DNA of 64,000 nt from Massilia sp. PAMC28688 (lineage in GTDB: Bacteria > Pseudomonadota > Gammaproteobacteria > Burkholderiales > Burkholderiaceae_D). Shown one piece after another: positions 1 through 64,000 of this stretch. The stretch covers positions 3,410,001 through 3,474,000 of the forward strand of contig NZ_CP080378.1 in NCBI RefSeq assembly GCF_019443445.1. The letters are read 5' to 3'. Each line of letters starts with the position of its first letter. Position 1 is the stretch's first letter. A program made the translations under genes and the position numbers. The notes beneath the pieces were generated by a model that saw only the letters and a list, made by a program, of their open reading frames with translations, searched no databases and was not told the DNA's origin.

Positions 1-1883
1 TGGCGGCGGTGGTCATCAGCTACCGCCCCAAGAGCGCGCTGCGCGACAGCGGCAAGGCGCTGGGCATTGACCTGGCCATTGTGGAAAAGGTGGCCAAGAC
101 CCACCACTGGTTCGACAGCAAGGATGACCTGGTCAACCGCCTGGCCGAATGCGGGCTCGACCCCGATTCCGCCCTGGCCCAGCAGTGGGCCACGCTGGCC
201 CAGCGCCTGCTGGGTTTTCCGCGCCACCTCTCGCAGCACCCGGGCGGCTTTGTCATTGCGCGCGGCAAGCTGTCGCGCCTGGTGCCCATTGAAAACGCCA
301 CCATGGCCGAGCGCAGCGTCATCCAGTGGGACAAGGACGACCTGGAGGAACTGGGCCTGCTCAAGGTGGACGTGCTGGCGCTGGGCATGCTGTCGGCGCT
401 GCGCCGCGCGCTCGACCTGGTCAGCCAGCAGCGCGGCAGCGTGTTTTCCATGCAGGACATCCCGGCCGAAGACCCCGCTACCTACGACATGATTTGCGCG
501 GCCGACACCATCGGCGTGTTCCAGATTGAATCGCGCGCGCAAATGAGCATGCTGCCGCGCATGCTGCCGCGCACCTTTTACGACCTCGTCATTGAAGTGG
601 CGGTGGTGCGGCCCGGTCCCATCCAGGGCGGCATGGTCCACCCCTACCTGCGGCGGCGCCAGGGACTGGAGCAAGCTGTCTATCCCAAGCCGGAACTCAA
701 AGTCGCGCTCGAACGCACGCTGGGCGTGCCCATCTTCCAGGAGCAGGTCATGCAGGTGGCCATGGTAGCGGCCGGCTTTACGTCCGGCGAGGCAGACCAG
801 CTGCGCCGCGCCATGGCGGCGTGGAAGCGCAAGGGCGGCCTGGAGAAATACTATGACCGCATTGTCAGCGGCATGCTCGAACGCGGCTACGACCTGGCCT
901 TTGCCGAATCCATCTTCAGCCAGATCCAGGGTTTTGGCGAATACGGCTTTCCCGAGTCGCACGCGGCCAGCTTTGCGCTGCTGGCCTATGCCAGTTCCTG
1001 GCTCAAGTGCCACGAGCCGGCGGCCTTCCTGTGCGCGCTGCTCAACAGCCAGCCCATGGGTTTTTACAGTGCCTCGGCACTGGTGCAGGATGGCCAGCGC
1101 CACGGCATTGAAGTGCGGCCGGTGGACATTGCCATCAGCGGCTGGGACTGCACGCTGGAACCGAGCGGACGGCCGCAGGCGGCGGTGCGGCTGGGCCTTT
1201 CCCTGCAGCGCGGCATGCGGCGTGAAGTGGCGGCCCGCATCGAAGACGCGCGGGCCATCCGTCCCTTTGACAGCGTGCCGGACCTGGCGCGGCGCGCCCA
1301 GCTCGACCGCCACGACCTGCAGGTGCTCGCCGCTGCCAACGCCCTGCGTTCGCTGGCCGGCAACCGGCGTGAAGCCCTGTGGCAGGCGGTGGGGGCGGTG
1401 CCCGACAAGGACTTGCTGCGGCCTACCTCGCCGGTGGAAGAGGCGCCGGTGCTGGCCGCGCCCAGCGAAGGCGAAGATATCGTGGGCGACTACCGTTCGC
1501 AGGGATTGACGCTGGGCCGCCATCCGCTGGCGCTGCTGCGCGCGCGCCTGCTGGAAAAGCGTTTCATGCCGGCATCCACGCTGGGCGAGTACCAGGATGG
1601 CCAGCTGGCGCGGGCCTGTGGCATTGTCACCGTGCGCCAGCGCCCGGGTACCGCCAAGGGCGTCCTGTTTGTGACTATCGAAGATGAAACCGGCAACGTC
1701 AACGTGATCGTCTGGCCAAGCCTGGTGGAGCAATACCGCAAGGAAGTGCTGGGTGCGACGCTGCTGGGCATTTACGGGGTGTGGCAGCGCCAGGGCGAAG
1801 TGCGGCACCTGGTGGCCAAGCGGCTGGTGGACTTGTCACCCATGCTGGGCAGGCTCGATACGTCGAGCAGGAACTTCTGCTGA
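1..1883 (+). CDS. dnaE2: Error-prone DNA polymerase DnaE2/ImuC, 5'-truncated by window edge
   Basis: This is the C-terminal part (about 625 codons) of a C-family DNA polymerase alpha subunit of the DnaE2/ImuC type, which performs SOS-induced translesion synthesis with ImuA and ImuB. The reading frame is open at the left edge, so the PHP domain and the catalytic aspartates lie outside the window. Visible landmarks are the YRPKSALRDSGKALG segment that follows the palm aspartates, the GVFQIESRAQM and VVRPGPIQGGMVHPY blocks, the helix-hairpin-helix region near codons 390-460, and a C-terminal OB-fold (GIVTVRQRPGTAKGVLFVTI) near codons 530-600. DnaE2 differs from replicative DnaE1 in its shorter C-terminus, which lacks the tau- and beta-binding extension; that matches the end seen here. 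An imuA-imuB pair would be expected just upstream. Confidence 0.93.
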   Translation, partial: AAVVISYRPKSALRDSGKALGIDLAIVEKVAKTHHWFDSKDDLVNRLAECGLDPDSALAQQWATLAQRLLGFPRHLSQHPGGFVIARGKLSRLVPIENATMAERSVIQWDKDDLEELGLLKVDVLALGMLSALRRALDLVSQQRGSVFSMQDIPAEDPATYDMICAADTIGVFQIESRAQMSMLPRMLPRTFYDLVIEVAVVRPGPIQGGMVHPYLRRRQGLEQAVYPKPELKVALERTLGVPIFQEQVMQVAMVAAGFTSGEADQLRRAMAAWKRKGGLEKYYDRIVSGMLERGYDLAFAESIFSQIQGFGEYGFPESHAASFALLAYASSWLKCHEPAAFLCALLNSQPMGFYSASALVQDGQRHGIEVRPVDIAISGWDCTLEPSGRPQAAVRLGLSLQRGMRREVAARIEDARAIRPFDSVPDLARRAQLDRHDLQVLAAANALRSLAGNRREALWQAVGAVPDKDLLRPTSPVEEAPVLAAPSEGEDIVGDYRSQGLTLGRHPLALLRARLLEKRFMPASTLGEYQDGQLARACGIVTVRQRPGTAKGVLFVTIEDETGNVNVIVWPSLVEQYRKEVLGATLLGIYGVWQRQGEVRHLVAKRLVDLSPMLGRLDTSSRNFC

Positions 1884-1931
1884 CGTGAACACGGCAGCGG
1901 TGCTGTGACAATAAGCCCGGGCGCTTGCCCG

Positions 1932-2174
1932 CTAAAGAGATGGACGCTTGACAGCCTGTGCCCCGGCGCAAATCCAGACCACGGCAGCCAGGATGGACAG
2001 CGCCGCCCCAAAAATCAAGGGGACGGCCAAGCCAGGATTGCGCGACAGGCTATAGGCGCACATGGCCGTTGAGAAAGCGGGCAGCAGCATATGAACGGCC
2101 GCGAAGCGATTAAGCGCCTCGACGTTGCCGACGGTCGCATAGTCAATCATGTTCAGCAGCTTGGGACGCAACAT
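1932..2174 (-). CDS. Possible small membrane protein, about 80 aa
   Basis: A short frame reading leftward starts at MLRPKLLNM (an alternative ATG lies nine codons in, at 2150) and ends at 1932. Its C-terminal half has two strongly hydrophobic stretches, LLPAFSTAMCAYSL and VPLIFGAALSILAAVVWICA, which could be transmembrane helices, ending with a positively charged tail. I recognise no family. It lies between the end of dnaE2 and the PRC-barrel gene, on the opposite strand to dnaE2. The hydrophobic pattern argues for coding, but no good ribosome binding site was seen, so it could be spurious. Confidence 0.35.
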   Translation of the reverse strand: MLRPKLLNMIDYATVGNVEALNRFAAVHMLLPAFSTAMCAYSLSRNPGLAVPLIFGAALSILAAVVWICAGAQAVKRPSL

Positions 2175-2347
2175 GGGCAGCGTGGCACGAATGCAGCGCG
2201 GGTTCAAACCGATGCGGCAACTTGCAGCCTGGCGCAGCAGTGCCCTGTCGCGTGCGCCGGCAGGGTGCTGAACAAGCTTCGGCACGCGACCGAGGCAGAT
2301 GCCATGGCGCTGCGGCCGTGGCACCTGCCTCATTGCGAACCCCACCG

Positions 2348-2758
2348 TCAGATATTGATGCCGTAATAGCTGTGCACCTGGCTCTTCCACTGCGGATTGG
2401 CCATATCCGGCCAGTTGTCGGTATCGAAACCGGGTGCATTGTCGATGCGCTCTTTCTCGATATCGAGCGTGAAGCGCTTGTGCTCGGTATCGAGCTTGAG
2501 CGCCTCCCATGGCACGGCAAACAGCTTTTCGCCCATCGACAGCACGCCGCCGCTCGACATCACGGCATACGCAATTTTCCCACTGCGCATGTCGAGCATG
2601 ATTTCCTTGATTTCGCCCAGGTGTTCGTTCTTCAGATTATGGACATGGTCGCCAATGAGGGTATCGGCACCCATCAGTTCAGGGCCCGGGCCCTTGTGGT
2701 TCTTGTCCACATACATGCCATAGGCGTCGCGTTCTTCGTAGGACATGTCGACCTCCAC
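2348..2758 (-). CDS. PRC-barrel domain protein
   Basis: A 136-aa soluble protein with a single PRC-barrel-like domain. The segment from about residue 28 to 105 has the characteristic order: LMGADTLIGDHVHNLKNEHLGEIKEIMLDM, then AYAVMSSGG, then a KLFAVPWEAL strand. Homologues in proteobacteria are small stress-related proteins of unknown biochemical role; PRC barrels in RimM and photosynthetic reaction centre H subunits bind other proteins or RNA. The start MEVDMSYEERD was taken; the internal MSYEERD four codons later is also possible. It is transcribed towards dnaE2 and divergently from the M23 gene at 2943. The product is confident as a family member, but its function is unknown. Confidence 0.8.
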   Translation of the reverse strand: MEVDMSYEERDAYGMYVDKNHKGPGPELMGADTLIGDHVHNLKNEHLGEIKEIMLDMRSGKIAYAVMSSGGVLSMGEKLFAVPWEALKLDTEHKRFTLDIEKERIDNAPGFDTDNWPDMANPQWKSQVHSYYGINI

Positions 2759-2942
2759 TCGTTAAAAATGCCAGCATGAATCACGGCGCCGCCCCGGTCT
2801 GTACGGTGAGTCACGCAGCCATGCACCATGCAGTCTATGCCCCGTTTTTGGCGTTTCGTCGCAAGCAGGCAATCCAACGGGACGGTATTTACTACAGTGG
2901 CGCCTGGCTTATACAACAACCTATACCGCAAGGAAAAACATC

Positions 2943-4052
2943 ATGGGCAGAAATCACCTTCACTCCGCACTTGGCACCCTGTGCCTGCTGGGCGTCATGG
3001 CCGGTGCCTGGGCTGCGCCCTCGATGCCGGTGACCGTGTCGGTCCACCCGGCCCAGCCGCTCATCGAGCAGGGCAAGGGCGCGCAGCTGCTCAATATCGA
3101 CTTCAGGATCGACAACCACAGCGCGGACCAGATCGAACTGTCGGAGATCGAAGTGAGCGTCCTGGGCCGCGCCGACAAGCTCGTCGCGCAGTACCGCGTG
3201 GGCGCCAACGGCAAGAGCGTGCTGGTGGTGCCGAACCGCCTGGTCGCGCCCGGCAAAAGCGAACTGGTCTTCAATCCCCTGCATAGCTTTCCTGCTGGAA
3301 TGGACCTGTCGCGCCTGCGGTTCGACTTCAAATTTGATGTGGGCAACGACACCAAATATGAAGTACGCACCCTGGTGTCGCCCAAGCCCTACACGCCGCG
3401 CGTCAAACTGTCGCTCCCGCTTGCCGGGCCAGCGCTGGTCCACGATGGCCATGACTTCTACGGCCACCACCGGCGCCTGCCCCTGCTCGATCCCATGGCC
3501 CAGGCGCTCAAGTGGCAATCGAATTTCATGCGCTACAGCTACGACTTCGTCATCACGGACGACCAGGGCCGCATGTACAAGAACGACGGCAGCAAAAACG
3601 AGGACTGGTACGGGTGGGGGAAACCGGTCCTGGCGCCTGCCGCAGGCAAGGTCATTCGGGCGGTGGCGAATTTGCCCGACAATGCCAAGGGCAAGCGCCC
3701 GCCCTTCACGCGTGAGCAGTTCATTGCCGACCCCTCCCTCATGTGGGGCAACCACGTGGAGATAGACCATGGCAATGGCGAGATCAGCATGCTGGCCCAC
3801 CTGAAAAACGGCAGCGTGACGCTCAAGCCGGGCGACCAGGTCAGCACGGGCCAGAAAATTGGCGAGATGGGTTTTTCCGGCGACGCCTTCCTGGTTCACC
3901 TGCATTACGACCTGAAAAACGGTCCCGGCTTTGAGGCTGACGGCTTGCCATCCCCATTCCATGGCGTCGAGCGGCTGCAGGGAGCAGCCTGGAGCGGGGC
4001 GCCACACGGCCATGTCGACAGTGGCGATATCGTCAGGCAGCGCCGCCGTTAA
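2943..4052 (+). CDS. Secreted M23-family metallopeptidase homologue
   Basis: A 369-aa exported protein with a signal peptide over residues 1-24 (AGAWA then APSM). Residues 30-140 form an immunoglobulin-like all-beta domain, and residues 190-350 match the LytM/M23 fold. Visible M23 elements are GWGKPVLAPAAGKV, GNHVEIDHGNGEISMLAHL and the HxH zinc motif HLHYDL (H319 and H321). The first HxxxD zinc ligand motif appears as RYSYD, so the usual His is replaced by Arg while the Asp is kept. This resembles a subgroup of M23 homologues with QRYAYD-like motifs whose activity is uncertain. A role in peptidoglycan handling in the periplasm is inferred from the family only. The ATG is preceded by AAGGAAAAACATC, a plausible ribosome binding site. 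Confidence 0.82.
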   Translation: MGRNHLHSALGTLCLLGVMAGAWAAPSMPVTVSVHPAQPLIEQGKGAQLLNIDFRIDNHSADQIELSEIEVSVLGRADKLVAQYRVGANGKSVLVVPNRLVAPGKSELVFNPLHSFPAGMDLSRLRFDFKFDVGNDTKYEVRTLVSPKPYTPRVKLSLPLAGPALVHDGHDFYGHHRRLPLLDPMAQALKWQSNFMRYSYDFVITDDQGRMYKNDGSKNEDWYGWGKPVLAPAAGKVIRAVANLPDNAKGKRPPFTREQFIADPSLMWGNHVEIDHGNGEISMLAHLKNGSVTLKPGDQVSTGQKIGEMGFSGDAFLVHLHYDLKNGPGFEADGLPSPFHGVERLQGAAWSGAPHGHVDSGDIVRQRRR

Positions 4053-4184
4053 GCACCGGCCGCCCACCACTTGCGAGGAAACCATGCACGCCATCACATT
4101 GATTATCACCGCCGCTGTCGGCGCCAGCGCAGTGCCTCTTCTGAACGTCCGTGCCAACCAGGCCGGCCGCCATTCTGAAATGCA

Positions 4185-4476
4185 TTGAACGCCGCCTTTG
4201 ATCCGGCGCCCACGCTGGCCCGGGTCAAGGTGCCGGTCCTGTGGTTCCTGGGCGAGCTGGATCACAATGTGCCGTCGGCGCGCAGCTGCTCGCCGCTGCA
4301 CGCAGCGCTTCCGCTAACGGCGATATCACGGTCCAGATGCTGCCCGGCACTGGCCATTCTTTCATTCAATCGCGCACCGGCAAACAACAAGGAGTTTGCC
4401 ACCCACCCATATGGTGGCGGGCTACTGGCGCGCCTTGCAAGCCTGGCTCGGCCTGCGTGGATTTTCACGCAAATAG
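4185..4476 (+). pseudogene. Frameshifted remnant of an alpha/beta-hydrolase C-terminus
   Basis: Three reading frames in succession carry pieces of one alpha/beta-hydrolase C-terminus. The first, FDPAPTLARVKVPVLWFLGELDHNVPS, is the strand and acid-residue turn. The second, from about 4280, has NGDITVQMLPGTGHSFIQS with the catalytic-histidine region. The third, ending at the TAG at 4474-4476, reads MVAGYWRALQAWLGLRGFSRK. No single frame spans them, so at least two frameshifts occurred, and the N-terminal catalytic serine region is missing. A short signal-peptide-like peptide at 4084-4188 (MHAITLIITAAVGASA) may be the displaced start of the same gene. The remnant lies directly before the regulator at 4650. 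Confidence 0.65.
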
Positions 4477-4649
4477 AGCGGTCCCGGGACATGGCTGGGC
4501 GCCATGCGCACAGTGGGCAGTTTCCCGACATTTTTTTGAATGACGTTATCAAAGCAGTAAGCGAATATGCTCAAAGCATGGTTTTTTCGCTATGATTGAC
4601 GGGTGTCGGGATTTCCCCATGGGCTCACCCATCAATGGATCGGAATCGT

Positions 4650-5981
4650 ATGGATGCCAGACGTCTGCTATGCATTTCAGGGAAATCATCAGGCGCGCAC
4701 GGCTGCCCGCCGCTGCCTGGCTGGGACGTGGTCAATGTGCACTCGGTCGCATCGGCCCGCAATGCCTTGCGCGAGCGCGGCTTTCGCATCGGGCTGGTGG
4801 TGGCCGACGGCCCGCCCGATGTCGATGAACTGGCCGGCTTTCTCGGCGCCCAGCGCGACATGTCGTGGATCGGCCTGTTCGACTCCACCACGCTCGACTC
4901 GCCAGCCTGCCGCGATCTGGTGGCCGAATACTTTCACGATTTCCATACCTTTCCTGCCGATCCCCAGCGCCTGAGCCACACGCTGGGCCATGCGCTTGGC
5001 TGGACCGCCCTGCGGTCGCGCCGCGAAAGTGGCGTGGCCGAGCGGGCCGGGCCCGCCAACTGCCTGTCCGGCAAGAGTCCGGCCATCCAGACCCTGCGCA
5101 AGCACATCGCCAAGATTGCCAAGAGCCGGGCGCCGGTCCTCATCTGCGGCGAGAGCGGCAGCGGCAAGGAATTGACGGCCAACGCCGTGCACGCCATGTC
5201 CGAACGTGCGGCCGGCCCTTTTGTCGCCCTCAATTGCGGGGCCATGCCCCCGGCCCTGATCCAGTCCGAACTGTTCGGTTACGAACAGGGCGCCTTCACC
5301 GGCGCGGCCAAGGCCCGCGCCGGCTTGATCGAATCGGCAGAAGGCGGCACCATCTTTTTCGATGAAATTGCCGACCTGCCGCTGGACCAGCAAGCCAACC
5401 TGCTGCGCTTTTTGCAGGAAGGGACCATTTACCGCATTGGCGCCACGCGCAGCATCAAGGTCAATGCCCGCGTGGTGGCCGCCTCGCATGTGGATTTGCA
5501 CACGGCCGTGACGGCCGGGCGCTTTCGCGAAGACCTGTACTACCGGCTGCACGTGCTGCCGCTGCAGGTGCCGCCGCTGCGCGAGCGCAAGGCCGACCTG
5601 GCCGACCTGGCCTGGCATTTTTTCGAGCTCTACGCACACGAGAAAAATCCCCTGCTCAAGGGGTTCAGCAATAGCGCCCTGGCGGCCATCACCGATTATG
5701 GCTGGCCGGGCAATGTGCGCGAACTGATCAACCGGGTGCGGCGTGCCATGGTGCTGGCGGAGGGGCGCCTGATCACGCCGCAAGACCTGGGATTCAAGCC
5801 ACCGCGCCTGCCAAACGGCGACGCGCTGGGCGATACACGCGTGCGCGCCGAGCGCCAGGCCATCTGCGCCACGCTCGAACAGGCGCGCTACAACGTGTCG
5901 CAGGCCGCGCGCGAACTGGGCATTTCGCGCATGACCCTGTACCGCCTGATTGCCAAGCATGGCATTGCAATGAGCCCGTGA
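4650..5981 (+). CDS. VpsR-like sigma-54-dependent transcriptional activator
   Basis: A 443-aa enhancer-binding protein. Residues 1-120 form an N-terminal receiver-like domain without an obvious phosphoacceptor pocket, as in Vibrio VpsR. Residues about 143-375 are the AAA+ domain with Walker A GESGSGKE (167-174), an intact GAFTGA sigma-54 contact loop (214-219) and Walker B GGTIFFDEIADLP. A Fis-type helix-turn-helix (NVSQAARELGISRMTLYRLI) ends the protein. The start at MDARRLLCISG was preferred because GGA sits five bases upstream; MDRNRMDAR at 4635 and a TTG at 4596 are alternatives. It lies directly upstream of, and co-directional with, the Fap-like operon. VpsR-type proteins bind c-di-GMP and activate biofilm-matrix genes, so control of that operon is the natural inference. 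Confidence 0.85.
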   Translation: MDARRLLCISGKSSGAHGCPPLPGWDVVNVHSVASARNALRERGFRIGLVVADGPPDVDELAGFLGAQRDMSWIGLFDSTTLDSPACRDLVAEYFHDFHTFPADPQRLSHTLGHALGWTALRSRRESGVAERAGPANCLSGKSPAIQTLRKHIAKIAKSRAPVLICGESGSGKELTANAVHAMSERAAGPFVALNCGAMPPALIQSELFGYEQGAFTGAAKARAGLIESAEGGTIFFDEIADLPLDQQANLLRFLQEGTIYRIGATRSIKVNARVVAASHVDLHTAVTAGRFREDLYYRLHVLPLQVPPLRERKADLADLAWHFFELYAHEKNPLLKGFSNSALAAITDYGWPGNVRELINRVRRAMVLAEGRLITPQDLGFKPPRLPNGDALGDTRVRAERQAICATLEQARYNVSQAARELGISRMTLYRLIAKHGIAMSP

Positions 5982-6298
5982 GAATTGTCTCAGCCATGTG
6001 ACACCTCCTTGGGTGACGGAAAAATGGGAATGTCACAGCTACCGTGGGTCACTCCAAGGCTGTCACAACGTGCGCACGGCGATTCTCACTGGCCTGTCTC
6101 ACTGCTGTTACACCGCATTTCGCTGCAAAAACCTGGCTCTGGTTTGCTGAGTCTGCCTTCATCGCTTTTTCTTTTCAATTCAAACACTTGAGCTCGCTTG
6201 GGGCAGGCGGGCATGGTTGATGCTCTTACGTTCTCGCTAGACAAAAAGCGCGGGCCCAACCCGCTTGAATATCTTCTGAAAAATGTGAGGGAACTTCC
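5982..6298 (+). promoter_or_regulatory. Promoter region of Fap-like operon with five GTGAC/GTCAC half-sites
   Basis: This 317-bp gap holds no gene. GTGAC occurs at 5998 and 6013, and GTCAC at 6032, 6048 and 6062, giving centre-to-centre spacings of 14 to 19 bases. Such a cluster far upstream of the start at 6299 is what an enhancer for a bacterial activator would look like. The 3' part (6170-6298) is T-rich and then GC-rich, with a GAGGGAAC ribosome binding site just before the ATG. I looked for a sigma-54 -24/-12 element; the nearest match, TGGCTCTGGTTTGCT at 6133, has a spacing one base too short, so no promoter is assigned. Confidence 0.5.
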
Positions 6299-8350
6299 AT
6301 GAAACGTACCATCATCACCACCGCGATTGCCCTGGCTTTCGGTGCCCAGGCCTACGCTGCCGACCCTGACAACCGGGTCCGCAATGTCAGGGGTGACAAC
6401 ACCCAGACCCTGACGGCCAACAGCAACCAGTCCGCTGCCGGCGTTGCCGCCAACGACAATTCGAGCGCCAGCCAGGACAACAGCACCCGCGACGACTCCG
6501 GCCAAAACAACAGCTCGGGCAATGCCAATGCCAGCGCCATGGGCGCGGCGGCTGCCAACAATGGCGCCACCGCCACCTCCAGCCTGGCCGATTCCTTCAA
6601 TACCTCGTCGGCCACGGCAACGAGCAGCCTGGTCGGATCGGTCAGTGGCAACACCATCAACCGCATTGGCAACACGGCCACCAACAATGGCAGCAACAAT
6701 GGCGGCACCGGAAACGGCGGCATGGGGGCAGCCGCCGCCGGCGGCTCGGCCAGCGGCAGCGGCGGCAATGGCGCCAGCGCGACCGGCGGCTCGGCCTCGG
6801 CCGGTTCGGCCGGGGGCGCGGCCATGAACGGGCCTGCCAGCACCGGCAGCAGCGCGGTGGGCTCGGCCGCGGCCGGCAGCGGCGGCGATGGCGGCCTGGC
6901 ATCCGGTGCCATGAGCGGCGCCGGGGCGGCCGGCGGCGCCGGCGGCAGTGGCGGCGCCGGCGGCATGAGCGGCTCGGCCGCAGGCGGGATGACAGGCGCC
7001 GGTGGCGCCGGTGGTGCGGCGGCCGGTGGCAACGGCGGCCTGGGCGGGCTGGCACTGGGCGCTGGCGGCGGTGACAGCGGTGCCAACACCACCGGCGCCG
7101 GCGGCGCGGGCGGCGCGGCTGGCGCGGCCACGGGCGGCAGCGGCGGGGCCGGCGGCGCCGGCATGGCAGCCGGCGGCGCCGGTGGCGTGGCTGGTGCGGC
7201 CATGGGTGGCGCCGGCGGTGCCAGTGGTGCGGCGATGGGCGGCGCCGGCGGTGCCGGAGGCGCCAATGGACCCACCATGGGCGGGGCGGCTGCCACCGGT
7301 GCCGATGGCGGCGCCGGCGGCAGTGGCGGCGCCGGCGGCGCGGCCATGGGCTCGTCGGCCTCGGGCAATAACGGCGCCAGCGGCGGCGCCAGCGCCAGCG
7401 GAGCCAGCAGCGCCACCACCGGCGCGGCCGGCTCCGGCGGTTTGGGTGGCACGCCCGGCACCAGCGGCAATGCCGATGCCGGCGCGGGCCACAACAGCAC
7501 GGGCGGTGCCGGCAGCAGCGGCAGCAATACCGTGTCGGCGGGCGACGCCATGGGCGGGGGCGCCGGCAGTGGCGCTGCCGGTGGCAATGGCGGCACCGGC
7601 GGCGCCGGTGGCATGGCCAGCAGTGCCAGCGGCGCCGGTGCTGCAGCCGGCGACGGCAGCAGCGGGGCGGCCGGCAGTGGCGCCTCGGCGTCCACCGCGG
7701 GCGGCAGCGGGGCCGCCGGCACCAACACCAGCGGCGCCGGGGCCAGCGGCGGCGACGGCACCGGCGGCACCGGTGGGGCCGGCGGCGGCAGCGGCAGTGG
7801 CACCTCGGGCGCGGGCGGGGCCGGCGGCACGGCCTCCAGCATGGGCGGCGACGGCGCCGCCTCGACCGCAGGCTCGGGCGGCGCGGCCGGCACCAGCGAT
7901 GGCGGCACCAGCAATGGCGGCGCGGGCGCCTCTGGCGCGGCAGGCGGCATGGGCGGCTCGACCGGTTCGGCCTCGAATACGGCCGGCAGCGGCGCGGCGG
8001 GGGGCAATGCCTCCAATGGCAATGCCGAAAGCGGCGCTGCCACCGTCGGTGACGCCACCGGCGGGGCCGGCGGCGCCGGTGGCAGTGGTGGTGGCGGCAA
8101 CATCGGCGGCAACGGCGGCGACGGCGGCACCAATACTGCCGGCGACGCCATGGGTGGCGATGGCATGGGCGGCACTGCCGGCGACGGGGGCGCGGTCACG
8201 GTCGATGCCGGCACCTTCGACATGTCGCAAACCATGTCCAACGTGGGTCAGTCGGCCGCCGGCATTATGGTCGTGAGCCAGAACAATGGCTTCTCGTCCC
8301 TGATCCAGCAAAGCGTCAATGTCCAGTCCAATCTGGCCGTAGGCAAGTAA
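6299..8350 (+). CDS. Secreted Gly/Ala-rich repeat protein, proposed fibre subunit of Fap-like system
   Basis: A 683-aa protein with a signal peptide (residues 1-21, ending AQAYA). Residues 22-130 are Asn/Ser/Thr-rich (for example NSNQSAAGVAANDNSSASQD). Residues 130-625 are an almost uninterrupted low-complexity array of GGAGG, GGAGGA and GGSGG units with Ala, Ser, Asn and Met, superficially like mycobacterial PE_PGRS repeats. The last 50 residues return to normal complexity: FDMSQTMSNVGQSAAGIMVV, then IQQSVNVQSNLAVGK. The QSAAG word occurs in both end domains. There is no cysteine in the sequence. It is the first gene of an operon encoding C39-like, FapE-like and FapF-like proteins, so I infer it is the exported fibre or amyloid subunit (position equivalent to FapB/FapC). 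Direct similarity to FapC is not evident. Confidence 0.75.
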   Translation: MKRTIITTAIALAFGAQAYAADPDNRVRNVRGDNTQTLTANSNQSAAGVAANDNSSASQDNSTRDDSGQNNSSGNANASAMGAAAANNGATATSSLADSFNTSSATATSSLVGSVSGNTINRIGNTATNNGSNNGGTGNGGMGAAAAGGSASGSGGNGASATGGSASAGSAGGAAMNGPASTGSSAVGSAAAGSGGDGGLASGAMSGAGAAGGAGGSGGAGGMSGSAAGGMTGAGGAGGAAAGGNGGLGGLALGAGGGDSGANTTGAGGAGGAAGAATGGSGGAGGAGMAAGGAGGVAGAAMGGAGGASGAAMGGAGGAGGANGPTMGGAAATGADGGAGGSGGAGGAAMGSSASGNNGASGGASASGASSATTGAAGSGGLGGTPGTSGNADAGAGHNSTGGAGSSGSNTVSAGDAMGGGAGSGAAGGNGGTGGAGGMASSASGAGAAAGDGSSGAAGSGASASTAGGSGAAGTNTSGAGASGGDGTGGTGGAGGGSGSGTSGAGGAGGTASSMGGDGAASTAGSGGAAGTSDGGTSNGGAGASGAAGGMGGSTGSASNTAGSGAAGGNASNGNAESGAATVGDATGGAGGAGGSGGGGNIGGNGGDGGTNTAGDAMGGDGMGGTAGDGGAVTVDAGTFDMSQTMSNVGQSAAGIMVVSQNNGFSSLIQQSVNVQSNLAVGK

Positions 8351-8406
8351 GGCGACGCTGCGATGCGGGTCCTGGATCCGCATCGCAGTTCTTCAAGGAG
8401 ACGTGC

Positions 8407-8787
8407 ATGAGAACGCTGATCTTGTTTGTCCTGGCCTTAGGCGTACTGCCCGCCGCCGGTGCCAGCGAGGATGGACCCGGGGCCGCCCCGGGCGGCCCGC
8501 TGGCCATACCCGCGCTGCCTTTCCTCGATAGTGTCGCGGCCGAAGGTGAATTGGGCCAGAGCACCGCGGCCAGCATCCTGGCCGCCACCCGCGGCCGGGA
8601 AGACACCGCCAGTGCCGTGCTTGGCGGCGTCGTCACCGGCAACAGCGCCACCCAGGTCAGCACCGGGGCCAATACCATTACCGGGGGCGCGTTCGCGAAT
8701 ATGAGCGGCCTGCCCGTGGTAATCCAGAACAGCGGTGCGAACGTGCTGATCCAGAACGCCACCGTCATCAACCTCCAGCTCAGGTGA
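8407..8787 (+). CDS. Small secreted protein of the Fap-like operon
   Basis: A 126-aa exported protein with a signal peptide (about residues 1-19, cleaved near AGAS). The C-terminal half contains Asn/Gly/Thr-rich strands, NSATQVSTGANTITGG and GLPVVIQNSGANVLIQN, ending NATVINLQLR. This pattern of N/Q/G-containing strand repeats resembles minor amyloid or chaperone components such as FapA or FapB. It starts 56 bp after the Gly-rich gene with a good CAAGGAG ribosome binding site and ends 4 bp before the C39-like gene. A role as nucleator or periplasmic chaperone for the large repeat protein is an inference from gene order and composition. Confidence 0.7.
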   Translation: MRTLILFVLALGVLPAAGASEDGPGAAPGGPLAIPALPFLDSVAAEGELGQSTAASILAATRGREDTASAVLGGVVTGNSATQVSTGANTITGGAFANMSGLPVVIQNSGANVLIQNATVINLQLR

Positions 8788-8791
8788 GCTC

Positions 8792-9466
8792 ATGCGTGCA
8801 GCAATCCTCCTGTTTGTTGCCACGCTTTCGTGCCCGCCCGGCCAGGCAATGGACGTGCCCATGCCGGGCGTGGCACATTTTTCCGTCAAGGTCAGCAGCA
8901 TCGCGGCCCAGCGCTTTGCCACCACGGCGCGCCAGCAGTTCGATTTCAGCTGCGGCTCGGCGGCCCTGGCCACGCTGCTCACCTACCATTACGGCACGCC
9001 CGCCACCGAGGCGGCCATCTTCCAGCGCATGTACCAGGATGGCGACCAGGCCCGCATCCGGCGCGAAGGCTTTTCCCTGCTCGACATGAAACGCTATCTG
9101 GCCAAGCGCGGCCTGACTGCCGACGGCTTCCAGCAGCCGCTTGACAAGCTGTTCGCGAACCGCCTGCCGGCCATCGTGCTGCTGTCCGAAAACGGCTACA
9201 ACCACTTTGTCGTGGTCAAGGGTGGCGACAGCGAGCGCGTCCTGCTGGGCGACCCGTCCATTGGCACGCGCAGCCTGCCGCGCGCCCGCTTCGAGGCGCT
9301 CTGGCCCAGCAAACTGCTGTTCGTGGTGCACGGTTACAAGGGCCCCGTGACCTTCAACGGCCAGGCCGACTGGCGCGCCGCCCCCGCCGCGCCCCTGGCC
9401 CAGGCCGTGGACCGCAACACGCTGACCAGCCTGACCTTGCCACGCCATGGCCCGGGAGAATTCTGA
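8792..9466 (+). CDS. C39-peptidase-like protein, FapD-like
   Basis: A 224-aa periplasmic protein with a signal peptide (residues 1-19) and a papain-like C39 peptidase domain. Catalytic landmarks are all present: Gln48/49 and Cys54 in RQQFDFSCGSAALATLL, His138 in GYNHFVVV and Asp154 in LLGDPSIG. Stand-alone C39 domains of this sort are encoded in fap operons (FapD), where the protease is thought to process or assist secretion of the amyloid precursors. In peptide exporters the same domain cuts after a GG leader, which is notable next to a substrate made of GG-rich repeats. Its stop overlaps the start of the next gene (TGATG), indicating translational coupling. Confidence 0.85.
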   Translation: MRAAILLFVATLSCPPGQAMDVPMPGVAHFSVKVSSIAAQRFATTARQQFDFSCGSAALATLLTYHYGTPATEAAIFQRMYQDGDQARIRREGFSLLDMKRYLAKRGLTADGFQQPLDKLFANRLPAIVLLSENGYNHFVVVKGGDSERVLLGDPSIGTRSLPRARFEALWPSKLLFVVHGYKGPVTFNGQADWRAAPAAPLAQAVDRNTLTSLTLPRHGPGEF

Positions 9467-9939
9467 TGCCTGCCCTGAATAAAAAAAATGGTTTGCAAAG
9501 CTGCTGCACCGCGTTGCTGGCGCTGGCCTCGGCCGGAGCCGCGGCCCAGGACTGGGTGCCGGTCGGGCCAGAGCGCCTGGACGGCCTGCGCGGCGGATTC
9601 ATCACGCCCGCCGGCCTGCAGGTGTCGCTTGGCATCGAGCGCATCGTCAGTATCAATGGCGACGCCGTGTCGCACGTGACCCTGTTTGCGCTCGGCACGC
9701 CCGGCGCGGGCTTGGCGGGAGGCGACGCCGCGCGCCTGGTCCAGCAGGGCGGCAACAACGTGTTTGCCGGCGCGCTGGATCAGGCCGGCGCCACCTTTGT
9801 CCAGAATTCCCTGCACAACCAGACGATTCGTACCGATACCCTGATCAGCGCCAACGTCAACAGCGCCGGCCTGCTGCGGGAACTTAATTTCAGCCAGGCC
9901 CTGAGCCAGGCAGCCATTACGGCGGCGGGGTCCCGCTGA
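9466..9939 (+). CDS. Secreted FapE-like protein
   Basis: A 157-aa exported protein; the signal peptide ends near AGAAAQ (about residue 27). The mature part begins with DGLRGGFITPAGLQVSLGIER, then has N/Q-containing strands (LVQQGGNNVFAGAL and FVQNSLHNQTIRTDTLI) and ends NFSQALSQAAITAAGSR. The alternation of small, Asn and Gln residues in strand-length blocks is like the minor components of secreted amyloids. The ATG overlaps the preceding stop codon by one base. Its position between the C39-like gene and the outer-membrane barrel gene equals that of fapE. Sequence similarity alone would not name it, so the assignment rests mainly on synteny. Confidence 0.7.
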   Translation: MPALNKKNGLQSCCTALLALASAGAAAQDWVPVGPERLDGLRGGFITPAGLQVSLGIERIVSINGDAVSHVTLFALGTPGAGLAGGDAARLVQQGGNNVFAGALDQAGATFVQNSLHNQTIRTDTLISANVNSAGLLRELNFSQALSQAAITAAGSR

Positions 9940-9962
9940 CGCGCTTTTGACGGAGGATAGGC

Positions 9963-11309
9963 ATGCAGGAACAGCGGAGCATTCTTTTGGCCGGCCTTGG
10001 CGCCGGCCTCACCCTGGCCGCCGGCTGCCAGGCGGCCGGCCAGGACAGCCAGGACAGCCAGCTACAGGCCCTGGAACAGAAGCTGGCCGCCCAGGCCGGT
10101 CAGATCGCACAGCTGGCGCGCGAACTGGCGGCGCAGCGTGCCCTCGTCGAGGAGCAGCGGGCCGCCCTGGCGCGCCTGACGCCGCCGGCGAGCACAGCGC
10201 CTGAAGCGCCGCAGGTGGCGGCCACGGCGCCGCAGGAGCTCGACGAGCAGCGAGCCACCGGCGCCCAGGTGGCCGCGGCTCCTGCCCAGCCGGCCCAGCC
10301 GGCCCCGCGCCCGGCCCAGCCGGTGGGCCGCACGCCGCCGCGCCGCGACCGCCCACCCGAGGTGCCGCCACTGTTCGAGCAGCCGGGCGTGCTGACCGCG
10401 CCCGACAAATACGTGGTCGAACCTGCCCTGCAGTTCGGCTACGCTTCAAGCAACCGCGTGGCCCTGGTCGGCTATACCGTCATTCCCGCCCTCCTGATCG
10501 GGCTGATCGATGTGCGCGAAGTCAAGCGCAATACGGTGACCGGCTCGCTGTCGCTGCGCACGGGATTGAGCAAGCGGCTGGAAGTGGAGGCCAAGCTGCC
10601 TTATGTGTACCGGTCCGATGCGACCGTCAGCCGCGAGCTGTTTACCGGCACCGCGGTGGAGCGGGTGTTCGATACCAGCGGCAAGCACGTGGGCGACATC
10701 GAGCTGGCGGCACGCTACCAGCTCAACCAGGGCGGCGCGGCACGCGCCTATTACATTGGGGGGCTGCGCTTCAAGAGCCGTACCGGACGCGACCCGTTTG
10801 ACGTCGTCACCGACTGCACCACCCGCTGCGTGGGCGAGAACGTGACCGGCACCGGCCTGCCGCTGGAATTGCCCACCGGCTCGGGCTTTTATTCGCTGCA
10901 GCCAAGCCTGACCTGGCTGTTCCCGTCCGACCCGGCCATTTTCTTCGGTTCCGTCAGCTACCTGTACAACTTCGAGCGCAAGAACGTGAGCCGTACCGTG
11001 CTCAATGGCGAACGCGAGCGGATTGGCGACCTGAAGGCGGGCGCCGTGGCCGGCTTCAATTTCGGCATGGGCATCGCGCTCAACGATAAAACCTCCATCA
11101 GTTTCGGCTATGATCATAGTTCCGTAGCAAGAATGCAACAGAATGGGGCGCCGGTTCCGTCATCCGTGCGCACACAACTGGGCACCTTGGTGATAGGCTA
11201 CTCTTACCGGCTCGATGCCACACGTACGCTCAATGCATCGGTCGGGGTCGGCGTGACGCGCGACACGCCCGATGTCTCACTCACACTGCGCATGCCTTGG
11301 AGCCTCTGA
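9963..11309 (+). CDS. FapF-like outer-membrane barrel with N-terminal coiled coil
   Basis: A 448-aa outer-membrane protein. A hydrophobic signal (residues 6-24) is followed by a coiled coil (residues 33-72, rich in Gln, Ala, Leu and Glu), a Pro/Ala linker (73-135) and then about 300 residues of alternating beta-strands, for example GSLSLRTGLSKRLEVEAKLPYVY and SVSYLYNFERKNVSRTV, ending VSLTLRMPWSL. This order of coiled coil, linker and porin-like barrel is that of FapF, the trimeric channel that exports amyloid subunits in Pseudomonas. A possible lipobox (LAAGC) is present but atypical. An AGGATAG ribosome binding site precedes the ATG. It is the last Fap-like gene, and a GGDEF-EAL gene follows after 10 bp. 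Confidence 0.8.
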   Translation: MQEQRSILLAGLGAGLTLAAGCQAAGQDSQDSQLQALEQKLAAQAGQIAQLARELAAQRALVEEQRAALARLTPPASTAPEAPQVAATAPQELDEQRATGAQVAAAPAQPAQPAPRPAQPVGRTPPRRDRPPEVPPLFEQPGVLTAPDKYVVEPALQFGYASSNRVALVGYTVIPALLIGLIDVREVKRNTVTGSLSLRTGLSKRLEVEAKLPYVYRSDATVSRELFTGTAVERVFDTSGKHVGDIELAARYQLNQGGAARAYYIGGLRFKSRTGRDPFDVVTDCTTRCVGENVTGTGLPLELPTGSGFYSLQPSLTWLFPSDPAIFFGSVSYLYNFERKNVSRTVLNGERERIGDLKAGAVAGFNFGMGIALNDKTSISFGYDHSSVARMQQNGAPVPSSVRTQLGTLVIGYSYRLDATRTLNASVGVGVTRDTPDVSLTLRMPWSL

Positions 11310-11319
11310 GGAACAATAA

Positions 11320-13374
11320 ATGATGGCAGTGCAGGAGGAAGATGACCTGCTGGCGTACGCCGCCGTGGCCCCCTGGGAGTCGCGCGCCGGCACGTCTGTC
11401 GTACTGAGCGCCGGCGGCGCCCTCATGGCCGGGCTGGACGGGCCCGGCACCCAATCCCTGGCCGACTTCATGGCCCTGGTCCATCCGGGCGACCGCGCCC
11501 GCCTGGCCGAGTACCTGGGCAGCGAAGCGCGCGCCGGCCACTTTTCCGTCTCGTTCCGGGTCTGCCCGGGAACGGCCGGTCCGCGCTGGCTGACCCTGCG
11601 CGGCAGCGTGCTCGATGCCACCGGCGGCGAACTGCCCCTGATCCGCGGCCTCATCGGCGAACGGGCCGACCAGATCCACACCGATACCATTGCCGCCCGC
11701 ACCCTGAAGGCCATTGACGAAGGCATCCTGACCAGCGATGCCAGCGGACGCATCACCTACATCAACCCGGCCGGCGAAGCCTTGACCGGCTGCGCCGGCC
11801 ATCAAATCCTGGGCCTGATGGTGGACCGCGCCCTGCATTTTGTGCATCCGGACGGCTCGCCCGAATTCGAATGCGCGGTCCAGCGCTGCCTGCGCCTGCG
11901 CCAGACCGTCACCCGCGCGGCCGACTGCATCCTCTCCACCTGCGACGGACGGCGCCTCGTCATCGAGGAAGCCGCCTCGCCCATCATGGGCGCCGACGGG
12001 CAGGTCACCGGCGCCGTCATGGTCTTTCGCGACGTGAGCCACGAGCGCCACCTGCGCCAGCAACTGTCCTGGCGCGCCACCCATGACGCACTGACGGGCC
12101 TGCTCAACCGGGCCGAGTTCGAGGCCCAGCTCGCCAGCGCCTGCCAGAGCGCGGCTGCCGACGACCATCTGCACGCGCTGCTGTTCATGGACCTGGACCG
12201 CTTCAAGATCGTCAATGATACCTGCGGCCACGGCGCCGGTGACCAGCTGCTGCAAATGCTCACCAGGCTCTTGCTGGCGCACCTGCGCGAGAGCGATGTG
12301 CTGGCGCGCCTGGGCGGCGACGAGCTGGGCTTGCTGCTGCTGCACTGCCCCATGGACAAGGCCGAGCACGTGGCCAACAATTTGCGCCAGGCAGTGCGCG
12401 ACTTCCGCTTTCAGTGGGAGGAGCATGTGTTCCAGCTTGGCATCAGCATCGGCATTGCCGGCATCGTGCCGGACGGCTGTCCCGCCCGCGACATCATGAG
12501 CCGGGCCGACCAGGCCTGTTACGCCGCCAAGCAGGCGGGGCGTGACTGCGTGCGCATCTACGAGCCGAGCGCCGCCGAGCGCGCCGCCCATGCGGGCAAG
12601 GCGGCCTGGATGGCCAAGCTGCGCAGCGCCTTTGAACATGAGCGCTTCCGCCTCTATACCATGCCGATCCGGCGCCTGTCGGCGCCGGGCGACGGCAACG
12701 GGGAGGGCGGGCACGAAGAGATCCTGGTGCGCATGTCCACCGAAAGCGATGGCGTGCTGCTGCCCGGCGCCTTCCTGCCGGCGGCCGAACGGCACGAAAT
12801 GATGACGGCGATCGACCGCTGGGTGATTGACGCGCTATGCCGCTACATGCACCAGCAGCAGCTGGCCGACCCCGGGTGGGGCGCGCTGTGCTCGGTCAAC
12901 CTGTCGCCGGCTTCCATGAGCGAGCCGGGCATGGCCCGCTTCGTGGCCGACTGCTTTGCCCGCCACGCCGTCACGCCATCCATGTTCTGCATCGAAATAG
13001 ACGAATCGGCCATGGCGGCGGCGCCCCATGCGGCGCGCGAACTGGTGCAGGAACTGCGCGGCAGTGGTTGCCGCTTTACGCTTGACAATTTTGGCGGTGC
13101 CATGTCGTCCTTTGCCACGCTCAAGCAGGTCCCGGTGGACTTCTTGAAAATTGACGGCATGCTGGTACGCGGCAGCGCGAGCGACCCCATGTGCCGGGTG
13201 ATGGTGCGCGCCATCAGCGATGTGGCCCATACGATGGGCATGCAGACCGTGGCCGGGCATGTGGAAAATGACGACATCCTGCACGCCCTGGATGATTTGG
13301 GCATCGATTTCGTGCAGGGGTATGCCATCGGCCAGGCGCAGCCGCTGCCGGAGCGGCGCTACCTCATGCATTGA
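11320..13374 (+). CDS. PAS-GGDEF-EAL cyclic-di-GMP protein
   Basis: A 684-aa cytoplasmic protein with no membrane segments. Two PAS-like domains occupy about residues 20-115 and 125-240. A GGDEF domain follows, with DLDRFKIVNDTCGHGAGDQLL, signature GGDEL (332-336) and an RxxD inhibitory site (RESD, 323-326), so diguanylate cyclase activity is plausible. The C-terminal EAL domain starts near residue 445 and keeps EILVR (467-471), SVNLSPAS and LKIDG. However, the DDFG motif is DNFG, and the glutamate of the VAEGVE motif is missing (VAGHVEN), so hydrolysis is probably weak or lost. The gene begins 10 bp after the FapF-like gene with the GAGGAA ribosome binding site overlapping its end, so the two are likely co-transcribed. 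Confidence 0.9.
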   Translation: MMAVQEEDDLLAYAAVAPWESRAGTSVVLSAGGALMAGLDGPGTQSLADFMALVHPGDRARLAEYLGSEARAGHFSVSFRVCPGTAGPRWLTLRGSVLDATGGELPLIRGLIGERADQIHTDTIAARTLKAIDEGILTSDASGRITYINPAGEALTGCAGHQILGLMVDRALHFVHPDGSPEFECAVQRCLRLRQTVTRAADCILSTCDGRRLVIEEAASPIMGADGQVTGAVMVFRDVSHERHLRQQLSWRATHDALTGLLNRAEFEAQLASACQSAAADDHLHALLFMDLDRFKIVNDTCGHGAGDQLLQMLTRLLLAHLRESDVLARLGGDELGLLLLHCPMDKAEHVANNLRQAVRDFRFQWEEHVFQLGISIGIAGIVPDGCPARDIMSRADQACYAAKQAGRDCVRIYEPSAAERAAHAGKAAWMAKLRSAFEHERFRLYTMPIRRLSAPGDGNGEGGHEEILVRMSTESDGVLLPGAFLPAAERHEMMTAIDRWVIDALCRYMHQQQLADPGWGALCSVNLSPASMSEPGMARFVADCFARHAVTPSMFCIEIDESAMAAAPHAARELVQELRGSGCRFTLDNFGGAMSSFATLKQVPVDFLKIDGMLVRGSASDPMCRVMVRAISDVAHTMGMQTVAGHVENDDILHALDDLGIDFVQGYAIGQAQPLPERRYLMH

Positions 13375-13380
13375 GGGCTA

Positions 13381-13662
13381 TCAGCGCGGCGCCAGGCCCA
13401 GTTGATCAAGCCGCAGCACGATGTCGGCGCGCCGCTCGCGCTTGATGTCCTGCCAGTGGCGCCCTTCGATCGCGCCGATGATCGCGTACAGGGCCAGGAT
13501 ATTGACGCCCGGGATGCGCGCCTTCAGTCTGGCATAGACGTCAAACGGCTCGGCCGCGCGCAGTTGGGCGGGGCAGAGAATCCCGATTTGTTCCAGCCAG
13601 GCCGCGGTCACGGGACCGAGTCCCTGCATGTCGATCAGCCGCTCTTGCGCATCCATTGTCAT
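13381..13662 (-). CDS. TfoX C-terminal-domain protein
   Basis: A 93-aa protein consisting of a TfoX/Sxy C-terminal helical domain: residues 12-90 with MQGLGPVTAAWLEQIGI, then LRAAEPFDVYARLKA, then NILALYAIIGAIEGRHW. This helix-hairpin-helix-like domain occurs alone in many betaproteobacteria, and its function apart from the competence regulator TfoX is not established. It reads against both neighbouring c-di-GMP genes, with only 6 bp to the stop of the upstream one. The start MTMDAQERL was used; the second Met two codons later is equally possible. Confidence 0.8.
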   Translation of the reverse strand: MTMDAQERLIDMQGLGPVTAAWLEQIGILCPAQLRAAEPFDVYARLKARIPGVNILALYAIIGAIEGRHWQDIKRERRADIVLRLDQLGLAPR

Positions 13663-13771
13663 GGCGCCATTCTAGGCCAGTCCCAGGCAATTGTCATGGC
13701 GCGCAGCCCGCGCCGGGAACCAAGCCGGGGCAGGGCGGTCCAACCCGGATCACAACCGGTGGTGTGCAGTC

Positions 13772-15874
13772 ATGGCAATCGCCCAATTTATCCGTGCCCA
13801 CATCGCGGCCATCCTGGACGAATGGGAGCAGTTTGCGCGCAGCCTGCCCATTGCCCGCAAGCTCAGCCGGGAAGCCCTGCGCGACCATGCGCGCGGCATT
13901 CTCCTTGCCATTGCCGATGACCTCGAGCGCGAGCAAAGCGCGGCGCAGGCCGAGGTCAAGTCCAAGGGGGGCGGCGTGCCCGTGTCCCCTTCGAGCGCGG
14001 CCGGCCTGCATGGGGCCGACCGCCTGGTGGAGGGCTTCACGGTCAACGATGCCATGTCGGAATACCGGGCCCTGCGGGCCTGCATCGTGCGCCTGTGGAC
14101 GCAGCAGGCAGGGACCGGGCGCGATGGCGCCTGCGCCGACCTGATCAGGTTCAACGAAGCCATCGACCAGGCCTTGACGGACTCCCTCGACGGCTATTCC
14201 GATGACCGGGAGCGCCGGGGCCGCTTGTACGATACCTTGCTGTCGGTCTCGCCCGACCTGTCGTTTGTGGTCGATCACGAAGCACGCCTTGTGTACGGCA
14301 ATGCCGCCCTGGCCAGCGAGGTGGGGGCGCCGCTGAGCGCGTTGCGCGGCCAGCGCCTGGCCGATCTGAACGGCTTTCGTCAGAGCATGCTCGCAGAACA
14401 TGTGGCGGCCGTGTTCCGCACGCGCGCGGCCACGCTGGGCGAATTCACGCGCCAGCGCAGCGGGCGCCCGGTCACGTATGAATACCTGCTGGTCCCGGTG
14501 GGCGGGGCCGAGGAAGCTGTCGAGGCGGTGGCCGGCATTGCGCGGGACATCTCGCAGCGCAAGGCAACGGAAGAAAAATACCGGCGCGGCGCCCATTATG
14601 ATGATCTGACGGGGCTGCCCAACCGCAACCTGTTCAGCGACCGGCTGCATCACGAAATCGAACGCGCGCGCCGCCTTGGTCTGCCGCTGGCGCTCATGTT
14701 CATCGATCTCGACGGCTTCAAACAAGTCAACGATCTGCTGGGCCACCAGGCCGGCGACGAATTGCTGCGCCAGGCGGCGGCCCGTCTGCGGGGCTGCGTG
14801 CGCGGCGCCGACACCGTGGCGCGCCTGGCCGGCGACGAATTTACCGTCATCCTCAGCGAAATCCGGCACATGCCCCATGTGTACGTCCTGGCCCAGCATA
14901 TCCTTGATGAGCTGGCGCGCGAATTCACCCTGGGCGAGCGCAAGGTCGTCATTTCCGCCAGCCTCGGCGTTGCCATCAGTCCCCAGGATGGGGCGGATGC
15001 CGCCGTGCTGCTGCGCCATGCAGACCAGGCAATGTATGCGGCCAAGCAGGCCGGCCGCAACCGCTATTGCTTGTTCACGCCCGAAATGCGGCACGCCGCA
15101 TGGCAGCGCCGCGCCCGCGTTGCCGAACTGCGCCAGGCGATGGCCCTGCATCAGCTCAAGGTCTTGTATCAGCCCATCGTGGCGCTGGCTGACAGAGCCG
15201 TCATCGGTGCCGAAGCGCAGCTATGCTGGCAGCATCCGCAACAGGGCCTGCTGGCCTCGTCCAGCTTTGCGGATCTTGCCGCCGAGGCAGGCCTGACGGG
15301 CGAGCTGGACGGCCTCGTGATGGCCGACGCACTTTCTCATGCAAAGCAGTGGGCGGACAGCACGGGCACGGCATTTCCCATCAGTATAGAAAGCGCGTCC
15401 TTTGTGTTCGATGGGGCAGGCAGCGGGCCGCAGGTGCGCGCCATTATGGACCAGCTGCCCCAGGCGGGCGCCCCGGTGGCGCTGGAAGTGACCGAGGACA
15501 TGCTGCTCAGCGACGCGCCCGGCGGCCGGGCCATGCTGGCCCAGCTTGCCAGCGCCGGCGTCATGCTGACGCTGGATAATTTTGGCAGCGGCCGTTCGGC
15601 GCTGGCCAGCCTCACCTCGTTGCCTCTGGCCGGCCTGCGCCTGGCGCCGGCACTGGTACGCGACCTCGCCCAGACCATGCCCCGATCCCTGGCGCTTGGC
15701 ATCATTGCCGCCTGTCATGGCATGGGATTGATGGTGGTCGCCGAAGGGGTGGCCACCCCGGAACAGGCGAATTGTTTGCTGGAACTTGACTGCGATTATG
15801 CCCAGGGCGACCACTTCTACCGGCCGATGGCGCCGGAGGCGCTGCACAGCCTGATCGTGGGGCCGCAGCCTTGA
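13772..15874 (+). CDS. RsbR-N/PAS/GGDEF protein with degenerate EAL domain
   Basis: A 700-aa cytoplasmic protein. Residues 1-150 resemble the helical RsbR/RsbRD sensor domain (MAIAQFIRAHIAAILDEWEQF). Residues 160-270 form a PAS domain and residues 275-440 a GGDEF domain with AGDEF (353-357) and an upstream RGAD inhibitory site. The C-terminal EAL domain is clearly degenerate: EALLRW is EAQLCW, the VNLS asparagine motif is SIES, DDFG is DNFG, and the LKID motif is LRLAP. It is probably a cyclase whose EAL part serves as a sensor or docking module. The start at MAIAQF was chosen because the sensor domain begins there; the frame is open 27 codons further upstream. Confidence 0.88.
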   Translation: MAIAQFIRAHIAAILDEWEQFARSLPIARKLSREALRDHARGILLAIADDLEREQSAAQAEVKSKGGGVPVSPSSAAGLHGADRLVEGFTVNDAMSEYRALRACIVRLWTQQAGTGRDGACADLIRFNEAIDQALTDSLDGYSDDRERRGRLYDTLLSVSPDLSFVVDHEARLVYGNAALASEVGAPLSALRGQRLADLNGFRQSMLAEHVAAVFRTRAATLGEFTRQRSGRPVTYEYLLVPVGGAEEAVEAVAGIARDISQRKATEEKYRRGAHYDDLTGLPNRNLFSDRLHHEIERARRLGLPLALMFIDLDGFKQVNDLLGHQAGDELLRQAAARLRGCVRGADTVARLAGDEFTVILSEIRHMPHVYVLAQHILDELAREFTLGERKVVISASLGVAISPQDGADAAVLLRHADQAMYAAKQAGRNRYCLFTPEMRHAAWQRRARVAELRQAMALHQLKVLYQPIVALADRAVIGAEAQLCWQHPQQGLLASSSFADLAAEAGLTGELDGLVMADALSHAKQWADSTGTAFPISIESASFVFDGAGSGPQVRAIMDQLPQAGAPVALEVTEDMLLSDAPGGRAMLAQLASAGVMLTLDNFGSGRSALASLTSLPLAGLRLAPALVRDLAQTMPRSLALGIIAACHGMGLMVVAEGVATPEQANCLLELDCDYAQGDHFYRPMAPEALHSLIVGPQP

Positions 15875-16052
15875 GGGCAGAAAATACCCGCGCCCGCCGG
15901 AGCCTTCGGTGGACGCTTCGCGGCGCGCGCAAGGGCATCAACTGCAGGGTGGATTCCGGATCGCCGGCGCGGGCAAGATAGTTCTGAGTAGAAATAGTGT
16001 TGTCGCCGTCGAGACGGCATCCCACTGGCGCGGCGGTGGAAGTTGCCTTGTT

Positions 16053-20043
<3,991 letters not shown>

Positions 20044-20081
20044 GCCAGGCTGCGGGCCGGGCAACCGGCCTGCATACGCTC

Positions 20082-20423
20082 ATGCGCCTCATCACGCTCG
20101 CCCTCGCGGCACTCCTGATCCTGATCCAGATTCCCCTGTGGCTGGGGAAGGGCGGATGGCTGCGCGTGGCCGAGCTGGAAACCCAGGTCAGCAAGGCGAA
20201 GATCCATACCGAGGAGCTCAAGGCGCGCAACGCCAAGTTCGACTCCGAAGTGCGCGACCTGCGCGACGGTACCGGCGCCGTGGAAGAGCGCGCGCGCCTG
20301 GAACTGAACATGATCCGCGAAAACGAAGTCTTCGTGCAGTTCCTGCGTCCTGAAGACCCCAAGGAATCGGCCACGCCGCCGCCGCCTCCACCGCCTGCAA
20401 AGCCGGATAAGCCCAAGCAATAA
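20082..20423 (+). CDS. ftsB: Cell division protein FtsB
   Basis: A 113-aa single-pass inner-membrane protein of the divisome, where FtsB pairs with FtsL and FtsQ. Residues 1-22 form the transmembrane helix ([20 protein letters not shown]), and residues 28-75 form the periplasmic coiled coil ([20 protein letters not shown]) that ends in the conserved [15 protein letters not shown] segment. The C-terminus carries a proline-rich extension with seven consecutive prolines before KPDKPKQ, longer than in E. coli FtsB but common in Burkholderiales. Location directly after eno is the conserved position. Confidence 0.93.
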
Positions 20424-20436
20424 TCAAGCATCTGTC

Positions 20437-20493
20437 TGAATGTCGTTGACATTCATGTCATTTCGGCGTTTAATTTCTGTGTTGACAGAAATT
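20437..20493 (+). promoter_or_regulatory. Promoter with two palindromic operator candidates, upstream of GbsR-type gene
   Basis: A near-consensus promoter is visible: TTGACA at 20446-20451, a 17-base spacer, and TTTAAT at 20469-20474. Two inverted repeats overlap it. TGAATGTC-gtt-GACATTCA at 20437-20455 covers the -35 box, and AATTTCTGT-gttg-ACAGAAATT at 20472-20493 covers the -10 box and the expected transcription start. The regulator gene begins 17 bp downstream, so autorepression is likely. Confidence 0.7.
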
Positions 20494-20510
20494 GCAGAAA
20501 TGAGGGAAAT

Positions 20511-21053
20511 ATGGCGCTGGGTCCGACCGAACAGAAATTCATCCTGCACTGGGGCGAGATGGGCACGCGCTGGGGTGTCAATCGCACCGTGGCCCAGATC
20601 CATGCGCTGCTGTTCCTGGCCAACCGGCCTTTGAGCGCGGAAGACATTGCAGAAGCCCTGGGCGTGGCACGCTCCAATGTCAGCAACAGCATCAAGGAAC
20701 TGCAAAGCTGGAAGCTGATCCGCGTGACCCACCTGCTGGGCGACCGGCGCGACCACTTCGTCGCCCTGCAGGATGTGTGGGAAATCTTCCGCGTCATTGT
20801 GGAAGAGCGCAAGCGGCGCGAAATCGATCCGACCCTGACCATGCTGCGCGAGTGCGCGATTGAAGGCGGCAGCGACAGCGCGCTGGAGCCGGCGTCGCTG
20901 GCGCGCATGAATGAGGTGCTTGGTTTCCTTGACATGCTCGGCGCCAGCTACGACGACTACAAGCACCTGCCGCCGGCCACCTTGCAGCGCTTCCTGAAAA
21001 TGGGCGGCAAGGTGGCGCGCTTGCTGGGCAGCGACGACAAGGAGCCATCATGA
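20511..21053 (+). CDS. GbsR/MarR-family transcriptional regulator
   Basis: A 180-aa winged-helix regulator of the GbsR branch of the MarR superfamily. Residues 25-90 contain the DNA-binding domain: INRTVAQIHALLFLANRPLS-like helix, then EDIAEALGVARSNVSNSIKELQSW as the recognition helix and a wing LIRVTHLLGDRRDHFVAL. The C-terminal half is helical and probably mediates dimerisation. GbsR proteins control osmoprotectant or, in proteobacteria, small membrane-protein operons. The stop overlaps the next gene (ATGA), giving an operon of regulator, DCC-family protein and membrane protein. Palindromes overlapping its promoter suggest autoregulation. Confidence 0.85.
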   Translation: MALGPTEQKFILHWGEMGTRWGVNRTVAQIHALLFLANRPLSAEDIAEALGVARSNVSNSIKELQSWKLIRVTHLLGDRRDHFVALQDVWEIFRVIVEERKRREIDPTLTMLRECAIEGGSDSALEPASLARMNEVLGFLDMLGASYDDYKHLPPATLQRFLKMGGKVARLLGSDDKEPS

Positions 21054-21484
21054 GCGATCCTGCGCTGACCCTGTACTACGACGGCAAGTGCCCCTTTTGC
21101 CTGGCTGAGATGACCCGCCTGGCGCGCTGGGACCGGGAGCAGGGCAGCGTGCTGGCCTTTGTCGACATCGCGCAGCCAGGCTTCGATCCATCGCCGCTCA
21201 AGGCTGGCATGGCCGAGCTCAATGCGCAGCTGTACGCGCTAAGGCGCGATGGCCGGGTGCTGGTGGGTGTGGACAGCATGCTCGCTGCCTACACGCTGGC
21301 CGGCCGTGGCTACCTGGTGTGGCCGCTGCGCGCGCCGCTGCTGCGCAGTGTGCTCTCGTTTTTCTACCGCGTCTTTGCACGCCATCGCTACACCATGTCG
21401 CGGCTGCTGGGCTACAAGCCGGCATGCGGCACGGACGTGTGCACGCCGGGTAACCCCTTCCTGACCAAACGGAGCAAGCCATGA
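21050..21484 (+). CDS. DCC-family (DUF393) thiol-disulfide oxidoreductase-like protein
   Basis: A 144-aa protein with the DUF393 signature at the N-terminus: LTLYYDGKCPFCLAEM, where the DxxC-PxC motif resembles a thioredoxin active site. Residues 30-75 contain the conserved LAFVDIAQPGFD block and a later GVDSMLAAYTLAGRGY segment. The family is thought to have thioredoxin-like redox chemistry, but substrates are unknown. A further Cys pair (CGTDVC) lies near the C-terminus. It overlaps both the preceding regulator gene and the following membrane-protein gene by four bases each, so the three genes are certainly one transcriptional and translational unit. Confidence 0.85.
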   Translation: MSDPALTLYYDGKCPFCLAEMTRLARWDREQGSVLAFVDIAQPGFDPSPLKAGMAELNAQLYALRRDGRVLVGVDSMLAAYTLAGRGYLVWPLRAPLLRSVLSFFYRVFARHRYTMSRLLGYKPACGTDVCTPGNPFLTKRSKP

Positions 21485-21972
21485 AGCGCGATAACGTGCG
21501 TACCTGGGCGGTGTACCTGACTTATGCCAGCATTGCCGGGCACCTGCTGGTAGGGGCGCTGCTGCCCCTGATCGTGGGTCTGGGCATGTTCGACAGCTAC
21601 CACCGCGGCATCGAGGCCGCGTTTTACGGGGCCGCCATTCCGCACGGCGCGCGTGCCCATCAGAGCTGGTGGATCTCGCTGTTCGGCCCCACCGTGCAGG
21701 CAGCGGCAGTGTGGATGGCGGCCCTGGCCTACCTGGGCGCGCGCCAGCGAAGTGCCTTTGCCTGGGCCGCGCTCATTGCCGGCATCGTGCTATGGGCGCC
21801 GCAGGACATGTACATTTCGCTGCTGGCCGGCGCCTGGGCGCATGTGTGGATTGACAGTGCAGCGCTGGTGATCATGCTGCCGCCGCTGGTGGCCCTGTAT
21901 ATCATCGACCGGCAGGTGGCCACGCCATCGGCATCCCATCCGGACGCGAGTGGCTGTCATGGATTCAAGTGA
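21481..21972 (+). CDS. Integral membrane protein of unknown function in gbsR-DUF393 operon
   Basis: A 163-aa protein with four predicted transmembrane helices, around residues 11-33 (YLTYASIAGHLLVGALLPLI), 64-84, 92-108 and 117-145. Loops contain His and Arg residues, for example FYGAAIPHGARAHQSWW. I do not recognise a family. Overlap of four bases with the DUF393 gene upstream indicates that it is translated with it; a redox-linked or cofactor-related membrane role is possible but unsupported. The stop at 21970-21972 is followed by a 430-bp region with no convincing gene. Confidence 0.75.
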   Translation: MKRDNVRTWAVYLTYASIAGHLLVGALLPLIVGLGMFDSYHRGIEAAFYGAAIPHGARAHQSWWISLFGPTVQAAAVWMAALAYLGARQRSAFAWAALIAGIVLWAPQDMYISLLAGAWAHVWIDSAALVIMLPPLVALYIIDRQVATPSASHPDASGCHGFK

Positions 21973-22402
21973 GCTATCGGGCCATGGTTCGCCTGAGCCG
22001 CACCGGTGCCAGTGGTCCTGACGACTTCACGGGCTCCATGGACTGGCGCCCGTGCGTAGTTTGCCGCCTCGCCGCACGCATGCTGCGCCCTCGGCGGCTG
22101 GCCGAGGCCTGGCCCCTGCGGCTGGCGCCCGGCGAAGTGGCTGGCCTGCTGCCGGACGGCCAGCGCATTTGCCCGCGTAGACGGACCGCGTACGCCTGCG
22201 TGTTCAGCCATCCCACGCTGGAGGGCGCTTCGCAGTCTTGCCAATTGAGATACCTCTCGTAACACTTATTACGTGGTGGCGATATCCCTGGGGCAGGCAA
22301 TAGGGTCTAATGAACTCATGGAAAAAGAAAACGTTCTCGTCCATGTCCCTGAAACGACCCGTGGCAGGGACTTAGCAGTAGCCACTCAAGACAGGAGTTC
22401 AT
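21973..22402. other. 430-bp region without convincing gene
   Basis: A GTG-initiated frame at 21969-22262 (97 codons, with a CVVC motif) overlaps the preceding stop in GTGA fashion, but its composition is arginine-rich and looks like a non-coding reading. The last 140 bp contain the presumed promoter of the RcnB-like gene and an ACAGGAG ribosome binding site at 22391-22397. No repeat or RNA gene was recognised. Confidence 0.4.
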
Positions 22403-22864
22403 ATGTTTAACAAAGCCCTCGCATTCGCCGTTACCGCAGCCTGCCTTACGGCCGGCGCCGCGCACGCCCAGTCATATGATTCCCGTCATGACCAGCGTTC
22501 GCAGCATTACGACCGTAACGGCAGCTACAACGATGGCAGCCGCCATTACGACAGCCGCCGCGACTATCGCCGCGACCAGCGCCGGGCCGACCGCTACTAC
22601 GGCAGTCGCGATGGCTACCAGTCGCACTATGACAGCCGCGACTATCGCTATCGCAACAATGGTTACAGCAACGGCCAGCGCTACCACCTGCGCCGCGGCG
22701 AGCGCCTGTCGCATCACCACGGCCGACACGTGATGGTCAGTGACTGGCGCCGTCACCGTGGCCTGTACGCCCCGCATCGCGGCCATCAGTGGGTGCAGGT
22801 GGGTGGGGATTACGCCCTGGTCGCCATTGCAACCGGCCTGATTGCCTACGTCCTGACCAACTAA
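22403..22864 (+). CDS. RcnB-like periplasmic protein
   Basis: A 153-aa exported protein with a signal peptide ending at AAHAQ (about residue 23). The middle (25-95) is a low-complexity stretch of Asp, Arg, Tyr, Ser and His. The C-terminal domain has the RcnB-type block GERLSHHHGRHVMVSDWRRH, then GLYAPHRGHQWVQVGGDYALVAIATGLIAYVL. In E. coli, RcnB is a periplasmic factor needed to limit nickel and cobalt efflux; most homologues are uncharacterised. The His-rich segment (SHHHGRH) would suit metal binding. The gene stands alone with its own ribosome binding site. Confidence 0.8.
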   Translation: MFNKALAFAVTAACLTAGAAHAQSYDSRHDQRSQHYDRNGSYNDGSRHYDSRRDYRRDQRRADRYYGSRDGYQSHYDSRDYRYRNNGYSNGQRYHLRRGERLSHHHGRHVMVSDWRRHRGLYAPHRGHQWVQVGGDYALVAIATGLIAYVLTN

Positions 22865-22960
22865 ATCTCATCCCGCAACCGTGGCGCCCTGCTGGCTCCA
22901 CGGTTGACTTTGTTGGCACACGTAAATGACAATGCGTCAACTTCATTCCGACTGCCTTCC

Positions 22961-23557
22961 ATGTCACTTGCGCGCGCGTTCCTTCTCTCCTGCCTCCTGC
23001 CGGCCAGCGCGTTCGCGGCCGATGCCATCGATCTCAAGTCGCTGGGCGAGAAGGAAGTGCGCGTTGTCGATGTGAGCAAGACCGGCAGCCCCGGCAAGTC
23101 CTTCGTGGCCGCCACCATTGTCAATGCGCCTCTGCAGGAAGTGTGCAAGGTTCTGCAGCAGTATGAAAGCTACCCGGCCTTCATGCCCAATACCCACTCG
23201 GCCAAGGTTTCACACAGCGCGGCCACGCATGCGCTGGTGGACGTCACGCTCAAGCTGCCGATGGGGAAAATCAAAAAATACCGCCTGCGCATGGAACCAG
23301 CTGTCAGCAGCACCAGTTGTGTACTGGCGTGGAAACAGGTGCCTTGGCCTGGCCTGAAGCAGGAAGAAACCATTGCCGATACCACTGGCCAGTGGCATTT
23401 GACGCCTCATGGGGCGGGCAGGACTGCCGTGCGCTACAGCGTCTATACCGACCCTGGGCCAATTCCGTTCGGACTGGGCTGGATTGTCGATAGCCTGAGC
23501 AAGGACAGCATTCCGCAGACGCTGGAGGGCGTGCGCCGCCGCGTGGTCAAACTGTAA
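22961..23557 (+). CDS. Secreted START/SRPBCC-family protein
   Basis: A 198-aa exported protein with a signal peptide (residues 1-19, LPASAFA). The mature part has the helix-grip fold expected of the polyketide cyclase/START (SRPBCC) family: ATIVNAPLQEVCKVLQQYESYPAFMPNTHSAK in the N-terminal half and a long C-terminal helix region around LGWIVDSLSKDSIPQTLEGVRRRV. Such proteins bind hydrophobic ligands; the ligand here is unknown. The frame is open 19 codons further upstream, but the ATG at 22961 places the signal peptide at the N-terminus and is preferred. Confidence 0.8.
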   Translation: MSLARAFLLSCLLPASAFAADAIDLKSLGEKEVRVVDVSKTGSPGKSFVAATIVNAPLQEVCKVLQQYESYPAFMPNTHSAKVSHSAATHALVDVTLKLPMGKIKKYRLRMEPAVSSTSCVLAWKQVPWPGLKQEETIADTTGQWHLTPHGAGRTAVRYSVYTDPGPIPFGLGWIVDSLSKDSIPQTLEGVRRRVVKL

Positions 23558-23670
23558 GGAAGGTGATAAGGGCAGTGCGCAGCCGTTGAATTGAAGCGTT
23601 GCAGTGGCGAGTGAAGCAGAGAATTCGGATGACCAGTCTGACGCGCTGCAAGCCACTGCACAAGAGGGCG

Positions 23671-23698
23671 TTGACTTTGTTATCTACTAGATTACACT
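23671..23698 (+). promoter_or_regulatory. Promoter of higBA
   Basis: TTGACT at 23671-23676 and TACACT at 23693-23698 are separated by 16 bases, close to the sigma-70 consensus. CAGGGG at 23705-23710 is a plausible ribosome binding site for the TTG start at 23721. The surrounding sequence is clearly more AT-rich than the neighbouring genes. Confidence 0.55.
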
Positions 23699-23720
23699 GT
23701 GATTCCAGGGGCGGCGCCAA

Positions 23721-24020
23721 TTGATCACTTCGATTCGTCACAAAGGACTGCGGAAATTTTACGCCGATGGAGACCATCGTGGCATTCCTGCGGAATTCGG
23801 CCCTCGAATTGAACGCATGCTCGACCGACTAGAAAGTTGTGTCAGGCCGGAAGATATGAATGTGCCTGGCTTTAGGTTCCATCAGCTCAAAGGTGGGCGT
23901 AAAGGCAGCTATGCTGTGTCGGTATCCGCAAACTGGCGTATTACGTTCAAGTTTGAAGGTGAAAATGCGGTAGATGTGGATTTGGAGGACTTCACTGATG
24001 AAAACGCTGCGCAATCCTGA
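23721..24020 (+). CDS. higB: HigB-type toxin (RelE/ParE superfamily mRNA interferase)
   Basis: A 99-aa toxin of the HigB/RelE fold. It begins ITSIRHKGLRKFYADGDHRGIP and contains the block NVPGFRFHQLKGGRKGSYAVSVSANWRITFKFE, a strong HigB signature. HigB toxins cleave mRNA on the ribosome and are held inactive by HigA. The start codon is TTG: homologues begin exactly at this ITSI(R/F)HKGL position, and no ATG is available before residue 34. The toxin gene comes first and overlaps the antitoxin gene by 23 bp, the usual order for higBA. Confidence 0.92.
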   Translation: MITSIRHKGLRKFYADGDHRGIPAEFGPRIERMLDRLESCVRPEDMNVPGFRFHQLKGGRKGSYAVSVSANWRITFKFEGENAVDVDLEDFTDENAAQS

Positions 24021-24321
24021 CCGGCGGCCCACACATCCTGGGGCAGTGCTGCGTGAAGATATTTTGCCGGCATTGAAAATGACACAAACCGAGCTGGCTG
24101 AACGGCTTGGTGTCAGCCGCTTGAGCATTTCGGAACTCGTCCACGAGAAGCGCGCCATGTCGCCTGAAATGGCGGTGCGGATCGCGACCTTGCTGAACAC
24201 ATCACCCGAAAGTTGGCTGCGGATGCAGGAAGCTGTAGAGCTGTGGACGGTGAGGCAGAATACAAGCAAATTGGCGTCGATCACGCCGTTGGACCAATCC
24301 CGACTGGATCTGGCTGCATAA
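23998..24321 (+). CDS. higA: HigA-type antitoxin (XRE family)
   Basis: A 107-aa antitoxin with a helix-turn-helix of the HigA/VapI type: RRPTHPGAVLREDILPALKMT, then QTELAERLGVSRLSISELVHEKRAMSPEMAVRIA, then NTSPESWLRMQ. HigA neutralises HigB and represses the operon through its DNA-binding domain. The ATG at 23998 (MKTLRNPDRRPTHPG) was selected because it places the conserved THPG motif at residue 12. It overlaps higB by 23 bp. The C-terminal tail overlaps an out-of-frame gene remnant that ends at 24442. Confidence 0.93.
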   Translation: MKTLRNPDRRPTHPGAVLREDILPALKMTQTELAERLGVSRLSISELVHEKRAMSPEMAVRIATLLNTSPESWLRMQEAVELWTVRQNTSKLASITPLDQSRLDLAA

Positions 24322-24442
24322 AGATACGCCTGTCTCCTTGCACTTAACGCAGTCTGACTGTGAACGGTTGGGCTATCGCTGGGACATCAAAGAACCGCCA
24401 AGTGGGTGGCTCAAGGAGTTCTTTGATCGACGTGTCGAGTAA
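24254..24442 (+). pseudogene. Possible 3' remnant of an unidentified gene
   Basis: In another frame, overlapping the end of higA, an open stretch reads NPDWIWLHKDTPVSLHL, continues through ERLGYRWDIKEPPSGW and ends LKEFFDRRVE at the stop 24440-24442. The amino-acid composition is protein-like (Trp, Asp, Lys, Phe), yet no start codon is available and the frame closes upstream at 24251-24253. It could be the tail of a gene truncated when higBA inserted. I do not recognise the family. Confidence 0.3.
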
Positions 24443-24527
24443 GGCCATAAAGGCGGCTCTCGGGCCGATTGCCGTCGTTCAAGTAATCAAACCAGCCAAG
24501 CTACGTCCGGCTTCCCGTCAGGGCCGA

Positions 24528-24968
24528 TCACGTAGTCGCCGTGTTGCCACGAATGGTTTCAAGCACACTGCGCACCGGCGCTGGGATCGGCACGGAGCGA
24601 TTGCTGCTGCGCTCCACGTAGACATGCACGAAGTGGCCAGCGGCGGCCGGCATTTGCTCGTCGTTGCGGTAAATCCCGATCTCGTATCTCACGCTCGAGT
24701 TGCCCAGCTTGGCTACCCGAATCCCCACATGGATTGTGTCCGGGAAGGCGACCGGACTGAAATACGAGCAACCCGAGTCGACCACGAAACCAACCACCTC
24801 GCCCTTGTGGATATCGAGCACGCCGCGCTCGATCAGGAACTGGTTGACGGCCGTATCGAAGTACGAGTAGTACTGCACGTTGTTGACGTGGCCGTACACA
24901 TCATTGTCCATCCAGCGCGTGCTGATGGTCACAAAGTGCGGCCAGTCCGAGCGGGGCACGGCGCGCAT
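24528..24968 (-). CDS. Acyl-CoA thioesterase, hot-dog fold
   Basis: A 146-aa protein of the 4-hydroxybenzoyl-CoA thioesterase/YbgC family. The hallmark active-site segment is DNDVYGHVNNVQYYSYFDTAVNQFL, in which the Asp of DNDVYGHVNN is the likely catalytic residue. This is followed by the central hot-dog strands GFVVDSGCSYFSPVAFPD and ERSSNRSVPIPAPVR near the end. The exact acyl-CoA substrate cannot be told. The start ATG lies immediately beside the hslO stop on the same strand, so it is probably co-transcribed with hslO. Confidence 0.88.
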   Translation of the reverse strand: MRAVPRSDWPHFVTISTRWMDNDVYGHVNNVQYYSYFDTAVNQFLIERGVLDIHKGEVVGFVVDSGCSYFSPVAFPDTIHVGIRVAKLGNSSVRYEIGIYRNDEQMPAAAGHFVHVYVERSSNRSVPIPAPVRSVLETIRGNTATT

Positions 24969-24969
24969 C

Positions 24970-25923
24970 TCAGTGCTTCACATCGCTGGCCGGCAGCAGG
25001 GCCTGCACCGGTTCATCGCTGGCAAACAGCTGGGCGCAATCGACCTTGTCGAAGTCGTAGTGCTTGCCGCAAAAGTCGCAGTTCACGCCCAGCTGGCCCA
25101 GTTCCGCCAGGGCCGAGTCCACCTCTTCGCGGCCCAGCATCTTGAGCATGTTCCCGACCTTTTCGCGCGTGCAGCTGCAGTGAAATTGTGGATGGGCCGG
25201 ATCGAACACGCGGATGGTCTCTTCCCAGAACAATCGCTCCATCAACGTGTGGATGCCCGTCGAAAGCAGTTCCGGCTGCTTGAGGGTGGAGGCCAGCATC
25301 ACTGCGCGATTCCACGTTTCCAGGTCTTCCGCTTCGCTTGCCTGCACGGTCTGGTCATCCTTGCCGCTGTGGCGCGGCAGCTTTTGCAGCAGCAGCCCGC
25401 GCGAGACCTGCTCGTCGGCGGCCAGCCACAGGCGCGTGTCGAGCTGCTCGGAACGCAGCATGTAGTTTTCGATGACAGTGGCCATGTCCTCGCCGTCGAG
25501 CGGGACGATGCCCTGGTAGGGCTGCTGGCCGGGCACCTTGTCGATCGGGTCGAGCGTGATGATGAAGCGCCCGTGCCCGCTTACATTGAGCAGGTCGGTC
25601 AGGCTGGCGTCATCGGCAATGACACTGCCCTCGGCCACCTTGGCCGTGGCGCGCAGGCGCAGGTCGGAGTCGCATTCGACCACCAGCAGCCGTACCGGGC
25701 CGTCACCATGGATCTGCATGATGATGGCACCATTGAACTTGAGGTTGGCCGAGAGCAGGGCGGCCGCGGCCACCATCTCGCCCAGCACCGTCTTGACGGC
25801 GGGCGGGTAGGCGTGGCGGGCCTGGATTTCGCGCCAGGTATCGGATATTTCCACGAACTCGCCGCGCACGGCGGCATTATCGAAGATGAATTTTTGCAGG
25901 GTATCTGTGGTATCAGTCGTCAT
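24970..25923 (-). CDS. hslO: Redox-regulated chaperone Hsp33
   Basis: A 317-aa cytosolic holdase activated by oxidation and unfolding. The N-terminal domain (residues 1-230) starts TTDTTDTLQKFIFDNAAVRGE. The C-terminal redox switch holds the four zinc-binding cysteines, as CxC in FHCSCTREKVGNML and CxxC in VNCDFCGKHYDFD. Length is slightly above that of E. coli Hsp33 (292 aa), owing to a C-terminal tail. The thioesterase gene follows immediately and the gamma carbonic anhydrase gene precedes it by 3 bp on the same strand, so the three form a tight operon. Confidence 0.95.
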   Translation of the reverse strand: MTTDTTDTLQKFIFDNAAVRGEFVEISDTWREIQARHAYPPAVKTVLGEMVAAAALLSANLKFNGAIIMQIHGDGPVRLLVVECDSDLRLRATAKVAEGSVIADDASLTDLLNVSGHGRFIITLDPIDKVPGQQPYQGIVPLDGEDMATVIENYMLRSEQLDTRLWLAADEQVSRGLLLQKLPRHSGKDDQTVQASEAEDLETWNRAVMLASTLKQPELLSTGIHTLMERLFWEETIRVFDPAHPQFHCSCTREKVGNMLKMLGREEVDSALAELGQLGVNCDFCGKHYDFDKVDCAQLFASDEPVQALLPASDVKH

Positions 25924-25926
25924 GTC

Positions 25927-26451
25927 TTATCCGATCTTTTTCAATTCTGTCTTGAACAGCTTGCCGCGCGCCACGTAGCTCGCTGCCGACAATTGCAGGC
26001 GCGCCAGGTCGTCCGGCCCCAGCGTGCGCACTGCCTTGGCGGGGGCCCCGATGATGAGGGAGTGATCGGGAAATTCCTTGCCTTCCGTGACCAGCGCACC
26101 GGCACCGACCAGGCAACCCTTGCCGATCCTGGCGCCATTAAGGATCACGGCCTGGATCCCGATCAGGGAGCCGTCACCCACCGTGCAGCCGTGCAGCATG
26201 GCCTGGTGGCCGATGGTGACGTTCCCGCCGATGGTGAGGGGAAAGCCCATGTCGGTATGCATGACCGTGCCTTCCTGTACATTGCTGCCTTTGCCAATGG
26301 TAATGCGCTCATTGTCGCCGCGAATCGTCACGCCGGACCACGCGGAGGCATCTTCTTCCAGCGTGACCTTGCCAATCAAAGTGGCCGAATCGGCCACATA
26401 GGCGCTCGGGTGGATGTCGGGGGCATGCTCGCCCAGCTGATAGATGGCCAT
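25927..26451 (-). CDS. Gamma-class carbonic anhydrase family protein
   Basis: A 174-aa left-handed beta-helix protein with hexapeptide repeats (for example VADSATLIGKVTLEEDASAW, IGKGSNVQEGTVMH, IGGNVTIGHQAMLHGCTVGD). The three zinc-ligand histidines typical of the family appear in VMHTD and IGHQAMLHGC. It resembles E. coli YrdA/PaaY, trimeric proteins whose physiological reaction is not settled. The frame is open 27 codons further, but the ATG at 26451 (MAIYQLGEHAPD) matches the family start. It heads an operon with hslO and the thioesterase. Confidence 0.9.
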   Translation of the reverse strand: MAIYQLGEHAPDIHPSAYVADSATLIGKVTLEEDASAWSGVTIRGDNERITIGKGSNVQEGTVMHTDMGFPLTIGGNVTIGHQAMLHGCTVGDGSLIGIQAVILNGARIGKGCLVGAGALVTEGKEFPDHSLIIGAPAKAVRTLGPDDLARLQLSAASYVARGKLFKTELKKIG

Positions 26452-26603
26452 GGTGTTTTTCTGTCGTAGCGCGGAAATGCGCCATTTTACGCCGTCCGGA
26501 CAATCCAGACTGACTCTGCGATGTGGGGACACATGCGCCGATCACAATGGGCACCAGTGTGGCCCTGGCGCCTCACCAGCTTATTGTCGCGCGCCTGCTC
26601 CGG

Positions 26604-26609
26604 TATAAT
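26604..26609 (+). promoter_or_regulatory. -10 box upstream of alpha/beta hydrolase gene
   Basis: A perfect TATAAT lies 34 bp before the hydrolase start. TTATTG at 26581-26586 gives a 17-base spacer but is a weak -35. The gap 26452-26642 holds nothing else recognisable. Confidence 0.45.
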
Positions 26610-26642
26610 AGAACGATCGTACTTTTTTGTTAAGGTCTTGTC

Positions 26643-27524
26643 ATGCTTGCCTCCCGTTCTGAATTCATCACCGTGCGCGGCTTGCGCACCCACGTGCGCC
26701 ACTGGGGCCGGGAAGGGGCGCCCAAGATCTTCATGGTGCATGGCTGGATGGACGTGGCAGCCTCGTTCCAGTTCGTGGTCGACTGCCTGCAGGGTGACTG
26801 GCACGTGATTGCGCCCGACTGGCGCGGCTTCGGCCTGTCCGAGCGCACCCAGTCCGACACGTACTGGTTTCCCGACTACGTGGCCGACCTGGATGTGATG
26901 CTGGGCCATTATTCCCCGGATGAGCCGGTCAATCTCCTCGGCCACAGCATGGGCGGCAATGTGGTGAGCCTGTATGCGGGCGTGCGGCCCCAGCGGGTGC
27001 GGCGCCTGATCAACCTGGAAGGCTTTGGCCTGCCTGCAACGAGCCCGGAGCAGGCGCCCAAACGCTGGTCCAAGTGGCTCGACGAACTGCACGCGCCGCC
27101 CACCTTGCGCACCTACCCGAGCCGCGAAGCGGTGGCGGCGCGCCTGCAAAAGACCAATCCGCGCCTGCCCGACGCGCGCGCGGCCTTCCTGTCGCAGCAC
27201 TGGGCCGCGCCCAACGCGGCCGGCGAATGGGAGATTCTGGGCGACCCGGCCCACAAGAAGCCGTCGCCGCTGCTGTACCAGGTGGAAGAAGTGCTGGCCT
27301 GCTGGCGCCAGATCACCGCGCCCGTGCTGTGGGTGGAGGCCGACGACACCAATATGTGGCAGTGGATGGGCCCCAAGCCGGAAGCGCGCATTGAAATCGA
27401 CCGCCGCCTGGGACACCTGGCCAAGGTCGATGCGCGCATGATGCCGGACGCGGGCCACATGCTGCATCACGACCAGCCCGAACTGCTGGCAGCCATGCTG
27501 GAAGAGTTCCTCGCGGCCGACTGA
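26643..27524 (+). CDS. Alpha/beta hydrolase
   Basis: A 293-aa cytoplasmic alpha/beta-hydrolase. The oxyanion-hole strand is FMVHGWMD; the nucleophile elbow is GHSMGG (Ser near residue 101); the acid residue lies in LWVEADDTNMW; and the catalytic His is in PDAGHMLHHDQPE. The cap region around residues 140-200 is helical. Substrate is unknown; homologues are annotated as epoxide hydrolase-like or esterase-like. It stands alone between the divergent gamma carbonic anhydrase operon and the PHP-domain gene downstream. Confidence 0.9.
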   Translation: MLASRSEFITVRGLRTHVRHWGREGAPKIFMVHGWMDVAASFQFVVDCLQGDWHVIAPDWRGFGLSERTQSDTYWFPDYVADLDVMLGHYSPDEPVNLLGHSMGGNVVSLYAGVRPQRVRRLINLEGFGLPATSPEQAPKRWSKWLDELHAPPTLRTYPSREAVAARLQKTNPRLPDARAAFLSQHWAAPNAAGEWEILGDPAHKKPSPLLYQVEEVLACWRQITAPVLWVEADDTNMWQWMGPKPEARIEIDRRLGHLAKVDARMMPDAGHMLHHDQPELLAAMLEEFLAAD

Positions 27525-27595
27525 GCTTGCGCCTGAGCATTTTCTGCAAGCAGCGTACAATGGAGGCTTCTTATTTGTGACGCTGGTAACCGGGT

Positions 27596-28426
27596 ATGAA
27601 TGTCGATTTGCACTGCCACTCCAATGTTTCTGACGGCGTCCTGACGCCGGAGGCGGTAGCGACATACGCGCACCAGGCCGGGGTCAATGTCTGGTCGCTG
27701 ACCGACCACGATGAAGTGGGCGGCACCGAGCGCGCGCGGGCCGCGGCGACCGAACTGGGCATGCGGTATGTGCCAGGGGTGGAAATATCCGTCACCTGGG
27801 CCGGCAACACCATTCATGTCGTGGGCTTGCAGATCGACACTGCCCACCCGGCGCTGGTGCAAGGACTGGCGGCAACCCGAAGGGGGCGTGACGCGCGCGG
27901 GCGCGAAATTGCCGAACAGCTGGCGCTGGCAGGCGTGCCGGGCGCTTATGAAGGCGCACGCAAATACGTGGACAATCCAGACCTGATGTCGCGCACCCAT
28001 TTCGCCCGCTTCATGGTCGAAACAGGCGTGTGCGCCAGCATCCCGGAAGTGTTCCGCAAGTTCCTGACCGAAGGCAAGCCGGGCTACGTGCCGCACCGCT
28101 GGGCCAGCCTGCCGGAGGCGGTCGGCTGGATCAGGGGGGCAGGGGGCATTGCCGTCATTGCCCATCCTGGCCGCTACAAGCTGAGCCAGACTGCGCACGG
28201 CGCCCTGTTTGATGAATTCAAGCAGCTGGGCGGGGCGGCCATCGAGGTGGTCACGGGCAGCCATACGCCCGACCAGTATGAAACCTATGCCGAACAGGCG
28301 CGCCGCTATGGCTTTCTTGCTTCGCGCGGGACCGATTTTCATGCACCGGGCGAATCGCGCGTCGAATTTTCCCTGCTGCCGCCCTTGCCGCGGGGCGTTA
28401 CCCCGGTCTGGCACGACTGGTTCTGA
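27596..28426 (+). CDS. PHP-domain 5'-3' exoribonuclease, RNase AM (YciV/TrpH) type
   Basis: A 276-aa PHP-family metal-dependent phosphoesterase. Metal-ligand motifs are visible in order: DLHCHSNVSDG, LTDHDEVGGT, PGVEISVTW, AVIAHPGRYKLS and RGTDFHAPG. The E. coli counterpart YciV degrades RNA and nucleotides in the 5' to 3' direction and matures 23S and 5S rRNA ends. A sequence resembling a -10 box (TACAAT) lies about 40 bp upstream. The neighbourhood with the Sua5/YciO-like, M50 protease and trpS genes is frequent in betaproteobacteria, where they lie in one stretch. Confidence 0.88.
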   Translation: MNVDLHCHSNVSDGVLTPEAVATYAHQAGVNVWSLTDHDEVGGTERARAAATELGMRYVPGVEISVTWAGNTIHVVGLQIDTAHPALVQGLAATRRGRDARGREIAEQLALAGVPGAYEGARKYVDNPDLMSRTHFARFMVETGVCASIPEVFRKFLTEGKPGYVPHRWASLPEAVGWIRGAGGIAVIAHPGRYKLSQTAHGALFDEFKQLGGAAIEVVTGSHTPDQYETYAEQARRYGFLASRGTDFHAPGESRVEFSLLPPLPRGVTPVWHDWF

Positions 28427-28460
28427 CCCGCCGCGGGGGCGCCCGCGCTAACGCGCGCCC

Positions 28461-28489
28461 TTGTAATTTCGCTGACCCAGCCTTATCTT
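28461..28489 (+). promoter_or_regulatory. Putative htpX promoter
   Basis: TTGTAA at 28461-28466 and TATCTT at 28484-28489 are separated by 17 bases and lie 41 bp before htpX. The sequence CCCTTG at 28458 followed by GACCCAG could equally be read as a heat-shock sigma-32 type element, which would fit htpX; the two cannot be distinguished by eye. Confidence 0.4.
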
Positions 28490-28530
28490 AACGGCCTGAC
28501 AACTCACTTTCCCGAGCCCGGAGGCTTGCC

Positions 28531-29412
28531 ATGAAACGCATTGTCCTGTTTTTGATGACCAACCTTGCAGTCTTGCTGGTGCTGTCGGTGGTGCTCACCG
28601 TCTTTGGCGTGGGCCGCGGCGTGAGCGCAGCCGGCATCAATGTGGGCGAGCTGCTGGTGTTTTCGGCCATTGTCGGCTTCACCGGTTCCATCATCTCGCT
28701 TTTGCTGAGCAAGTTCATGGCCAAGATGTCGACCGGCGCGCGCGTCATCGAGCAACCGGCCAATGCTACCGAACAATGGCTGGTGGCCACCGTGCGCAAG
28801 CAGGCGGAAAAGGCCGGCATCGGCATGCCGGAAGTGGCGATCTACGAGGGCGAACCCAACGCCTTTGCCACGGGCGCGTTCAAGAATTCGGCCCTGGTGG
28901 CCGTATCGACGGGCCTGCTGCAATCCATGAACCAGGACGAGATCGAAGCCGTCCTGGCGCACGAGGTGGCGCACGTGGCCAATGGCGACATGATCACGCT
29001 CACTCTCATTCAGGGCGTGGTCAATACCTTTGTCGTGTTCATGGCGCGCGTGGTGGGCTTTTTTGTCGACAAGGTGCTGTTGCGCGGCAATAGCGACCGG
29101 GGGCCCGGGATTGGTTACATGGTCACCGTGTTCATCTGCGAAATTTTGTTTGGCCTGGTGGCGTCGATCATCGTGGCCTGGTTTTCGCGCCAGCGCGAGT
29201 TCCGCGCCGATGCCGGCTCGGCCAAGCTGCTCGGTTCGGCCGCGCCCATGAAGCGGGCCCTGATGCGCCTGGGCGGCATGCAGCCGGCCGGCCTGCCGTC
29301 GGCCATGGCGGCCTTTGGCATTGCCGGCGGTGCCAAGAGCTTTGGCGCGCTGTTTTCCACCCATCCACCCATGGAGGAGCGCATTGCCGCCCTCGACAAC
29401 CTGCGCCAGTAA
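28531..29412 (+). CDS. htpX: Membrane zinc metalloprotease HtpX
   Basis: A 293-aa inner-membrane M48 protease involved in membrane-protein quality control. Two N-terminal transmembrane helices (about residues 4-25 and 38-58) precede the cytoplasmic catalytic domain with the HEVAH zinc motif in [13 protein letters not shown], and two more hydrophobic segments follow (160-180 and 192-215). The third zinc ligand is the Glu in [15 protein letters not shown]. The ending [15 protein letters not shown] is typical. The start [15 protein letters not shown] matches E. coli HtpX. Confidence 0.97.
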
Positions 29413-29432
29413 ATCCTGATGCGCCTAGACCC

Positions 29433-30056
29433 ATGACCCAGTTTTTCCAGATCCATCCCGACAATCCCCAGGCGCGCCTGATCAAGCAGGCGGCCCAGAT
29501 CATCCATGGCGGCGGGATCGTGGCCCTGCCCACGGACTCCTGCTATGCGCTGGTGTGCCATCTGGATGACAAGGCGGCGGTGGAAAAGTTGCGGCGCATT
29601 CGCGGCATCGATGACAAGCATCATCTGACGCTGCTGTGCCGCGACCTGTCGGAGATCGGCAATTACGCGCGGGTGGACAACAAGCAATTCCGTTTTCTCA
29701 AGGCCGCCACGCCGGGGCCGTTCACGGTGATCCTGGAAGCGACGCGCGAAGTGCCGCGCCGCCTGTCCCACCCTTCGCGCAAGACCATCGGCCTGCGGGT
29801 GCCGGAAAACGCCATTGCCCACGCCCTGCTGGCCGAGCTGGGCCAGCCGCTGATTGGCACCACCCTCATCATGCAGGGCGAGGAAGACGCCATTACCGAT
29901 GCCGACGCCATCCGCGAACGGCTGGAAAAGCAGCTCGATCTCATCATCGATGGCGGCGCCTGCTCGATGGAGCCGACCACCGTCATCGATCTCACGGCCG
30001 AGGCGCCGCAGCTGGTGCGCCAGGGCCGCGGCGACGCCGCCGTGTTCGGCCTGTGA
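29433..30056 (+). CDS. Sua5/YciO/YrdC-family protein, YciO type
   Basis: A 207-aa protein of the threonylcarbamoyl-AMP synthase superfamily. Characteristic elements are GGGIVALPTDSCYALVC, KLRRIRGIDDKHHLTLLCRDLSE, PGPFTVILEATREVPRR and IGLRVPENAIAHALL. It resembles YciO rather than TsaC because of the NPQARLIKQAA N-terminus and its DKHHL instead of KRP-type nucleotide-binding block. Whether it makes threonylcarbamoyl adenylate for tRNA t6A or has another role cannot be decided from sequence. It lies 20 bp after htpX and 45 bp before the M50 protease gene. Confidence 0.88.
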   Translation: MTQFFQIHPDNPQARLIKQAAQIIHGGGIVALPTDSCYALVCHLDDKAAVEKLRRIRGIDDKHHLTLLCRDLSEIGNYARVDNKQFRFLKAATPGPFTVILEATREVPRRLSHPSRKTIGLRVPENAIAHALLAELGQPLIGTTLIMQGEEDAITDADAIRERLEKQLDLIIDGGACSMEPTTVIDLTAEAPQLVRQGRGDAAVFGL

Positions 30057-30101
30057 GCCGCCCCGCGGGGCGCCCAGGGCGGCTCTGATAGAATCACCTC
30101 C

Positions 30102-30770
30102 ATGACTATCCAAGAGACCGTGTCGACGGTCATCAACGTCGCCATTCCATTGCTGTTCGCCATTTCCTTGCACGAGGCGGCGCACGGCTATGCGGCGCGT
30201 TACTTTGGCGATCCGACGGCGGCCAACGAAGGGCGCCTGTCCCTCAATCCCCTGCGTCACATCGACCCCTTCGGCACCGTGATCCTGCCACTGGCGCTGT
30301 ATCTGACCACCCAGGTGGCGGTCGGTTTTGCCAAACCGGTGCCGGTGGAGGTGAACCGCCTGCGCAACCCGCACCGGCAAATGGCGTTGGTCGCCCTGGC
30401 CGGTCCCATGGCCAACTTTGTGATGGGACTTGGCTGGACGCTGCTGGGCCTGATTTTGCTGGCCCTGCGCGTGCCCAGTCCCGACCTGGCCGAAATGATC
30501 CGCGCCGGCATCGTCATCAATGCAGCCATGTTTGTGTTCAACCTGATCCCGGTGCCGCCGCTCGATGGCGGGCGCGTGCTGACCGCCATGCTGCCCAAGC
30601 CGCTGGCGCTGCGCTTTGCTGCCATCGAGCGCTACAGCGTGGTGCTGCTGGTGATCCTGGTGGTGCTGATGTATAGCCGCGTGCTCGATGGCTTCATGAG
30701 CACCGGTATTAGTTTTGTGGCCAAGATATTTCGTCTGATTCTCACTCCCTTTAATATTTTTCTGAACTGA
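30102..30770 (+). CDS. Site-2 protease-like (M50) membrane metalloprotease
   Basis: A 222-aa polytopic membrane protein of the M50 family. The zinc-binding HEAAH motif is in ISLHEAAHGYAARYFGD (His near residue 24), and the third ligand motif is NLIPVPPLDGGRVL. Four to five hydrophobic helices are visible. The family cleaves transmembrane substrates within the membrane; the substrates of this compact rhomboid-neighbour type are unknown. It ends 6 bp before trpS, so both are probably on one transcript. Confidence 0.92.
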   Translation: MTIQETVSTVINVAIPLLFAISLHEAAHGYAARYFGDPTAANEGRLSLNPLRHIDPFGTVILPLALYLTTQVAVGFAKPVPVEVNRLRNPHRQMALVALAGPMANFVMGLGWTLLGLILLALRVPSPDLAEMIRAGIVINAAMFVFNLIPVPPLDGGRVLTAMLPKPLALRFAAIERYSVVLLVILVVLMYSRVLDGFMSTGISFVAKIFRLILTPFNIFLN

Positions 30771-30776
30771 GTCTTT

Positions 30777-31979
30777 ATGTATCCCGATCGTGTCGTTTCC
30801 GGTATGCGCCCTACGGGCACCATGCACCTTGGCCACTATCATGGCGCCCTCAAGAACTGGATCAAGATGCAGGCCGAGCAGCCCTGCCTGTTCTTTGTGG
30901 CCGACTGGCATGCATTGACCACGCATTACGACGATCCCACCATCATCGAGCGCAGCACCTGGGACATGGTGATCGACTGGCTTGCCGCCGGCGTCGACCC
31001 GTCGCAGGCCACGCTGTTCATCCAGTCGCGCGTGCCCGAGCATGCCGAGCTGCACCTGCTGCTGTCCATGTGCACGCCGCTGGGCTGGCTCGAGCGGGTG
31101 CCGACCTACAAGGACCAGATCGACAATCTCAGCAACAAGGACCTGGCCACTTACGGCTTTCTGGGCTACCCCCTGCTGCAGGCGGCCGACGTGCTGATCT
31201 ACCGCGCCACCCAGGTGCCGGTGGGCGACGACCAGGTGCCGCACATTGAAATGATGCGCGAGATCGCGCGCCGCTTCAATCACATGTACGGCAAGGAACC
31301 CGGCTTTGAAGAAAAGGCCCTGGAAGCGGTGAAAAAGCTGGGCAGCAAGCGCGCCCGCCTGTACACCGAGCTTCGCACCGAGTACCAGCAGGAAGGCAAG
31401 GAAGAGGCACTGGCCCAGGCCAAGGCCATGCTCGACGATGCCGGCAGCCTGTCGATGATTGACCGCGAACGCCTGTTTGGCTACCTCGAAGGCAGCCGCA
31501 AGTTGATCCTGGTGGAGCCCCAGGCCAAGCTGACGGCCGACTCGCGCCTGCCGGGCCTGGACGGGCGCAAGATGTCCAAGAGCTATGGCAACTCGATCTC
31601 GCTGCGGGAAGACAAGGAATCGGTCACCAAGAAAATCCGCACCATGCCGACCGACCCGGCGCGCGTGCGCCGCACCGATCCGGGCGACCCGCGCCGCTGC
31701 CCGGTGTGGCAGCTGCACGAAGTCTATTCCGACGAAGCGACCCGCGAATGGGTGGTCAAGGGCTGCACCACGGCCGGCATTGGCTGCATCGAATGCAAGC
31801 AGCCCGTGATCGACGCCGTGCTGGCCGAGCAGGAGCCGATGCATGAACGCGCCCAGCAATACCTGGACGACCCTTCGCTGGTGCGGGCGATTGTGGCCGA
31901 TGGCTGCGAGCAGGCCCGCAAGCTGGCCCAGGAAACCATGCGGGACGTGCGCGAGGCCATGGGCCTGTCGTACACCTGA
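30777..31979 (+). CDS. trpS: Tryptophanyl-tRNA synthetase
   Basis: A 400-aa class I aminoacyl-tRNA synthetase charging tRNA-Trp. The HIGH motif reads HLGH in SGMRPTGTMHLGHYHGALKN, and the KMSKS loop is GRKMSKSYGNSI. At 400 residues it is about 65 longer than E. coli TrpS; the extra residues lie mainly around 180-230 (EKALEAVKKLGSKRARLYTEL), a layout common in betaproteobacteria. Its stop overlaps the next start (TGATG). Confidence 0.97.
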   Translation: MYPDRVVSGMRPTGTMHLGHYHGALKNWIKMQAEQPCLFFVADWHALTTHYDDPTIIERSTWDMVIDWLAAGVDPSQATLFIQSRVPEHAELHLLLSMCTPLGWLERVPTYKDQIDNLSNKDLATYGFLGYPLLQAADVLIYRATQVPVGDDQVPHIEMMREIARRFNHMYGKEPGFEEKALEAVKKLGSKRARLYTELRTEYQQEGKEEALAQAKAMLDDAGSLSMIDRERLFGYLEGSRKLILVEPQAKLTADSRLPGLDGRKMSKSYGNSISLREDKESVTKKIRTMPTDPARVRRTDPGDPRRCPVWQLHEVYSDEATREWVVKGCTTAGIGCIECKQPVIDAVLAEQEPMHERAQQYLDDPSLVRAIVADGCEQARKLAQETMRDVREAMGLSYT

Positions 31980-32551
31980 TGCACGCCGCTGAGCACAAGC
32001 CGGCCGAAGCGTCGGCCTGGGTGCGGCGCTGGGCCCTCATGGTGGGCAGCGGCGAAGTGCTGGACCTGGCCTGCGGCTCGGGGCGCCATGCGCGCCACTT
32101 CGCCGCGCTCGGTCACCCGGTGCTGGCCGTCGATTGTGACGACGACGCGCTGGCGCGCGCCGCCGGAACCGGCATTACGGTCTTGCAGTACAACCTCGAA
32201 GATGGTTCGCCCTGGCCCTTCGAGCCGGAGCGTTTTGCCGCCATCGTGGTCACCAATTACCTGCACCGTCCCCTGTTCAAGAAAATGGCCGCCAGCCTGG
32301 CGCCGGGTGGCGTCTTGATCTATGAGACTTTCGCGATGGGCAATGAACGCTTCGGCAAGCCGAGCAATCCCAATTTCCTGCTCGCGCCCGGCGAACTGCT
32401 GGCGCTGGCCTCGGCCAACGGCTTGCAGGTCATTGCCTTTGAAGATGGCGTGGTGCAGCAGCCCAAGGCAGCCATGGTGCAGCGCATCGTGGCGGTGGAG
32501 CGGGGCTTTGACCGCGAGCGGGCCAGGCTCGACAGCGCTAACGTCTTGTAA
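31979..32551 (+). CDS. Class I SAM-dependent methyltransferase
   Basis: A 190-aa methyltransferase with the SAM-binding motif I VLDLACGSGRHARHFAALGH (about residues 27-46), the acidic loop VLAVDCDDDALARA and motif IV AIVVTNYLHRPLFKKM. Homologues in this position are of the YbdK/tellurite-resistance TehB-like class; the substrate is unknown. The ATG overlaps the trpS stop by one base, so translation is coupled. No ribosome binding site other than inside trpS is evident. Confidence 0.85.
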   Translation: MHAAEHKPAEASAWVRRWALMVGSGEVLDLACGSGRHARHFAALGHPVLAVDCDDDALARAAGTGITVLQYNLEDGSPWPFEPERFAAIVVTNYLHRPLFKKMAASLAPGGVLIYETFAMGNERFGKPSNPNFLLAPGELLALASANGLQVIAFEDGVVQQPKAAMVQRIVAVERGFDRERARLDSANVL

Positions 32552-32645
32552 CAAGGGCGCGGGCGCTATTCTGGGCAAGAATGAACCATATTGGCGGGCG
32601 ATCCGCTACAATCAGGCTTTTAGTTAACAGCAGCGTAAGAACTTT

Positions 32646-33530
32646 ATGATCAAGGGCAGCATAGTAGCAATCGTCACGCCAATGAACGCCGATGGCAGCC
32701 TGGACTACCCGGGCCTGGAAAAGCTGATCGACTGGCACATCGCCGAAGGAACGGACGGCATTGTCATTGTCGGTACCACGGGCGAATCGGCCACGGTCAG
32801 CGTGGCCGAGCACTGCGCGCTGATCAAGTTTACGGTCGATCACGCCAGGGGCCGCATCCCCATCATCGCCGGCACCGGGGGCAACTCCACCGCCGAAGCA
32901 ATCAAGCTGACGGAGTCGGCCAAGGAATCGGGCGCCGACGCGGCCCTGGTGGTGGTGCCGTACTACAACCGTCCTACCCAGGAAGGCATGTACCAGCACT
33001 TCAAGGCCATTGCCGAGGCGGTGGACTTGCCCATCATCCTGTACAACGTGCCCGGGCGGACCGTGGCCGACATGTCCAACGACACCATCCTGCGCCTGGC
33101 GGCTATCAGCAATATCGTGGGCGTGAAGGATGCAACCGGCAATATCGGGCGCGGTCTGGAACTGCTGCGTAATGCGCCGGCCGACTTTGCCGTGTATTCG
33201 GGCGACGATCCGACCGCGATTGCCCTCATGCTATGCGGCGGCGCCGGCAATATCTCGGTGACCGCCAATGTGGCCCCGCGCGCCATGCACCAGATGTGCG
33301 CCGCGGCCATGGCAGGCGAGATTGCCAAGGCGGTCGAGATCAACAACAAGGTCATGCCCCTGCACCAGAAACTGTTCATCGAACCGAATCCGGTGCCGGT
33401 CAAGTGGGCGCTGGCCGACATGGGCATGATGCCGCCCGGCCTGCGCTTGCCGCTTGCGGCCCTGTCCGCAGAATTCCACGACACCGTGCGCGGCGCCCTG
33501 CGCGACGCCGGCGTCCTTCCCGTGGCCTGA
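32646..33530 (+). CDS. dapA: 4-hydroxy-tetrahydrodipicolinate synthase
   Basis: A 294-aa class I aldolase that condenses pyruvate with aspartate semialdehyde in the diaminopimelate and lysine pathway. Motifs are [15 protein letters not shown], the catalytic Tyr in [25 protein letters not shown], and the Schiff-base Lys in [11 protein letters not shown], followed by [29 protein letters not shown] -10 box candidate lies at 32607-32612 upstream. bamC follows 60 bp downstream, the usual dapA-bamC arrangement of beta- and gammaproteobacteria. Confidence 0.98.
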
Positions 33531-33590
33531 CCGTAGGTCGGGATCATTTTTCAGACACCAGCTGCTTTTCAGCCCTAACCCAGTTACGAC

Positions 33591-34751
33591 ATGACTATTC
33601 GCAAGACCACTACATCGGCCCTGGCCATCGCCACCACCTCCGCACTGGTTGTCAGCCTGTCCGGCTGCGGCATGATCAACTCGGTACTGGAACAGGACAA
33701 GCTCGACTACCGCGGCGCCAAGAAGCAGCCCAAGCTGGAAGTGCCGCCCGACCTGACCCAGCTCGAGCAGGATAACCGCTACAGCGTACCCGATGGCCGC
33801 GGCGTGGCCAGCGTGTCCACCTTCCAGCAGCAGCGCGCCGGCACGGCACCGGCTGCCGCACAAGAAGTGGCAGGCGCCCCGATTGCCCCCCTGACCCTGG
33901 ACGGCATGCGCGTGGAGCGCGACGGCAACCAGCGCTGGCTGGTGGTCAACCGCACCCCCGAGCAGCTGTGGCCTGAGCTCAAGCGCTTCTGGACCGACAA
34001 TGGGTTCACGCTCGTGTCCGAGTCGGCATCGGCCGGCACCATGGAAACGGAATGGGCCGAAAACCGCTCCAAGATTCCGCAGGACGCGATCCGCCGCACC
34101 ATTGGCAAGGTGGCGCCCAACCTGTACAGCGCTGCCGAGCGCGACAAGTACCGCACCCGCGTCGAGCGCACCGCCAACGGCACCGAAATCTACATCAGCC
34201 ACCGCGGCGCCGAAGAAGTCTTGACCGGCCCGACGCGCGAGTTTGCCACCTGGACCACCCGCCCCAACGATCCCAACCTGGAAGCGGCCTACCTGAGCAA
34301 GCTCATGGCCAGCCTGTCGGGCGCGCCTGACGCCAAGGCTGCGCCGGCCATCGAAGCGAAAGTGGCCCAGGCAGTGGCCGCGCCCCAGCGCGCGAAGGTG
34401 GTGGGCAATATGGTGCAGGTGGACGAAGGCTTTGACCGCGCCTGGCGCCGCGTGGGCCTGGCACTGGACCGGGTCGGCTTCACGGTGGAAGACCGCGATC
34501 GTGCCCAGGGCGTGTACTTCGTGCGCTTTGTCGACCCCGATTACAAGGCAAAGGGCGGTTTCCTCAAGAACTTGTTCAGCTTTGGCGACGCCGACAAGGC
34601 CAAGGAAGCGCAGCGTTATCGCGTGGTGGTCAAGCCGGTGGCCGGCAGCGCCAATGCCAGCCAGGTCACGGTGCAGGGCGCCGATGGCGCGGCCGATACG
34701 GGCGTGACGGGCACCAAGATCCTCAACCTGCTGTCGGACGAGCTCAAGTAA
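33591..34751 (+). CDS. bamC: Outer-membrane protein assembly factor BamC
   Basis: A 386-aa lipoprotein of the BAM complex. The signal peptide ends in the lipobox LSGC (VVSLSGCGMINS). The conserved unstructured N-terminal segment is LDYRGAKKQPKLEVPPDLTQL, which lies along BamD in known structures. Two helix-grip domains follow (about residues 105-235 and 250-385), with WLVVNRTPEQLWPELKRFW and KVVGNMVQVDEGFDRAWRRVGLAL at their starts. The gene is followed 20 bp later by a clear terminator. Confidence 0.93.
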   Translation: MTIRKTTTSALAIATTSALVVSLSGCGMINSVLEQDKLDYRGAKKQPKLEVPPDLTQLEQDNRYSVPDGRGVASVSTFQQQRAGTAPAAAQEVAGAPIAPLTLDGMRVERDGNQRWLVVNRTPEQLWPELKRFWTDNGFTLVSESASAGTMETEWAENRSKIPQDAIRRTIGKVAPNLYSAAERDKYRTRVERTANGTEIYISHRGAEEVLTGPTREFATWTTRPNDPNLEAAYLSKLMASLSGAPDAKAAPAIEAKVAQAVAAPQRAKVVGNMVQVDEGFDRAWRRVGLALDRVGFTVEDRDRAQGVYFVRFVDPDYKAKGGFLKNLFSFGDADKAKEAQRYRVVVKPVAGSANASQVTVQGADGAADTGVTGTKILNLLSDELK

Positions 34752-34771
34752 ATCGGGCAGCACGATAAAAG

Positions 34772-34794
34772 AACCGGCCAAGGCCGGTTTTTTT
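34772..34794 (+). terminator. Intrinsic terminator after bamC
   Basis: A stem AACCGGCC (34772-34779) with loop AA and complement GGCCGGTT (34782-34789) is followed by a T run to 34794. It lies 21 bp after the bamC stop. Confidence 0.85.
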
Positions 34795-34860
34795 ACGCCC
34801 CTGCGCAGCGTGTGACAGGAGGACTGCACCGAGAGGCGGACTGCACGGAGACTGCAGGCG

Positions 34861-34886
34861 AAAAAAAACCGGCCCCGCAGGGCCGG
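34861..34886 (-). terminator. Intrinsic terminator of the Ala-rich lipoprotein gene
   Basis: On the minus strand, CCGGCCC and GGGCCGG (34880-34886 and 34869-34875) form a seven-pair stem with a four-base loop, followed by eight T residues (A run 34861-34868 on the plus strand). It lies 23 bp after the lipoprotein stop. Confidence 0.8.
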
Positions 34887-34908
34887 CTTTCTCAAAGCAT
34901 TTGCTGAA

Positions 34909-35196
34909 TTACTTGACAGCGTCAGCAGCGGCCGAAGCAGCGGTCGAAGCAGCAGCCGAAGCGGCAGCAGCAGCGTCAGCAGCGGTCGAAGCAGCCGAAG
35001 CGGCAACAGCAGCGGCGCCAGCAGCTTCAGTTGCTGGAGTTGCTTCAACAACTGGAGCAACTTCAGTGGTGGTGGTGGTGGTTGCTGGCATTTCGGTTGC
35101 AACTGGGGTTGCTGGCGTTACGGTCTCTTCGGTTTTTTTGGTGCAAGCGGTCAGGGCAACAGCCAGCAGGGAGACGATCAGCAAAGATTTTTTCAT
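34909..35196 (-). CDS. Small alanine-rich lipoprotein
   Basis: A 95-aa protein with a lipoprotein signal peptide, MKKSLLIVSLLAVALTAC, cysteine at residue 18. The mature part begins TKKTEETVTPATPV, contains a run of six threonines, and ends in about 45 residues of almost pure alanine interspersed with Ser, Thr, Asp and Val (AAVAASAASTAADAAAAASA). The alanine-rich tail could form an amphipathic helix or coiled coil as in small outer-membrane lipoproteins. I recognise no family. The start was placed at MKKSLL because AAGGA lies seven bases upstream and the signal peptide begins there. Confidence 0.75.
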   Translation of the reverse strand: MKKSLLIVSLLAVALTACTKKTEETVTPATPVATEMPATTTTTTEVAPVVEATPATEAAGAAAVAASAASTAADAAAAASAAASTAASAAADAVK

Positions 35197-35498
35197 GGGT
35201 TTTTCCTTAATTATCACTAAAAATGAAACGTTGTTGCGATGAATAATTACCGGTAATTATCGCTCGTTAGGGAATTCTCGGTGGCTTTCGTACCTGTTAT
35301 GGATCCTTACAGACAACGGAAACTTCCTAACCCGATATTATAGCGAAAGATTGTGCTTCGCAATAGCACAATAATGCATATTTGGAAGGTGTTTTCCTAA
35401 TAATTACGTAAATAAGTTGACAAAGGACGGAGGCTTAGACTTTTTACCAATAAACAGGTATCTGGCCGAATTTTATTCGGCAACTTTCTAACAATTTC
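35197..35498 (-). promoter_or_regulatory. AT-rich leader and promoter of the lipoprotein gene
   Basis: This 302-bp region is far more AT-rich than its surroundings. On the minus strand a perfect TATAAT lies at 35342-35337, with TTGCGA 15 bases upstream of it, so the transcript would have a leader of about 130 nt. A perfect 18-base palindrome, ATAATTACCGGTAATTAT, occurs at 35243-35260, and the smaller palindrome TTACGTAA lies at 35404-35411. TAATTA recurs three times in the region. On the plus strand TTGACA occurs at 35417-35422 without a matching -10 box. Confidence 0.5.
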
Positions 35499-35981
35499 TT
35501 ACAATCCCGTCGTAGTCGCTTGTACTCCGGGCAACGATTCCGCCCAGATCCCGTCAAATCTTTCGCGGCTGATTTCGCAGGCCTGGGCCAAGTCAAACAC
35601 GGCTTCGCCCCGCATATGGTCGCTGTGAAAGCGGCGTACGATGTGCACGTCGTCGGCAATGCAAAACGAATCGGTCAGCTGGCGCAAGGGGCGGCTGGTG
35701 AGGCGGCATTCGATGCGGTGGCTGTAATCTTGCAGAAGGCGCATGAAGCGGGGGCAATTGCGCTCGATATGGCTGCTCTCATGCATGGCCAGACGCAGGT
35801 GACCACCGCGCCGCAGGAATTGGCGCAGGGCGGCGTCGGTCTCGCTGCTGCCCAGGGGGAAGACCTCGAAATCCGGGTCGAACATGGTGAGCGTGGCCGT
35901 GGCCCGCTCCAGGCATTGCTGGAAGCGGGCGGCGAACTCGGCCCGGCTGTTAAAACGGTGGTCGGAAGCGTCGTCGATCAT
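35499..35981 (-). CDS. Conserved protein of unknown function next to RoxA-like gene
   Basis: A 160-aa soluble protein with no signal or membrane segments. It begins IDDASDHRFNSRAEFAARFQQ and has conserved-looking blocks ATLTMFDPDFEVFPLGSSETDAAL, GGHLRLAMHES and FCIADDVHIVRRFHSDHMRGEA. The pattern of strands with paired His and Asp residues is reminiscent of degenerate phospholipase-D-like domains, but no HKD motif is present. Related proteins in other proteobacteria occur next to or fused to GNAT acetyltransferases. It lies 23 bp after the cupin oxygenase gene on the same strand and is probably co-transcribed. Confidence 0.7.
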   Translation of the reverse strand: MIDDASDHRFNSRAEFAARFQQCLERATATLTMFDPDFEVFPLGSSETDAALRQFLRRGGHLRLAMHESSHIERNCPRFMRLLQDYSHRIECRLTSRPLRQLTDSFCIADDVHIVRRFHSDHMRGEAVFDLAQACEISRERFDGIWAESLPGVQATTTGL

Positions 35982-36004
35982 GGTATCCCCTGTTTGCGGT
36001 CAAG

Positions 36005-37126
36005 TTAAGGCAGTTCCAGCCAGCCGTCCTGATACCAGGTGTACAGTGCTTCCATGACATCGTCGGAGGCGGTGGCGGCCGTGGGGCCGTCCAGGCGCCG
36101 CTCATCGGCCAGGATGGCCAGCAGGCGCTTGTCGGCGCGGCTGACGTCGAATGATTCGCCATTGATGAACACGTTCGAGCCGCGGTACAGCATCTGGGTC
36201 TTGAGCGACAGGGCCACGCCTTTCCGGGCCACGGCCTGCATGAAGCGGCCCATGGTCAGCGGCGTTTCCGGTCCCGTGAAAAACACATTGTGCTTCGGTT
36301 CCGACAAATACTCGCCGACGAAGATCGTCACGTCTTCTTCCGTGAAGCGCACCTTGTTCAATTCTTCGGCAATGGTCGAGAGCATGTGGCGCGGGATTTC
36401 GGCCGAATGCTTGGCCGGCTCGAGCTGCGGGTCGGCGTAGCGGCCCGGCAGGTCGATCGAGTCGGCCATAAATTGCAGGAAGGCTTCGCCCAGCTCCTGG
36501 TAGGCCGGCGAACGGAAGCCGATCGAATAGGTCATGCAGTCGCCCTCGGCCACGCCGTCGTGCGCGTAGTGGGGGGGCAGGTACAGCATGTCGCCCGGTT
36601 CCAGCACGAATTCTTCCTCGGCTACAAAGCCCGACAGTATCTTCAGCGGCAAGCCTTCCACCAGCGTCAGGTCCTGTTGTGCGCTGATACGCCAGCGCCG
36701 CTTGCCCTGGGCTTGCAGCAGGAACACGTCATAGGAATCGAAATGGGGGCCGACCCCGCCGCCATCGGTGGCAAAGGAAATCATCAGGTCGTCCAGGCGC
36801 GCGTCCGGGACAAAGCTGAACTGGCGCAGCAGCGCGTCGGCGCTCTTGTGGTACAGGTTGGCGCCCTGGACCAGCATGGTCCATTCGCGCTGTGTTGCCG
36901 GCGGCAGCGCGTCGAGCGGGCCGTGCTGCATGTCCCACTGGCCATCGGACCGGGTGATCAGGCGCGATTCCACATGATTGAGCTTGGCCATGTCGGCCAG
37001 GGTGGCGAGCGGCAGCAGCGGCTTGAAGCCGGGGATGGCCTGGCGGATCAGGAGCGGCTTCTTGTGCCAGTAGTCGCGCAGGAACTCGGCGGGCGTCAGA
37101 TTGCCCAATAGCGGTAATTTTTTCAT
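36005..37126 (-). CDS. Cupin (JmjC-type) ribosomal protein arginine hydroxylase, RoxA/YcfD-like
   Basis: A 373-aa iron- and 2-oxoglutarate-dependent oxygenase. The iron-binding HxD is in VGPHFDSYDVFLLQ and the distal His is in LPPHYAHDGVAEGD, with the cupin strand GKRRWRISAQ between them. The N-terminus LGNLTPAEFLRDYWHKKPLLIRQA and the C-terminal winged-helix-like domain (from about residue 270) match E. coli YcfD, which hydroxylates an arginine of ribosomal protein uL16. It is divergent from slyD, and the intergenic gap of 79 bp holds -10-like sequences for both directions. Confidence 0.9.
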   Translation of the reverse strand: MKKLPLLGNLTPAEFLRDYWHKKPLLIRQAIPGFKPLLPLATLADMAKLNHVESRLITRSDGQWDMQHGPLDALPPATQREWTMLVQGANLYHKSADALLRQFSFVPDARLDDLMISFATDGGGVGPHFDSYDVFLLQAQGKRRWRISAQQDLTLVEGLPLKILSGFVAEEEFVLEPGDMLYLPPHYAHDGVAEGDCMTYSIGFRSPAYQELGEAFLQFMADSIDLPGRYADPQLEPAKHSAEIPRHMLSTIAEELNKVRFTEEDVTIFVGEYLSEPKHNVFFTGPETPLTMGRFMQAVARKGVALSLKTQMLYRGSNVFINGESFDVSRADKRLLAILADERRLDGPTAATASDDVMEALYTWYQDGWLELP

Positions 37127-37169
37127 GCGTCATTATAACCAGTCCTTATCGGGCCCTGGCGCCTGGGGT

Positions 37170-37175
37170 TATAAT
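37170..37175 (+). promoter_or_regulatory. -10 box of slyD
   Basis: A perfect TATAAT lies 30 bp upstream of the slyD ATG; no good -35 box is visible. ACGAGGAAAG at 37192-37201 is a strong ribosome binding site. Confidence 0.5.
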
Positions 37176-37205
37176 CCGGCGACACACCATTACGAGGAAA
37201 GCGCG

Positions 37206-37748
37206 ATGAAGATTGCCAAGAATACGGTCGTGTCGGTCAAATACAAACTGTCCGATGCCCAGAACAACCTGATCGACGACGGCCAGCAGCCGATGGTCTA
37301 TCTTCACGGCGGTTACGAAAACACCCTGCCCAAGATCGAGGAAGAGCTCGACGGCAAGGAAGAGGGCTACAACGCCACCATCCAGGTTGAACCGGACGAT
37401 GCCTTTGGCGACTACGACCCGGCCCTGGTCAAGGTGGAGCCGCGCAACCGCCTGCCCGAACCGCTGGAAGTGGGCATGCAGTTCGAAGGCATGCCAGACG
37501 CTAACGACGCCGACGAAGAAGCCATGATCTTCACCGTCACCGACATTGCCGACGACAAGGTCGTACTCGATGGCAATCACCCGCTGGCCGGCATGGCCTT
37601 GCGCTTTGAACTGACGGTGGTGGGCGTGCGCGCGGCCACCGATGAAGAAATCGCCCACGAGCACGTGCACGGCGCCCATGGCCACCACCATGGTGAAGAA
37701 GATGACGGCGACGACGCGGACGAGTTCCGCAGCCATCCCGTGCATTAA
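37206..37748 (+). CDS. slyD: FKBP-type peptidyl-prolyl isomerase SlyD
   Basis: A 180-aa SlyD-type prolyl isomerase and metallochaperone. The split FKBP domain is VVSVKYKLSDAQNNLIDDG, then PMVYLHGGYENTLPKIEEELDGKEEG. The inserted chaperone flap runs from about residue 70 to 130 (VEPDDAFGDYDPALVK, then DKVVLDGNHPLAGM). The C-terminus is rich in His and acidic residues (HEHVHGAHGHHHGEEDDGDD), a nickel- and zinc-binding tail used in hydrogenase or urease maturation in other bacteria. The frame extends upstream, but the ATG at 37206 has the ribosome binding site and the family start MKIAKNTVVS. Confidence 0.95.
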   Translation: MKIAKNTVVSVKYKLSDAQNNLIDDGQQPMVYLHGGYENTLPKIEEELDGKEEGYNATIQVEPDDAFGDYDPALVKVEPRNRLPEPLEVGMQFEGMPDANDADEEAMIFTVTDIADDKVVLDGNHPLAGMALRFELTVVGVRAATDEEIAHEHVHGAHGHHHGEEDDGDDADEFRSHPVH

Positions 37749-37755
37749 GCAGCTA

Positions 37756-37774
37756 ACGGCGCCTCGGGCGCCGT
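37756..37774 (+). terminator. Hairpin after slyD
   Basis: ACGGCGCC (37756-37763) pairs with GGCGCCGT (37767-37774) around a TCG loop, followed by only three T residues. It lies 7 bp after the slyD stop and faces the convergent gene ending at 37794, so it may act in both directions. Confidence 0.55.
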
Positions 37775-37793
37775 TTGTCGATGGACGGCGAGC

Positions 37794-38789
37794 CTAGCGT
37801 TCGTCCAGTTCAAACATGGGCTCGGCCTCGGGCCTCACCGTCACATGCATCACGCGCGAACCGACGCTGATGTGGCCAATGTTGTCACGCCAGGCGACGG
37901 CCGGCTCGGTGCCGTCGGGCACCTTGGCCGTATCGATCAGCAAGACCTTGCCCTGAAATTTCCTGGCCAGCGACACGATCTGCTTGCGCGCCGGCGCAAA
38001 GCCATCCTGCACGGCCGGGGCGGGGCGGCCAAAGCGGGCCAGCAATCCAGGTTCTTGCTTGAGAATGTTCACATGGCCTTCTGAGAACAGCACAATGCCG
38101 TCCAGCTTTTTACGCCGGGCCTGGCTGAACAGGCGGTTGAGCCAGAAACGGTTGGCCACGGTGCGGTCTTCGTATTCGCTGTTGCGGCCCGCTTCCGGCC
38201 GATAGTGATTGTTGTTGGACGGCAGATTGACCGTGGCGTACAGCACCGTGTCCTTGATCCAGTAGGCATTTTCCGCGTAGCTGCGGAACTTGGCGCTGTT
38301 GGACAGGCGCGAGAGCTTGAGCGGGCGCGCGCCGACGGCGCTGGTTTCTTCGTACAGCACTTCGCGCAGCCGGTTCATGCGCTCGATCCCGATCGGTCGT
38401 CCGGCCGCATTGCGGCAATCCTTCCAGTCGCTGGCCGCCGGCACCACCACCACCGGGCGCCGCGCCGCCACCAGCATGTCGCGCCGGTGCGTGTACAGCT
38501 CGTCCGTGCACGGTTCGTTCGCCGCCTTGATGCCCGTGGCCACCACGAACGACAGGTCGGACTTGCGCGTGTTGGCCAGCGCCTCTTCCAGCACCTCGTC
38601 GCCCTTGGCACTGGCATACACGTGGCCGATGATGGCAAAGCGATGTTCCCCGCGCGAAGCGGCCGCTTCCGTCCTGGCCTTGGCCTTGGCTTTGTCCTTG
38701 TGTTTGTCGTGTCCGGCACCGGCGGCGTGGGCGACCAGCAGGCAGGCGCACACGATCAGCGCCCGCCGCAGCTGCAAGCGGCCTGTCAT
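37794..38789 (-). CDS. Secreted calcineurin-like phosphoesterase homologue, probably inactive
   Basis: A 331-aa exported protein with a signal peptide (about residues 1-25) and a basic Lys/Ala linker ([12 protein letters not shown]). The rest resembles a family of calcineurin-like metallophosphoesterases: [39 protein letters not shown], then a late [12 protein letters not shown]. In active relatives the corresponding motifs are GD in the second block and GDNEWTDC in the third; here the metal-binding Asp and Asn are replaced. It is therefore probably a pseudo-enzyme. Its start overlaps the mutS stop by four bases, so it is translated from the mutS transcript. Confidence 0.6.
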
Positions 38790-41443
38790 GACGCCGCCAT
38801 CCGTTTGAGCTGGTACAGCTGTTCGAGCGCTTCGCGCGGCGACAGGGCATCGGGATCAATCGCTGCCAGCGCCTCGGCCAGGGCCGCACCGGCATCGCCA
38901 GCCACCGGCATGGCCGGTTCCGGTTCCACGCAGGGCAGGGCGAACAGGTCGAGCTGCGGGGTGGTGTCGAGCGCCTGCGATTCGAGCCGTGCCAGGTGCT
39001 TGCGCGCGGCCTTGATCACGCCCTGCGGCACGCCGGCCAGCTGGGCCACCTGCAGGCCATAGCTCTGCGAGGCCGGCCCGGCCTGCACCGCGTGCAGGAA
39101 CACGATGCTGTCCTTGTGCTCCACCGCCGACAGGTGCACATTGCTGGCACTGGGGTGGCTCTCGGGCAGCTGCGTCAGTTCAAAGTAATGGGTGGCAAAC
39201 AGCGTGAAGCTGCGGCTGACATCGATCAGGTGGCGCGCAATGGCCCAGGCCAGGGCCAAGCCGTCAAAGGTGGAAGTGCCGCGCCCCACTTCATCCATCA
39301 GCACCAGCGAATGCTCGGTGGCGCCGTTGAGAATGGCGGCCGACTCGGTCATCTCCACCATGAAGGTGGAGCGTCCGCCGGCCAGGTCGTCGGTGGCGCC
39401 GATGCGCGTGAAGATGCGGTCAATCGGGCCGATGCAGGCACTGGTGGCCGGCACGTAGCTGCCCACGTAGGCCAGCAGGGTGATCAGGGCCACCTGGCGC
39501 ATGAAGGTGGACTTGCCGCCCATGTTGGGGCCGGTGATCAGCAGCAGCCGCCGTTCATCCTTGAGCTGGCAGTCGTTGGCGATGAAGCGCTCGATCTGGT
39601 TTTCCACCACCGGGTGGCGCCCTTCACAGATATCCAGGCACGGTTCGGCCACCAGGCGCGGGGCGGTCCAGTTATGGCGCACCGCATGCGTGGCCAGGGC
39701 GGTGAGGGTGTCGAGCTGCGCCAGGCCCGTGGCAATGGTCTGCAGGCAGGCGATGTGGGGCGCCAGGTCGGCCAGCAGCTGCTCGTACAGCAGCTTTTCG
39801 CGCACCAGCGCCTTGTCCTGGGCCGACAGGGCCTTGTCTTCGAACACCTTCAGTTCCGGCGTGATGTAGCGCTCCGCATTCTTGAGCGTCTGGCGGCGCC
39901 GGTAGTCCTCGGGCACCTTGTCCGTCTGGCCGTGCGTCACCTCGATGTAAAAGCCGTGCACGCGGTTGTATTCGACCCGCAGGTTGGCAATGCCGGTGCG
40001 GGCCCGCTCGCGGATTTCCAGGTCGAGCAGGAACTGGCCGGCGTTTTCGGACAGGCCGCGCAGTTCGTCCAGTTCGGCGTCGAAGCCGCGCGCGAACACG
40101 CCGCCGTCGCGCACCATGGCGGCCGGTTCTTCGGCCACCGCGCGCACCAGCAGATCAAGGCAGGCCTCCGGCGTGGCGATGGCTTGGTACACCTGGGGCA
40201 GCAAGCCCGGGTCGCCCGGCGCAAAGGCGCGCTGCAGGCTGGCGCGCAATGCCGGCAGCTGGCGCAGGCCGTCGCGCAGGCTGGCCAGGTCGCGCGGGCG
40301 CGCCGTGAGCAGGGCAATGCGGGTGGTGATGCGTTCAATGTCCGGCACCTGGCCCAGCGTGGCGGCCAGGGCGCCGTAGGTGTCGCTGTGCGCCAGCGCG
40401 CCAATGGCGGCGTGGCGCGCGCGAGCCACGTCCTGGTCGCGCCTGGCATGGTGCAGCCAGTGGCGCAGCATGCGTGAACCCATGGCCGTGCGGCAGTGGT
40501 CGAGCAGCGAGAACAGGGTCGGCGACTCCTGGCCGCGGATAGTCTCGGTCAGCTCCAGGTTGCGGCGCGTGGCCGCATCCAGGCCAATGAATTCGTTTTC
40601 GGTTTCGGTAATCAAGCCGCGCACATGCTGCAGGCCGCGGCCCTGGGTCGATTGGGCATAGCGCAAGAGGGCGCCGGCCGCGCCAAAGGCAGCGCCCAGG
40701 CCATCGGCGCCAAAGCCGGTGAGGGTGGCCACGGCCAGCTGGTCGAGCAGGGCCTTGTGGCCGGCCACGACATCGAAATGCCAGTCCGGCACGCGCTGGG
40801 TGTGGGCCAGCGGTTCGTCTTCAAACAGGTCGGCGCCGTCGGCGCGCAGGATTTCTGCCGGGGCGATGCGTTCGAGCTCCTGCTGCAGGCGCAGGCCCAC
40901 GGTGCGGCTGTCGCCGGAAAACTCCATCAGCTTCAATACGCCGGACGCGAGCGACAGCCAGGCCAGGCCGGCAGTGGCCACTTTGCGCTGGTGCAGCACG
41001 CACACGGCCAGCAGGGGACGCTCGGCCTTTTCCGGCAGCAGGTCGGCGTCGGTCAGCGTGCCCGGGGTGACCACGCGCATGACCTTGCGCTCGACCGGCC
41101 CCTTGCTGGTGGCCGGGTCGCCAATCTGCTCGCAGATGGCGCACGATTCGCCCAGCTTGACCAGTTTGGCCAGGTAGGGGTCGAGCGAGTGGAACGGCAC
41201 GCCGCACATCTTGATCGGGTTGCCATTGGCAGTGCCGCGCGCGGTCAGGGTAATGCCCAGGATGCGCGCCGCCTTTTCGGCATCGTCGTGAAACAGCTCG
41301 TAAAAGTCGCCCATGCGGTAAAACACCAGCATGGTCGGATAATCGGCCTTGATGCGCAGGTATTGCTGCATCATCGGCGTGATCTTTTCAGCGGCGCTGG
41401 CCTTGACCGCGCCAGGGCTGATTTCTTTCGGTACTATCGTCAT
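38786..41443 (-). CDS. mutS: DNA mismatch repair protein MutS
   Basis: An 885-aa mismatch-recognition ATPase. The mismatch-binding domain begins [30 protein letters not shown], with the Phe-x-Glu motif that stacks on the mismatch. The ATPase domain shows Walker [16 protein letters not shown] and Walker [17 protein letters not shown], followed by [11 protein letters not shown]. The C-terminal segment [26 protein letters not shown] matches the MutS tetramerisation helix-turn-helix. The gene downstream overlaps it by four bases. Length is normal for the group. Confidence 0.98.
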
Positions 41444-41707
41444 TGAAGTATTGTGCAGGGGACGGCTTTGATAGCCGCCATTCTACCGCCTCGCGCCGGA
41501 TGTGTGCCCGTCGTTGCCAGCCGGAATGCGCTGGAATGCCGTTCCCGGGCCTGCAGACCGGCCCCGGCAGCATCCTGTGCCCGAATCGTCAAGCAGTCAC
41601 TGGCCGGCGGCGCCACTGTTGTACTGAAAGTCATCGCGATTGATTGATTGCGGGATTTCAGGGATACTTGCGGGAAAAAATTGCAGGTACGATCACGATC
41701 GGGAGAC

Positions 41708-43792
41708 ATGAGCGCAGCAACCACAAGGCAGGCCCGCCGACTAATGGCCATCGCGGCCTTGCTTGCCAGCGGCGCGGTCCTTGGCCAAAGCGGCCAGAGC
41801 GGTGCGGCAGACGCGCTCGACCTGCTGGCCCAGGAAAACCAGGTCTATTCGGCCGCCCGCTACACCCAGACCCTGGCCGAGACGCCGGCCAATGTATCGA
41901 TCATCAGCCGCGATGACATCCGTAGCTACGGCTACCGCACGGTTTCCGACGCGCTCAAGTCCCTGCCCGGCGTGTACGACGCGGCCAGCCAGTGGCCGGC
42001 CCTCGGTGTCTCGGGCTTTGCCGTGCCGGGCGACTTCAATTCGCGCATCCTGTACCTGGTCAACGGCATGCCCGTGTACGAGCCGACCTATGGCGGTTTT
42101 TTCCTGGAATACCTCGATATCGACAGCGTCGAGCGCATTGAATTCGTCAAGGGCGCCGGTTCGGCCCTGTATGGCAGCGGCGCGGTGCTGGGCATCGTCA
42201 ACCTGATCACCCACAGCGGCAAGGATGCTGCCGGCAGTACCGCCTCGATCGAGGTGGCCAGCCACCGCTCCGGCAAGCTGTACTATTCCAGCAATGTGCA
42301 TGGACCGCGCGTGAGCAGCTTTGTCGCCGCCAGCGTGGCCTACACCGGCGGGCGCGATGTCTACCTGCCCGAGTTTGACAACCCGGCATTTAACAATGCC
42401 CGCTTTGGCGGTGTCGCGGCCGACAACGACAATGGCCGCACGGCGCGCCTGTTCGCCCGCTATACCATGGGCCGCCACTGGCTTCAGGCCATGCTGGTGG
42501 GCGGCAGCAAGCGCGATCCGCTGGCCAGCTATGCCACTGTTTTCAACGGGCGCCTGATGCTGCGCGAGTCGCTCGCCACACTGGAAGCGGGCACCACGCG
42601 CGACCTGGGGGAGGGCGGCAAGCTCGATGCGCGCGTGTTCGCCTTTGCCGCCACCGAGCGCGGGGATTATCCGTATGCCACGGCCGGTGCGCGCGGACTC
42701 GATGCGCGCTATATCAACGTGTCGGACCTGGCCAGCCGCCAGATTGGCGCCGAAGTCCGCTATGACCGTTTCATCTCGCGCGACCATCACATCCTGGTCG
42801 GTATCGAGATCAAGCATATCGGCTACAGCCACCAGGTGGGCGACCAGCCGGGCCTGACGCGCGACGGGGTGTTCAGCGTCGACCGCAGCGACAGCTACAT
42901 GCAGTGGGCCCTGTTTGCCCAGGATGAAATGCGGCTCGGACCCGGCACCGTGTTTTTGGGGGCGCGCCTGGACAGCTACCACGGCTTTTCAAAGGGGGTG
43001 ACGTCGCGCCTGTCGCCGCGCATCTCCTATGTGCAGGAACTGTCCCATGGGGTGAGCGGCAAGCTCATTTACGGCGAGGCCTACCGCGCCCCGACCATCT
43101 ACGAATCGCGCTACCAGGATGGACGGCCGGCGGCGTCGACCATCTGGGCCAATGGCGCCCTGCAGCCGGAGGTATCGCGCTCGCTCGAGGCAATGCTGAT
43201 CGCGCAGTCGGCCAGCGGCCTGCAGTGGCGTCTGTCCGGCTTTTTCAAGCACCTGCACCGCACCCCGGTACAGGTGTCGACCCCGGTACTCGATCGCGTG
43301 GCCTGTAACCTGGGGCCGACCGGCTGTATCCAGTACCGCAATTTCGAGCCGCACCAAAGCACGGTGGGGGTGGAACTCGACATGCGGGTGCGCCAGGGCG
43401 ACTATGGCGACTACTATGCCTCGCTGGTGCTGCAGCGAGGGCGCGGCGCAGCTGGTGACCTGCCAAGTTCGCCGCGTCAGCTGTTCAAGGCCGGCTACAG
43501 CCGCGCGCTCCCCTGGCCCGATCTCGATGCCGGGGTCGAGCTGCAATACACCGGGTCAGTGTATGGCCGCAAGGATGAAGACATTGCCGTGCGCGACCAC
43601 ATTCCCGGCTACCTGCTGGCCGGCGCTGTCGTCAATGCCGTGCGCCTGGGGGACGGCTGGCGCGCGTCGCTGCGCGTGGACAATCTCTTCGACCGCCATT
43701 ACGACACGGTGGCCTCGCGCGAACTGCACCCCCTGCGCCGCGTGCCAGCCGATGGCCGCCGCTTTTCCCTGCAGCTGCTGCGCGAGTTCTGA
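41708..43792 (+). CDS. TonB-dependent outer-membrane receptor
   Basis: A 694-aa TonB-dependent receptor with a signal peptide (about residues 1-27, AVLGQS). The plug domain (about 55-170) contains ANVSIISRDDIRSYGYRTVSDALKSLPGV and IEFVKGAGSALYGSGAVLGIVNLIT. The beta-barrel follows, with the typical C-terminal segment LRVDNLFDRHYDTVASRE and final Phe in LQLLREF. The ligand is unknown; the plug is of the siderophore/vitamin B12 general type. The ATG at 41708 with an upstream GGGAGA is preferred over an upstream ATG at 41648. The stop overlaps the next gene (TGATG). It heads a three-gene operon with a binding protein and a hybrid kinase. Confidence 0.9.
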   Translation: MSAATTRQARRLMAIAALLASGAVLGQSGQSGAADALDLLAQENQVYSAARYTQTLAETPANVSIISRDDIRSYGYRTVSDALKSLPGVYDAASQWPALGVSGFAVPGDFNSRILYLVNGMPVYEPTYGGFFLEYLDIDSVERIEFVKGAGSALYGSGAVLGIVNLITHSGKDAAGSTASIEVASHRSGKLYYSSNVHGPRVSSFVAASVAYTGGRDVYLPEFDNPAFNNARFGGVAADNDNGRTARLFARYTMGRHWLQAMLVGGSKRDPLASYATVFNGRLMLRESLATLEAGTTRDLGEGGKLDARVFAFAATERGDYPYATAGARGLDARYINVSDLASRQIGAEVRYDRFISRDHHILVGIEIKHIGYSHQVGDQPGLTRDGVFSVDRSDSYMQWALFAQDEMRLGPGTVFLGARLDSYHGFSKGVTSRLSPRISYVQELSHGVSGKLIYGEAYRAPTIYESRYQDGRPAASTIWANGALQPEVSRSLEAMLIAQSASGLQWRLSGFFKHLHRTPVQVSTPVLDRVACNLGPTGCIQYRNFEPHQSTVGVELDMRVRQGDYGDYYASLVLQRGRGAAGDLPSSPRQLFKAGYSRALPWPDLDAGVELQYTGSVYGRKDEDIAVRDHIPGYLLAGAVVNAVRLGDGWRASLRVDNLFDRHYDTVASRELHPLRRVPADGRRFSLQLLREF

Positions 43793-44712
43793 TGCTGTTG
43801 TCGCTGCACCGCCTGTTCGCTTTGCCGCCAGCGCTGATGCTGGTGCTCTCGCTGCTGTGCGGCGGCGCCCGCGCCGACATCATCGTCCTGGCTTCGGATG
43901 ACAAGGGGGCGGTCGCTGCCGCCACCGTGGCCTTGCAGGGCGCCTACAGCGGCCGGGTGACGGTGCACAACCTGGCCGGCAGCCGGGAACGGGAAAGCCA
44001 GATTGTCAGGGACATCAAGGCCTCCAGCGTACAGCAGGTGGTGGCGGTGGGCCTGCTCGCGGCCCAGGTGGCGCGCCAGCGCCTCGACCAGAAACAGGTG
44101 GTGTTCTGCCAGGTACTCAACATCGAAGAATTCAACCTGGTGGCGCCGTGGATGAAGGGCGTCAGCGGCATTCCGTCCTTGCCCCGCCAGTTCGCGGCGT
44201 GGAAGGCGCTCGATCCCGGCCTGCGCCGGATCGGCCTGATCACGGGCCACCACGCCAGCTACATGGTGAGCGAGGCGCAGGCCGCCGCACGTGCGCTGGG
44301 ACTGGAACTGGTGCACGTGGCCGTGCCCTCGGACCGCGCCGTGCTCTCGGCCCTGCAGGAGCTGCGCGAACGGCGCATCCAGGGCCTGTGGCTGGCGCCC
44401 GACAGCACCATCCTCAGTCAGCGCGCCATTCTGGACGTAATGGCCCACAGCGTACGCCACAACCTGCCGGTGCTGGCTTTTTCCCCGGCCCTGCTCAAGG
44501 AAGGGGCCCTGCTTGCCGCCACGGCAGACACGCGCGAAATTGCCAGCGCGACGCTCGACCGGCTCAGGCGCGCTTCGCCCGGCGCCGATCATGTCCCGGG
44601 CGAAGCGCTCGAACCCTTGTCGGGTGCCCGCATTACCATCAGTGCCGCCGCGGCGGCGCGCTTCAATCTGACGGTTCCTGCCAGACTGCGCGAGCAAGCC
44701 GATGTCCAGTGA
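43792..44712 (+). CDS. Periplasmic ABC-type substrate-binding-like protein (PF04392 type)
   Basis: A 306-aa exported protein; the signal peptide ends near GGARAD (about residue 29). The mature protein has the two-lobed periplasmic-binding-protein pattern of the ABC_sub_bind (PF04392) family: IIVLASDDKGAVAAA, VVAVGLLAAQVARQ, VSGIPSLPRQFAAWKALDPGLRRIGLITG and PVLAFSPALLKEGALLAATAD. No ABC permease or ATPase gene lies nearby; instead it sits between a TonB-dependent receptor and a hybrid sensor kinase and overlaps both (1 bp and 11 bp). It is likely a ligand-presenting protein for the kinase. Confidence 0.85.
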   Translation: MLLSLHRLFALPPALMLVLSLLCGGARADIIVLASDDKGAVAAATVALQGAYSGRVTVHNLAGSRERESQIVRDIKASSVQQVVAVGLLAAQVARQRLDQKQVVFCQVLNIEEFNLVAPWMKGVSGIPSLPRQFAAWKALDPGLRRIGLITGHHASYMVSEAQAAARALGLELVHVAVPSDRAVLSALQELRERRIQGLWLAPDSTILSQRAILDVMAHSVRHNLPVLAFSPALLKEGALLAATADTREIASATLDRLRRASPGADHVPGEALEPLSGARITISAAAAARFNLTVPARLREQADVQ

Positions 44713-47521
44713 TACCGGCCAGCGTCCCAGCCTGGTGCGGCGCATGGCGGCCATGCTGTGGTTCGCCGCCGTGCTGGCCTATGTGACCACGCTGGTGTCC
44801 ATGGTCGCCGGCGCCAACTACCTGATCGAACGCAACCTCGACCAGCAGGCGCGCCAGCTGCTGCCGGTGTTCGACGACTTGAGCGCCCAGGTATTGCTGT
44901 CGCCCGAAAGCAGCGCGCGCTCGCGCATCAGCAGCTATGCCTCGCGCATCCCCGACATTGGCCTGGTGCGCGTGTATGACAAGCGCGCTCTGGCCGTGCT
45001 GGCCGAATACCGCAAGCCCGGCGGGCCGCATTTCCCCAGGCTCGACGCCAGGCGCGCCGCGCTCATGGCAGCCAGCGGCAGTACCGTCACCGATGTGGAC
45101 CGCCTGCTCGGGGTAGGGCGCGCGATCCAGGCCTTCGCGCCGGTGCGCCAGGTTGTGCAGCGCAGCGAGCTGCTCGATTTTGGCGTGACGCCGCAGCAGG
45201 AGACCAGCGAAACGGTGGGCTACATCGAGATTGGCATGGACTTCGCGCCCTCGCGCAACAGCGTCTACGCCGCCGCCCTGGTTACCCTGGGCGTATTGTC
45301 GCTGGTATTGTTCGCGGCCCTGTCGGCCATCATCAGCCGCATGCGCAGCGCGCTGCGCCCCCTGCACAGTCTGCAGGATGCGCTGGCCCGCATTGCCGAG
45401 GGCGACTTCGATGCCAGCGTGGGGGATGGGCCGGCCGACCGCGAGGTGGCCACCATCCGCGACGCCATCGGCACCACCATCGTGGCGCTGCGCCAGCGCG
45501 AGGCCGAGCGCAACGAGGCAGTACGGGCCAAGGTGCTGGCCGACGAATCGAACCTGGCCAAGGGCACCTTCCTGGCCAATATGAGCCATGAAATCCGCAC
45601 TCCCATGAACGGTGTGATCGGCATGCTGGAGCTGCTGCTCGGGACCGGCCTGACCGATACCCAGCGCAAGTTCGCCGGGGTGGCGCACAGCAGTGCCGAA
45701 AGCCTGCTCTCCCTGATCAACGACATCCTCGACTTCTCCAAGATCGAAGCCGGCAAGCTTGATCTCGAAGCCATTCCTTTCGACCTGCTGCACGAACTGG
45801 AAAACGTGGCCAGCGCACAGGCATTGGCGGCCCAGGAAAAGGGCCTTGAGCTGGTGGTCAACTACCCCAGCAGCCTGCCGCACATGCTGGTGGGCGACCC
45901 GGTGCGGGTGCGCCAGGTGGTGGCCAACATGGTCAGCAACGCGATCAAGTTCACGCGGGCCGGCCATGTGCTGGTCGATGTGCGCGAGGTGTCGCGCGGC
46001 GCCCAGTGCTGCCGCCTGCGCATCGCGGTTACCGATACCGGCATTGGCTTGGCGAGCGACCAGCTCGAATCGATCTTCGACAAGTTCACCCAGGCCGACG
46101 CCAGCACCACGCGCCGCTATGGCGGCACCGGGCTGGGACTGTCGATCTGCAAGCTGCTGGTGGAGATGATGAAGGGGACGATCGGCGCCAGCAGCGAGCC
46201 TGGCAAGGGCAGTACCTTTTGGTGCGAACTTGACCTGGGCCTGGCCAATGGCGCCGAGCCGGTGGCCGAGGCCGGGGCCCTGGCGGGCCTGCGGGTGCTG
46301 TGCGTGGACAGCCATGATGCCCAAAGCGCCGTGCGCATCGAGCATCTGGCCCAGCACGGGATCGTCGCCGAGCGCGTGGCCAGCGGCGCGGCAGCGATGC
46401 AGGCGCTGGCCGGGGCGGCGCTGGCCGGGCGGCCCTACAGCGTGGCGCTGGTTGATCACCACCTGCACGATATCGATGCCGAGCTGCTGGGCGAGCGCAT
46501 CAAAGCCTACCGGGACTGCGCCTCCACGCAGCTGGTGGTGATCAGTTCCCTGTCGGACGCCGCCACCGGCGAGCGCTATGCCAGGGCAGGCTACTCGGCC
46601 TTTTTGTCCAAGCCGGTGGCGCAGCAGACGCTGATCGATACGCTAAGAGCCCTGAACGCGTCGCTGGCCATCGGCATTGCGCTGCCGTTCATGCATTTCG
46701 GTAGCCCGGCCGGCGGCCCCGGCGTCGACGATGCCGGCGTGGTGGATGATCATGTGCTCGCCGGCTGCACCATCCTGGCCGTGGACGACAATCCGGTCAA
46801 CCTGCAGGTGGTCAGCCACATGCTCGAGCGCCTGGGCGCGCAGGTGGACGTGGCTGAAAATGGGCGCATTGCCGTGCACATGTTCCTGGCGCGCCAGTAC
46901 TCGCTCATCCTCATGGATTGCCAGATGCCGGAACTGGACGGCTACCAGGCGGTGGGCGAGATCCGGCACCTGGAAGGCGCCATGCAAGCCACTGCCGGCG
47001 GCCAGGGGCGCATTCCCGTGATTGCCCTCACTGCCCACGCGCTGGCCGGCGAACGGGAAAAGTGCCTGGAGGCGGGGATGGACGACTTCCTGACCAAGCC
47101 GCTGCGGGCCGCTGAATTGCGCGACAAGCTCCTTGCCTGGCTGCGCCCCGGCGTGGCGGTCACGGCGCCGGTCGACGCACCGGCGCCCGCGCAGGACCCG
47201 GTGGCAGAGGCGCGCGCCATGTTCGGGGCCAAGTTCCCCAAGTTTGCGCAGCTGTTTTTGGCCGATGCGCCGCGCCGCGTCGCCGTCCTGACGCAAGCCG
47301 TGGGGCGGCACGATGCCGGCCAGGTATCGGAGCTGGCGCACGCCCTGGCCGGCAGCGCCGCAGCCATGGGCGCGCTTGCCCTGTCCGAGCAGTGCAGGGC
47401 GCTGGAACTGGCGGCGCGGGCCGGAGACCTGGCGGGCGCCGGCCAAAAGTGCGCGGAAATAGCCGATGAATACGATAAGATCGACGCCCGGCTGCGTGCC
47501 ATGATGGCAGCGGCGAGCTAA
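44702..47521 (+). CDS. Hybrid sensor histidine kinase with two receiver domains and Hpt domain
   Basis: A 939-aa inner-membrane phosphorelay protein. Transmembrane helices at about 18-38 and 188-212 flank a 150-residue periplasmic sensor domain. A HAMP region (213-265) follows, then HisKA with phosphoacceptor His296 in ANMSHEIRTPMNGVIG and HATPase motifs VSNAIKF, DTGIGL and GGTGLGLS. A first receiver (528-650) has Asp585 in VALVDHHLHD and Lys637. A second receiver (690-815) has Asp739 in ILMDCQMPELDG. The C-terminal Hpt domain carries His880 in LAHALAGSAAAMG. This BarA/TorS-like layout needs an external response regulator, and none is encoded in the operon. It overlaps the binding-protein gene by 11 bp. 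Confidence 0.94.
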   Translation: MSSDTGQRPSLVRRMAAMLWFAAVLAYVTTLVSMVAGANYLIERNLDQQARQLLPVFDDLSAQVLLSPESSARSRISSYASRIPDIGLVRVYDKRALAVLAEYRKPGGPHFPRLDARRAALMAASGSTVTDVDRLLGVGRAIQAFAPVRQVVQRSELLDFGVTPQQETSETVGYIEIGMDFAPSRNSVYAAALVTLGVLSLVLFAALSAIISRMRSALRPLHSLQDALARIAEGDFDASVGDGPADREVATIRDAIGTTIVALRQREAERNEAVRAKVLADESNLAKGTFLANMSHEIRTPMNGVIGMLELLLGTGLTDTQRKFAGVAHSSAESLLSLINDILDFSKIEAGKLDLEAIPFDLLHELENVASAQALAAQEKGLELVVNYPSSLPHMLVGDPVRVRQVVANMVSNAIKFTRAGHVLVDVREVSRGAQCCRLRIAVTDTGIGLASDQLESIFDKFTQADASTTRRYGGTGLGLSICKLLVEMMKGTIGASSEPGKGSTFWCELDLGLANGAEPVAEAGALAGLRVLCVDSHDAQSAVRIEHLAQHGIVAERVASGAAAMQALAGAALAGRPYSVALVDHHLHDIDAELLGERIKAYRDCASTQLVVISSLSDAATGERYARAGYSAFLSKPVAQQTLIDTLRALNASLAIGIALPFMHFGSPAGGPGVDDAGVVDDHVLAGCTILAVDDNPVNLQVVSHMLERLGAQVDVAENGRIAVHMFLARQYSLILMDCQMPELDGYQAVGEIRHLEGAMQATAGGQGRIPVIALTAHALAGEREKCLEAGMDDFLTKPLRAAELRDKLLAWLRPGVAVTAPVDAPAPAQDPVAEARAMFGAKFPKFAQLFLADAPRRVAVLTQAVGRHDAGQVSELAHALAGSAAAMGALALSEQCRALELAARAGDLAGAGQKCAEIADEYDKIDARLRAMMAAAS

Positions 47522-47535
47522 TACGGTTATCAATC

Positions 47536-48111
47536 ATGCTGCGACTATCCTTGTTTACTATGTGCGCCCTGCTGGCGGCGGTCCCCGCATCGGCCGAGAA
47601 ATTCCGGGATGCCGACCTCAAGGCGCTGGTGCCCCAGATCCGCGCCACCTGCCTCAAGCCGAGCGATCGCCAAAGCTGGATGACGGCCCGGCAGCAGGAA
47701 AGCGTCTGCGGCTGCGTGGCCGGGAAGATGCATGCCAGCCTGCGCAAGGCCAGTTTCGTCAACACCAGGGCGCCCACGGCAGCGGACAAGAAAAAGTACA
47801 TGGCGTTTCAGGATGCCGCGCAGCTGGCCTGTACCCAGCCCGTATTCAGGCAGCAGACCTTGCGCAAGGTGCGGCAGGAATGCGTCGCCAAGGCGCCCGG
47901 TATCCCCGTCATGCAGGGTCTGAAGCGCCAGCGCCTGGACAAGGTGTGCGGCTGCGTGTCCGAGCGATATGCCCGCACCTGGACACTGGAACTGGTGGCG
48001 AAGTATCCCGATACCCGCTCCACCATGGAAGGCTCGCGCGGCCTGTTTGCAGAATCGATTGCCCTGTGCAACGCGCCGCCCGCACGCAAGACGCCCGCAC
48101 GCAAGAATTAA
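47536..48111 (+). CDS. Secreted cysteine-containing protein of unknown function
   Basis: A 191-aa exported protein with a signal peptide (about residues 1-20, VPASA). The mature part contains two similar half-repeats: each has a single Cys (IRATCLKP; VRQECVAK) followed about 20 residues later by a CGCV motif (VCGCVAGKMHASLRKAS; VCGCVSERYARTWTLE). A further Cys lies between the halves and another near the end (IALCNAPP). The duplication suggests two disulfide-bonded helical units. The family is not recognised. It begins 15 bp after the hybrid kinase and may be its fourth operon member. Confidence 0.75.
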   Translation: MLRLSLFTMCALLAAVPASAEKFRDADLKALVPQIRATCLKPSDRQSWMTARQQESVCGCVAGKMHASLRKASFVNTRAPTAADKKKYMAFQDAAQLACTQPVFRQQTLRKVRQECVAKAPGIPVMQGLKRQRLDKVCGCVSERYARTWTLELVAKYPDTRSTMEGSRGLFAESIALCNAPPARKTPARKN

Positions 48112-48130
48112 CGGCGCCCGCAGGCGCCGT
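48111..48130. terminator. Hairpin between convergent genes
   Basis: ACGGCGCC (48111-48118) pairs with GGCGCCGT (48123-48130) around a four-base loop, with only a short T tract after it. It lies between the convergent ends at 48111 and 48151 and uses the same stem sequence as the hairpin after slyD. Confidence 0.5.
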
Positions 48131-48150
48131 CTCGCATCGGCCGGGCTGGC

Positions 48151-49581
48151 CTAGACGCCGCAGTAGGCCGTTTTCACGGTCGTGAAAAACTCGGCCGCGT
48201 AGGTGCCCTGCTCGCGCGAGCCATAGCTCGATCCCTTGCTTCCGCCGAAGGGCACGTGATAGTCCACGCCAGCCGTGGGCACGTTCACCATGACCATGCC
48301 GGCCTGCGCGTGGCGCTTGAAGTGGGTGGCGTGCTTGAGCGAGGTGGTGACGATCCCGCTGGACAGGCCAAATTCGCTATCGTTGGCAAGAGCGAGGGCG
48401 TGCTCATAGCTGTCAGCCTCGATCACGCTGGCCACCGGGCCAAAAATCTCTTCGCGGCTGATCCGCATGTCGTTGCTGCAGTCCGTGAACAGGGCAGGCT
48501 GCAGGAAAAAGCCGGGCGTGGCGCACTCCATTCGCTCGCCGCCCCAGGCCAGGGTCGCTCCTTCATCGCGGCCAATGCGGATGTATTCCAGGTCCTGGTC
48601 AAGCTGGCTCTGGTCGACGACTGGGCCGATGTCGATGCCCTCACCAAGAGCGTCGCCCACCTTGAGCGTGGCCAGCTTGTCCTTGACGCCCGCAACGAAA
48701 GCGCCGTAGATGTTCTTGCCCACGATGATGCGGCTCGATGCCGTGCAGCGCTGGCCGGTGGAGTAGAACGAACCTTGCACCGCGCAGTTGATGGCGGTAG
48801 CCAGGTCGGCGTCGTCGAGCACCACCAGCGGGTTCTTGCCGCCCATTTCAATCTGTACTTTGGCCATGCGTCCAATCGCGGCCTGCGCCACCTTGGCACC
48901 GGTGCTCACCGATCCCGTGAAGCTGATCGCGTTCACGCGCCGGTCATTGAGAAAGGCCTGGCCCACCACGCTGCCGCGGCCCATCACCAGGTTGAATACA
49001 CCATTGGGCAGGCCCGCGCGGCTGATGATTTCGGCCAGCGCCCACGCGCTGCCTGGCACCAGCTCGGCCGGTTTGATCAGCACGCAGTTGCCATAGGCAA
49101 GCGCAGGGGCGATTTTCCAGGCCGGGATCGCGATCGGGAAGTTCCATGGCGCGATGATGCCGACCACGCCTACCGGCTCGCGCGTGATCTCGATGTCCAG
49201 GTTGGGCCGCACCGAAGGCAGCTTGTCGCCACGCAGGCGCAGGCATTCCTGGGCGAAGAATTTGAAGATGGCGCCGGCGCGCGCCACTTCGCCTATGCCT
49301 TCCACGCGTGTCTTGCCTTCTTCGCGCGAGAGCAGTGTGCCCAGTTCTTCCTTGCGGGCGATGATTTCGGTGCCGATCCTGTCCAGCGCGTCGGCACGGA
49401 CCTGGATGTTCGACAGGGCCCAGCCGGGAGCGGCGGCGGCAGCGGCGGCAATGGCCATCTCGGCCTGCTGGGCGTCGGCCTGCGCATAGTGGCCGATGAT
49501 GTCGGCGGTGTTGGAAGGATTGATGTTGGCCGACGACGTGGCGCCGTCCACCCAGGCGCCGTTGATGTAATTCTGTTTCAT
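48151..49581 (-). CDS. NAD(P)-dependent aldehyde dehydrogenase, semialdehyde type
   Basis: A 476-aa aldehyde dehydrogenase. The nucleotide-binding and catalytic landmarks are GIIAPWNFPIAIPAWKIAPAL, FTGSVSTGAKVAQAA, the catalytic Glu in VQIEMGGKNPLVV and the catalytic Cys in STGQRCTASSR. Ending VPFGGSKGSSYGSREQGTYAAEFFTTVKT resembles the 2,5-dioxovalerate (alpha-ketoglutarate semialdehyde) or succinate-semialdehyde dehydrogenase group; the exact substrate is uncertain. The ATG at 49581 (MKQNYINGAW) gives normal family length, although the frame is open to about 49857. No operon partner is adjacent. Confidence 0.9.
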   Translation of the reverse strand: MKQNYINGAWVDGATSSANINPSNTADIIGHYAQADAQQAEMAIAAAAAAAPGWALSNIQVRADALDRIGTEIIARKEELGTLLSREEGKTRVEGIGEVARAGAIFKFFAQECLRLRGDKLPSVRPNLDIEITREPVGVVGIIAPWNFPIAIPAWKIAPALAYGNCVLIKPAELVPGSAWALAEIISRAGLPNGVFNLVMGRGSVVGQAFLNDRRVNAISFTGSVSTGAKVAQAAIGRMAKVQIEMGGKNPLVVLDDADLATAINCAVQGSFYSTGQRCTASSRIIVGKNIYGAFVAGVKDKLATLKVGDALGEGIDIGPVVDQSQLDQDLEYIRIGRDEGATLAWGGERMECATPGFFLQPALFTDCSNDMRISREEIFGPVASVIEADSYEHALALANDSEFGLSSGIVTTSLKHATHFKRHAQAGMVMVNVPTAGVDYHVPFGGSKGSSYGSREQGTYAAEFFTTVKTAYCGV

Positions 49582-49759
49582 GGCTCTCGCTTGGCTATTT
49601 GAGAAAAACGAGAGCTTACCACTGACGCCGTCATGCGGCCATGGGACTGTCTGCCCTGTGCCGATTTGGTGACTGAAGGCCGGGCAGGCCGCGCAGCCGC
49701 CGGGCGAAAAAAAAGCCGCCTGAAGGAGCAGGCGGCCCAAGAACGGATAACTTTTCTTG

Positions 49760-52700
49760 TTAGTTCGAACGCTGCACGAAGACCACGGTAGTGCGGGCCG
49801 GGATGGTGAAGGTGCCGCTGGCCATGTGGAACTTCGAGGTGCGGGCGACCGGGTCACCTGTCGAATTGATATGGACCGGGTGCAGGCTCAGTTTGTAGCC
49901 GCGCAGTTCCGGCACCGGTACCTGGCGCGCCACCTTGTCGGCATTGAACATGACGGTGATGGTCTTGTATTTGGCGTGCTGGTAGCCGCGCCCTTCGAGA
50001 TGCATGGCGATCACGCCAGGAACCTGGTCCGGCCCCACGTTGAAGAACTTCACGCGCTCGGTCACGTCGGCGGCGGTACGCAGGCGGAACAGCGAGCTGT
50101 CGTTGCGGATCTTGAGCAGGTCAATGAAGTAGTCACGCGCCTGAATGATGGCCGCGCTGTCCGGCTTGATCAGGGGGTTCACCAGGATTGGCGAGATGAA
50201 CTCGTAGTTGGCCCCGTTCACGCCCTGCATCGGCATGCCCACGCCGAAGTTATTGGACTGGTAGGAGTAGTCAAGCTTGTTGAACCAGTCGCCTGCATTG
50301 TAGCTGTCGCGGTCCATCGACTTCGAGCGCAGGATTTCCTGGCCCGCGTGGAAGAAGGGAATACCCTGCGACAGCATGTTGATGGCCGTGCCCAGGTTCT
50401 GCACACGAACGCGCTCGGCCAGGCTGGTCGATTGCGGCAGCTTGTAGGCGTTGAGATCGAAGAGGGTCTGGTTGTCGTGCGCTTCGACGTAGTTGATGGT
50501 CTCCTGCGGGCTGGCCGAGAAGCCGGCACGCTGGCCGAAGTAGTCGATCTCGCTGCTCTTGCGCAGTACGCCGAAACGGTCGGTGAAGCTGTAGTCGCGC
50601 AGGGTGCCGGACAGGCCCACCTTGACCAGGTCACCTAAGCGCAGCAGGTCGTCCTTGGACTGATTGCTCATGGCGTTCGGATCGTAATACGCGCCATTGA
50701 TGAAGCCCTGCTGGCCAACCAATGCCTGGCCACTGTCGCAGCAGCCGCCACCGCGCACTGCATCGCGCAGGCGGTCGTTGAAGGAGCCGATGCCGGTGCC
50801 GAACATGTTGGCCTGGCGTGCCTGCACGAAGCGGGCGTCGTTGCCGACGGTGCCGAAGTTCCAGGCTTCGCCATACAGATAGATGTCGCGGCCGGCGGCA
50901 GCATCGACTTCGGTCTTCAGGCGGGTGAGCACCGACAGCGGAGCCATGCCCATGATGTCGAAGCGGAAGCTGTCAACCTTGTAGTCACGGGCCCAGGTGG
51001 CGACCGAGTCCACCATCAGCTTGGCCATCATGGCGTTTTCGGCGGCGGTGTCGGCGCAGCAGCTGTCGTTGAGGATGGCGCCGCTGGCGTTGAGGCGGTA
51101 GTAATAGGTCGGTACGATCTTGTCCAGCACCGACAGCGGGCCTTGCTGCGAGCCGCTGGTGTGGTTGTAGACCACGTCCATGACCACGCTCAGCTTTTGC
51201 TCGTGCAGCGATTTGACCATCGAACGGAATTCGCGCACGCGCACTGCGCCGTCGTTGGCATTGGTGGCGAAGCTGCCGTCAGGCGCGGTGTAATGCACCG
51301 GGTCGTAGCCCCAGTTGAAGCAGTCGCTGTTCTCGGTGGCGGCGACCGCTGCCTGCTGCTCGGTCGAATTGGCGGCGGCGTTGGGGATGGCCGGCGTGAC
51401 GCATCCGGTTTCGTCAACGCTGGCAATGTCGAAACTTGGCAGCAGGTGGATGTGGGTCATGCCGGCCTTCTGCAGGGAACGCAGGTGGCGCATGCCGTTC
51501 GATTCCAGGTTGGTAAAGGCCATGAACTTGCCGCGGTGGCTTTCCGGTACCGTCATGTCGCTGGCGCTGAAGTCGCGTACCTGCAGCTCGTACAGCGAGA
51601 TGTCGGTGGGGTGGTCCAGCCTTGGCGTTTCGTGGCTGTCCCAGCCAGCCGGCTTGAGGGCGGGGCTGTCGAGGTTGGCGACAAAACTGCGCTTGCCGTT
51701 GGCGTTCAGGCTCAGCGAATACGGATCGGTCACCACGTTGTTTACCAGGGCGTTGCTGGCCCAGCGCGAGATCACGTTGACGTTGTACGTGTAGTAGGCG
51801 CGGTTGGTCCAGCTGGCGTCCGGGGCGCGCAACGACCATACGCCGCTGGCGGCATCGCGCGCCATTGGGTAGGTGACAGCGCTGGCAGTGTTCGCATCCG
51901 CGTAGATATTGAGCGACACCGATTTGGCCGTTGGCGCCCACAGGCGGAAGGTCGGCACGCCGGCGGCATCGAAGGTGGCGCCAAGTTTTGCGTTGGCGGC
52001 AGCACCTGCGAACAGCGAATCGAGCATGCCGGCATGCTGCAGCGAAGTCACCTGCAGCAGGGCGCCGGACGCGTCGAACTGGGCGATGGCAAACTGGCCG
52101 GTGACCTTGTCGGCCAGCGAGGCCGCGTCGGCTGCCGACAGGGTCAATGCCGTGTTCGCTGCCAGGTGCGGGAAGGCCGTCTTGAGCGCGTCGGACAGCT
52201 GGCCGCCGGAGGCCAGGGTAAAGCTGCCGTCGGCGCCGGTGACGCCTTCGGCCGAGGAGCTGATGCCGCCATTGGCAGCGTAATACAGCTTGTAGGTGCT
52301 GGTGGCGGGAGTGCCCGGCCACACCAGGGTGTTGGCCGACAGCCAGTGCGCCTTGGCTTCCGAGAGGTTGCCGAAGATGATCGCAGGCGGGGCGTTGTAG
52401 ATACGGCAGTCGCCTTCCAGCATCCAGATTTCCTGGCCGCGAGCGGCGATGTCGGCGGCAAAGTCCAGGCCCTGGTCGTTGCCGCAGTTTTTGTTACCGT
52501 AGCCGTCGGTGACGAGAAACCAGATGCTGCTCTTGGCGGTGTCGATGGGGATGTCGACGTAGCCGCCAAAGGAATCGGTGCCGGTCATCATGAAGCGGCC
52601 GCTGATCCATGCCGGGCTCGGGTTGACGGGACCCCACCACGAATACACGCCCCATTCGGCTTCGTCGCGCTGGGCGCGGCGAAAGTGCATGCGCACGGTG

Positions 52701-52873
52701 GCTGGCGCTACCGCGGGCACGGAGGCGACGGTAGTGGCCAGGGTACGCGGCTGGGCGGCCTGGGATGAATCGGTAGTGCTGCTGTCACCGCCGCAAGCGG
52801 CGAGCAGGGCGGCGCTCGCGCCAGCGGCAAAGATCAGCCGCAGGCGTGAAGTAATACTACGTACGCTACGCAT
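49760..52873 (-). CDS. pulA: Pullulanase-type alpha-1,6-glucosidase lipoprotein
   Basis: A 1037-aa exported debranching enzyme. The signal peptide ends in the lipobox LLAAC (followed by GGDSS), so it is probably outer-membrane anchored. A CBM41-like domain (about 60-170: VRMHFRRAQRDEAEWGVYSWWG), an N-terminal pullulanase domain and a CBM48 module (PTFRLWAPTAKSVSLNIY) precede the GH13 catalytic domain. The catalytic regions are VVMDVVYNHTSG, VDSFRFDIMG (nucleophile Asp), YLYGEAWNFG (acid Glu) and VEAHDNQTLFD. It hydrolyses alpha-1,6 branches in pullulan, starch or glycogen. The ATG at 52873 has a GAGGAG site upstream. A palindrome lies about 100 bp upstream. Confidence 0.93.
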   Translation of the reverse strand: MRSVRSITSRLRLIFAAGASAALLAACGGDSSTTDSSQAAQPRTLATTVASVPAVAPATVRMHFRRAQRDEAEWGVYSWWGPVNPSPAWISGRFMMTGTDSFGGYVDIPIDTAKSSIWFLVTDGYGNKNCGNDQGLDFAADIAARGQEIWMLEGDCRIYNAPPAIIFGNLSEAKAHWLSANTLVWPGTPATSTYKLYYAANGGISSSAEGVTGADGSFTLASGGQLSDALKTAFPHLAANTALTLSAADAASLADKVTGQFAIAQFDASGALLQVTSLQHAGMLDSLFAGAAANAKLGATFDAAGVPTFRLWAPTAKSVSLNIYADANTASAVTYPMARDAASGVWSLRAPDASWTNRAYYTYNVNVISRWASNALVNNVVTDPYSLSLNANGKRSFVANLDSPALKPAGWDSHETPRLDHPTDISLYELQVRDFSASDMTVPESHRGKFMAFTNLESNGMRHLRSLQKAGMTHIHLLPSFDIASVDETGCVTPAIPNAAANSTEQQAAVAATENSDCFNWGYDPVHYTAPDGSFATNANDGAVRVREFRSMVKSLHEQKLSVVMDVVYNHTSGSQQGPLSVLDKIVPTYYYRLNASGAILNDSCCADTAAENAMMAKLMVDSVATWARDYKVDSFRFDIMGMAPLSVLTRLKTEVDAAAGRDIYLYGEAWNFGTVGNDARFVQARQANMFGTGIGSFNDRLRDAVRGGGCCDSGQALVGQQGFINGAYYDPNAMSNQSKDDLLRLGDLVKVGLSGTLRDYSFTDRFGVLRKSSEIDYFGQRAGFSASPQETINYVEAHDNQTLFDLNAYKLPQSTSLAERVRVQNLGTAINMLSQGIPFFHAGQEILRSKSMDRDSYNAGDWFNKLDYSYQSNNFGVGMPMQGVNGANYEFISPILVNPLIKPDSAAIIQARDYFIDLLKIRNDSSLFRLRTAADVTERVKFFNVGPDQVPGVIAMHLEGRGYQHAKYKTITVMFNADKVARQVPVPELRGYKLSLHPVHINSTGDPVARTSKFHMASGTFTIPARTTVVFVQRSN

Positions 52874-53199
52874 GGAAAGACTCCTCGAAGAGTGATTGGC
52901 AAGCGGCGTCCTGTCCTTGATCGTTCGTTTTTGTGACGCCGCCGCTGGGAATGAAGATCCCCTGCATGTAATATTACTACACATCATTTTGAGTTCGGGT
53001 GAGTGTTGTAAAAATATGATTTCCGCATGGCATCACAGAAACGCGCTGCGACAGGCGCAGGCAGTGGAAACGGGGCACGGGAAAGGGGGCGGCACAGCAG
53101 CATGGCTGTGACCGGGCAAGTCCGGGTGGCTTGCGGGCCACGCGGAAGCGCTCATGCGGCGCAGGAGGAAGGGGCACGTCCGCGCGGGACGTGCGTGGT
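52874..53199. other. Upstream region of the pullulanase gene, 326 bp
   Basis: No gene is supported here. On the minus strand it is the leader and promoter of the pullulanase gene. The palindrome GTAATATTAC occurs at 52968-52977 within TGTAATATTACTACA (52967-52981). A related sequence, GTAATACTAC, is found at 52853-52862 just inside the coding region. These could be operator copies for a sugar-responsive LacI-type repressor, but this is only a guess. The part next to 53199 is the end of the cyanophycin synthetase gene and shows no clear terminator. Confidence 0.4.
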
Positions 53200-55770
53200 T
53201 CAGCCTTGGGCGATACGCTTGGCGATATGGGCCAGCGCTTCTTCTACCTGATCAATCAGGATCAGGCACAGGTCGCCGTCCTGCAGGCGGGCCAGGGCGG
53301 TGTCGATGGCGACGAATTCGCCATTGATTTCGTCGATGTGGGTGGTACGGCTGGCGCCCTCCAGTCCCTGGCGCAGCAGGCCGATCACTTCACCATCGGC
53401 GCGGCCGCGCTGGCACTGGTCCTGGTACAGCAGCACATCATCAAAGGCGGCTCCCAGGATTTCAGTCTGCTGGCGGATGTCGACGTCGCGGCGGTCGCCC
53501 GCACCGCTGATCACCACCAGGCGGCGCCGGGCCGGCATGTTCTGCACCGCGCCAACCAGGGCGATGATCGCATCCGGATTGTGGCCATAATCGGCAATCA
53601 CGGTGGCGCCGCGATAGCTGAACACATTGAAGCGCCCGGGTGCATTGTCGCTCTCGCCCTTGAAGTTTGCCAGGCCCGCGCAGATGCGCTCCCACGGCAG
53701 GCCCACGGCCCAGGCGGCCGCTACGGAAGCCATGACGTTTTCGACCTGGAAGCCTACCGTGCCGCCGCGGGTGATGGGAATGTCGGCCAGCGCAATCTCG
53801 CGTACGATCCCGCCCTCGGCCGCCACCAGCATGGCGCCGTCGACGTACACCACGCGCTGTCCTTGTGCGCGGTGGGTAGACATGATGGGATGGTCGATGT
53901 CGGCTGCGAAGAAGGTCACCGCGCCGCGGCAGTTGGCCGCCATCGCTGCCACTACGGGATCGGCCGCATTGAGCACGGCCATCCCGCCATCGGCCACATT
54001 TTGCACGATGACGCGTTTGAGCACGGCCAGGTCTTCCAGCGTGGTGATGTAGTTCAGCCCCAGATGGTCGCCCGAGCCGATGTTGGTCACAACGGCCACC
54101 TGGCAGCGGTCAAAGGCCAGCCCTTCGCGCAGCATGCCGCCGCGCGCGGTTTCAAATACCGCCGCGTCCACGTCCGGATGGAGCAGGACGTTGCGGGCGC
54201 TGCGCGGTCCGCTGCAGTCGCCGCTGTCGATCCTGCGCCCTTCAATGTACACGCCGTCGGTATTGGTCATGCCGGTGCGCAGCCCGGCGGCCGTAAGCAG
54301 GTGGGCAATCAGGCGCACCGTGGTGGTTTTGCCGTTGGTGCCGGTGACGGCAACGACCGGAATGCGGCCATCATCGCCCTCGTTGAACAGGGTCGAGATG
54401 ATCGCTTCGCCCACCGCACGGCCCTTGCCGAATGATGGCGACAGGTGCATGCGCAGGCCCGGGGCGGCATTGACTTCCACGATGCCGCCGTTTTGCTCTT
54501 CGATCGGCTTGAGCACGCTGTCGCACACCAGGTCCACGCCGCAGATGTCCAGGCCCACCATGTGGGCGGCGGCGATGGCACGCGCGGCCACTTCCGGGTG
54601 GACGTCGTCGGTGACGTCGGTGGCGGCCCCGCCCGTGGACAGGTTGGCATTGTTGCGCAGGATGACGCGCTCGCCCTTGGCCGGCACGGATTCGGCCACG
54701 TAGCCCTGGTTGGCCAGGCTTGCAAGCGCAATGTCGTCGAAGCGGATCTTGGTCAGGGAGGTGGCATGGCCATTGCCGCGGCGCGGGTCGAGATTGACCT
54801 GGTCGACCAGCTCGCGCACGGTGTGCAGGCCATCGCCCACGACGGTGGGCGGATCGCGCCGCGCCGCTGCAATGAGCTTGTTGCCAATGACCAGCAGGCG
54901 GAAGTCGTTACCGGGAAGGTAGCGCTCGACCAGGATGTTGTCGCGGAATTCAGCGGCGGCCGCGTAGCCGGCATCGAGCTGCTCGCGCGTGGTGATGTTG
55001 ACGGTGACACCCTTGCCCTGATTGCCATCCTTTGGCTTGATCACCACCGGCAGGCCGATTTCCAGCGCCGCCGCCCACGCGTCGTCCGGGCCGGAGACGG
55101 TGCGGCCCATCGGCACCGGTACACCGGCTGCGTGCAGCAGCTTCTTGGTCAGCTCCTTGTCCTGGGCGATCGCTTCGGCAATGGCGCCGGTGCGGTCGAT
55201 TTCGGCGGCCTGGATCCTGCGCTGGCGGCTGCCCCAGCCGAACGTGACCAGGCTGCCGTTGGTCAGGCGCCGGAACGGGATGTTGCGGGCCAGGGCGGCC
55301 TGCACGATGGCGCCGGTGGAAGGGCCGAGGCGCACGTCTTCATCGAGCTCGCGCAGTTCGCTCAGGGCCGCTGCCAGGTCGAACGCGGTGTCGGCGGCGG
55401 CACTGGCGCACAGTGCTTGTGCCATTTCCATGGCGCGGCGGCCGACCGCTTCCTCGGAATATTCCACTACAACCTGGAAGATGCCCGGTTCCAGCGTGGC
55501 CGTGGTATTACTGAAGGTGACGGGGCACCCGGCCTGCGCCTGCAGGCCCAGGGCCGCCAGTTCCAGCACGTGCGCCATGGGAATGGTGTCGTCGTGGCCG
55601 GTGGGCTGGAACGGCCCCATGTCCGGGAAGCGCTCGCGCAGGCGAGCCTCGAAGCCGGGCATGTTGCCGACGCATCCTTCCTGCGCGGTGCAGGCGACAA
55701 CTGCCTCGATCGAGGTGTGGTGGCTCCAGAGGTTAGGGCCACGCAAGGCCCTGACGCGAGATACTTCCAT
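53200..55770 (-). CDS. cphA: Cyanophycin synthetase (CphA1 type)
   Basis: An 856-aa enzyme that polymerises aspartate and arginine into cyanophycin. Three parts are visible: an N-terminal domain (1-160, beginning MEVSRVRALRGPNLWSHHTS), an ATP-grasp domain (about 215-470) with PVVIKPKDGNQGKGVTVN and IVEVNAAPGLRMH, and a Mur ligase-like domain (470-856) with an intact P-loop VTGTNGKTTTVRL and ADYGHNPDAI near the C-terminus. The ATP-grasp site adds Asp and the Mur-like site adds Arg. Full length and intact motifs mark it as the primary synthetase. It lies 93 bp downstream of the second synthetase gene on the same strand. Confidence 0.95.
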   Translation of the reverse strand: MEVSRVRALRGPNLWSHHTSIEAVVACTAQEGCVGNMPGFEARLRERFPDMGPFQPTGHDDTIPMAHVLELAALGLQAQAGCPVTFSNTTATLEPGIFQVVVEYSEEAVGRRAMEMAQALCASAAADTAFDLAAALSELRELDEDVRLGPSTGAIVQAALARNIPFRRLTNGSLVTFGWGSRQRRIQAAEIDRTGAIAEAIAQDKELTKKLLHAAGVPVPMGRTVSGPDDAWAAALEIGLPVVIKPKDGNQGKGVTVNITTREQLDAGYAAAAEFRDNILVERYLPGNDFRLLVIGNKLIAAARRDPPTVVGDGLHTVRELVDQVNLDPRRGNGHATSLTKIRFDDIALASLANQGYVAESVPAKGERVILRNNANLSTGGAATDVTDDVHPEVAARAIAAAHMVGLDICGVDLVCDSVLKPIEEQNGGIVEVNAAPGLRMHLSPSFGKGRAVGEAIISTLFNEGDDGRIPVVAVTGTNGKTTTVRLIAHLLTAAGLRTGMTNTDGVYIEGRRIDSGDCSGPRSARNVLLHPDVDAAVFETARGGMLREGLAFDRCQVAVVTNIGSGDHLGLNYITTLEDLAVLKRVIVQNVADGGMAVLNAADPVVAAMAANCRGAVTFFAADIDHPIMSTHRAQGQRVVYVDGAMLVAAEGGIVREIALADIPITRGGTVGFQVENVMASVAAAWAVGLPWERICAGLANFKGESDNAPGRFNVFSYRGATVIADYGHNPDAIIALVGAVQNMPARRRLVVISGAGDRRDVDIRQQTEILGAAFDDVLLYQDQCQRGRADGEVIGLLRQGLEGASRTTHIDEINGEFVAIDTALARLQDGDLCLILIDQVEEALAHIAKRIAQG

Positions 55771-55863
55771 AAACCGTTCATCCTATGAGGGTAAGGCCCA
55801 CCGCATACCGGTGCTGCCCGCGCCTGGCTTGCCGCCGGGCGTACTAATCTTGACCAGCGCGCT

Positions 55864-58041
55864 TTATCGGTTGGGCGCCCTGGCGCGCGGATCGAAGGAA
55901 CGCAGGCCGGCGCCGATCAGGTCCAACGGCACACCGAGCGCCCACGTAGCCGCCACTGCTGCCAGCAGGCTGTCGGGATGCTCGATCACGCCGGGCTTGA
56001 GGCTCGCCAGGCTCAGAATGACCGTGTCGCTGCCGCCTTCTATCACCACCAGCTTGCCGTCATGGAGAGTGACCGCCTTGCCGCCTGCGCCTGTGTGCGC
56101 CGAGAGCACGGGCAGCGCCGGGTCGAGGCCATAGAAGATCACTTCGCCATCGCACAATTCGGACAGGGCGGCCACCGCAGCATTGGCTGCGTTGAGCACC
56201 GCCACGCCCTGGTCGGCAATGACATCGACCTGGGTGCGCACCACGTTGGCCATGGCGTCGGCGTCGTGGATGTAGAATTCGCCCAGCTGCTCAAAGCCGT
56301 CCATGTCGGTGACGACGCCGACGCTGCACTTGTCGTAGGCCAGGCCTTCGGCCAGGATCATGCGCGCATTGCTCTCAAAGACGGCCGCCTGCACGGTGCG
56401 ATTGATCAAGAGGCGCTGGCCTGCTTCCCAGTTGACGGCATTGGCCGCCGTGACCAGGCGCTGATCGAGGAACAGGCCTTCCGAGCTGACCACGCCAGTA
56501 TGCTTGCCGGTCAGGTGCACCAGGCAGCCCACCAGCTTGGCGATGAGCGCCGTGCCCCGGCTGCCGGTGATGCCGACGATGGGTATGCGGCCGCTTTCCG
56601 CCTGGCCGAACAGGTGACCCACGATGGCCGCGCCAATCGGACGAGGTTCGCCCGCGGCCGGTTTGATGTGCGCGAGCAGCCCGGGACTGGCGTTGACTTC
56701 GATGATCGCGCCGCGCTGCTCGCTCAGTGGCCGGGTGATGTCTTCGGCCACCAGGTCCACGCCCGCAATGTCCAGGCCAACCACGCGCGCGGCCAGTGCC
56801 GCGGCCTGGGCGATGGAAGGATGGACCTTGTCGGTGACGTCAATGGCGACGTTGCCGTTGGGCTGGATCAGCACCTTCTGGCCCGCCTGCGGCACCGAGT
56901 AGGCGGTCAGACCCTGGCGTTCGAGCTCCAGGATGATTTCGGCCCCGTGCTGCGGCGCGAGCGCGTTCAAGGGCGCGTCTTCGGTGGTGCCGCGGCGCGG
57001 GTCGGTGTTGATCTGGCTGTCCACCAGGTCGATGATGTTGCCCACGCCGTCGCCCGTTACCCACAGCGATTCGCCCTTGGCCGCGGCCACCAGCTGCGAG
57101 CCCACCACCAGCAGGCGATGCTCGTCGCCGGCGATGTAGCGTTCCACAATCACCGCTTCGCTGTCGCCCTTGCGCGCGGCCAGGTGGTAAGCCTTGACCA
57201 CGTCGGCCTCGGTCATGAGGTTGAGCGACACTCCGCGTCCGTGGTTGCCGTCGTAAGGTTTGACCACCACCGGCAGGCCGATGTCCTGGGCTTCTTCCCA
57301 CGCCTCGGCGGCGCTGCGTACCAGCGCGCCTTCCGGCACCGGTACCCCGCATGCCTGCAGCAGCGTCTTGGTAAGGTCTTTGTCAGAGGCAATCGATTCG
57401 GCAATCGCACTGGTACGGTCGGTTTCGGCCGTCCAGATGCGGCGCTGCGCGGCGCCGTGGCCGAGCTGCACCAGGTTGCCGTCAGTGAGGCGCAGGTGCG
57501 GAATGCGGCGCTCGGTGGCCGCTTCCACAATATGGTTGGTGGAAGGACCCATGCAATGGTCGTCCACCTTTTCCTTGAGTGCGGCCACGGTGGCGGCCAG
57601 GTCGAACGGGGTGTCGTCGATGGCCGCCATCAGCAGCGCGCGGCCCGCCTCAAGCGCGGCGCGGCCCACATGCTCCTCGCGCGTGCGAAAGGCCATCTTG
57701 TATACGCCAATGTCGCCGGTGGAACGGGTCTTGCCGAAACCGGTGCGCATGCCGGCCAGGTTTTGCAGCTCCAGCACCACGTGTTCCAGCACATGGCCCG
57801 ACCAGGTACCTTCCTTGAGACGCTCCAGGAAGCCGCCCCGTTCGCCCACCCCGCAGCGATGCTCGATCAGGCCCGGCAGCCAGGCCACCAGCCGCTCGTA
57901 CAGGCCCGGCAGTTTGTTGGACGGAAAGTCTTCCAGCAAGCCGATATCGAGCCACGCTTCGATCACGGGGCGGTAGGTCCAGATGTTCGGCCCACGCAGG
58001 TGCGTCACGCGCAGGAAATCGATTGCTTTCTTCTTTGTCAT
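55864..58041 (-). CDS. Second cyanophycin synthetase homologue with degenerate Mur-ligase P-loop
   Basis: A 725-aa protein homologous to CphA over its N-terminal and ATP-grasp domains (FLRVTHLRGPNIWTYRP; PVVVKPYDGNHGRGVSLNL; IIEVNASPGLLAH). In the Mur ligase-like domain the P-loop GTNGKTT is GSRGTAL (about residues 493-499), and the protein stops about 130 residues short, lacking the C-terminal Mur domain. The second ATP site is therefore almost certainly inactive. This fits the CphA2 or CphA-prime class, some of which polymerise beta-Asp-Arg dipeptides with one active site only. It is the promoter-proximal gene of the pair and divergent from the ABC exporter gene. Confidence 0.88.
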   Translation of the reverse strand: MTKKKAIDFLRVTHLRGPNIWTYRPVIEAWLDIGLLEDFPSNKLPGLYERLVAWLPGLIEHRCGVGERGGFLERLKEGTWSGHVLEHVVLELQNLAGMRTGFGKTRSTGDIGVYKMAFRTREEHVGRAALEAGRALLMAAIDDTPFDLAATVAALKEKVDDHCMGPSTNHIVEAATERRIPHLRLTDGNLVQLGHGAAQRRIWTAETDRTSAIAESIASDKDLTKTLLQACGVPVPEGALVRSAAEAWEEAQDIGLPVVVKPYDGNHGRGVSLNLMTEADVVKAYHLAARKGDSEAVIVERYIAGDEHRLLVVGSQLVAAAKGESLWVTGDGVGNIIDLVDSQINTDPRRGTTEDAPLNALAPQHGAEIILELERQGLTAYSVPQAGQKVLIQPNGNVAIDVTDKVHPSIAQAAALAARVVGLDIAGVDLVAEDITRPLSEQRGAIIEVNASPGLLAHIKPAAGEPRPIGAAIVGHLFGQAESGRIPIVGITGSRGTALIAKLVGCLVHLTGKHTGVVSSEGLFLDQRLVTAANAVNWEAGQRLLINRTVQAAVFESNARMILAEGLAYDKCSVGVVTDMDGFEQLGEFYIHDADAMANVVRTQVDVIADQGVAVLNAANAAVAALSELCDGEVIFYGLDPALPVLSAHTGAGGKAVTLHDGKLVVIEGGSDTVILSLASLKPGVIEHPDSLLAAVAATWALGVPLDLIGAGLRSFDPRARAPNR

Positions 58042-58122
58042 TAGATTATTTCTTGATAACAGCGACTGTCACGGTGGTAGCCGCACGGTCTCCGCGCGCC
58101 CAAATTGCAGCCTGTCATGTTG

Positions 58123-58128
58123 TATACT
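58123..58128 (+). promoter_or_regulatory. -10 box of the cyanophycin-associated ABC gene
   Basis: TATACT at 58123-58128 in the gap between the two divergent transcripts would start RNA near 58135. That would exclude the ATG at 58105 and favour the in-frame ATG codons at 58198 or 58219. No convincing -35 box was found. Confidence 0.4.
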
Positions 58129-58197
58129 TGCCCTACCGAAGCTTACCGCGCCAAACCAATTTCTGCCAGTATCGAATCCCGGATTGCCTGCCGGGGC

Positions 58198-60501
58198 ATG
58201 GCTTACTTTCCCCAGACGATGACATCTACACAATTAATTTCTTCTTCGACAGCTGCCCCCGTGCTCATTTCCTTGTCCGAGGAATGGCAGGCACAAGTCG
58301 CGCAGCAGCTTGCTCCGGGGGAAAACGTTCTGGGTGGCATGCAGGTTGACCTTGATGCCCGCCTGCGGTTTAAAAAAGGGATGCTGGTCGTCACCGACCG
58401 CCGGCTGCTGGCCCTCGATGCCGGGCAGTCCGCGTGGCAGACGTTTTCATTCCGGCCGGGCCTCGCGCTGCGCCACCACGATCATGCCGGCGTCGGTCAC
58501 CTGGAACTGTTTGATGACCATGGCCGGCTTGGCGCCTGGCGCTTCACGCTGGGCCAGAACCTGCAAGCGATCCGGCTGCTGGACCATTTTCGCGAGCAGC
58601 TTGAAAGCCATCTGACCGGCCGGCCGGTGCACGTGCCCGAGCACCATGTCTGCCCGAGCTGCAAGGCGCCGCTGGCACCGGACGAAGAAGAATGCCCGAT
58701 CTGCACCAAGGTCCTGTACACGCCGCCGTCCACCTGGACCCTGCTGCGCCTGTGGCGTTTCGCCAAACCGTACAAGTGGCAGCTGGCGCTGGGCTTTTTC
58801 CTCATGCTGGCCAGTACCGCGGCGCACATGATCCCGCCCTATCTCACCATGCCGCTGATGGACAATGTCCTGATCCCGTTCCAGAACGGTGAGCAGGTCA
58901 ATGAACGGCTGGTGTGGCTGTACATGAGCGGCCTGTTTGGCGCGGCGGTGCTGGCCTGGGGGCTCGGGTGGGGCAAGACCTACATCCTGGCACTGGTGTC
59001 GGAACGGATGGGGGCCGACCTGCGTTCGGCCACGTATGAACACTTGATGAAGCTGTCGCTTGAATTTTTTGGCGGCAAGCGCACAGGTGATCTGATGTCG
59101 CGCATCGGCAGCGGCAGCGACCGCATTTGCGTGTTCCTGTCGCTGCACCTGCTCGACTTTGCCTCCGACGTCCTGATGATCATCATGACCGGCGTGATCC
59201 TGTGTTCGATCAATCCGTGGCTGGCCGTGATCACGCTGGTGCCGCTGCCTTTCATCGCCTGGATGATCCACATCGTGCGCGACCGCCTGCGCACCGGCTT
59301 TGAAAAGATCGACCGCGTGTGGGGCGAGGTCACCAACGTGCTGGCCGATACCATCCCCGGTATCCGCGTGGTCAAGGCGTTTGCCCAGGAAAAGCGCGAA
59401 GCGACGCGGTTTCGCGAAGCCAACCGCCATAACCTGGCCGTCAACGACAAGCTCAATCGCGTCTGGTCGCTGTTCTCGCCAACGGTATCGTTCTTGACCG
59501 AACTGGGGTTGCTGGTGGTGTGGGTATTCGGTATCTGGCTGGTGTCGAGCAACGACATCACGGTCGGCGTGCTGACCCTGTTCATCACGTACAGCAGCCG
59601 CTTTTATGGGCGACTTGATTCCATGAGCCGCATCGTGTCGGTGACGCAGAAGTCGGCGTCGGCGGCCAAGCGCATCTTCGACATTCTCGACCACGTATCG
59701 AGCGTGCCGGAACCGGTCAACCCGGTAAAGCTGGACAAGATCGAAGGGCGCATCGACCTGCGCGAAGTGGGTTTCCGGTATGGCAACCGCGCTGTCAACC
59801 GCGGCATTTCACTCAATATCAGGGCCGGTGAATTCGTGGGCCTGGTCGGTCACAGCGGCTCGGGCAAGAGCACCCTGGTCAACCTGATCTGCCGCTTCTA
59901 CGATGTGAGCGAGGGCGCGATCCTGCTCGACGGCGTCGACATCCGCTCGTTCGCGGTGTCGGACTACCGCCGCAACATCGGACTGGTGCTGCAGGAGCCG
60001 TTCCTGTTCTTTGGCACGATTGCCGAAAATATCGCTTACGGCAAGCCGGGTGCCACGCGCGAAGAAATCATCGCCTCGGCGCGCGCGGCCCATGCTCATG
60101 AATTCATTCTGCGCCTGCCGCAGGGTTACGATTCGATGGTGGGAGAACGGGGTCAGGGCCTGTCGGGTGGCGAGCGCCAGCGCATCTCGATTGCACGCGC
60201 GCTGCTGATCGACCCGCGCATCCTGATCATGGATGAAGCCACGTCGTCGGTGGACTCGGAAACGGAAAAGGAAATCCAGAAGGCGCTCGACAACCTGGTG
60301 CAGGGCCGCACCACGATCGCCATTGCGCACCGCCTGTCGACGCTGCACCGGGCCGACCGCCTGGTGGTGCTGGACCGCGGCGTGGTGATGGAAGAGGGCA
60401 GCCACGACGAGCTGATGGCGCGCGAGGGCGCCTACTTCCGGCTATACGAAGCGCAGGCGCGCAACGTGGATACCGACATGGACGACAAGGACGAAGACTA
60501 G
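58198..60501 (+). CDS. Cyanophycin-associated ABC exporter with N-terminal PH-like region and zinc ribbon
   Basis: A 767-aa protein (760 if begun at 58219) with an unusual N-terminal extension. Residues about 20-145 form a beta-rich region resembling bacterial PH domains (VLGGMQVDLDARLRFKKGMLVVTDRRLLALD). A zinc ribbon follows, with Cys152, Cys155, Cys166 and Cys169 in CPSCKAPLAPDEEECPIC. Six transmembrane helices of a type I exporter occupy about 190-490. The nucleotide-binding domain has Walker A GHSGSGKSTLV (about 551), LSGGERQR and Walker B ILIMDEATSS. It is a half-transporter, probably a homodimer. Divergent from the cyanophycin synthetases and 0 bp from the DUF1854 gene, it belongs to that locus; substrate unknown. 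Confidence 0.88.
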   Translation: MAYFPQTMTSTQLISSSTAAPVLISLSEEWQAQVAQQLAPGENVLGGMQVDLDARLRFKKGMLVVTDRRLLALDAGQSAWQTFSFRPGLALRHHDHAGVGHLELFDDHGRLGAWRFTLGQNLQAIRLLDHFREQLESHLTGRPVHVPEHHVCPSCKAPLAPDEEECPICTKVLYTPPSTWTLLRLWRFAKPYKWQLALGFFLMLASTAAHMIPPYLTMPLMDNVLIPFQNGEQVNERLVWLYMSGLFGAAVLAWGLGWGKTYILALVSERMGADLRSATYEHLMKLSLEFFGGKRTGDLMSRIGSGSDRICVFLSLHLLDFASDVLMIIMTGVILCSINPWLAVITLVPLPFIAWMIHIVRDRLRTGFEKIDRVWGEVTNVLADTIPGIRVVKAFAQEKREATRFREANRHNLAVNDKLNRVWSLFSPTVSFLTELGLLVVWVFGIWLVSSNDITVGVLTLFITYSSRFYGRLDSMSRIVSVTQKSASAAKRIFDILDHVSSVPEPVNPVKLDKIEGRIDLREVGFRYGNRAVNRGISLNIRAGEFVGLVGHSGSGKSTLVNLICRFYDVSEGAILLDGVDIRSFAVSDYRRNIGLVLQEPFLFFGTIAENIAYGKPGATREEIIASARAAHAHEFILRLPQGYDSMVGERGQGLSGGERQRISIARALLIDPRILIMDEATSSVDSETEKEIQKALDNLVQGRTTIAIAHRLSTLHRADRLVVLDRGVVMEEGSHDELMAREGAYFRLYEAQARNVDTDMDDKDED

Positions 60502-60972
60502 ATGGCAGAGACGAATTTTCAGCTGGTGCGCAACAGCTTTGGCAGGCTGGTGCTGACCAACAGCGCCGGCGAAGTATTCGAGGGCGTGTCGCCGGTGCGC
60601 GCGTTCCCGATCCAGTCGCCCGACAACGGCATCTCGCTGGTGCTGGGCGATGGCAAGGAAGTGGCCTGGATCGACGAGCTGGCCGCGCTGCCGGCCCAGG
60701 TGCGCGAGTTGGTGCACGAAGAACTGGAAGGGCGCGAATTCATGCCCGAAATTATCCGGGTCAAGGATGTGAGCAGCTTTGCCACGCCCTGCACCTGGTA
60801 TGTCGATACCGATCGTGGCAGCACCGAATTCACCCTCAAGGGTGAAGAAGACATTCGCCGCATCGGCGCCGCTTCGCTGCTGGTGGCCGACAACCACGGC
60901 ATCAATTTCCTGATCCGGGACATGTTCACGATCGACAAGCACACGCGCCGCATCCTCGACCGCTTCCTGTGA
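60502..60972 (+). CDS. DUF1854-family protein of the cyanophycin locus
   Basis: A 156-aa soluble protein of the DUF1854 family. Visible blocks are NFQLVRNSFGRLVLTNSAGE, VSPVRAFPIQSPDNGISLV, EGREFMPEIIRVKDVSSFATPCTWYV and SLLVADNHGINFLIRDM. It begins directly after the stop of the ABC exporter gene with no spacing. The family is found beside cyanophycin genes and ABC exporters in proteobacteria; its biochemical function is unknown. A regulatory or accessory role for the exporter is an inference from the tight coupling. Confidence 0.85.
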   Translation: MAETNFQLVRNSFGRLVLTNSAGEVFEGVSPVRAFPIQSPDNGISLVLGDGKEVAWIDELAALPAQVRELVHEELEGREFMPEIIRVKDVSSFATPCTWYVDTDRGSTEFTLKGEEDIRRIGAASLLVADNHGINFLIRDMFTIDKHTRRILDRFL

Positions 60973-61011
60973 TGCCGGCCTTACGTTGCTCACGCTATTA
61001 ACGGAGAAACT

Positions 61012-61311
61012 ATGCATTACCTGTTGTGCTATGAGCTGGCCGACGATTACCTCGAACGCCGCGGCCAATACCGCGACGAGCACCTGCGCCTGGCCTGGGA
61101 AGCGCAGGAACGCGGCGAAATCGTGCTGGCCGGCGCGCTGCCCGATCCCTTCGACAAGGCCATGCTGCTGTTCCAGGGCGACTCGCCCGAGGCGGCCGAG
61201 CGCTTCGCCAGGAACGATCCTTACGTGAAGCACGCTCTGGTGACGGCTTACCGGGTGCGCCTGTGGAACACGGTGGTGGGCGACCTGGCCGCCACGCCGG
61301 TCCGTCCCTGA
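61012..61311 (+). CDS. YciI-like protein
   Basis: A 99-aa dimeric ferredoxin-like-fold protein of the YciI family. Landmarks are MHYLLCYELADDYLERRGQYRDEHLRLA, the conserved His in that block, GEIVLAGALPDP and LLFQGDSPEAAERFARNDPYV. Members have been proposed to act as small hydrolases or dehalogenase-like enzymes, but the function is undefined. It lies 39 bp after the DUF1854 gene on the same strand with an ACGGAGAAA ribosome binding site. Confidence 0.88.
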   Translation: MHYLLCYELADDYLERRGQYRDEHLRLAWEAQERGEIVLAGALPDPFDKAMLLFQGDSPEAAERFARNDPYVKHALVTAYRVRLWNTVVGDLAATPVRP

Positions 61312-61431
61312 TCGAAGCTGGCGGGCCTGTTCGCCAAGGCCTGCCCCCGATGCTTCGGCGTGGCCGCGCTGGCGGGCGTCGCCATCGCGCACGGATTGTT
61401 ATGATCGGTTTTCCGCAAGCCTGGAACCGTG

Positions 61432-63213
<1,782 letters not shown>

Positions 63214-63241
63214 TCGGGTCGTTGTATCTTAAAATGCCCAA

Positions 63242-63814
63242 ATGAATACTATTGTGGACGACACGGGCCGCCAGCTGGCGGTGCGGATCCGCCTTGAGCG
63301 CGATGCGCGCGGCTGGTCGCTGGCCGAGCTGGCCCAGCGCGCGGGGGTGGCCAAGGCAACGGTGAGCAAGATCGAACGGGGGGAGGTCAGTCCCACCGCC
63401 GTCATCCTGGTGCGCATTGCGTCGGCATTCGGGCTCACGCTGGCCGGGCTGCTGCTGCGGGCCGAGGGCCATGGGAACGGCGAGCGCGTCTCGCGCGCGG
63501 CAGCGCAGCCCGTATGGCGCGACCCGGCCACGGGCTACGTGCGGCGCCAGGTGCTCAGCCGGCCGGATCACCCGCTGGAAATCGTGCAGGTCCAACTGCC
63601 GGCCGGCGCCGCGGTGACCTTGCCGGCCGCCTCGTATGTCCATATCCGGCAGGCGGTGTGGGTGCGGCAGGGATCGCTGGTGATTGCCGAAGGGGGTGTG
63701 CGCCACAGCCTGGACGAGGGCGACTGCCTGCCGTTCGGGCCGCCATCGGATGTGGAATTTTTCAATGAAACAGCGCTGCCCTGCACCTATGTCGTGCTGC
63801 TGGCGCGCAGTTAG
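63242..63814 (+). CDS. XRE-family regulator with cupin sensor domain
   Basis: A 190-aa transcriptional regulator. The N-terminal helix-turn-helix (residues 10-70) reads LAVRIRLERDARGWSLAELAQRAGVAKATVSKIERGEVSPTA. The C-terminal cupin (about 110-188) has the beta-barrel pattern IVQVQLPAGAAVTLPA, then VWVRQGSLVIAEGG, then LDEGDCLPFGPPSDVEF. Such proteins often control small-molecule catabolism or transport genes and sense their ligand through the cupin. It is followed by a GNAT acetyltransferase gene after 8 bp, and this pair is common in proteobacteria. Confidence 0.9.
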   Translation: MNTIVDDTGRQLAVRIRLERDARGWSLAELAQRAGVAKATVSKIERGEVSPTAVILVRIASAFGLTLAGLLLRAEGHGNGERVSRAAAQPVWRDPATGYVRRQVLSRPDHPLEIVQVQLPAGAAVTLPAASYVHIRQAVWVRQGSLVIAEGGVRHSLDEGDCLPFGPPSDVEFFNETALPCTYVVLLARS

Positions 63815-63822
63815 GTGAGATC

Positions 63823-64000
63823 ATGGACATTCAAATTCGGCAATTGTGTCAAGGCGATGCGGCCAGCGCGCAGCTGGCACCGCTGCTGGTGACGGTGGTA
63901 GCAGGGGGCGGCTCGGTCAGCTTCATGCATCCGCTGCCATTGGAAGAGGCCCGGCATTTCTGGGACGGGGCGCTGGCCTCGGCCGCGCGGGGCGAGCGGG
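63823..64000 (+). CDS. GNAT-family N-acetyltransferase, 3'-truncated by window edge
   Basis: The first 59 codons of a gene that runs off the right edge. The translation begins MDIQIRQLCQGDAASAQLAP, continues with LLVTVVAGGGSVSFMHPLPL and then EEARHFWDGALASAARGER. The N-terminal beta-strand followed by a helix and the FMHPLP-E-A-FW block are typical of small GNAT acetyltransferases that pair with XRE-cupin regulators. An AGGTGAGA ribosome binding site overlaps the end of the regulator gene, so the two are an operon. Confidence 0.75.
   Translation, partial: MDIQIRQLCQGDAASAQLAPLLVTVVAGGGSVSFMHPLPLEEARHFWDGALASAARGER

Follow-up and report, generated by a model that had tools for sequence, protein, structure and literature searches.

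The closest described system to the locus reported here is the Pseudomonas Fap system (fapABCDEF), in which the subunit genes are followed by those for the C39 peptidase FapD, for FapE and for FapF, a barrel with a coiled coil. C39 domains are also part of bacteriocin ABC exporters, whose clients carry a leader of the consensus LSxxELxxIxGG, and the models FilB and FilC, named in NCBIfam for a putative pilus (Fil), stem from the genus Acinetobacter. The target of FapD was called unclear in a 2017 structural paper (PMC5557850). According to a 2025 review, processing by FapD is presumed for the N-terminus of FapE and for FapF's periplasmic part (PMC12822426), the model of one paper has FapD modify the major subunit FapC itself (PMC10638192), and a double-glycine motif in FapF has been noted (PMC5135000). 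We found no mapped FapD cleavage sites in the open-licence literature examined, and a search of open-licence papers yielded none that treats a Fap cargo rich in glycine or the LxxxRG motif described below. A 2025 census admitted loci only if FapB/C repeats lay no more than 5000 bp from other fap genes (PMC12822426) and would for that reason not list a glycine-rich branch.

At the locus, the machinery for biofilm-amyloid export known from Pseudomonas is present in a distantly related form, with a large glycine-rich protein replacing the amyloid subunit. It lies on the plus strand of a 64,000-nucleotide stretch of Massilia sp. PAMC28688 DNA (the window, i.e. the whole stretch that was analysed), where the five co-directional genes described in an earlier sequence-only reading were all recovered between positions 6299 and 11309. 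Gene 1 (6299..8350, 683 aa) encodes the secreted Gly/Ala-rich major subunit P1, gene 2 (8407..8787, 126 aa) the small secreted protein P2, a candidate nucleator, gene 3 (8792..9466, 224 aa) a FapD-type C39 cysteine peptidase with a signal-peptide-like start, gene 4 (9466..9939, 157 aa) the secreted protein P4 at the FapE position, and gene 5 (9963..11309, 448 aa) a FapF-type outer-membrane barrel with an N-terminal coiled coil. The order subunits-D-E-F is that of Fap; unlike in Pseudomonas, no FapA was seen at the locus. The operon is not a chance arrangement, since a complete second copy is present elsewhere in the same genome, and the branch is not rare, as 32 of 399 sampled Burkholderiales genomes, the window's own included, hold a barrel match at E 1e-40 or better. 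Gene calls for the homologues run from stop to stop with guessed starts, so that some rows in which a motif is missing represent wrong starts or fragments (doubtful are L042, L152, L154 and L158 for P4, and L124 and L145 for FapF); row L103, a wrong-frame reading, was left out.

Gene 3 matches Pfam Peptidase_C39 (1.1e-20) and the NCBIfam FapD model (2.9e-36), the latter with 124.8 bits and below the cut-off of 330. The intact Cys/His/Asp set read from the sequence earlier corresponds to Cys54, His138 and Asp154, which 122 of 122 sequences share without exception (those of the window and of 121 loci, with redundancy left in). Gene 5 belongs to the FapF family of outer-membrane barrels, and its layout predicted with AlphaFold, a coiled coil at residues 30-72, a linker and a barrel at about 150-443, agrees with the coiled-coil plus β-barrel outer-membrane protein first proposed; in the single-chain model the block pLDDT of helix 30-72 is 88-96 over residues 31-70. 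As called, the N-terminus is short in 14 of 83 FapF homologues, and because two of these (L124 and L145) have wrong starts, with the coiled coil and the motif present upstream, up to 12 homologues would be without the linker. Both proteins also match Fil models (gene 3 FilB, 9.2e-34; gene 5 FilC, 2.3e-14), but these score below the FapD and FapF models and no other Fil model was matched. With the bacteriocin ABC exporters the locus has in common the catalytic residues and a client motif resembling the exporter consensus as generally known, whereas its peptidase stands alone with a signal-peptide-like start of its own and the client leader comes after a signal peptide.

P1 has a signal-peptide-like start and contains 33% Gly, 23% Ala, 74 GG dipeptides and no Cys, which bears out the signal-peptide Gly/Ala-rich protein of the sequence-only reading. 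The GC content reaches 82%, for which reason the other frames, antisense included, are open as well, and the frame was therefore checked by codon positions. In a conserved C-terminal stretch of 40 codons, 67 homologues differ from the window at codon positions 1, 2 and 3 in 650, 401 and 1211 cases, as expected for a coding frame. P1 matched nothing in Pfam or NCBIfam up to E 1 and nothing in the PDB at E 0.01. Its last 50 residues are conserved (8198..8347): of 121 loci, 100 have a match to their profile that is not in P2. P2 is present in 111 of the 121 loci, and the P1 C-terminal profile matches 60 of 86 P2 sequences (shuffled, zero in three trials). A P2-only profile matches 16 of 67 P1 C-termini and 0 of 67 full-length P1 proteins, so that the kinship is supported mainly in one direction; judged by these profiles, the C-terminus of P2 is related to that of P1.

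A C-terminal unit common to P1 and P2, as the repeats are common to FapC and FapB, together with the high variability of FapC linkers (PMC3792158), would fit P1 being a very divergent FapC, whose conserved ends form cross-beta amyloid and whose Gly-rich part is a long linker. We take this as a real possibility that falls somewhat short of an even chance. The Fap-repeat profile found nothing below iE 1e-3 in P1, P2 or P4 (best 0.025) and hhalign gave no significant match, and Fap repeats were rejected for the three proteins. The NCBIfam FapB and FapC models had no match up to E 1 in P1 or P2, while positive controls were recognised by their own model (1.0e-21 to 2.3e-62), and the CXXC described near the FapC C-terminus (PMC5135000) is absent from the Cys-free P1. 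The divergent Fap system proposed before is partly supported: it stands as regards the FapD-type C39 peptidase, the FapF-family barrel and the coiled coil, but not as regards FapC/FapB repeats and CXXC. More doubtful is a reading of P1 as polyglycine-II-type material like the mycobacterial PGRS domains and not amyloid. Like PE_PGRS proteins, P1 is an exported protein with a low-complexity domain that is rich in Gly and biased towards GGX. Its Gly-Gly lag-3 autocorrelation is 0.54 against 0.42 after shuffling, a modest enrichment (z > 3 in 47 of 67 homologues), and X of GGXGG is mainly Ala, Asn, Ser or Asp. However, P1 has no PE domain and another export route, the likeness being compositional only; nowhere in the P1 core of the window do five strict GGX triplets follow one another, the PDB search was negative, and the cargo of five outlying loci, which keep the peptidase, is not Gly-rich (7 to 17% Gly).

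The main new point is a double-glycine-leader-like motif, LxxxRG and usually RGG, which points to likely cut sites of the FapD-type protease. It is present in gene 4 of 79 of 85 loci, in 68 of 86 gene 2 homologues and, among the FapF homologues whose N-terminal region is long, in 60 of 69 (63 of 69 in a relaxed form), and at background in P1 (2 of 67, shuffled mean 2.5), counts that concern a motif defined after inspection of these same sequences, a choice for which shuffles do not correct. In the window it lies on the plus strand in P4 (VGPERLDGLRGG, 9562..9597, predicted cut before F), in P2 (LAATRGR, 8578..8598) and, as a variant that fits the relaxed form only, in the FapF linker (LDEQRATG, 10239..10262), where it overlaps a predicted short helix at 91-98. 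Database homologues of P4 have L...RGGF in 48 of 49 cases. Leu at -7, Arg at -3 and Gly at -2 are no independent support, being built into the search pattern. Beside them P4 has V/L/I at -12 in 73 of 79 and Gly at -1 in 78 of 79 sequences, P2 V/L/I/M at -12 in 50 of 68 and Gly at -1 in 64 of 68; a hydrophobic -12 and Gly -1 are features of double-glycine leaders, as far as the general consensus serves for comparison. The FapF motif is weaker (V/L/I/M at -12 in 35 of 59, usually T or A at -1).

Genuine FapE proteins carry the motif as LxxxRG[R/K], one of them above the NCBI FapE cut-off, while it mostly ends in RGG in the present branch and is absent from most genuine FapF linkers. Aligned with FapE by hhalign, the P4 motif and its following residues reach Prob 79.6 and E 1.5e-5; outside the motif the alignment is not significant (Prob 1), and the NCBIfam FapE model does not match P4. 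Of the Fap relationships expected for the accessory proteins, profile search recovered FapD for gene 3 (below cut-off) and the FapF family for gene 5. The motif common to FapE across Fap systems and to P2, P4 and the FapF linker here provides exact candidate FapD sites.

Loose and strict regexes for the motif, shaped after reading seven divergent C39 loci, matched 21/54 and 9/54 on nine divergent loci (controls 4/130 and 0/130). Frozen, they gave one loose and no strict match among 24 signal-peptide proteins of five fresh annotated C39 loci, 0/4 in the unannotated locus L243, and two loose and one strict of eight in L192, which had been seen earlier. A canonical pattern built on the generally known consensus matched 11/54 signal-peptide proteins near divergent C39 genes at loci already inspected (controls 0/130) and 4/31 at six fresh loci (controls 0/130). 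Of these four matches, three come from paralogues at a single locus and the other is the C39 gene itself, so that the fresh-locus support is weak.

We regard it as fairly probable that the locus is a Fap-type export operon of a diverged branch, in which a FapD-type peptidase makes second-leader cuts in P2, in P4 and in the linker of FapF, while P1 is exported uncut. P1, P2, P4, the C39 peptidase and the barrel would cross the inner membrane by Sec, as their signal-peptide-like N-termini suggest, and the FapF-type protein, by analogy with FapF, would form a trimeric outer-membrane pore. The periplasmic peptidase would recognise the second leader LxxxRG[G/R/K/T] in P2, in P4 and in the FapF linker and cut at that site, a step by which the minor subunits and the pore would be licensed; P1, which lacks the motif, would leave uncut and supply most of the material of a surface fibre or matrix, in which P2 would be the putative nucleator and P4 a FapE-like anchor. 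Such a variant widens the range of proteins that Fap-type pores may export, to a large glycine-rich one in Burkholderiales and, at a few outlying loci, to proteins low in glycine. We give about even odds to the broader proposal that C39 peptidases of the FapD type make up a class of periplasmic second-leader peptidases with Sec-exported clients bearing double-glycine-like leaders, and that in this branch trimming of P2, P4 and the pore linker at matched sites switches on export of the uncut glycine-rich fibre protein. If true, the rule would fix where FapE is cut in the classical Fap systems and may extend to C39 loci with unrelated cargo.

That LxxxRG instead serves FapD or FapF as a signal for docking or secretion, being bound and not cut, with the C39 domain as a chaperone, seems unlikely to us: the residue at -1 varies (G, R, K, T, A) and non-cutting C39-like domains exist (PMC5557850, PMC6173800, PMC5135000), yet the catalytic triad is invariant throughout, and C38A in FapD abolishes secretion in the Pseudomonas system (PMC5557850). 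Cutting of the GG repeats of P1, as implied by the sequence-only reading, is highly improbable and was rejected on the motif counts, for although the 74 GG dipeptides adjoin an intact C39 peptidase and the published model (PMC10638192) has FapD modify FapC, P1 carries the motif at background and the outlying loci keep the peptidase with low-glycine cargo. With the motif in P2, P4 and FapF, the pore and the minor subunits are the likelier targets of trimming by the peptidase.

Upstream of the operon, on the plus strand, is a gene absent from the sequence-only reading (4596..5981), which encodes a sigma-54 enhancer-binding activator with a VpsR-type N-domain (Pfam Sigma54_activat 4.7e-67, VpsR 1.3e-11, HTH_8 1.4e-11), a difference from Pseudomonas Fap. 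This activator probably controls expression of the operon. A strict sigma-54 site was not matched in the window; a degenerate sigma-54-like promoter with GG-N10-GC spacing, weak alone, lies 90 bp before gene 1 (6209..6224, plus strand). Homologues of the activator occur in 68 of 121 loci, in 58 of them on the same strand as the C39 gene. A clear TGG[CT]-N7-[TC]TGC site precedes 29 of 67 gene 1 homologues (shuffled mean 1.58, maximum 5), and 28 of 31 such sites are located at -79 to -100.

The five-gene operon in the window is a variant of the Fap kind with a different cargo, its cleavage and fibre structure being putative. The five genes lie exactly where the sequence-only reading had placed them, and its view of a divergent Fap operon is right, the pore and the peptidase being those of the Fap system. 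They encode a Gly/Ala-rich secreted protein (P1), a small secreted protein (P2), a FapD-type cysteine peptidase (C39), the protein in the FapE position (P4) and an outer-membrane barrel with coiled coil and linker (FapF). Upstream, and in the same direction, is a gene for a sigma-54 activator that carries a VpsR-type domain. Other open frames overlapping the P1 gene accompany a GC content of up to 82%; the P1 frame is coding, because 67 homologues compared with the window over the conserved C-terminal stretch differ 650, 401 and 1211 times at codon positions 1, 2 and 3. A second copy with identical gene order, activator included, was found in the same genome around C1:632500-638490. The short open frame at 4185-4595 resembles by eye an alpha/beta hydrolase piece and is perhaps a gene remnant.

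Our locus set (n=121) comprised the own-genome copy, 40 same-family loci picked from FapD-model matches and 80 named loci, the best 80 of 135 relatives confirmed by scan. C39 was present in 121, FapF in 118, P2 in 111, P4 in 110 and a match to the P1 C-terminal profile in 100 loci; all five genes occur together in 98/121, and P2, C39, P4 and FapF in 108/121, with FapF on the opposite strand in 35 of these 108. Eleven loci contain P2 without a P1 profile match, and at least three of them (L043, L052, L070) nevertheless possess P1. Named hosts include Massilia, Duganella, Rugamonas, Pseudoduganella, Cupriavidus, Paraburkholderia, Burkholderia, Rhodoferax, Azohydromonas, Lysobacter, Pseudoxanthomonas, Nitrosomonas and Denitromonas. 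A matching FapF (E 1e-40 or better) was found in 32 of 399 genomes sampled from the order.

Glycine accounts for 17 to 37% of residues in the 67 complete non-redundant P1 proteins, and some loci carry two glycine-rich genes in tandem. The cargo-position gene has 7 to 17% glycine in five outlying loci, which come from Polymorphobacter, Croceicoccus, Indioceanicola and two further genomes; in three of them it has more Asn, Ser or Thr. A profile built from P1 C-termini only matched 60 of 86 P2 proteins (iE <1e-3), whereas three trials with shuffled P2 yielded no match; hhalign gave 84.7%. The reverse direction was weaker, the P2 profile matching 16/67 P1 C-termini and 0/67 full-length P1. This relation resembles that of FapC and FapB in the Fap system; the Fap repeat itself was not detected in P1 or P2.

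The distribution of a double-glycine-leader-like motif, LxxxRG, across P2, P4 and FapF versus P1 suggests that C39 acts on the pore and the minor subunits, its predicted clients. In the non-redundant set (86 of the 111 loci with P2) it is found in 79/85 P4 (shuffled mean 7.7), 68/86 P2 (3.4) and 64/83 FapF (22.8), and in 2/67 P1 (2.5) and 16/86 C39 (12.0), the latter two serving as internal negatives for a motif picked after inspecting the sequences. The earlier suggestion that C39 cuts the GG repeats of P1 is thus unsupported. When FapF N-terminal regions of at least 75 residues are considered, 60/69 carry the motif (shuffled 5.7), and among P4 homologues from the protein database 48 of 49 show L...RGGF, the sole exception being truncated. 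Counted back from the putative cut, position -12, outside the searched letters, is V, L or I in 73/79 P4 motifs, and position -1 is Gly in 78/79 P4 and 64/68 P2 motifs and usually Thr or Ala in FapF. Eight loci, mostly from Duganella and Rugamonas (L056, L085, L087, L092, L096, L098, L099, L113), have a FapF without coiled coil and linker, and their P2 motif is likewise degenerate (HAG or KRAG), a hint that the coiled coil/linker and the intact P2 motif were lost together.

FapE of genuine fap loci carries the motif mostly as LxxxRG[RK][FY]. It is present in 29/30 of a wider FapE set (the sole exception is truncated) and in strict form in 22/26 of a second wider set, where the remaining four show V, I or C at -3; the single FapE above the NCBI cut-off is among the carriers. 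Most genuine FapF linkers lack it. This pattern suggests that FapE does have a leader of the double-glycine type, in which -1 is R or K, and that the glycine-rich branch keeps GG. Against this stands a published model (PMC10638192) in which FapC is modified by FapD. PMC5557850 describes FapD as periplasmic, reports that C38A in FapD abolishes FapC secretion, mentions complete N-terminal processing for FapE alone and states that the FapF linker may undergo processing; PMC5135000 also points out a double-glycine motif in FapF. Five Fap-type loci (L195, L196, L197, L204, L211) encode an extra small secreted protein; these proteins share an ILWDE motif and contain a SELHEISGK-type stretch that resembles a leader.

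Regarding regulation, 29 of 67 P1 genes are preceded by a sigma-54 site (the shuffled mean being 1.58 and the maximum 5), and 28 of 31 sites are located at -79 to -100; the window's own site, at 6209, is present only in degenerate form. A PAS/GGDEF/EAL protein is encoded directly downstream of the operon (11320-13374) and followed by a second, by eye similar protein (13691-15874), a pair fitting c-di-GMP control. Downstream of the second operon copy lies an unrelated gene.

P2 and P4 are absent from nine divergent same-family C39 loci. In several of seven such loci, signal-peptide proteins encoded close by contain LSDxxLSxVxG[GQR] or LTxxQMDxVTAG, and a canonical leader pattern occurs in 11/54 signal-peptide proteins of the nine already inspected loci versus 0/130 controls. 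Fresh loci supported the pattern weakly. In the same-family genomes with L062, L064 and L072, C39 is accompanied by a short FapF-like barrel, a FadL-looking protein and, nearby, signal-peptide proteins with LSDxxLSxVxG[GQR]-type leaders. At L075 and L076 the C39 gene lies among several small secreted proteins that share LTxxQMDxVTAG after the signal peptide.
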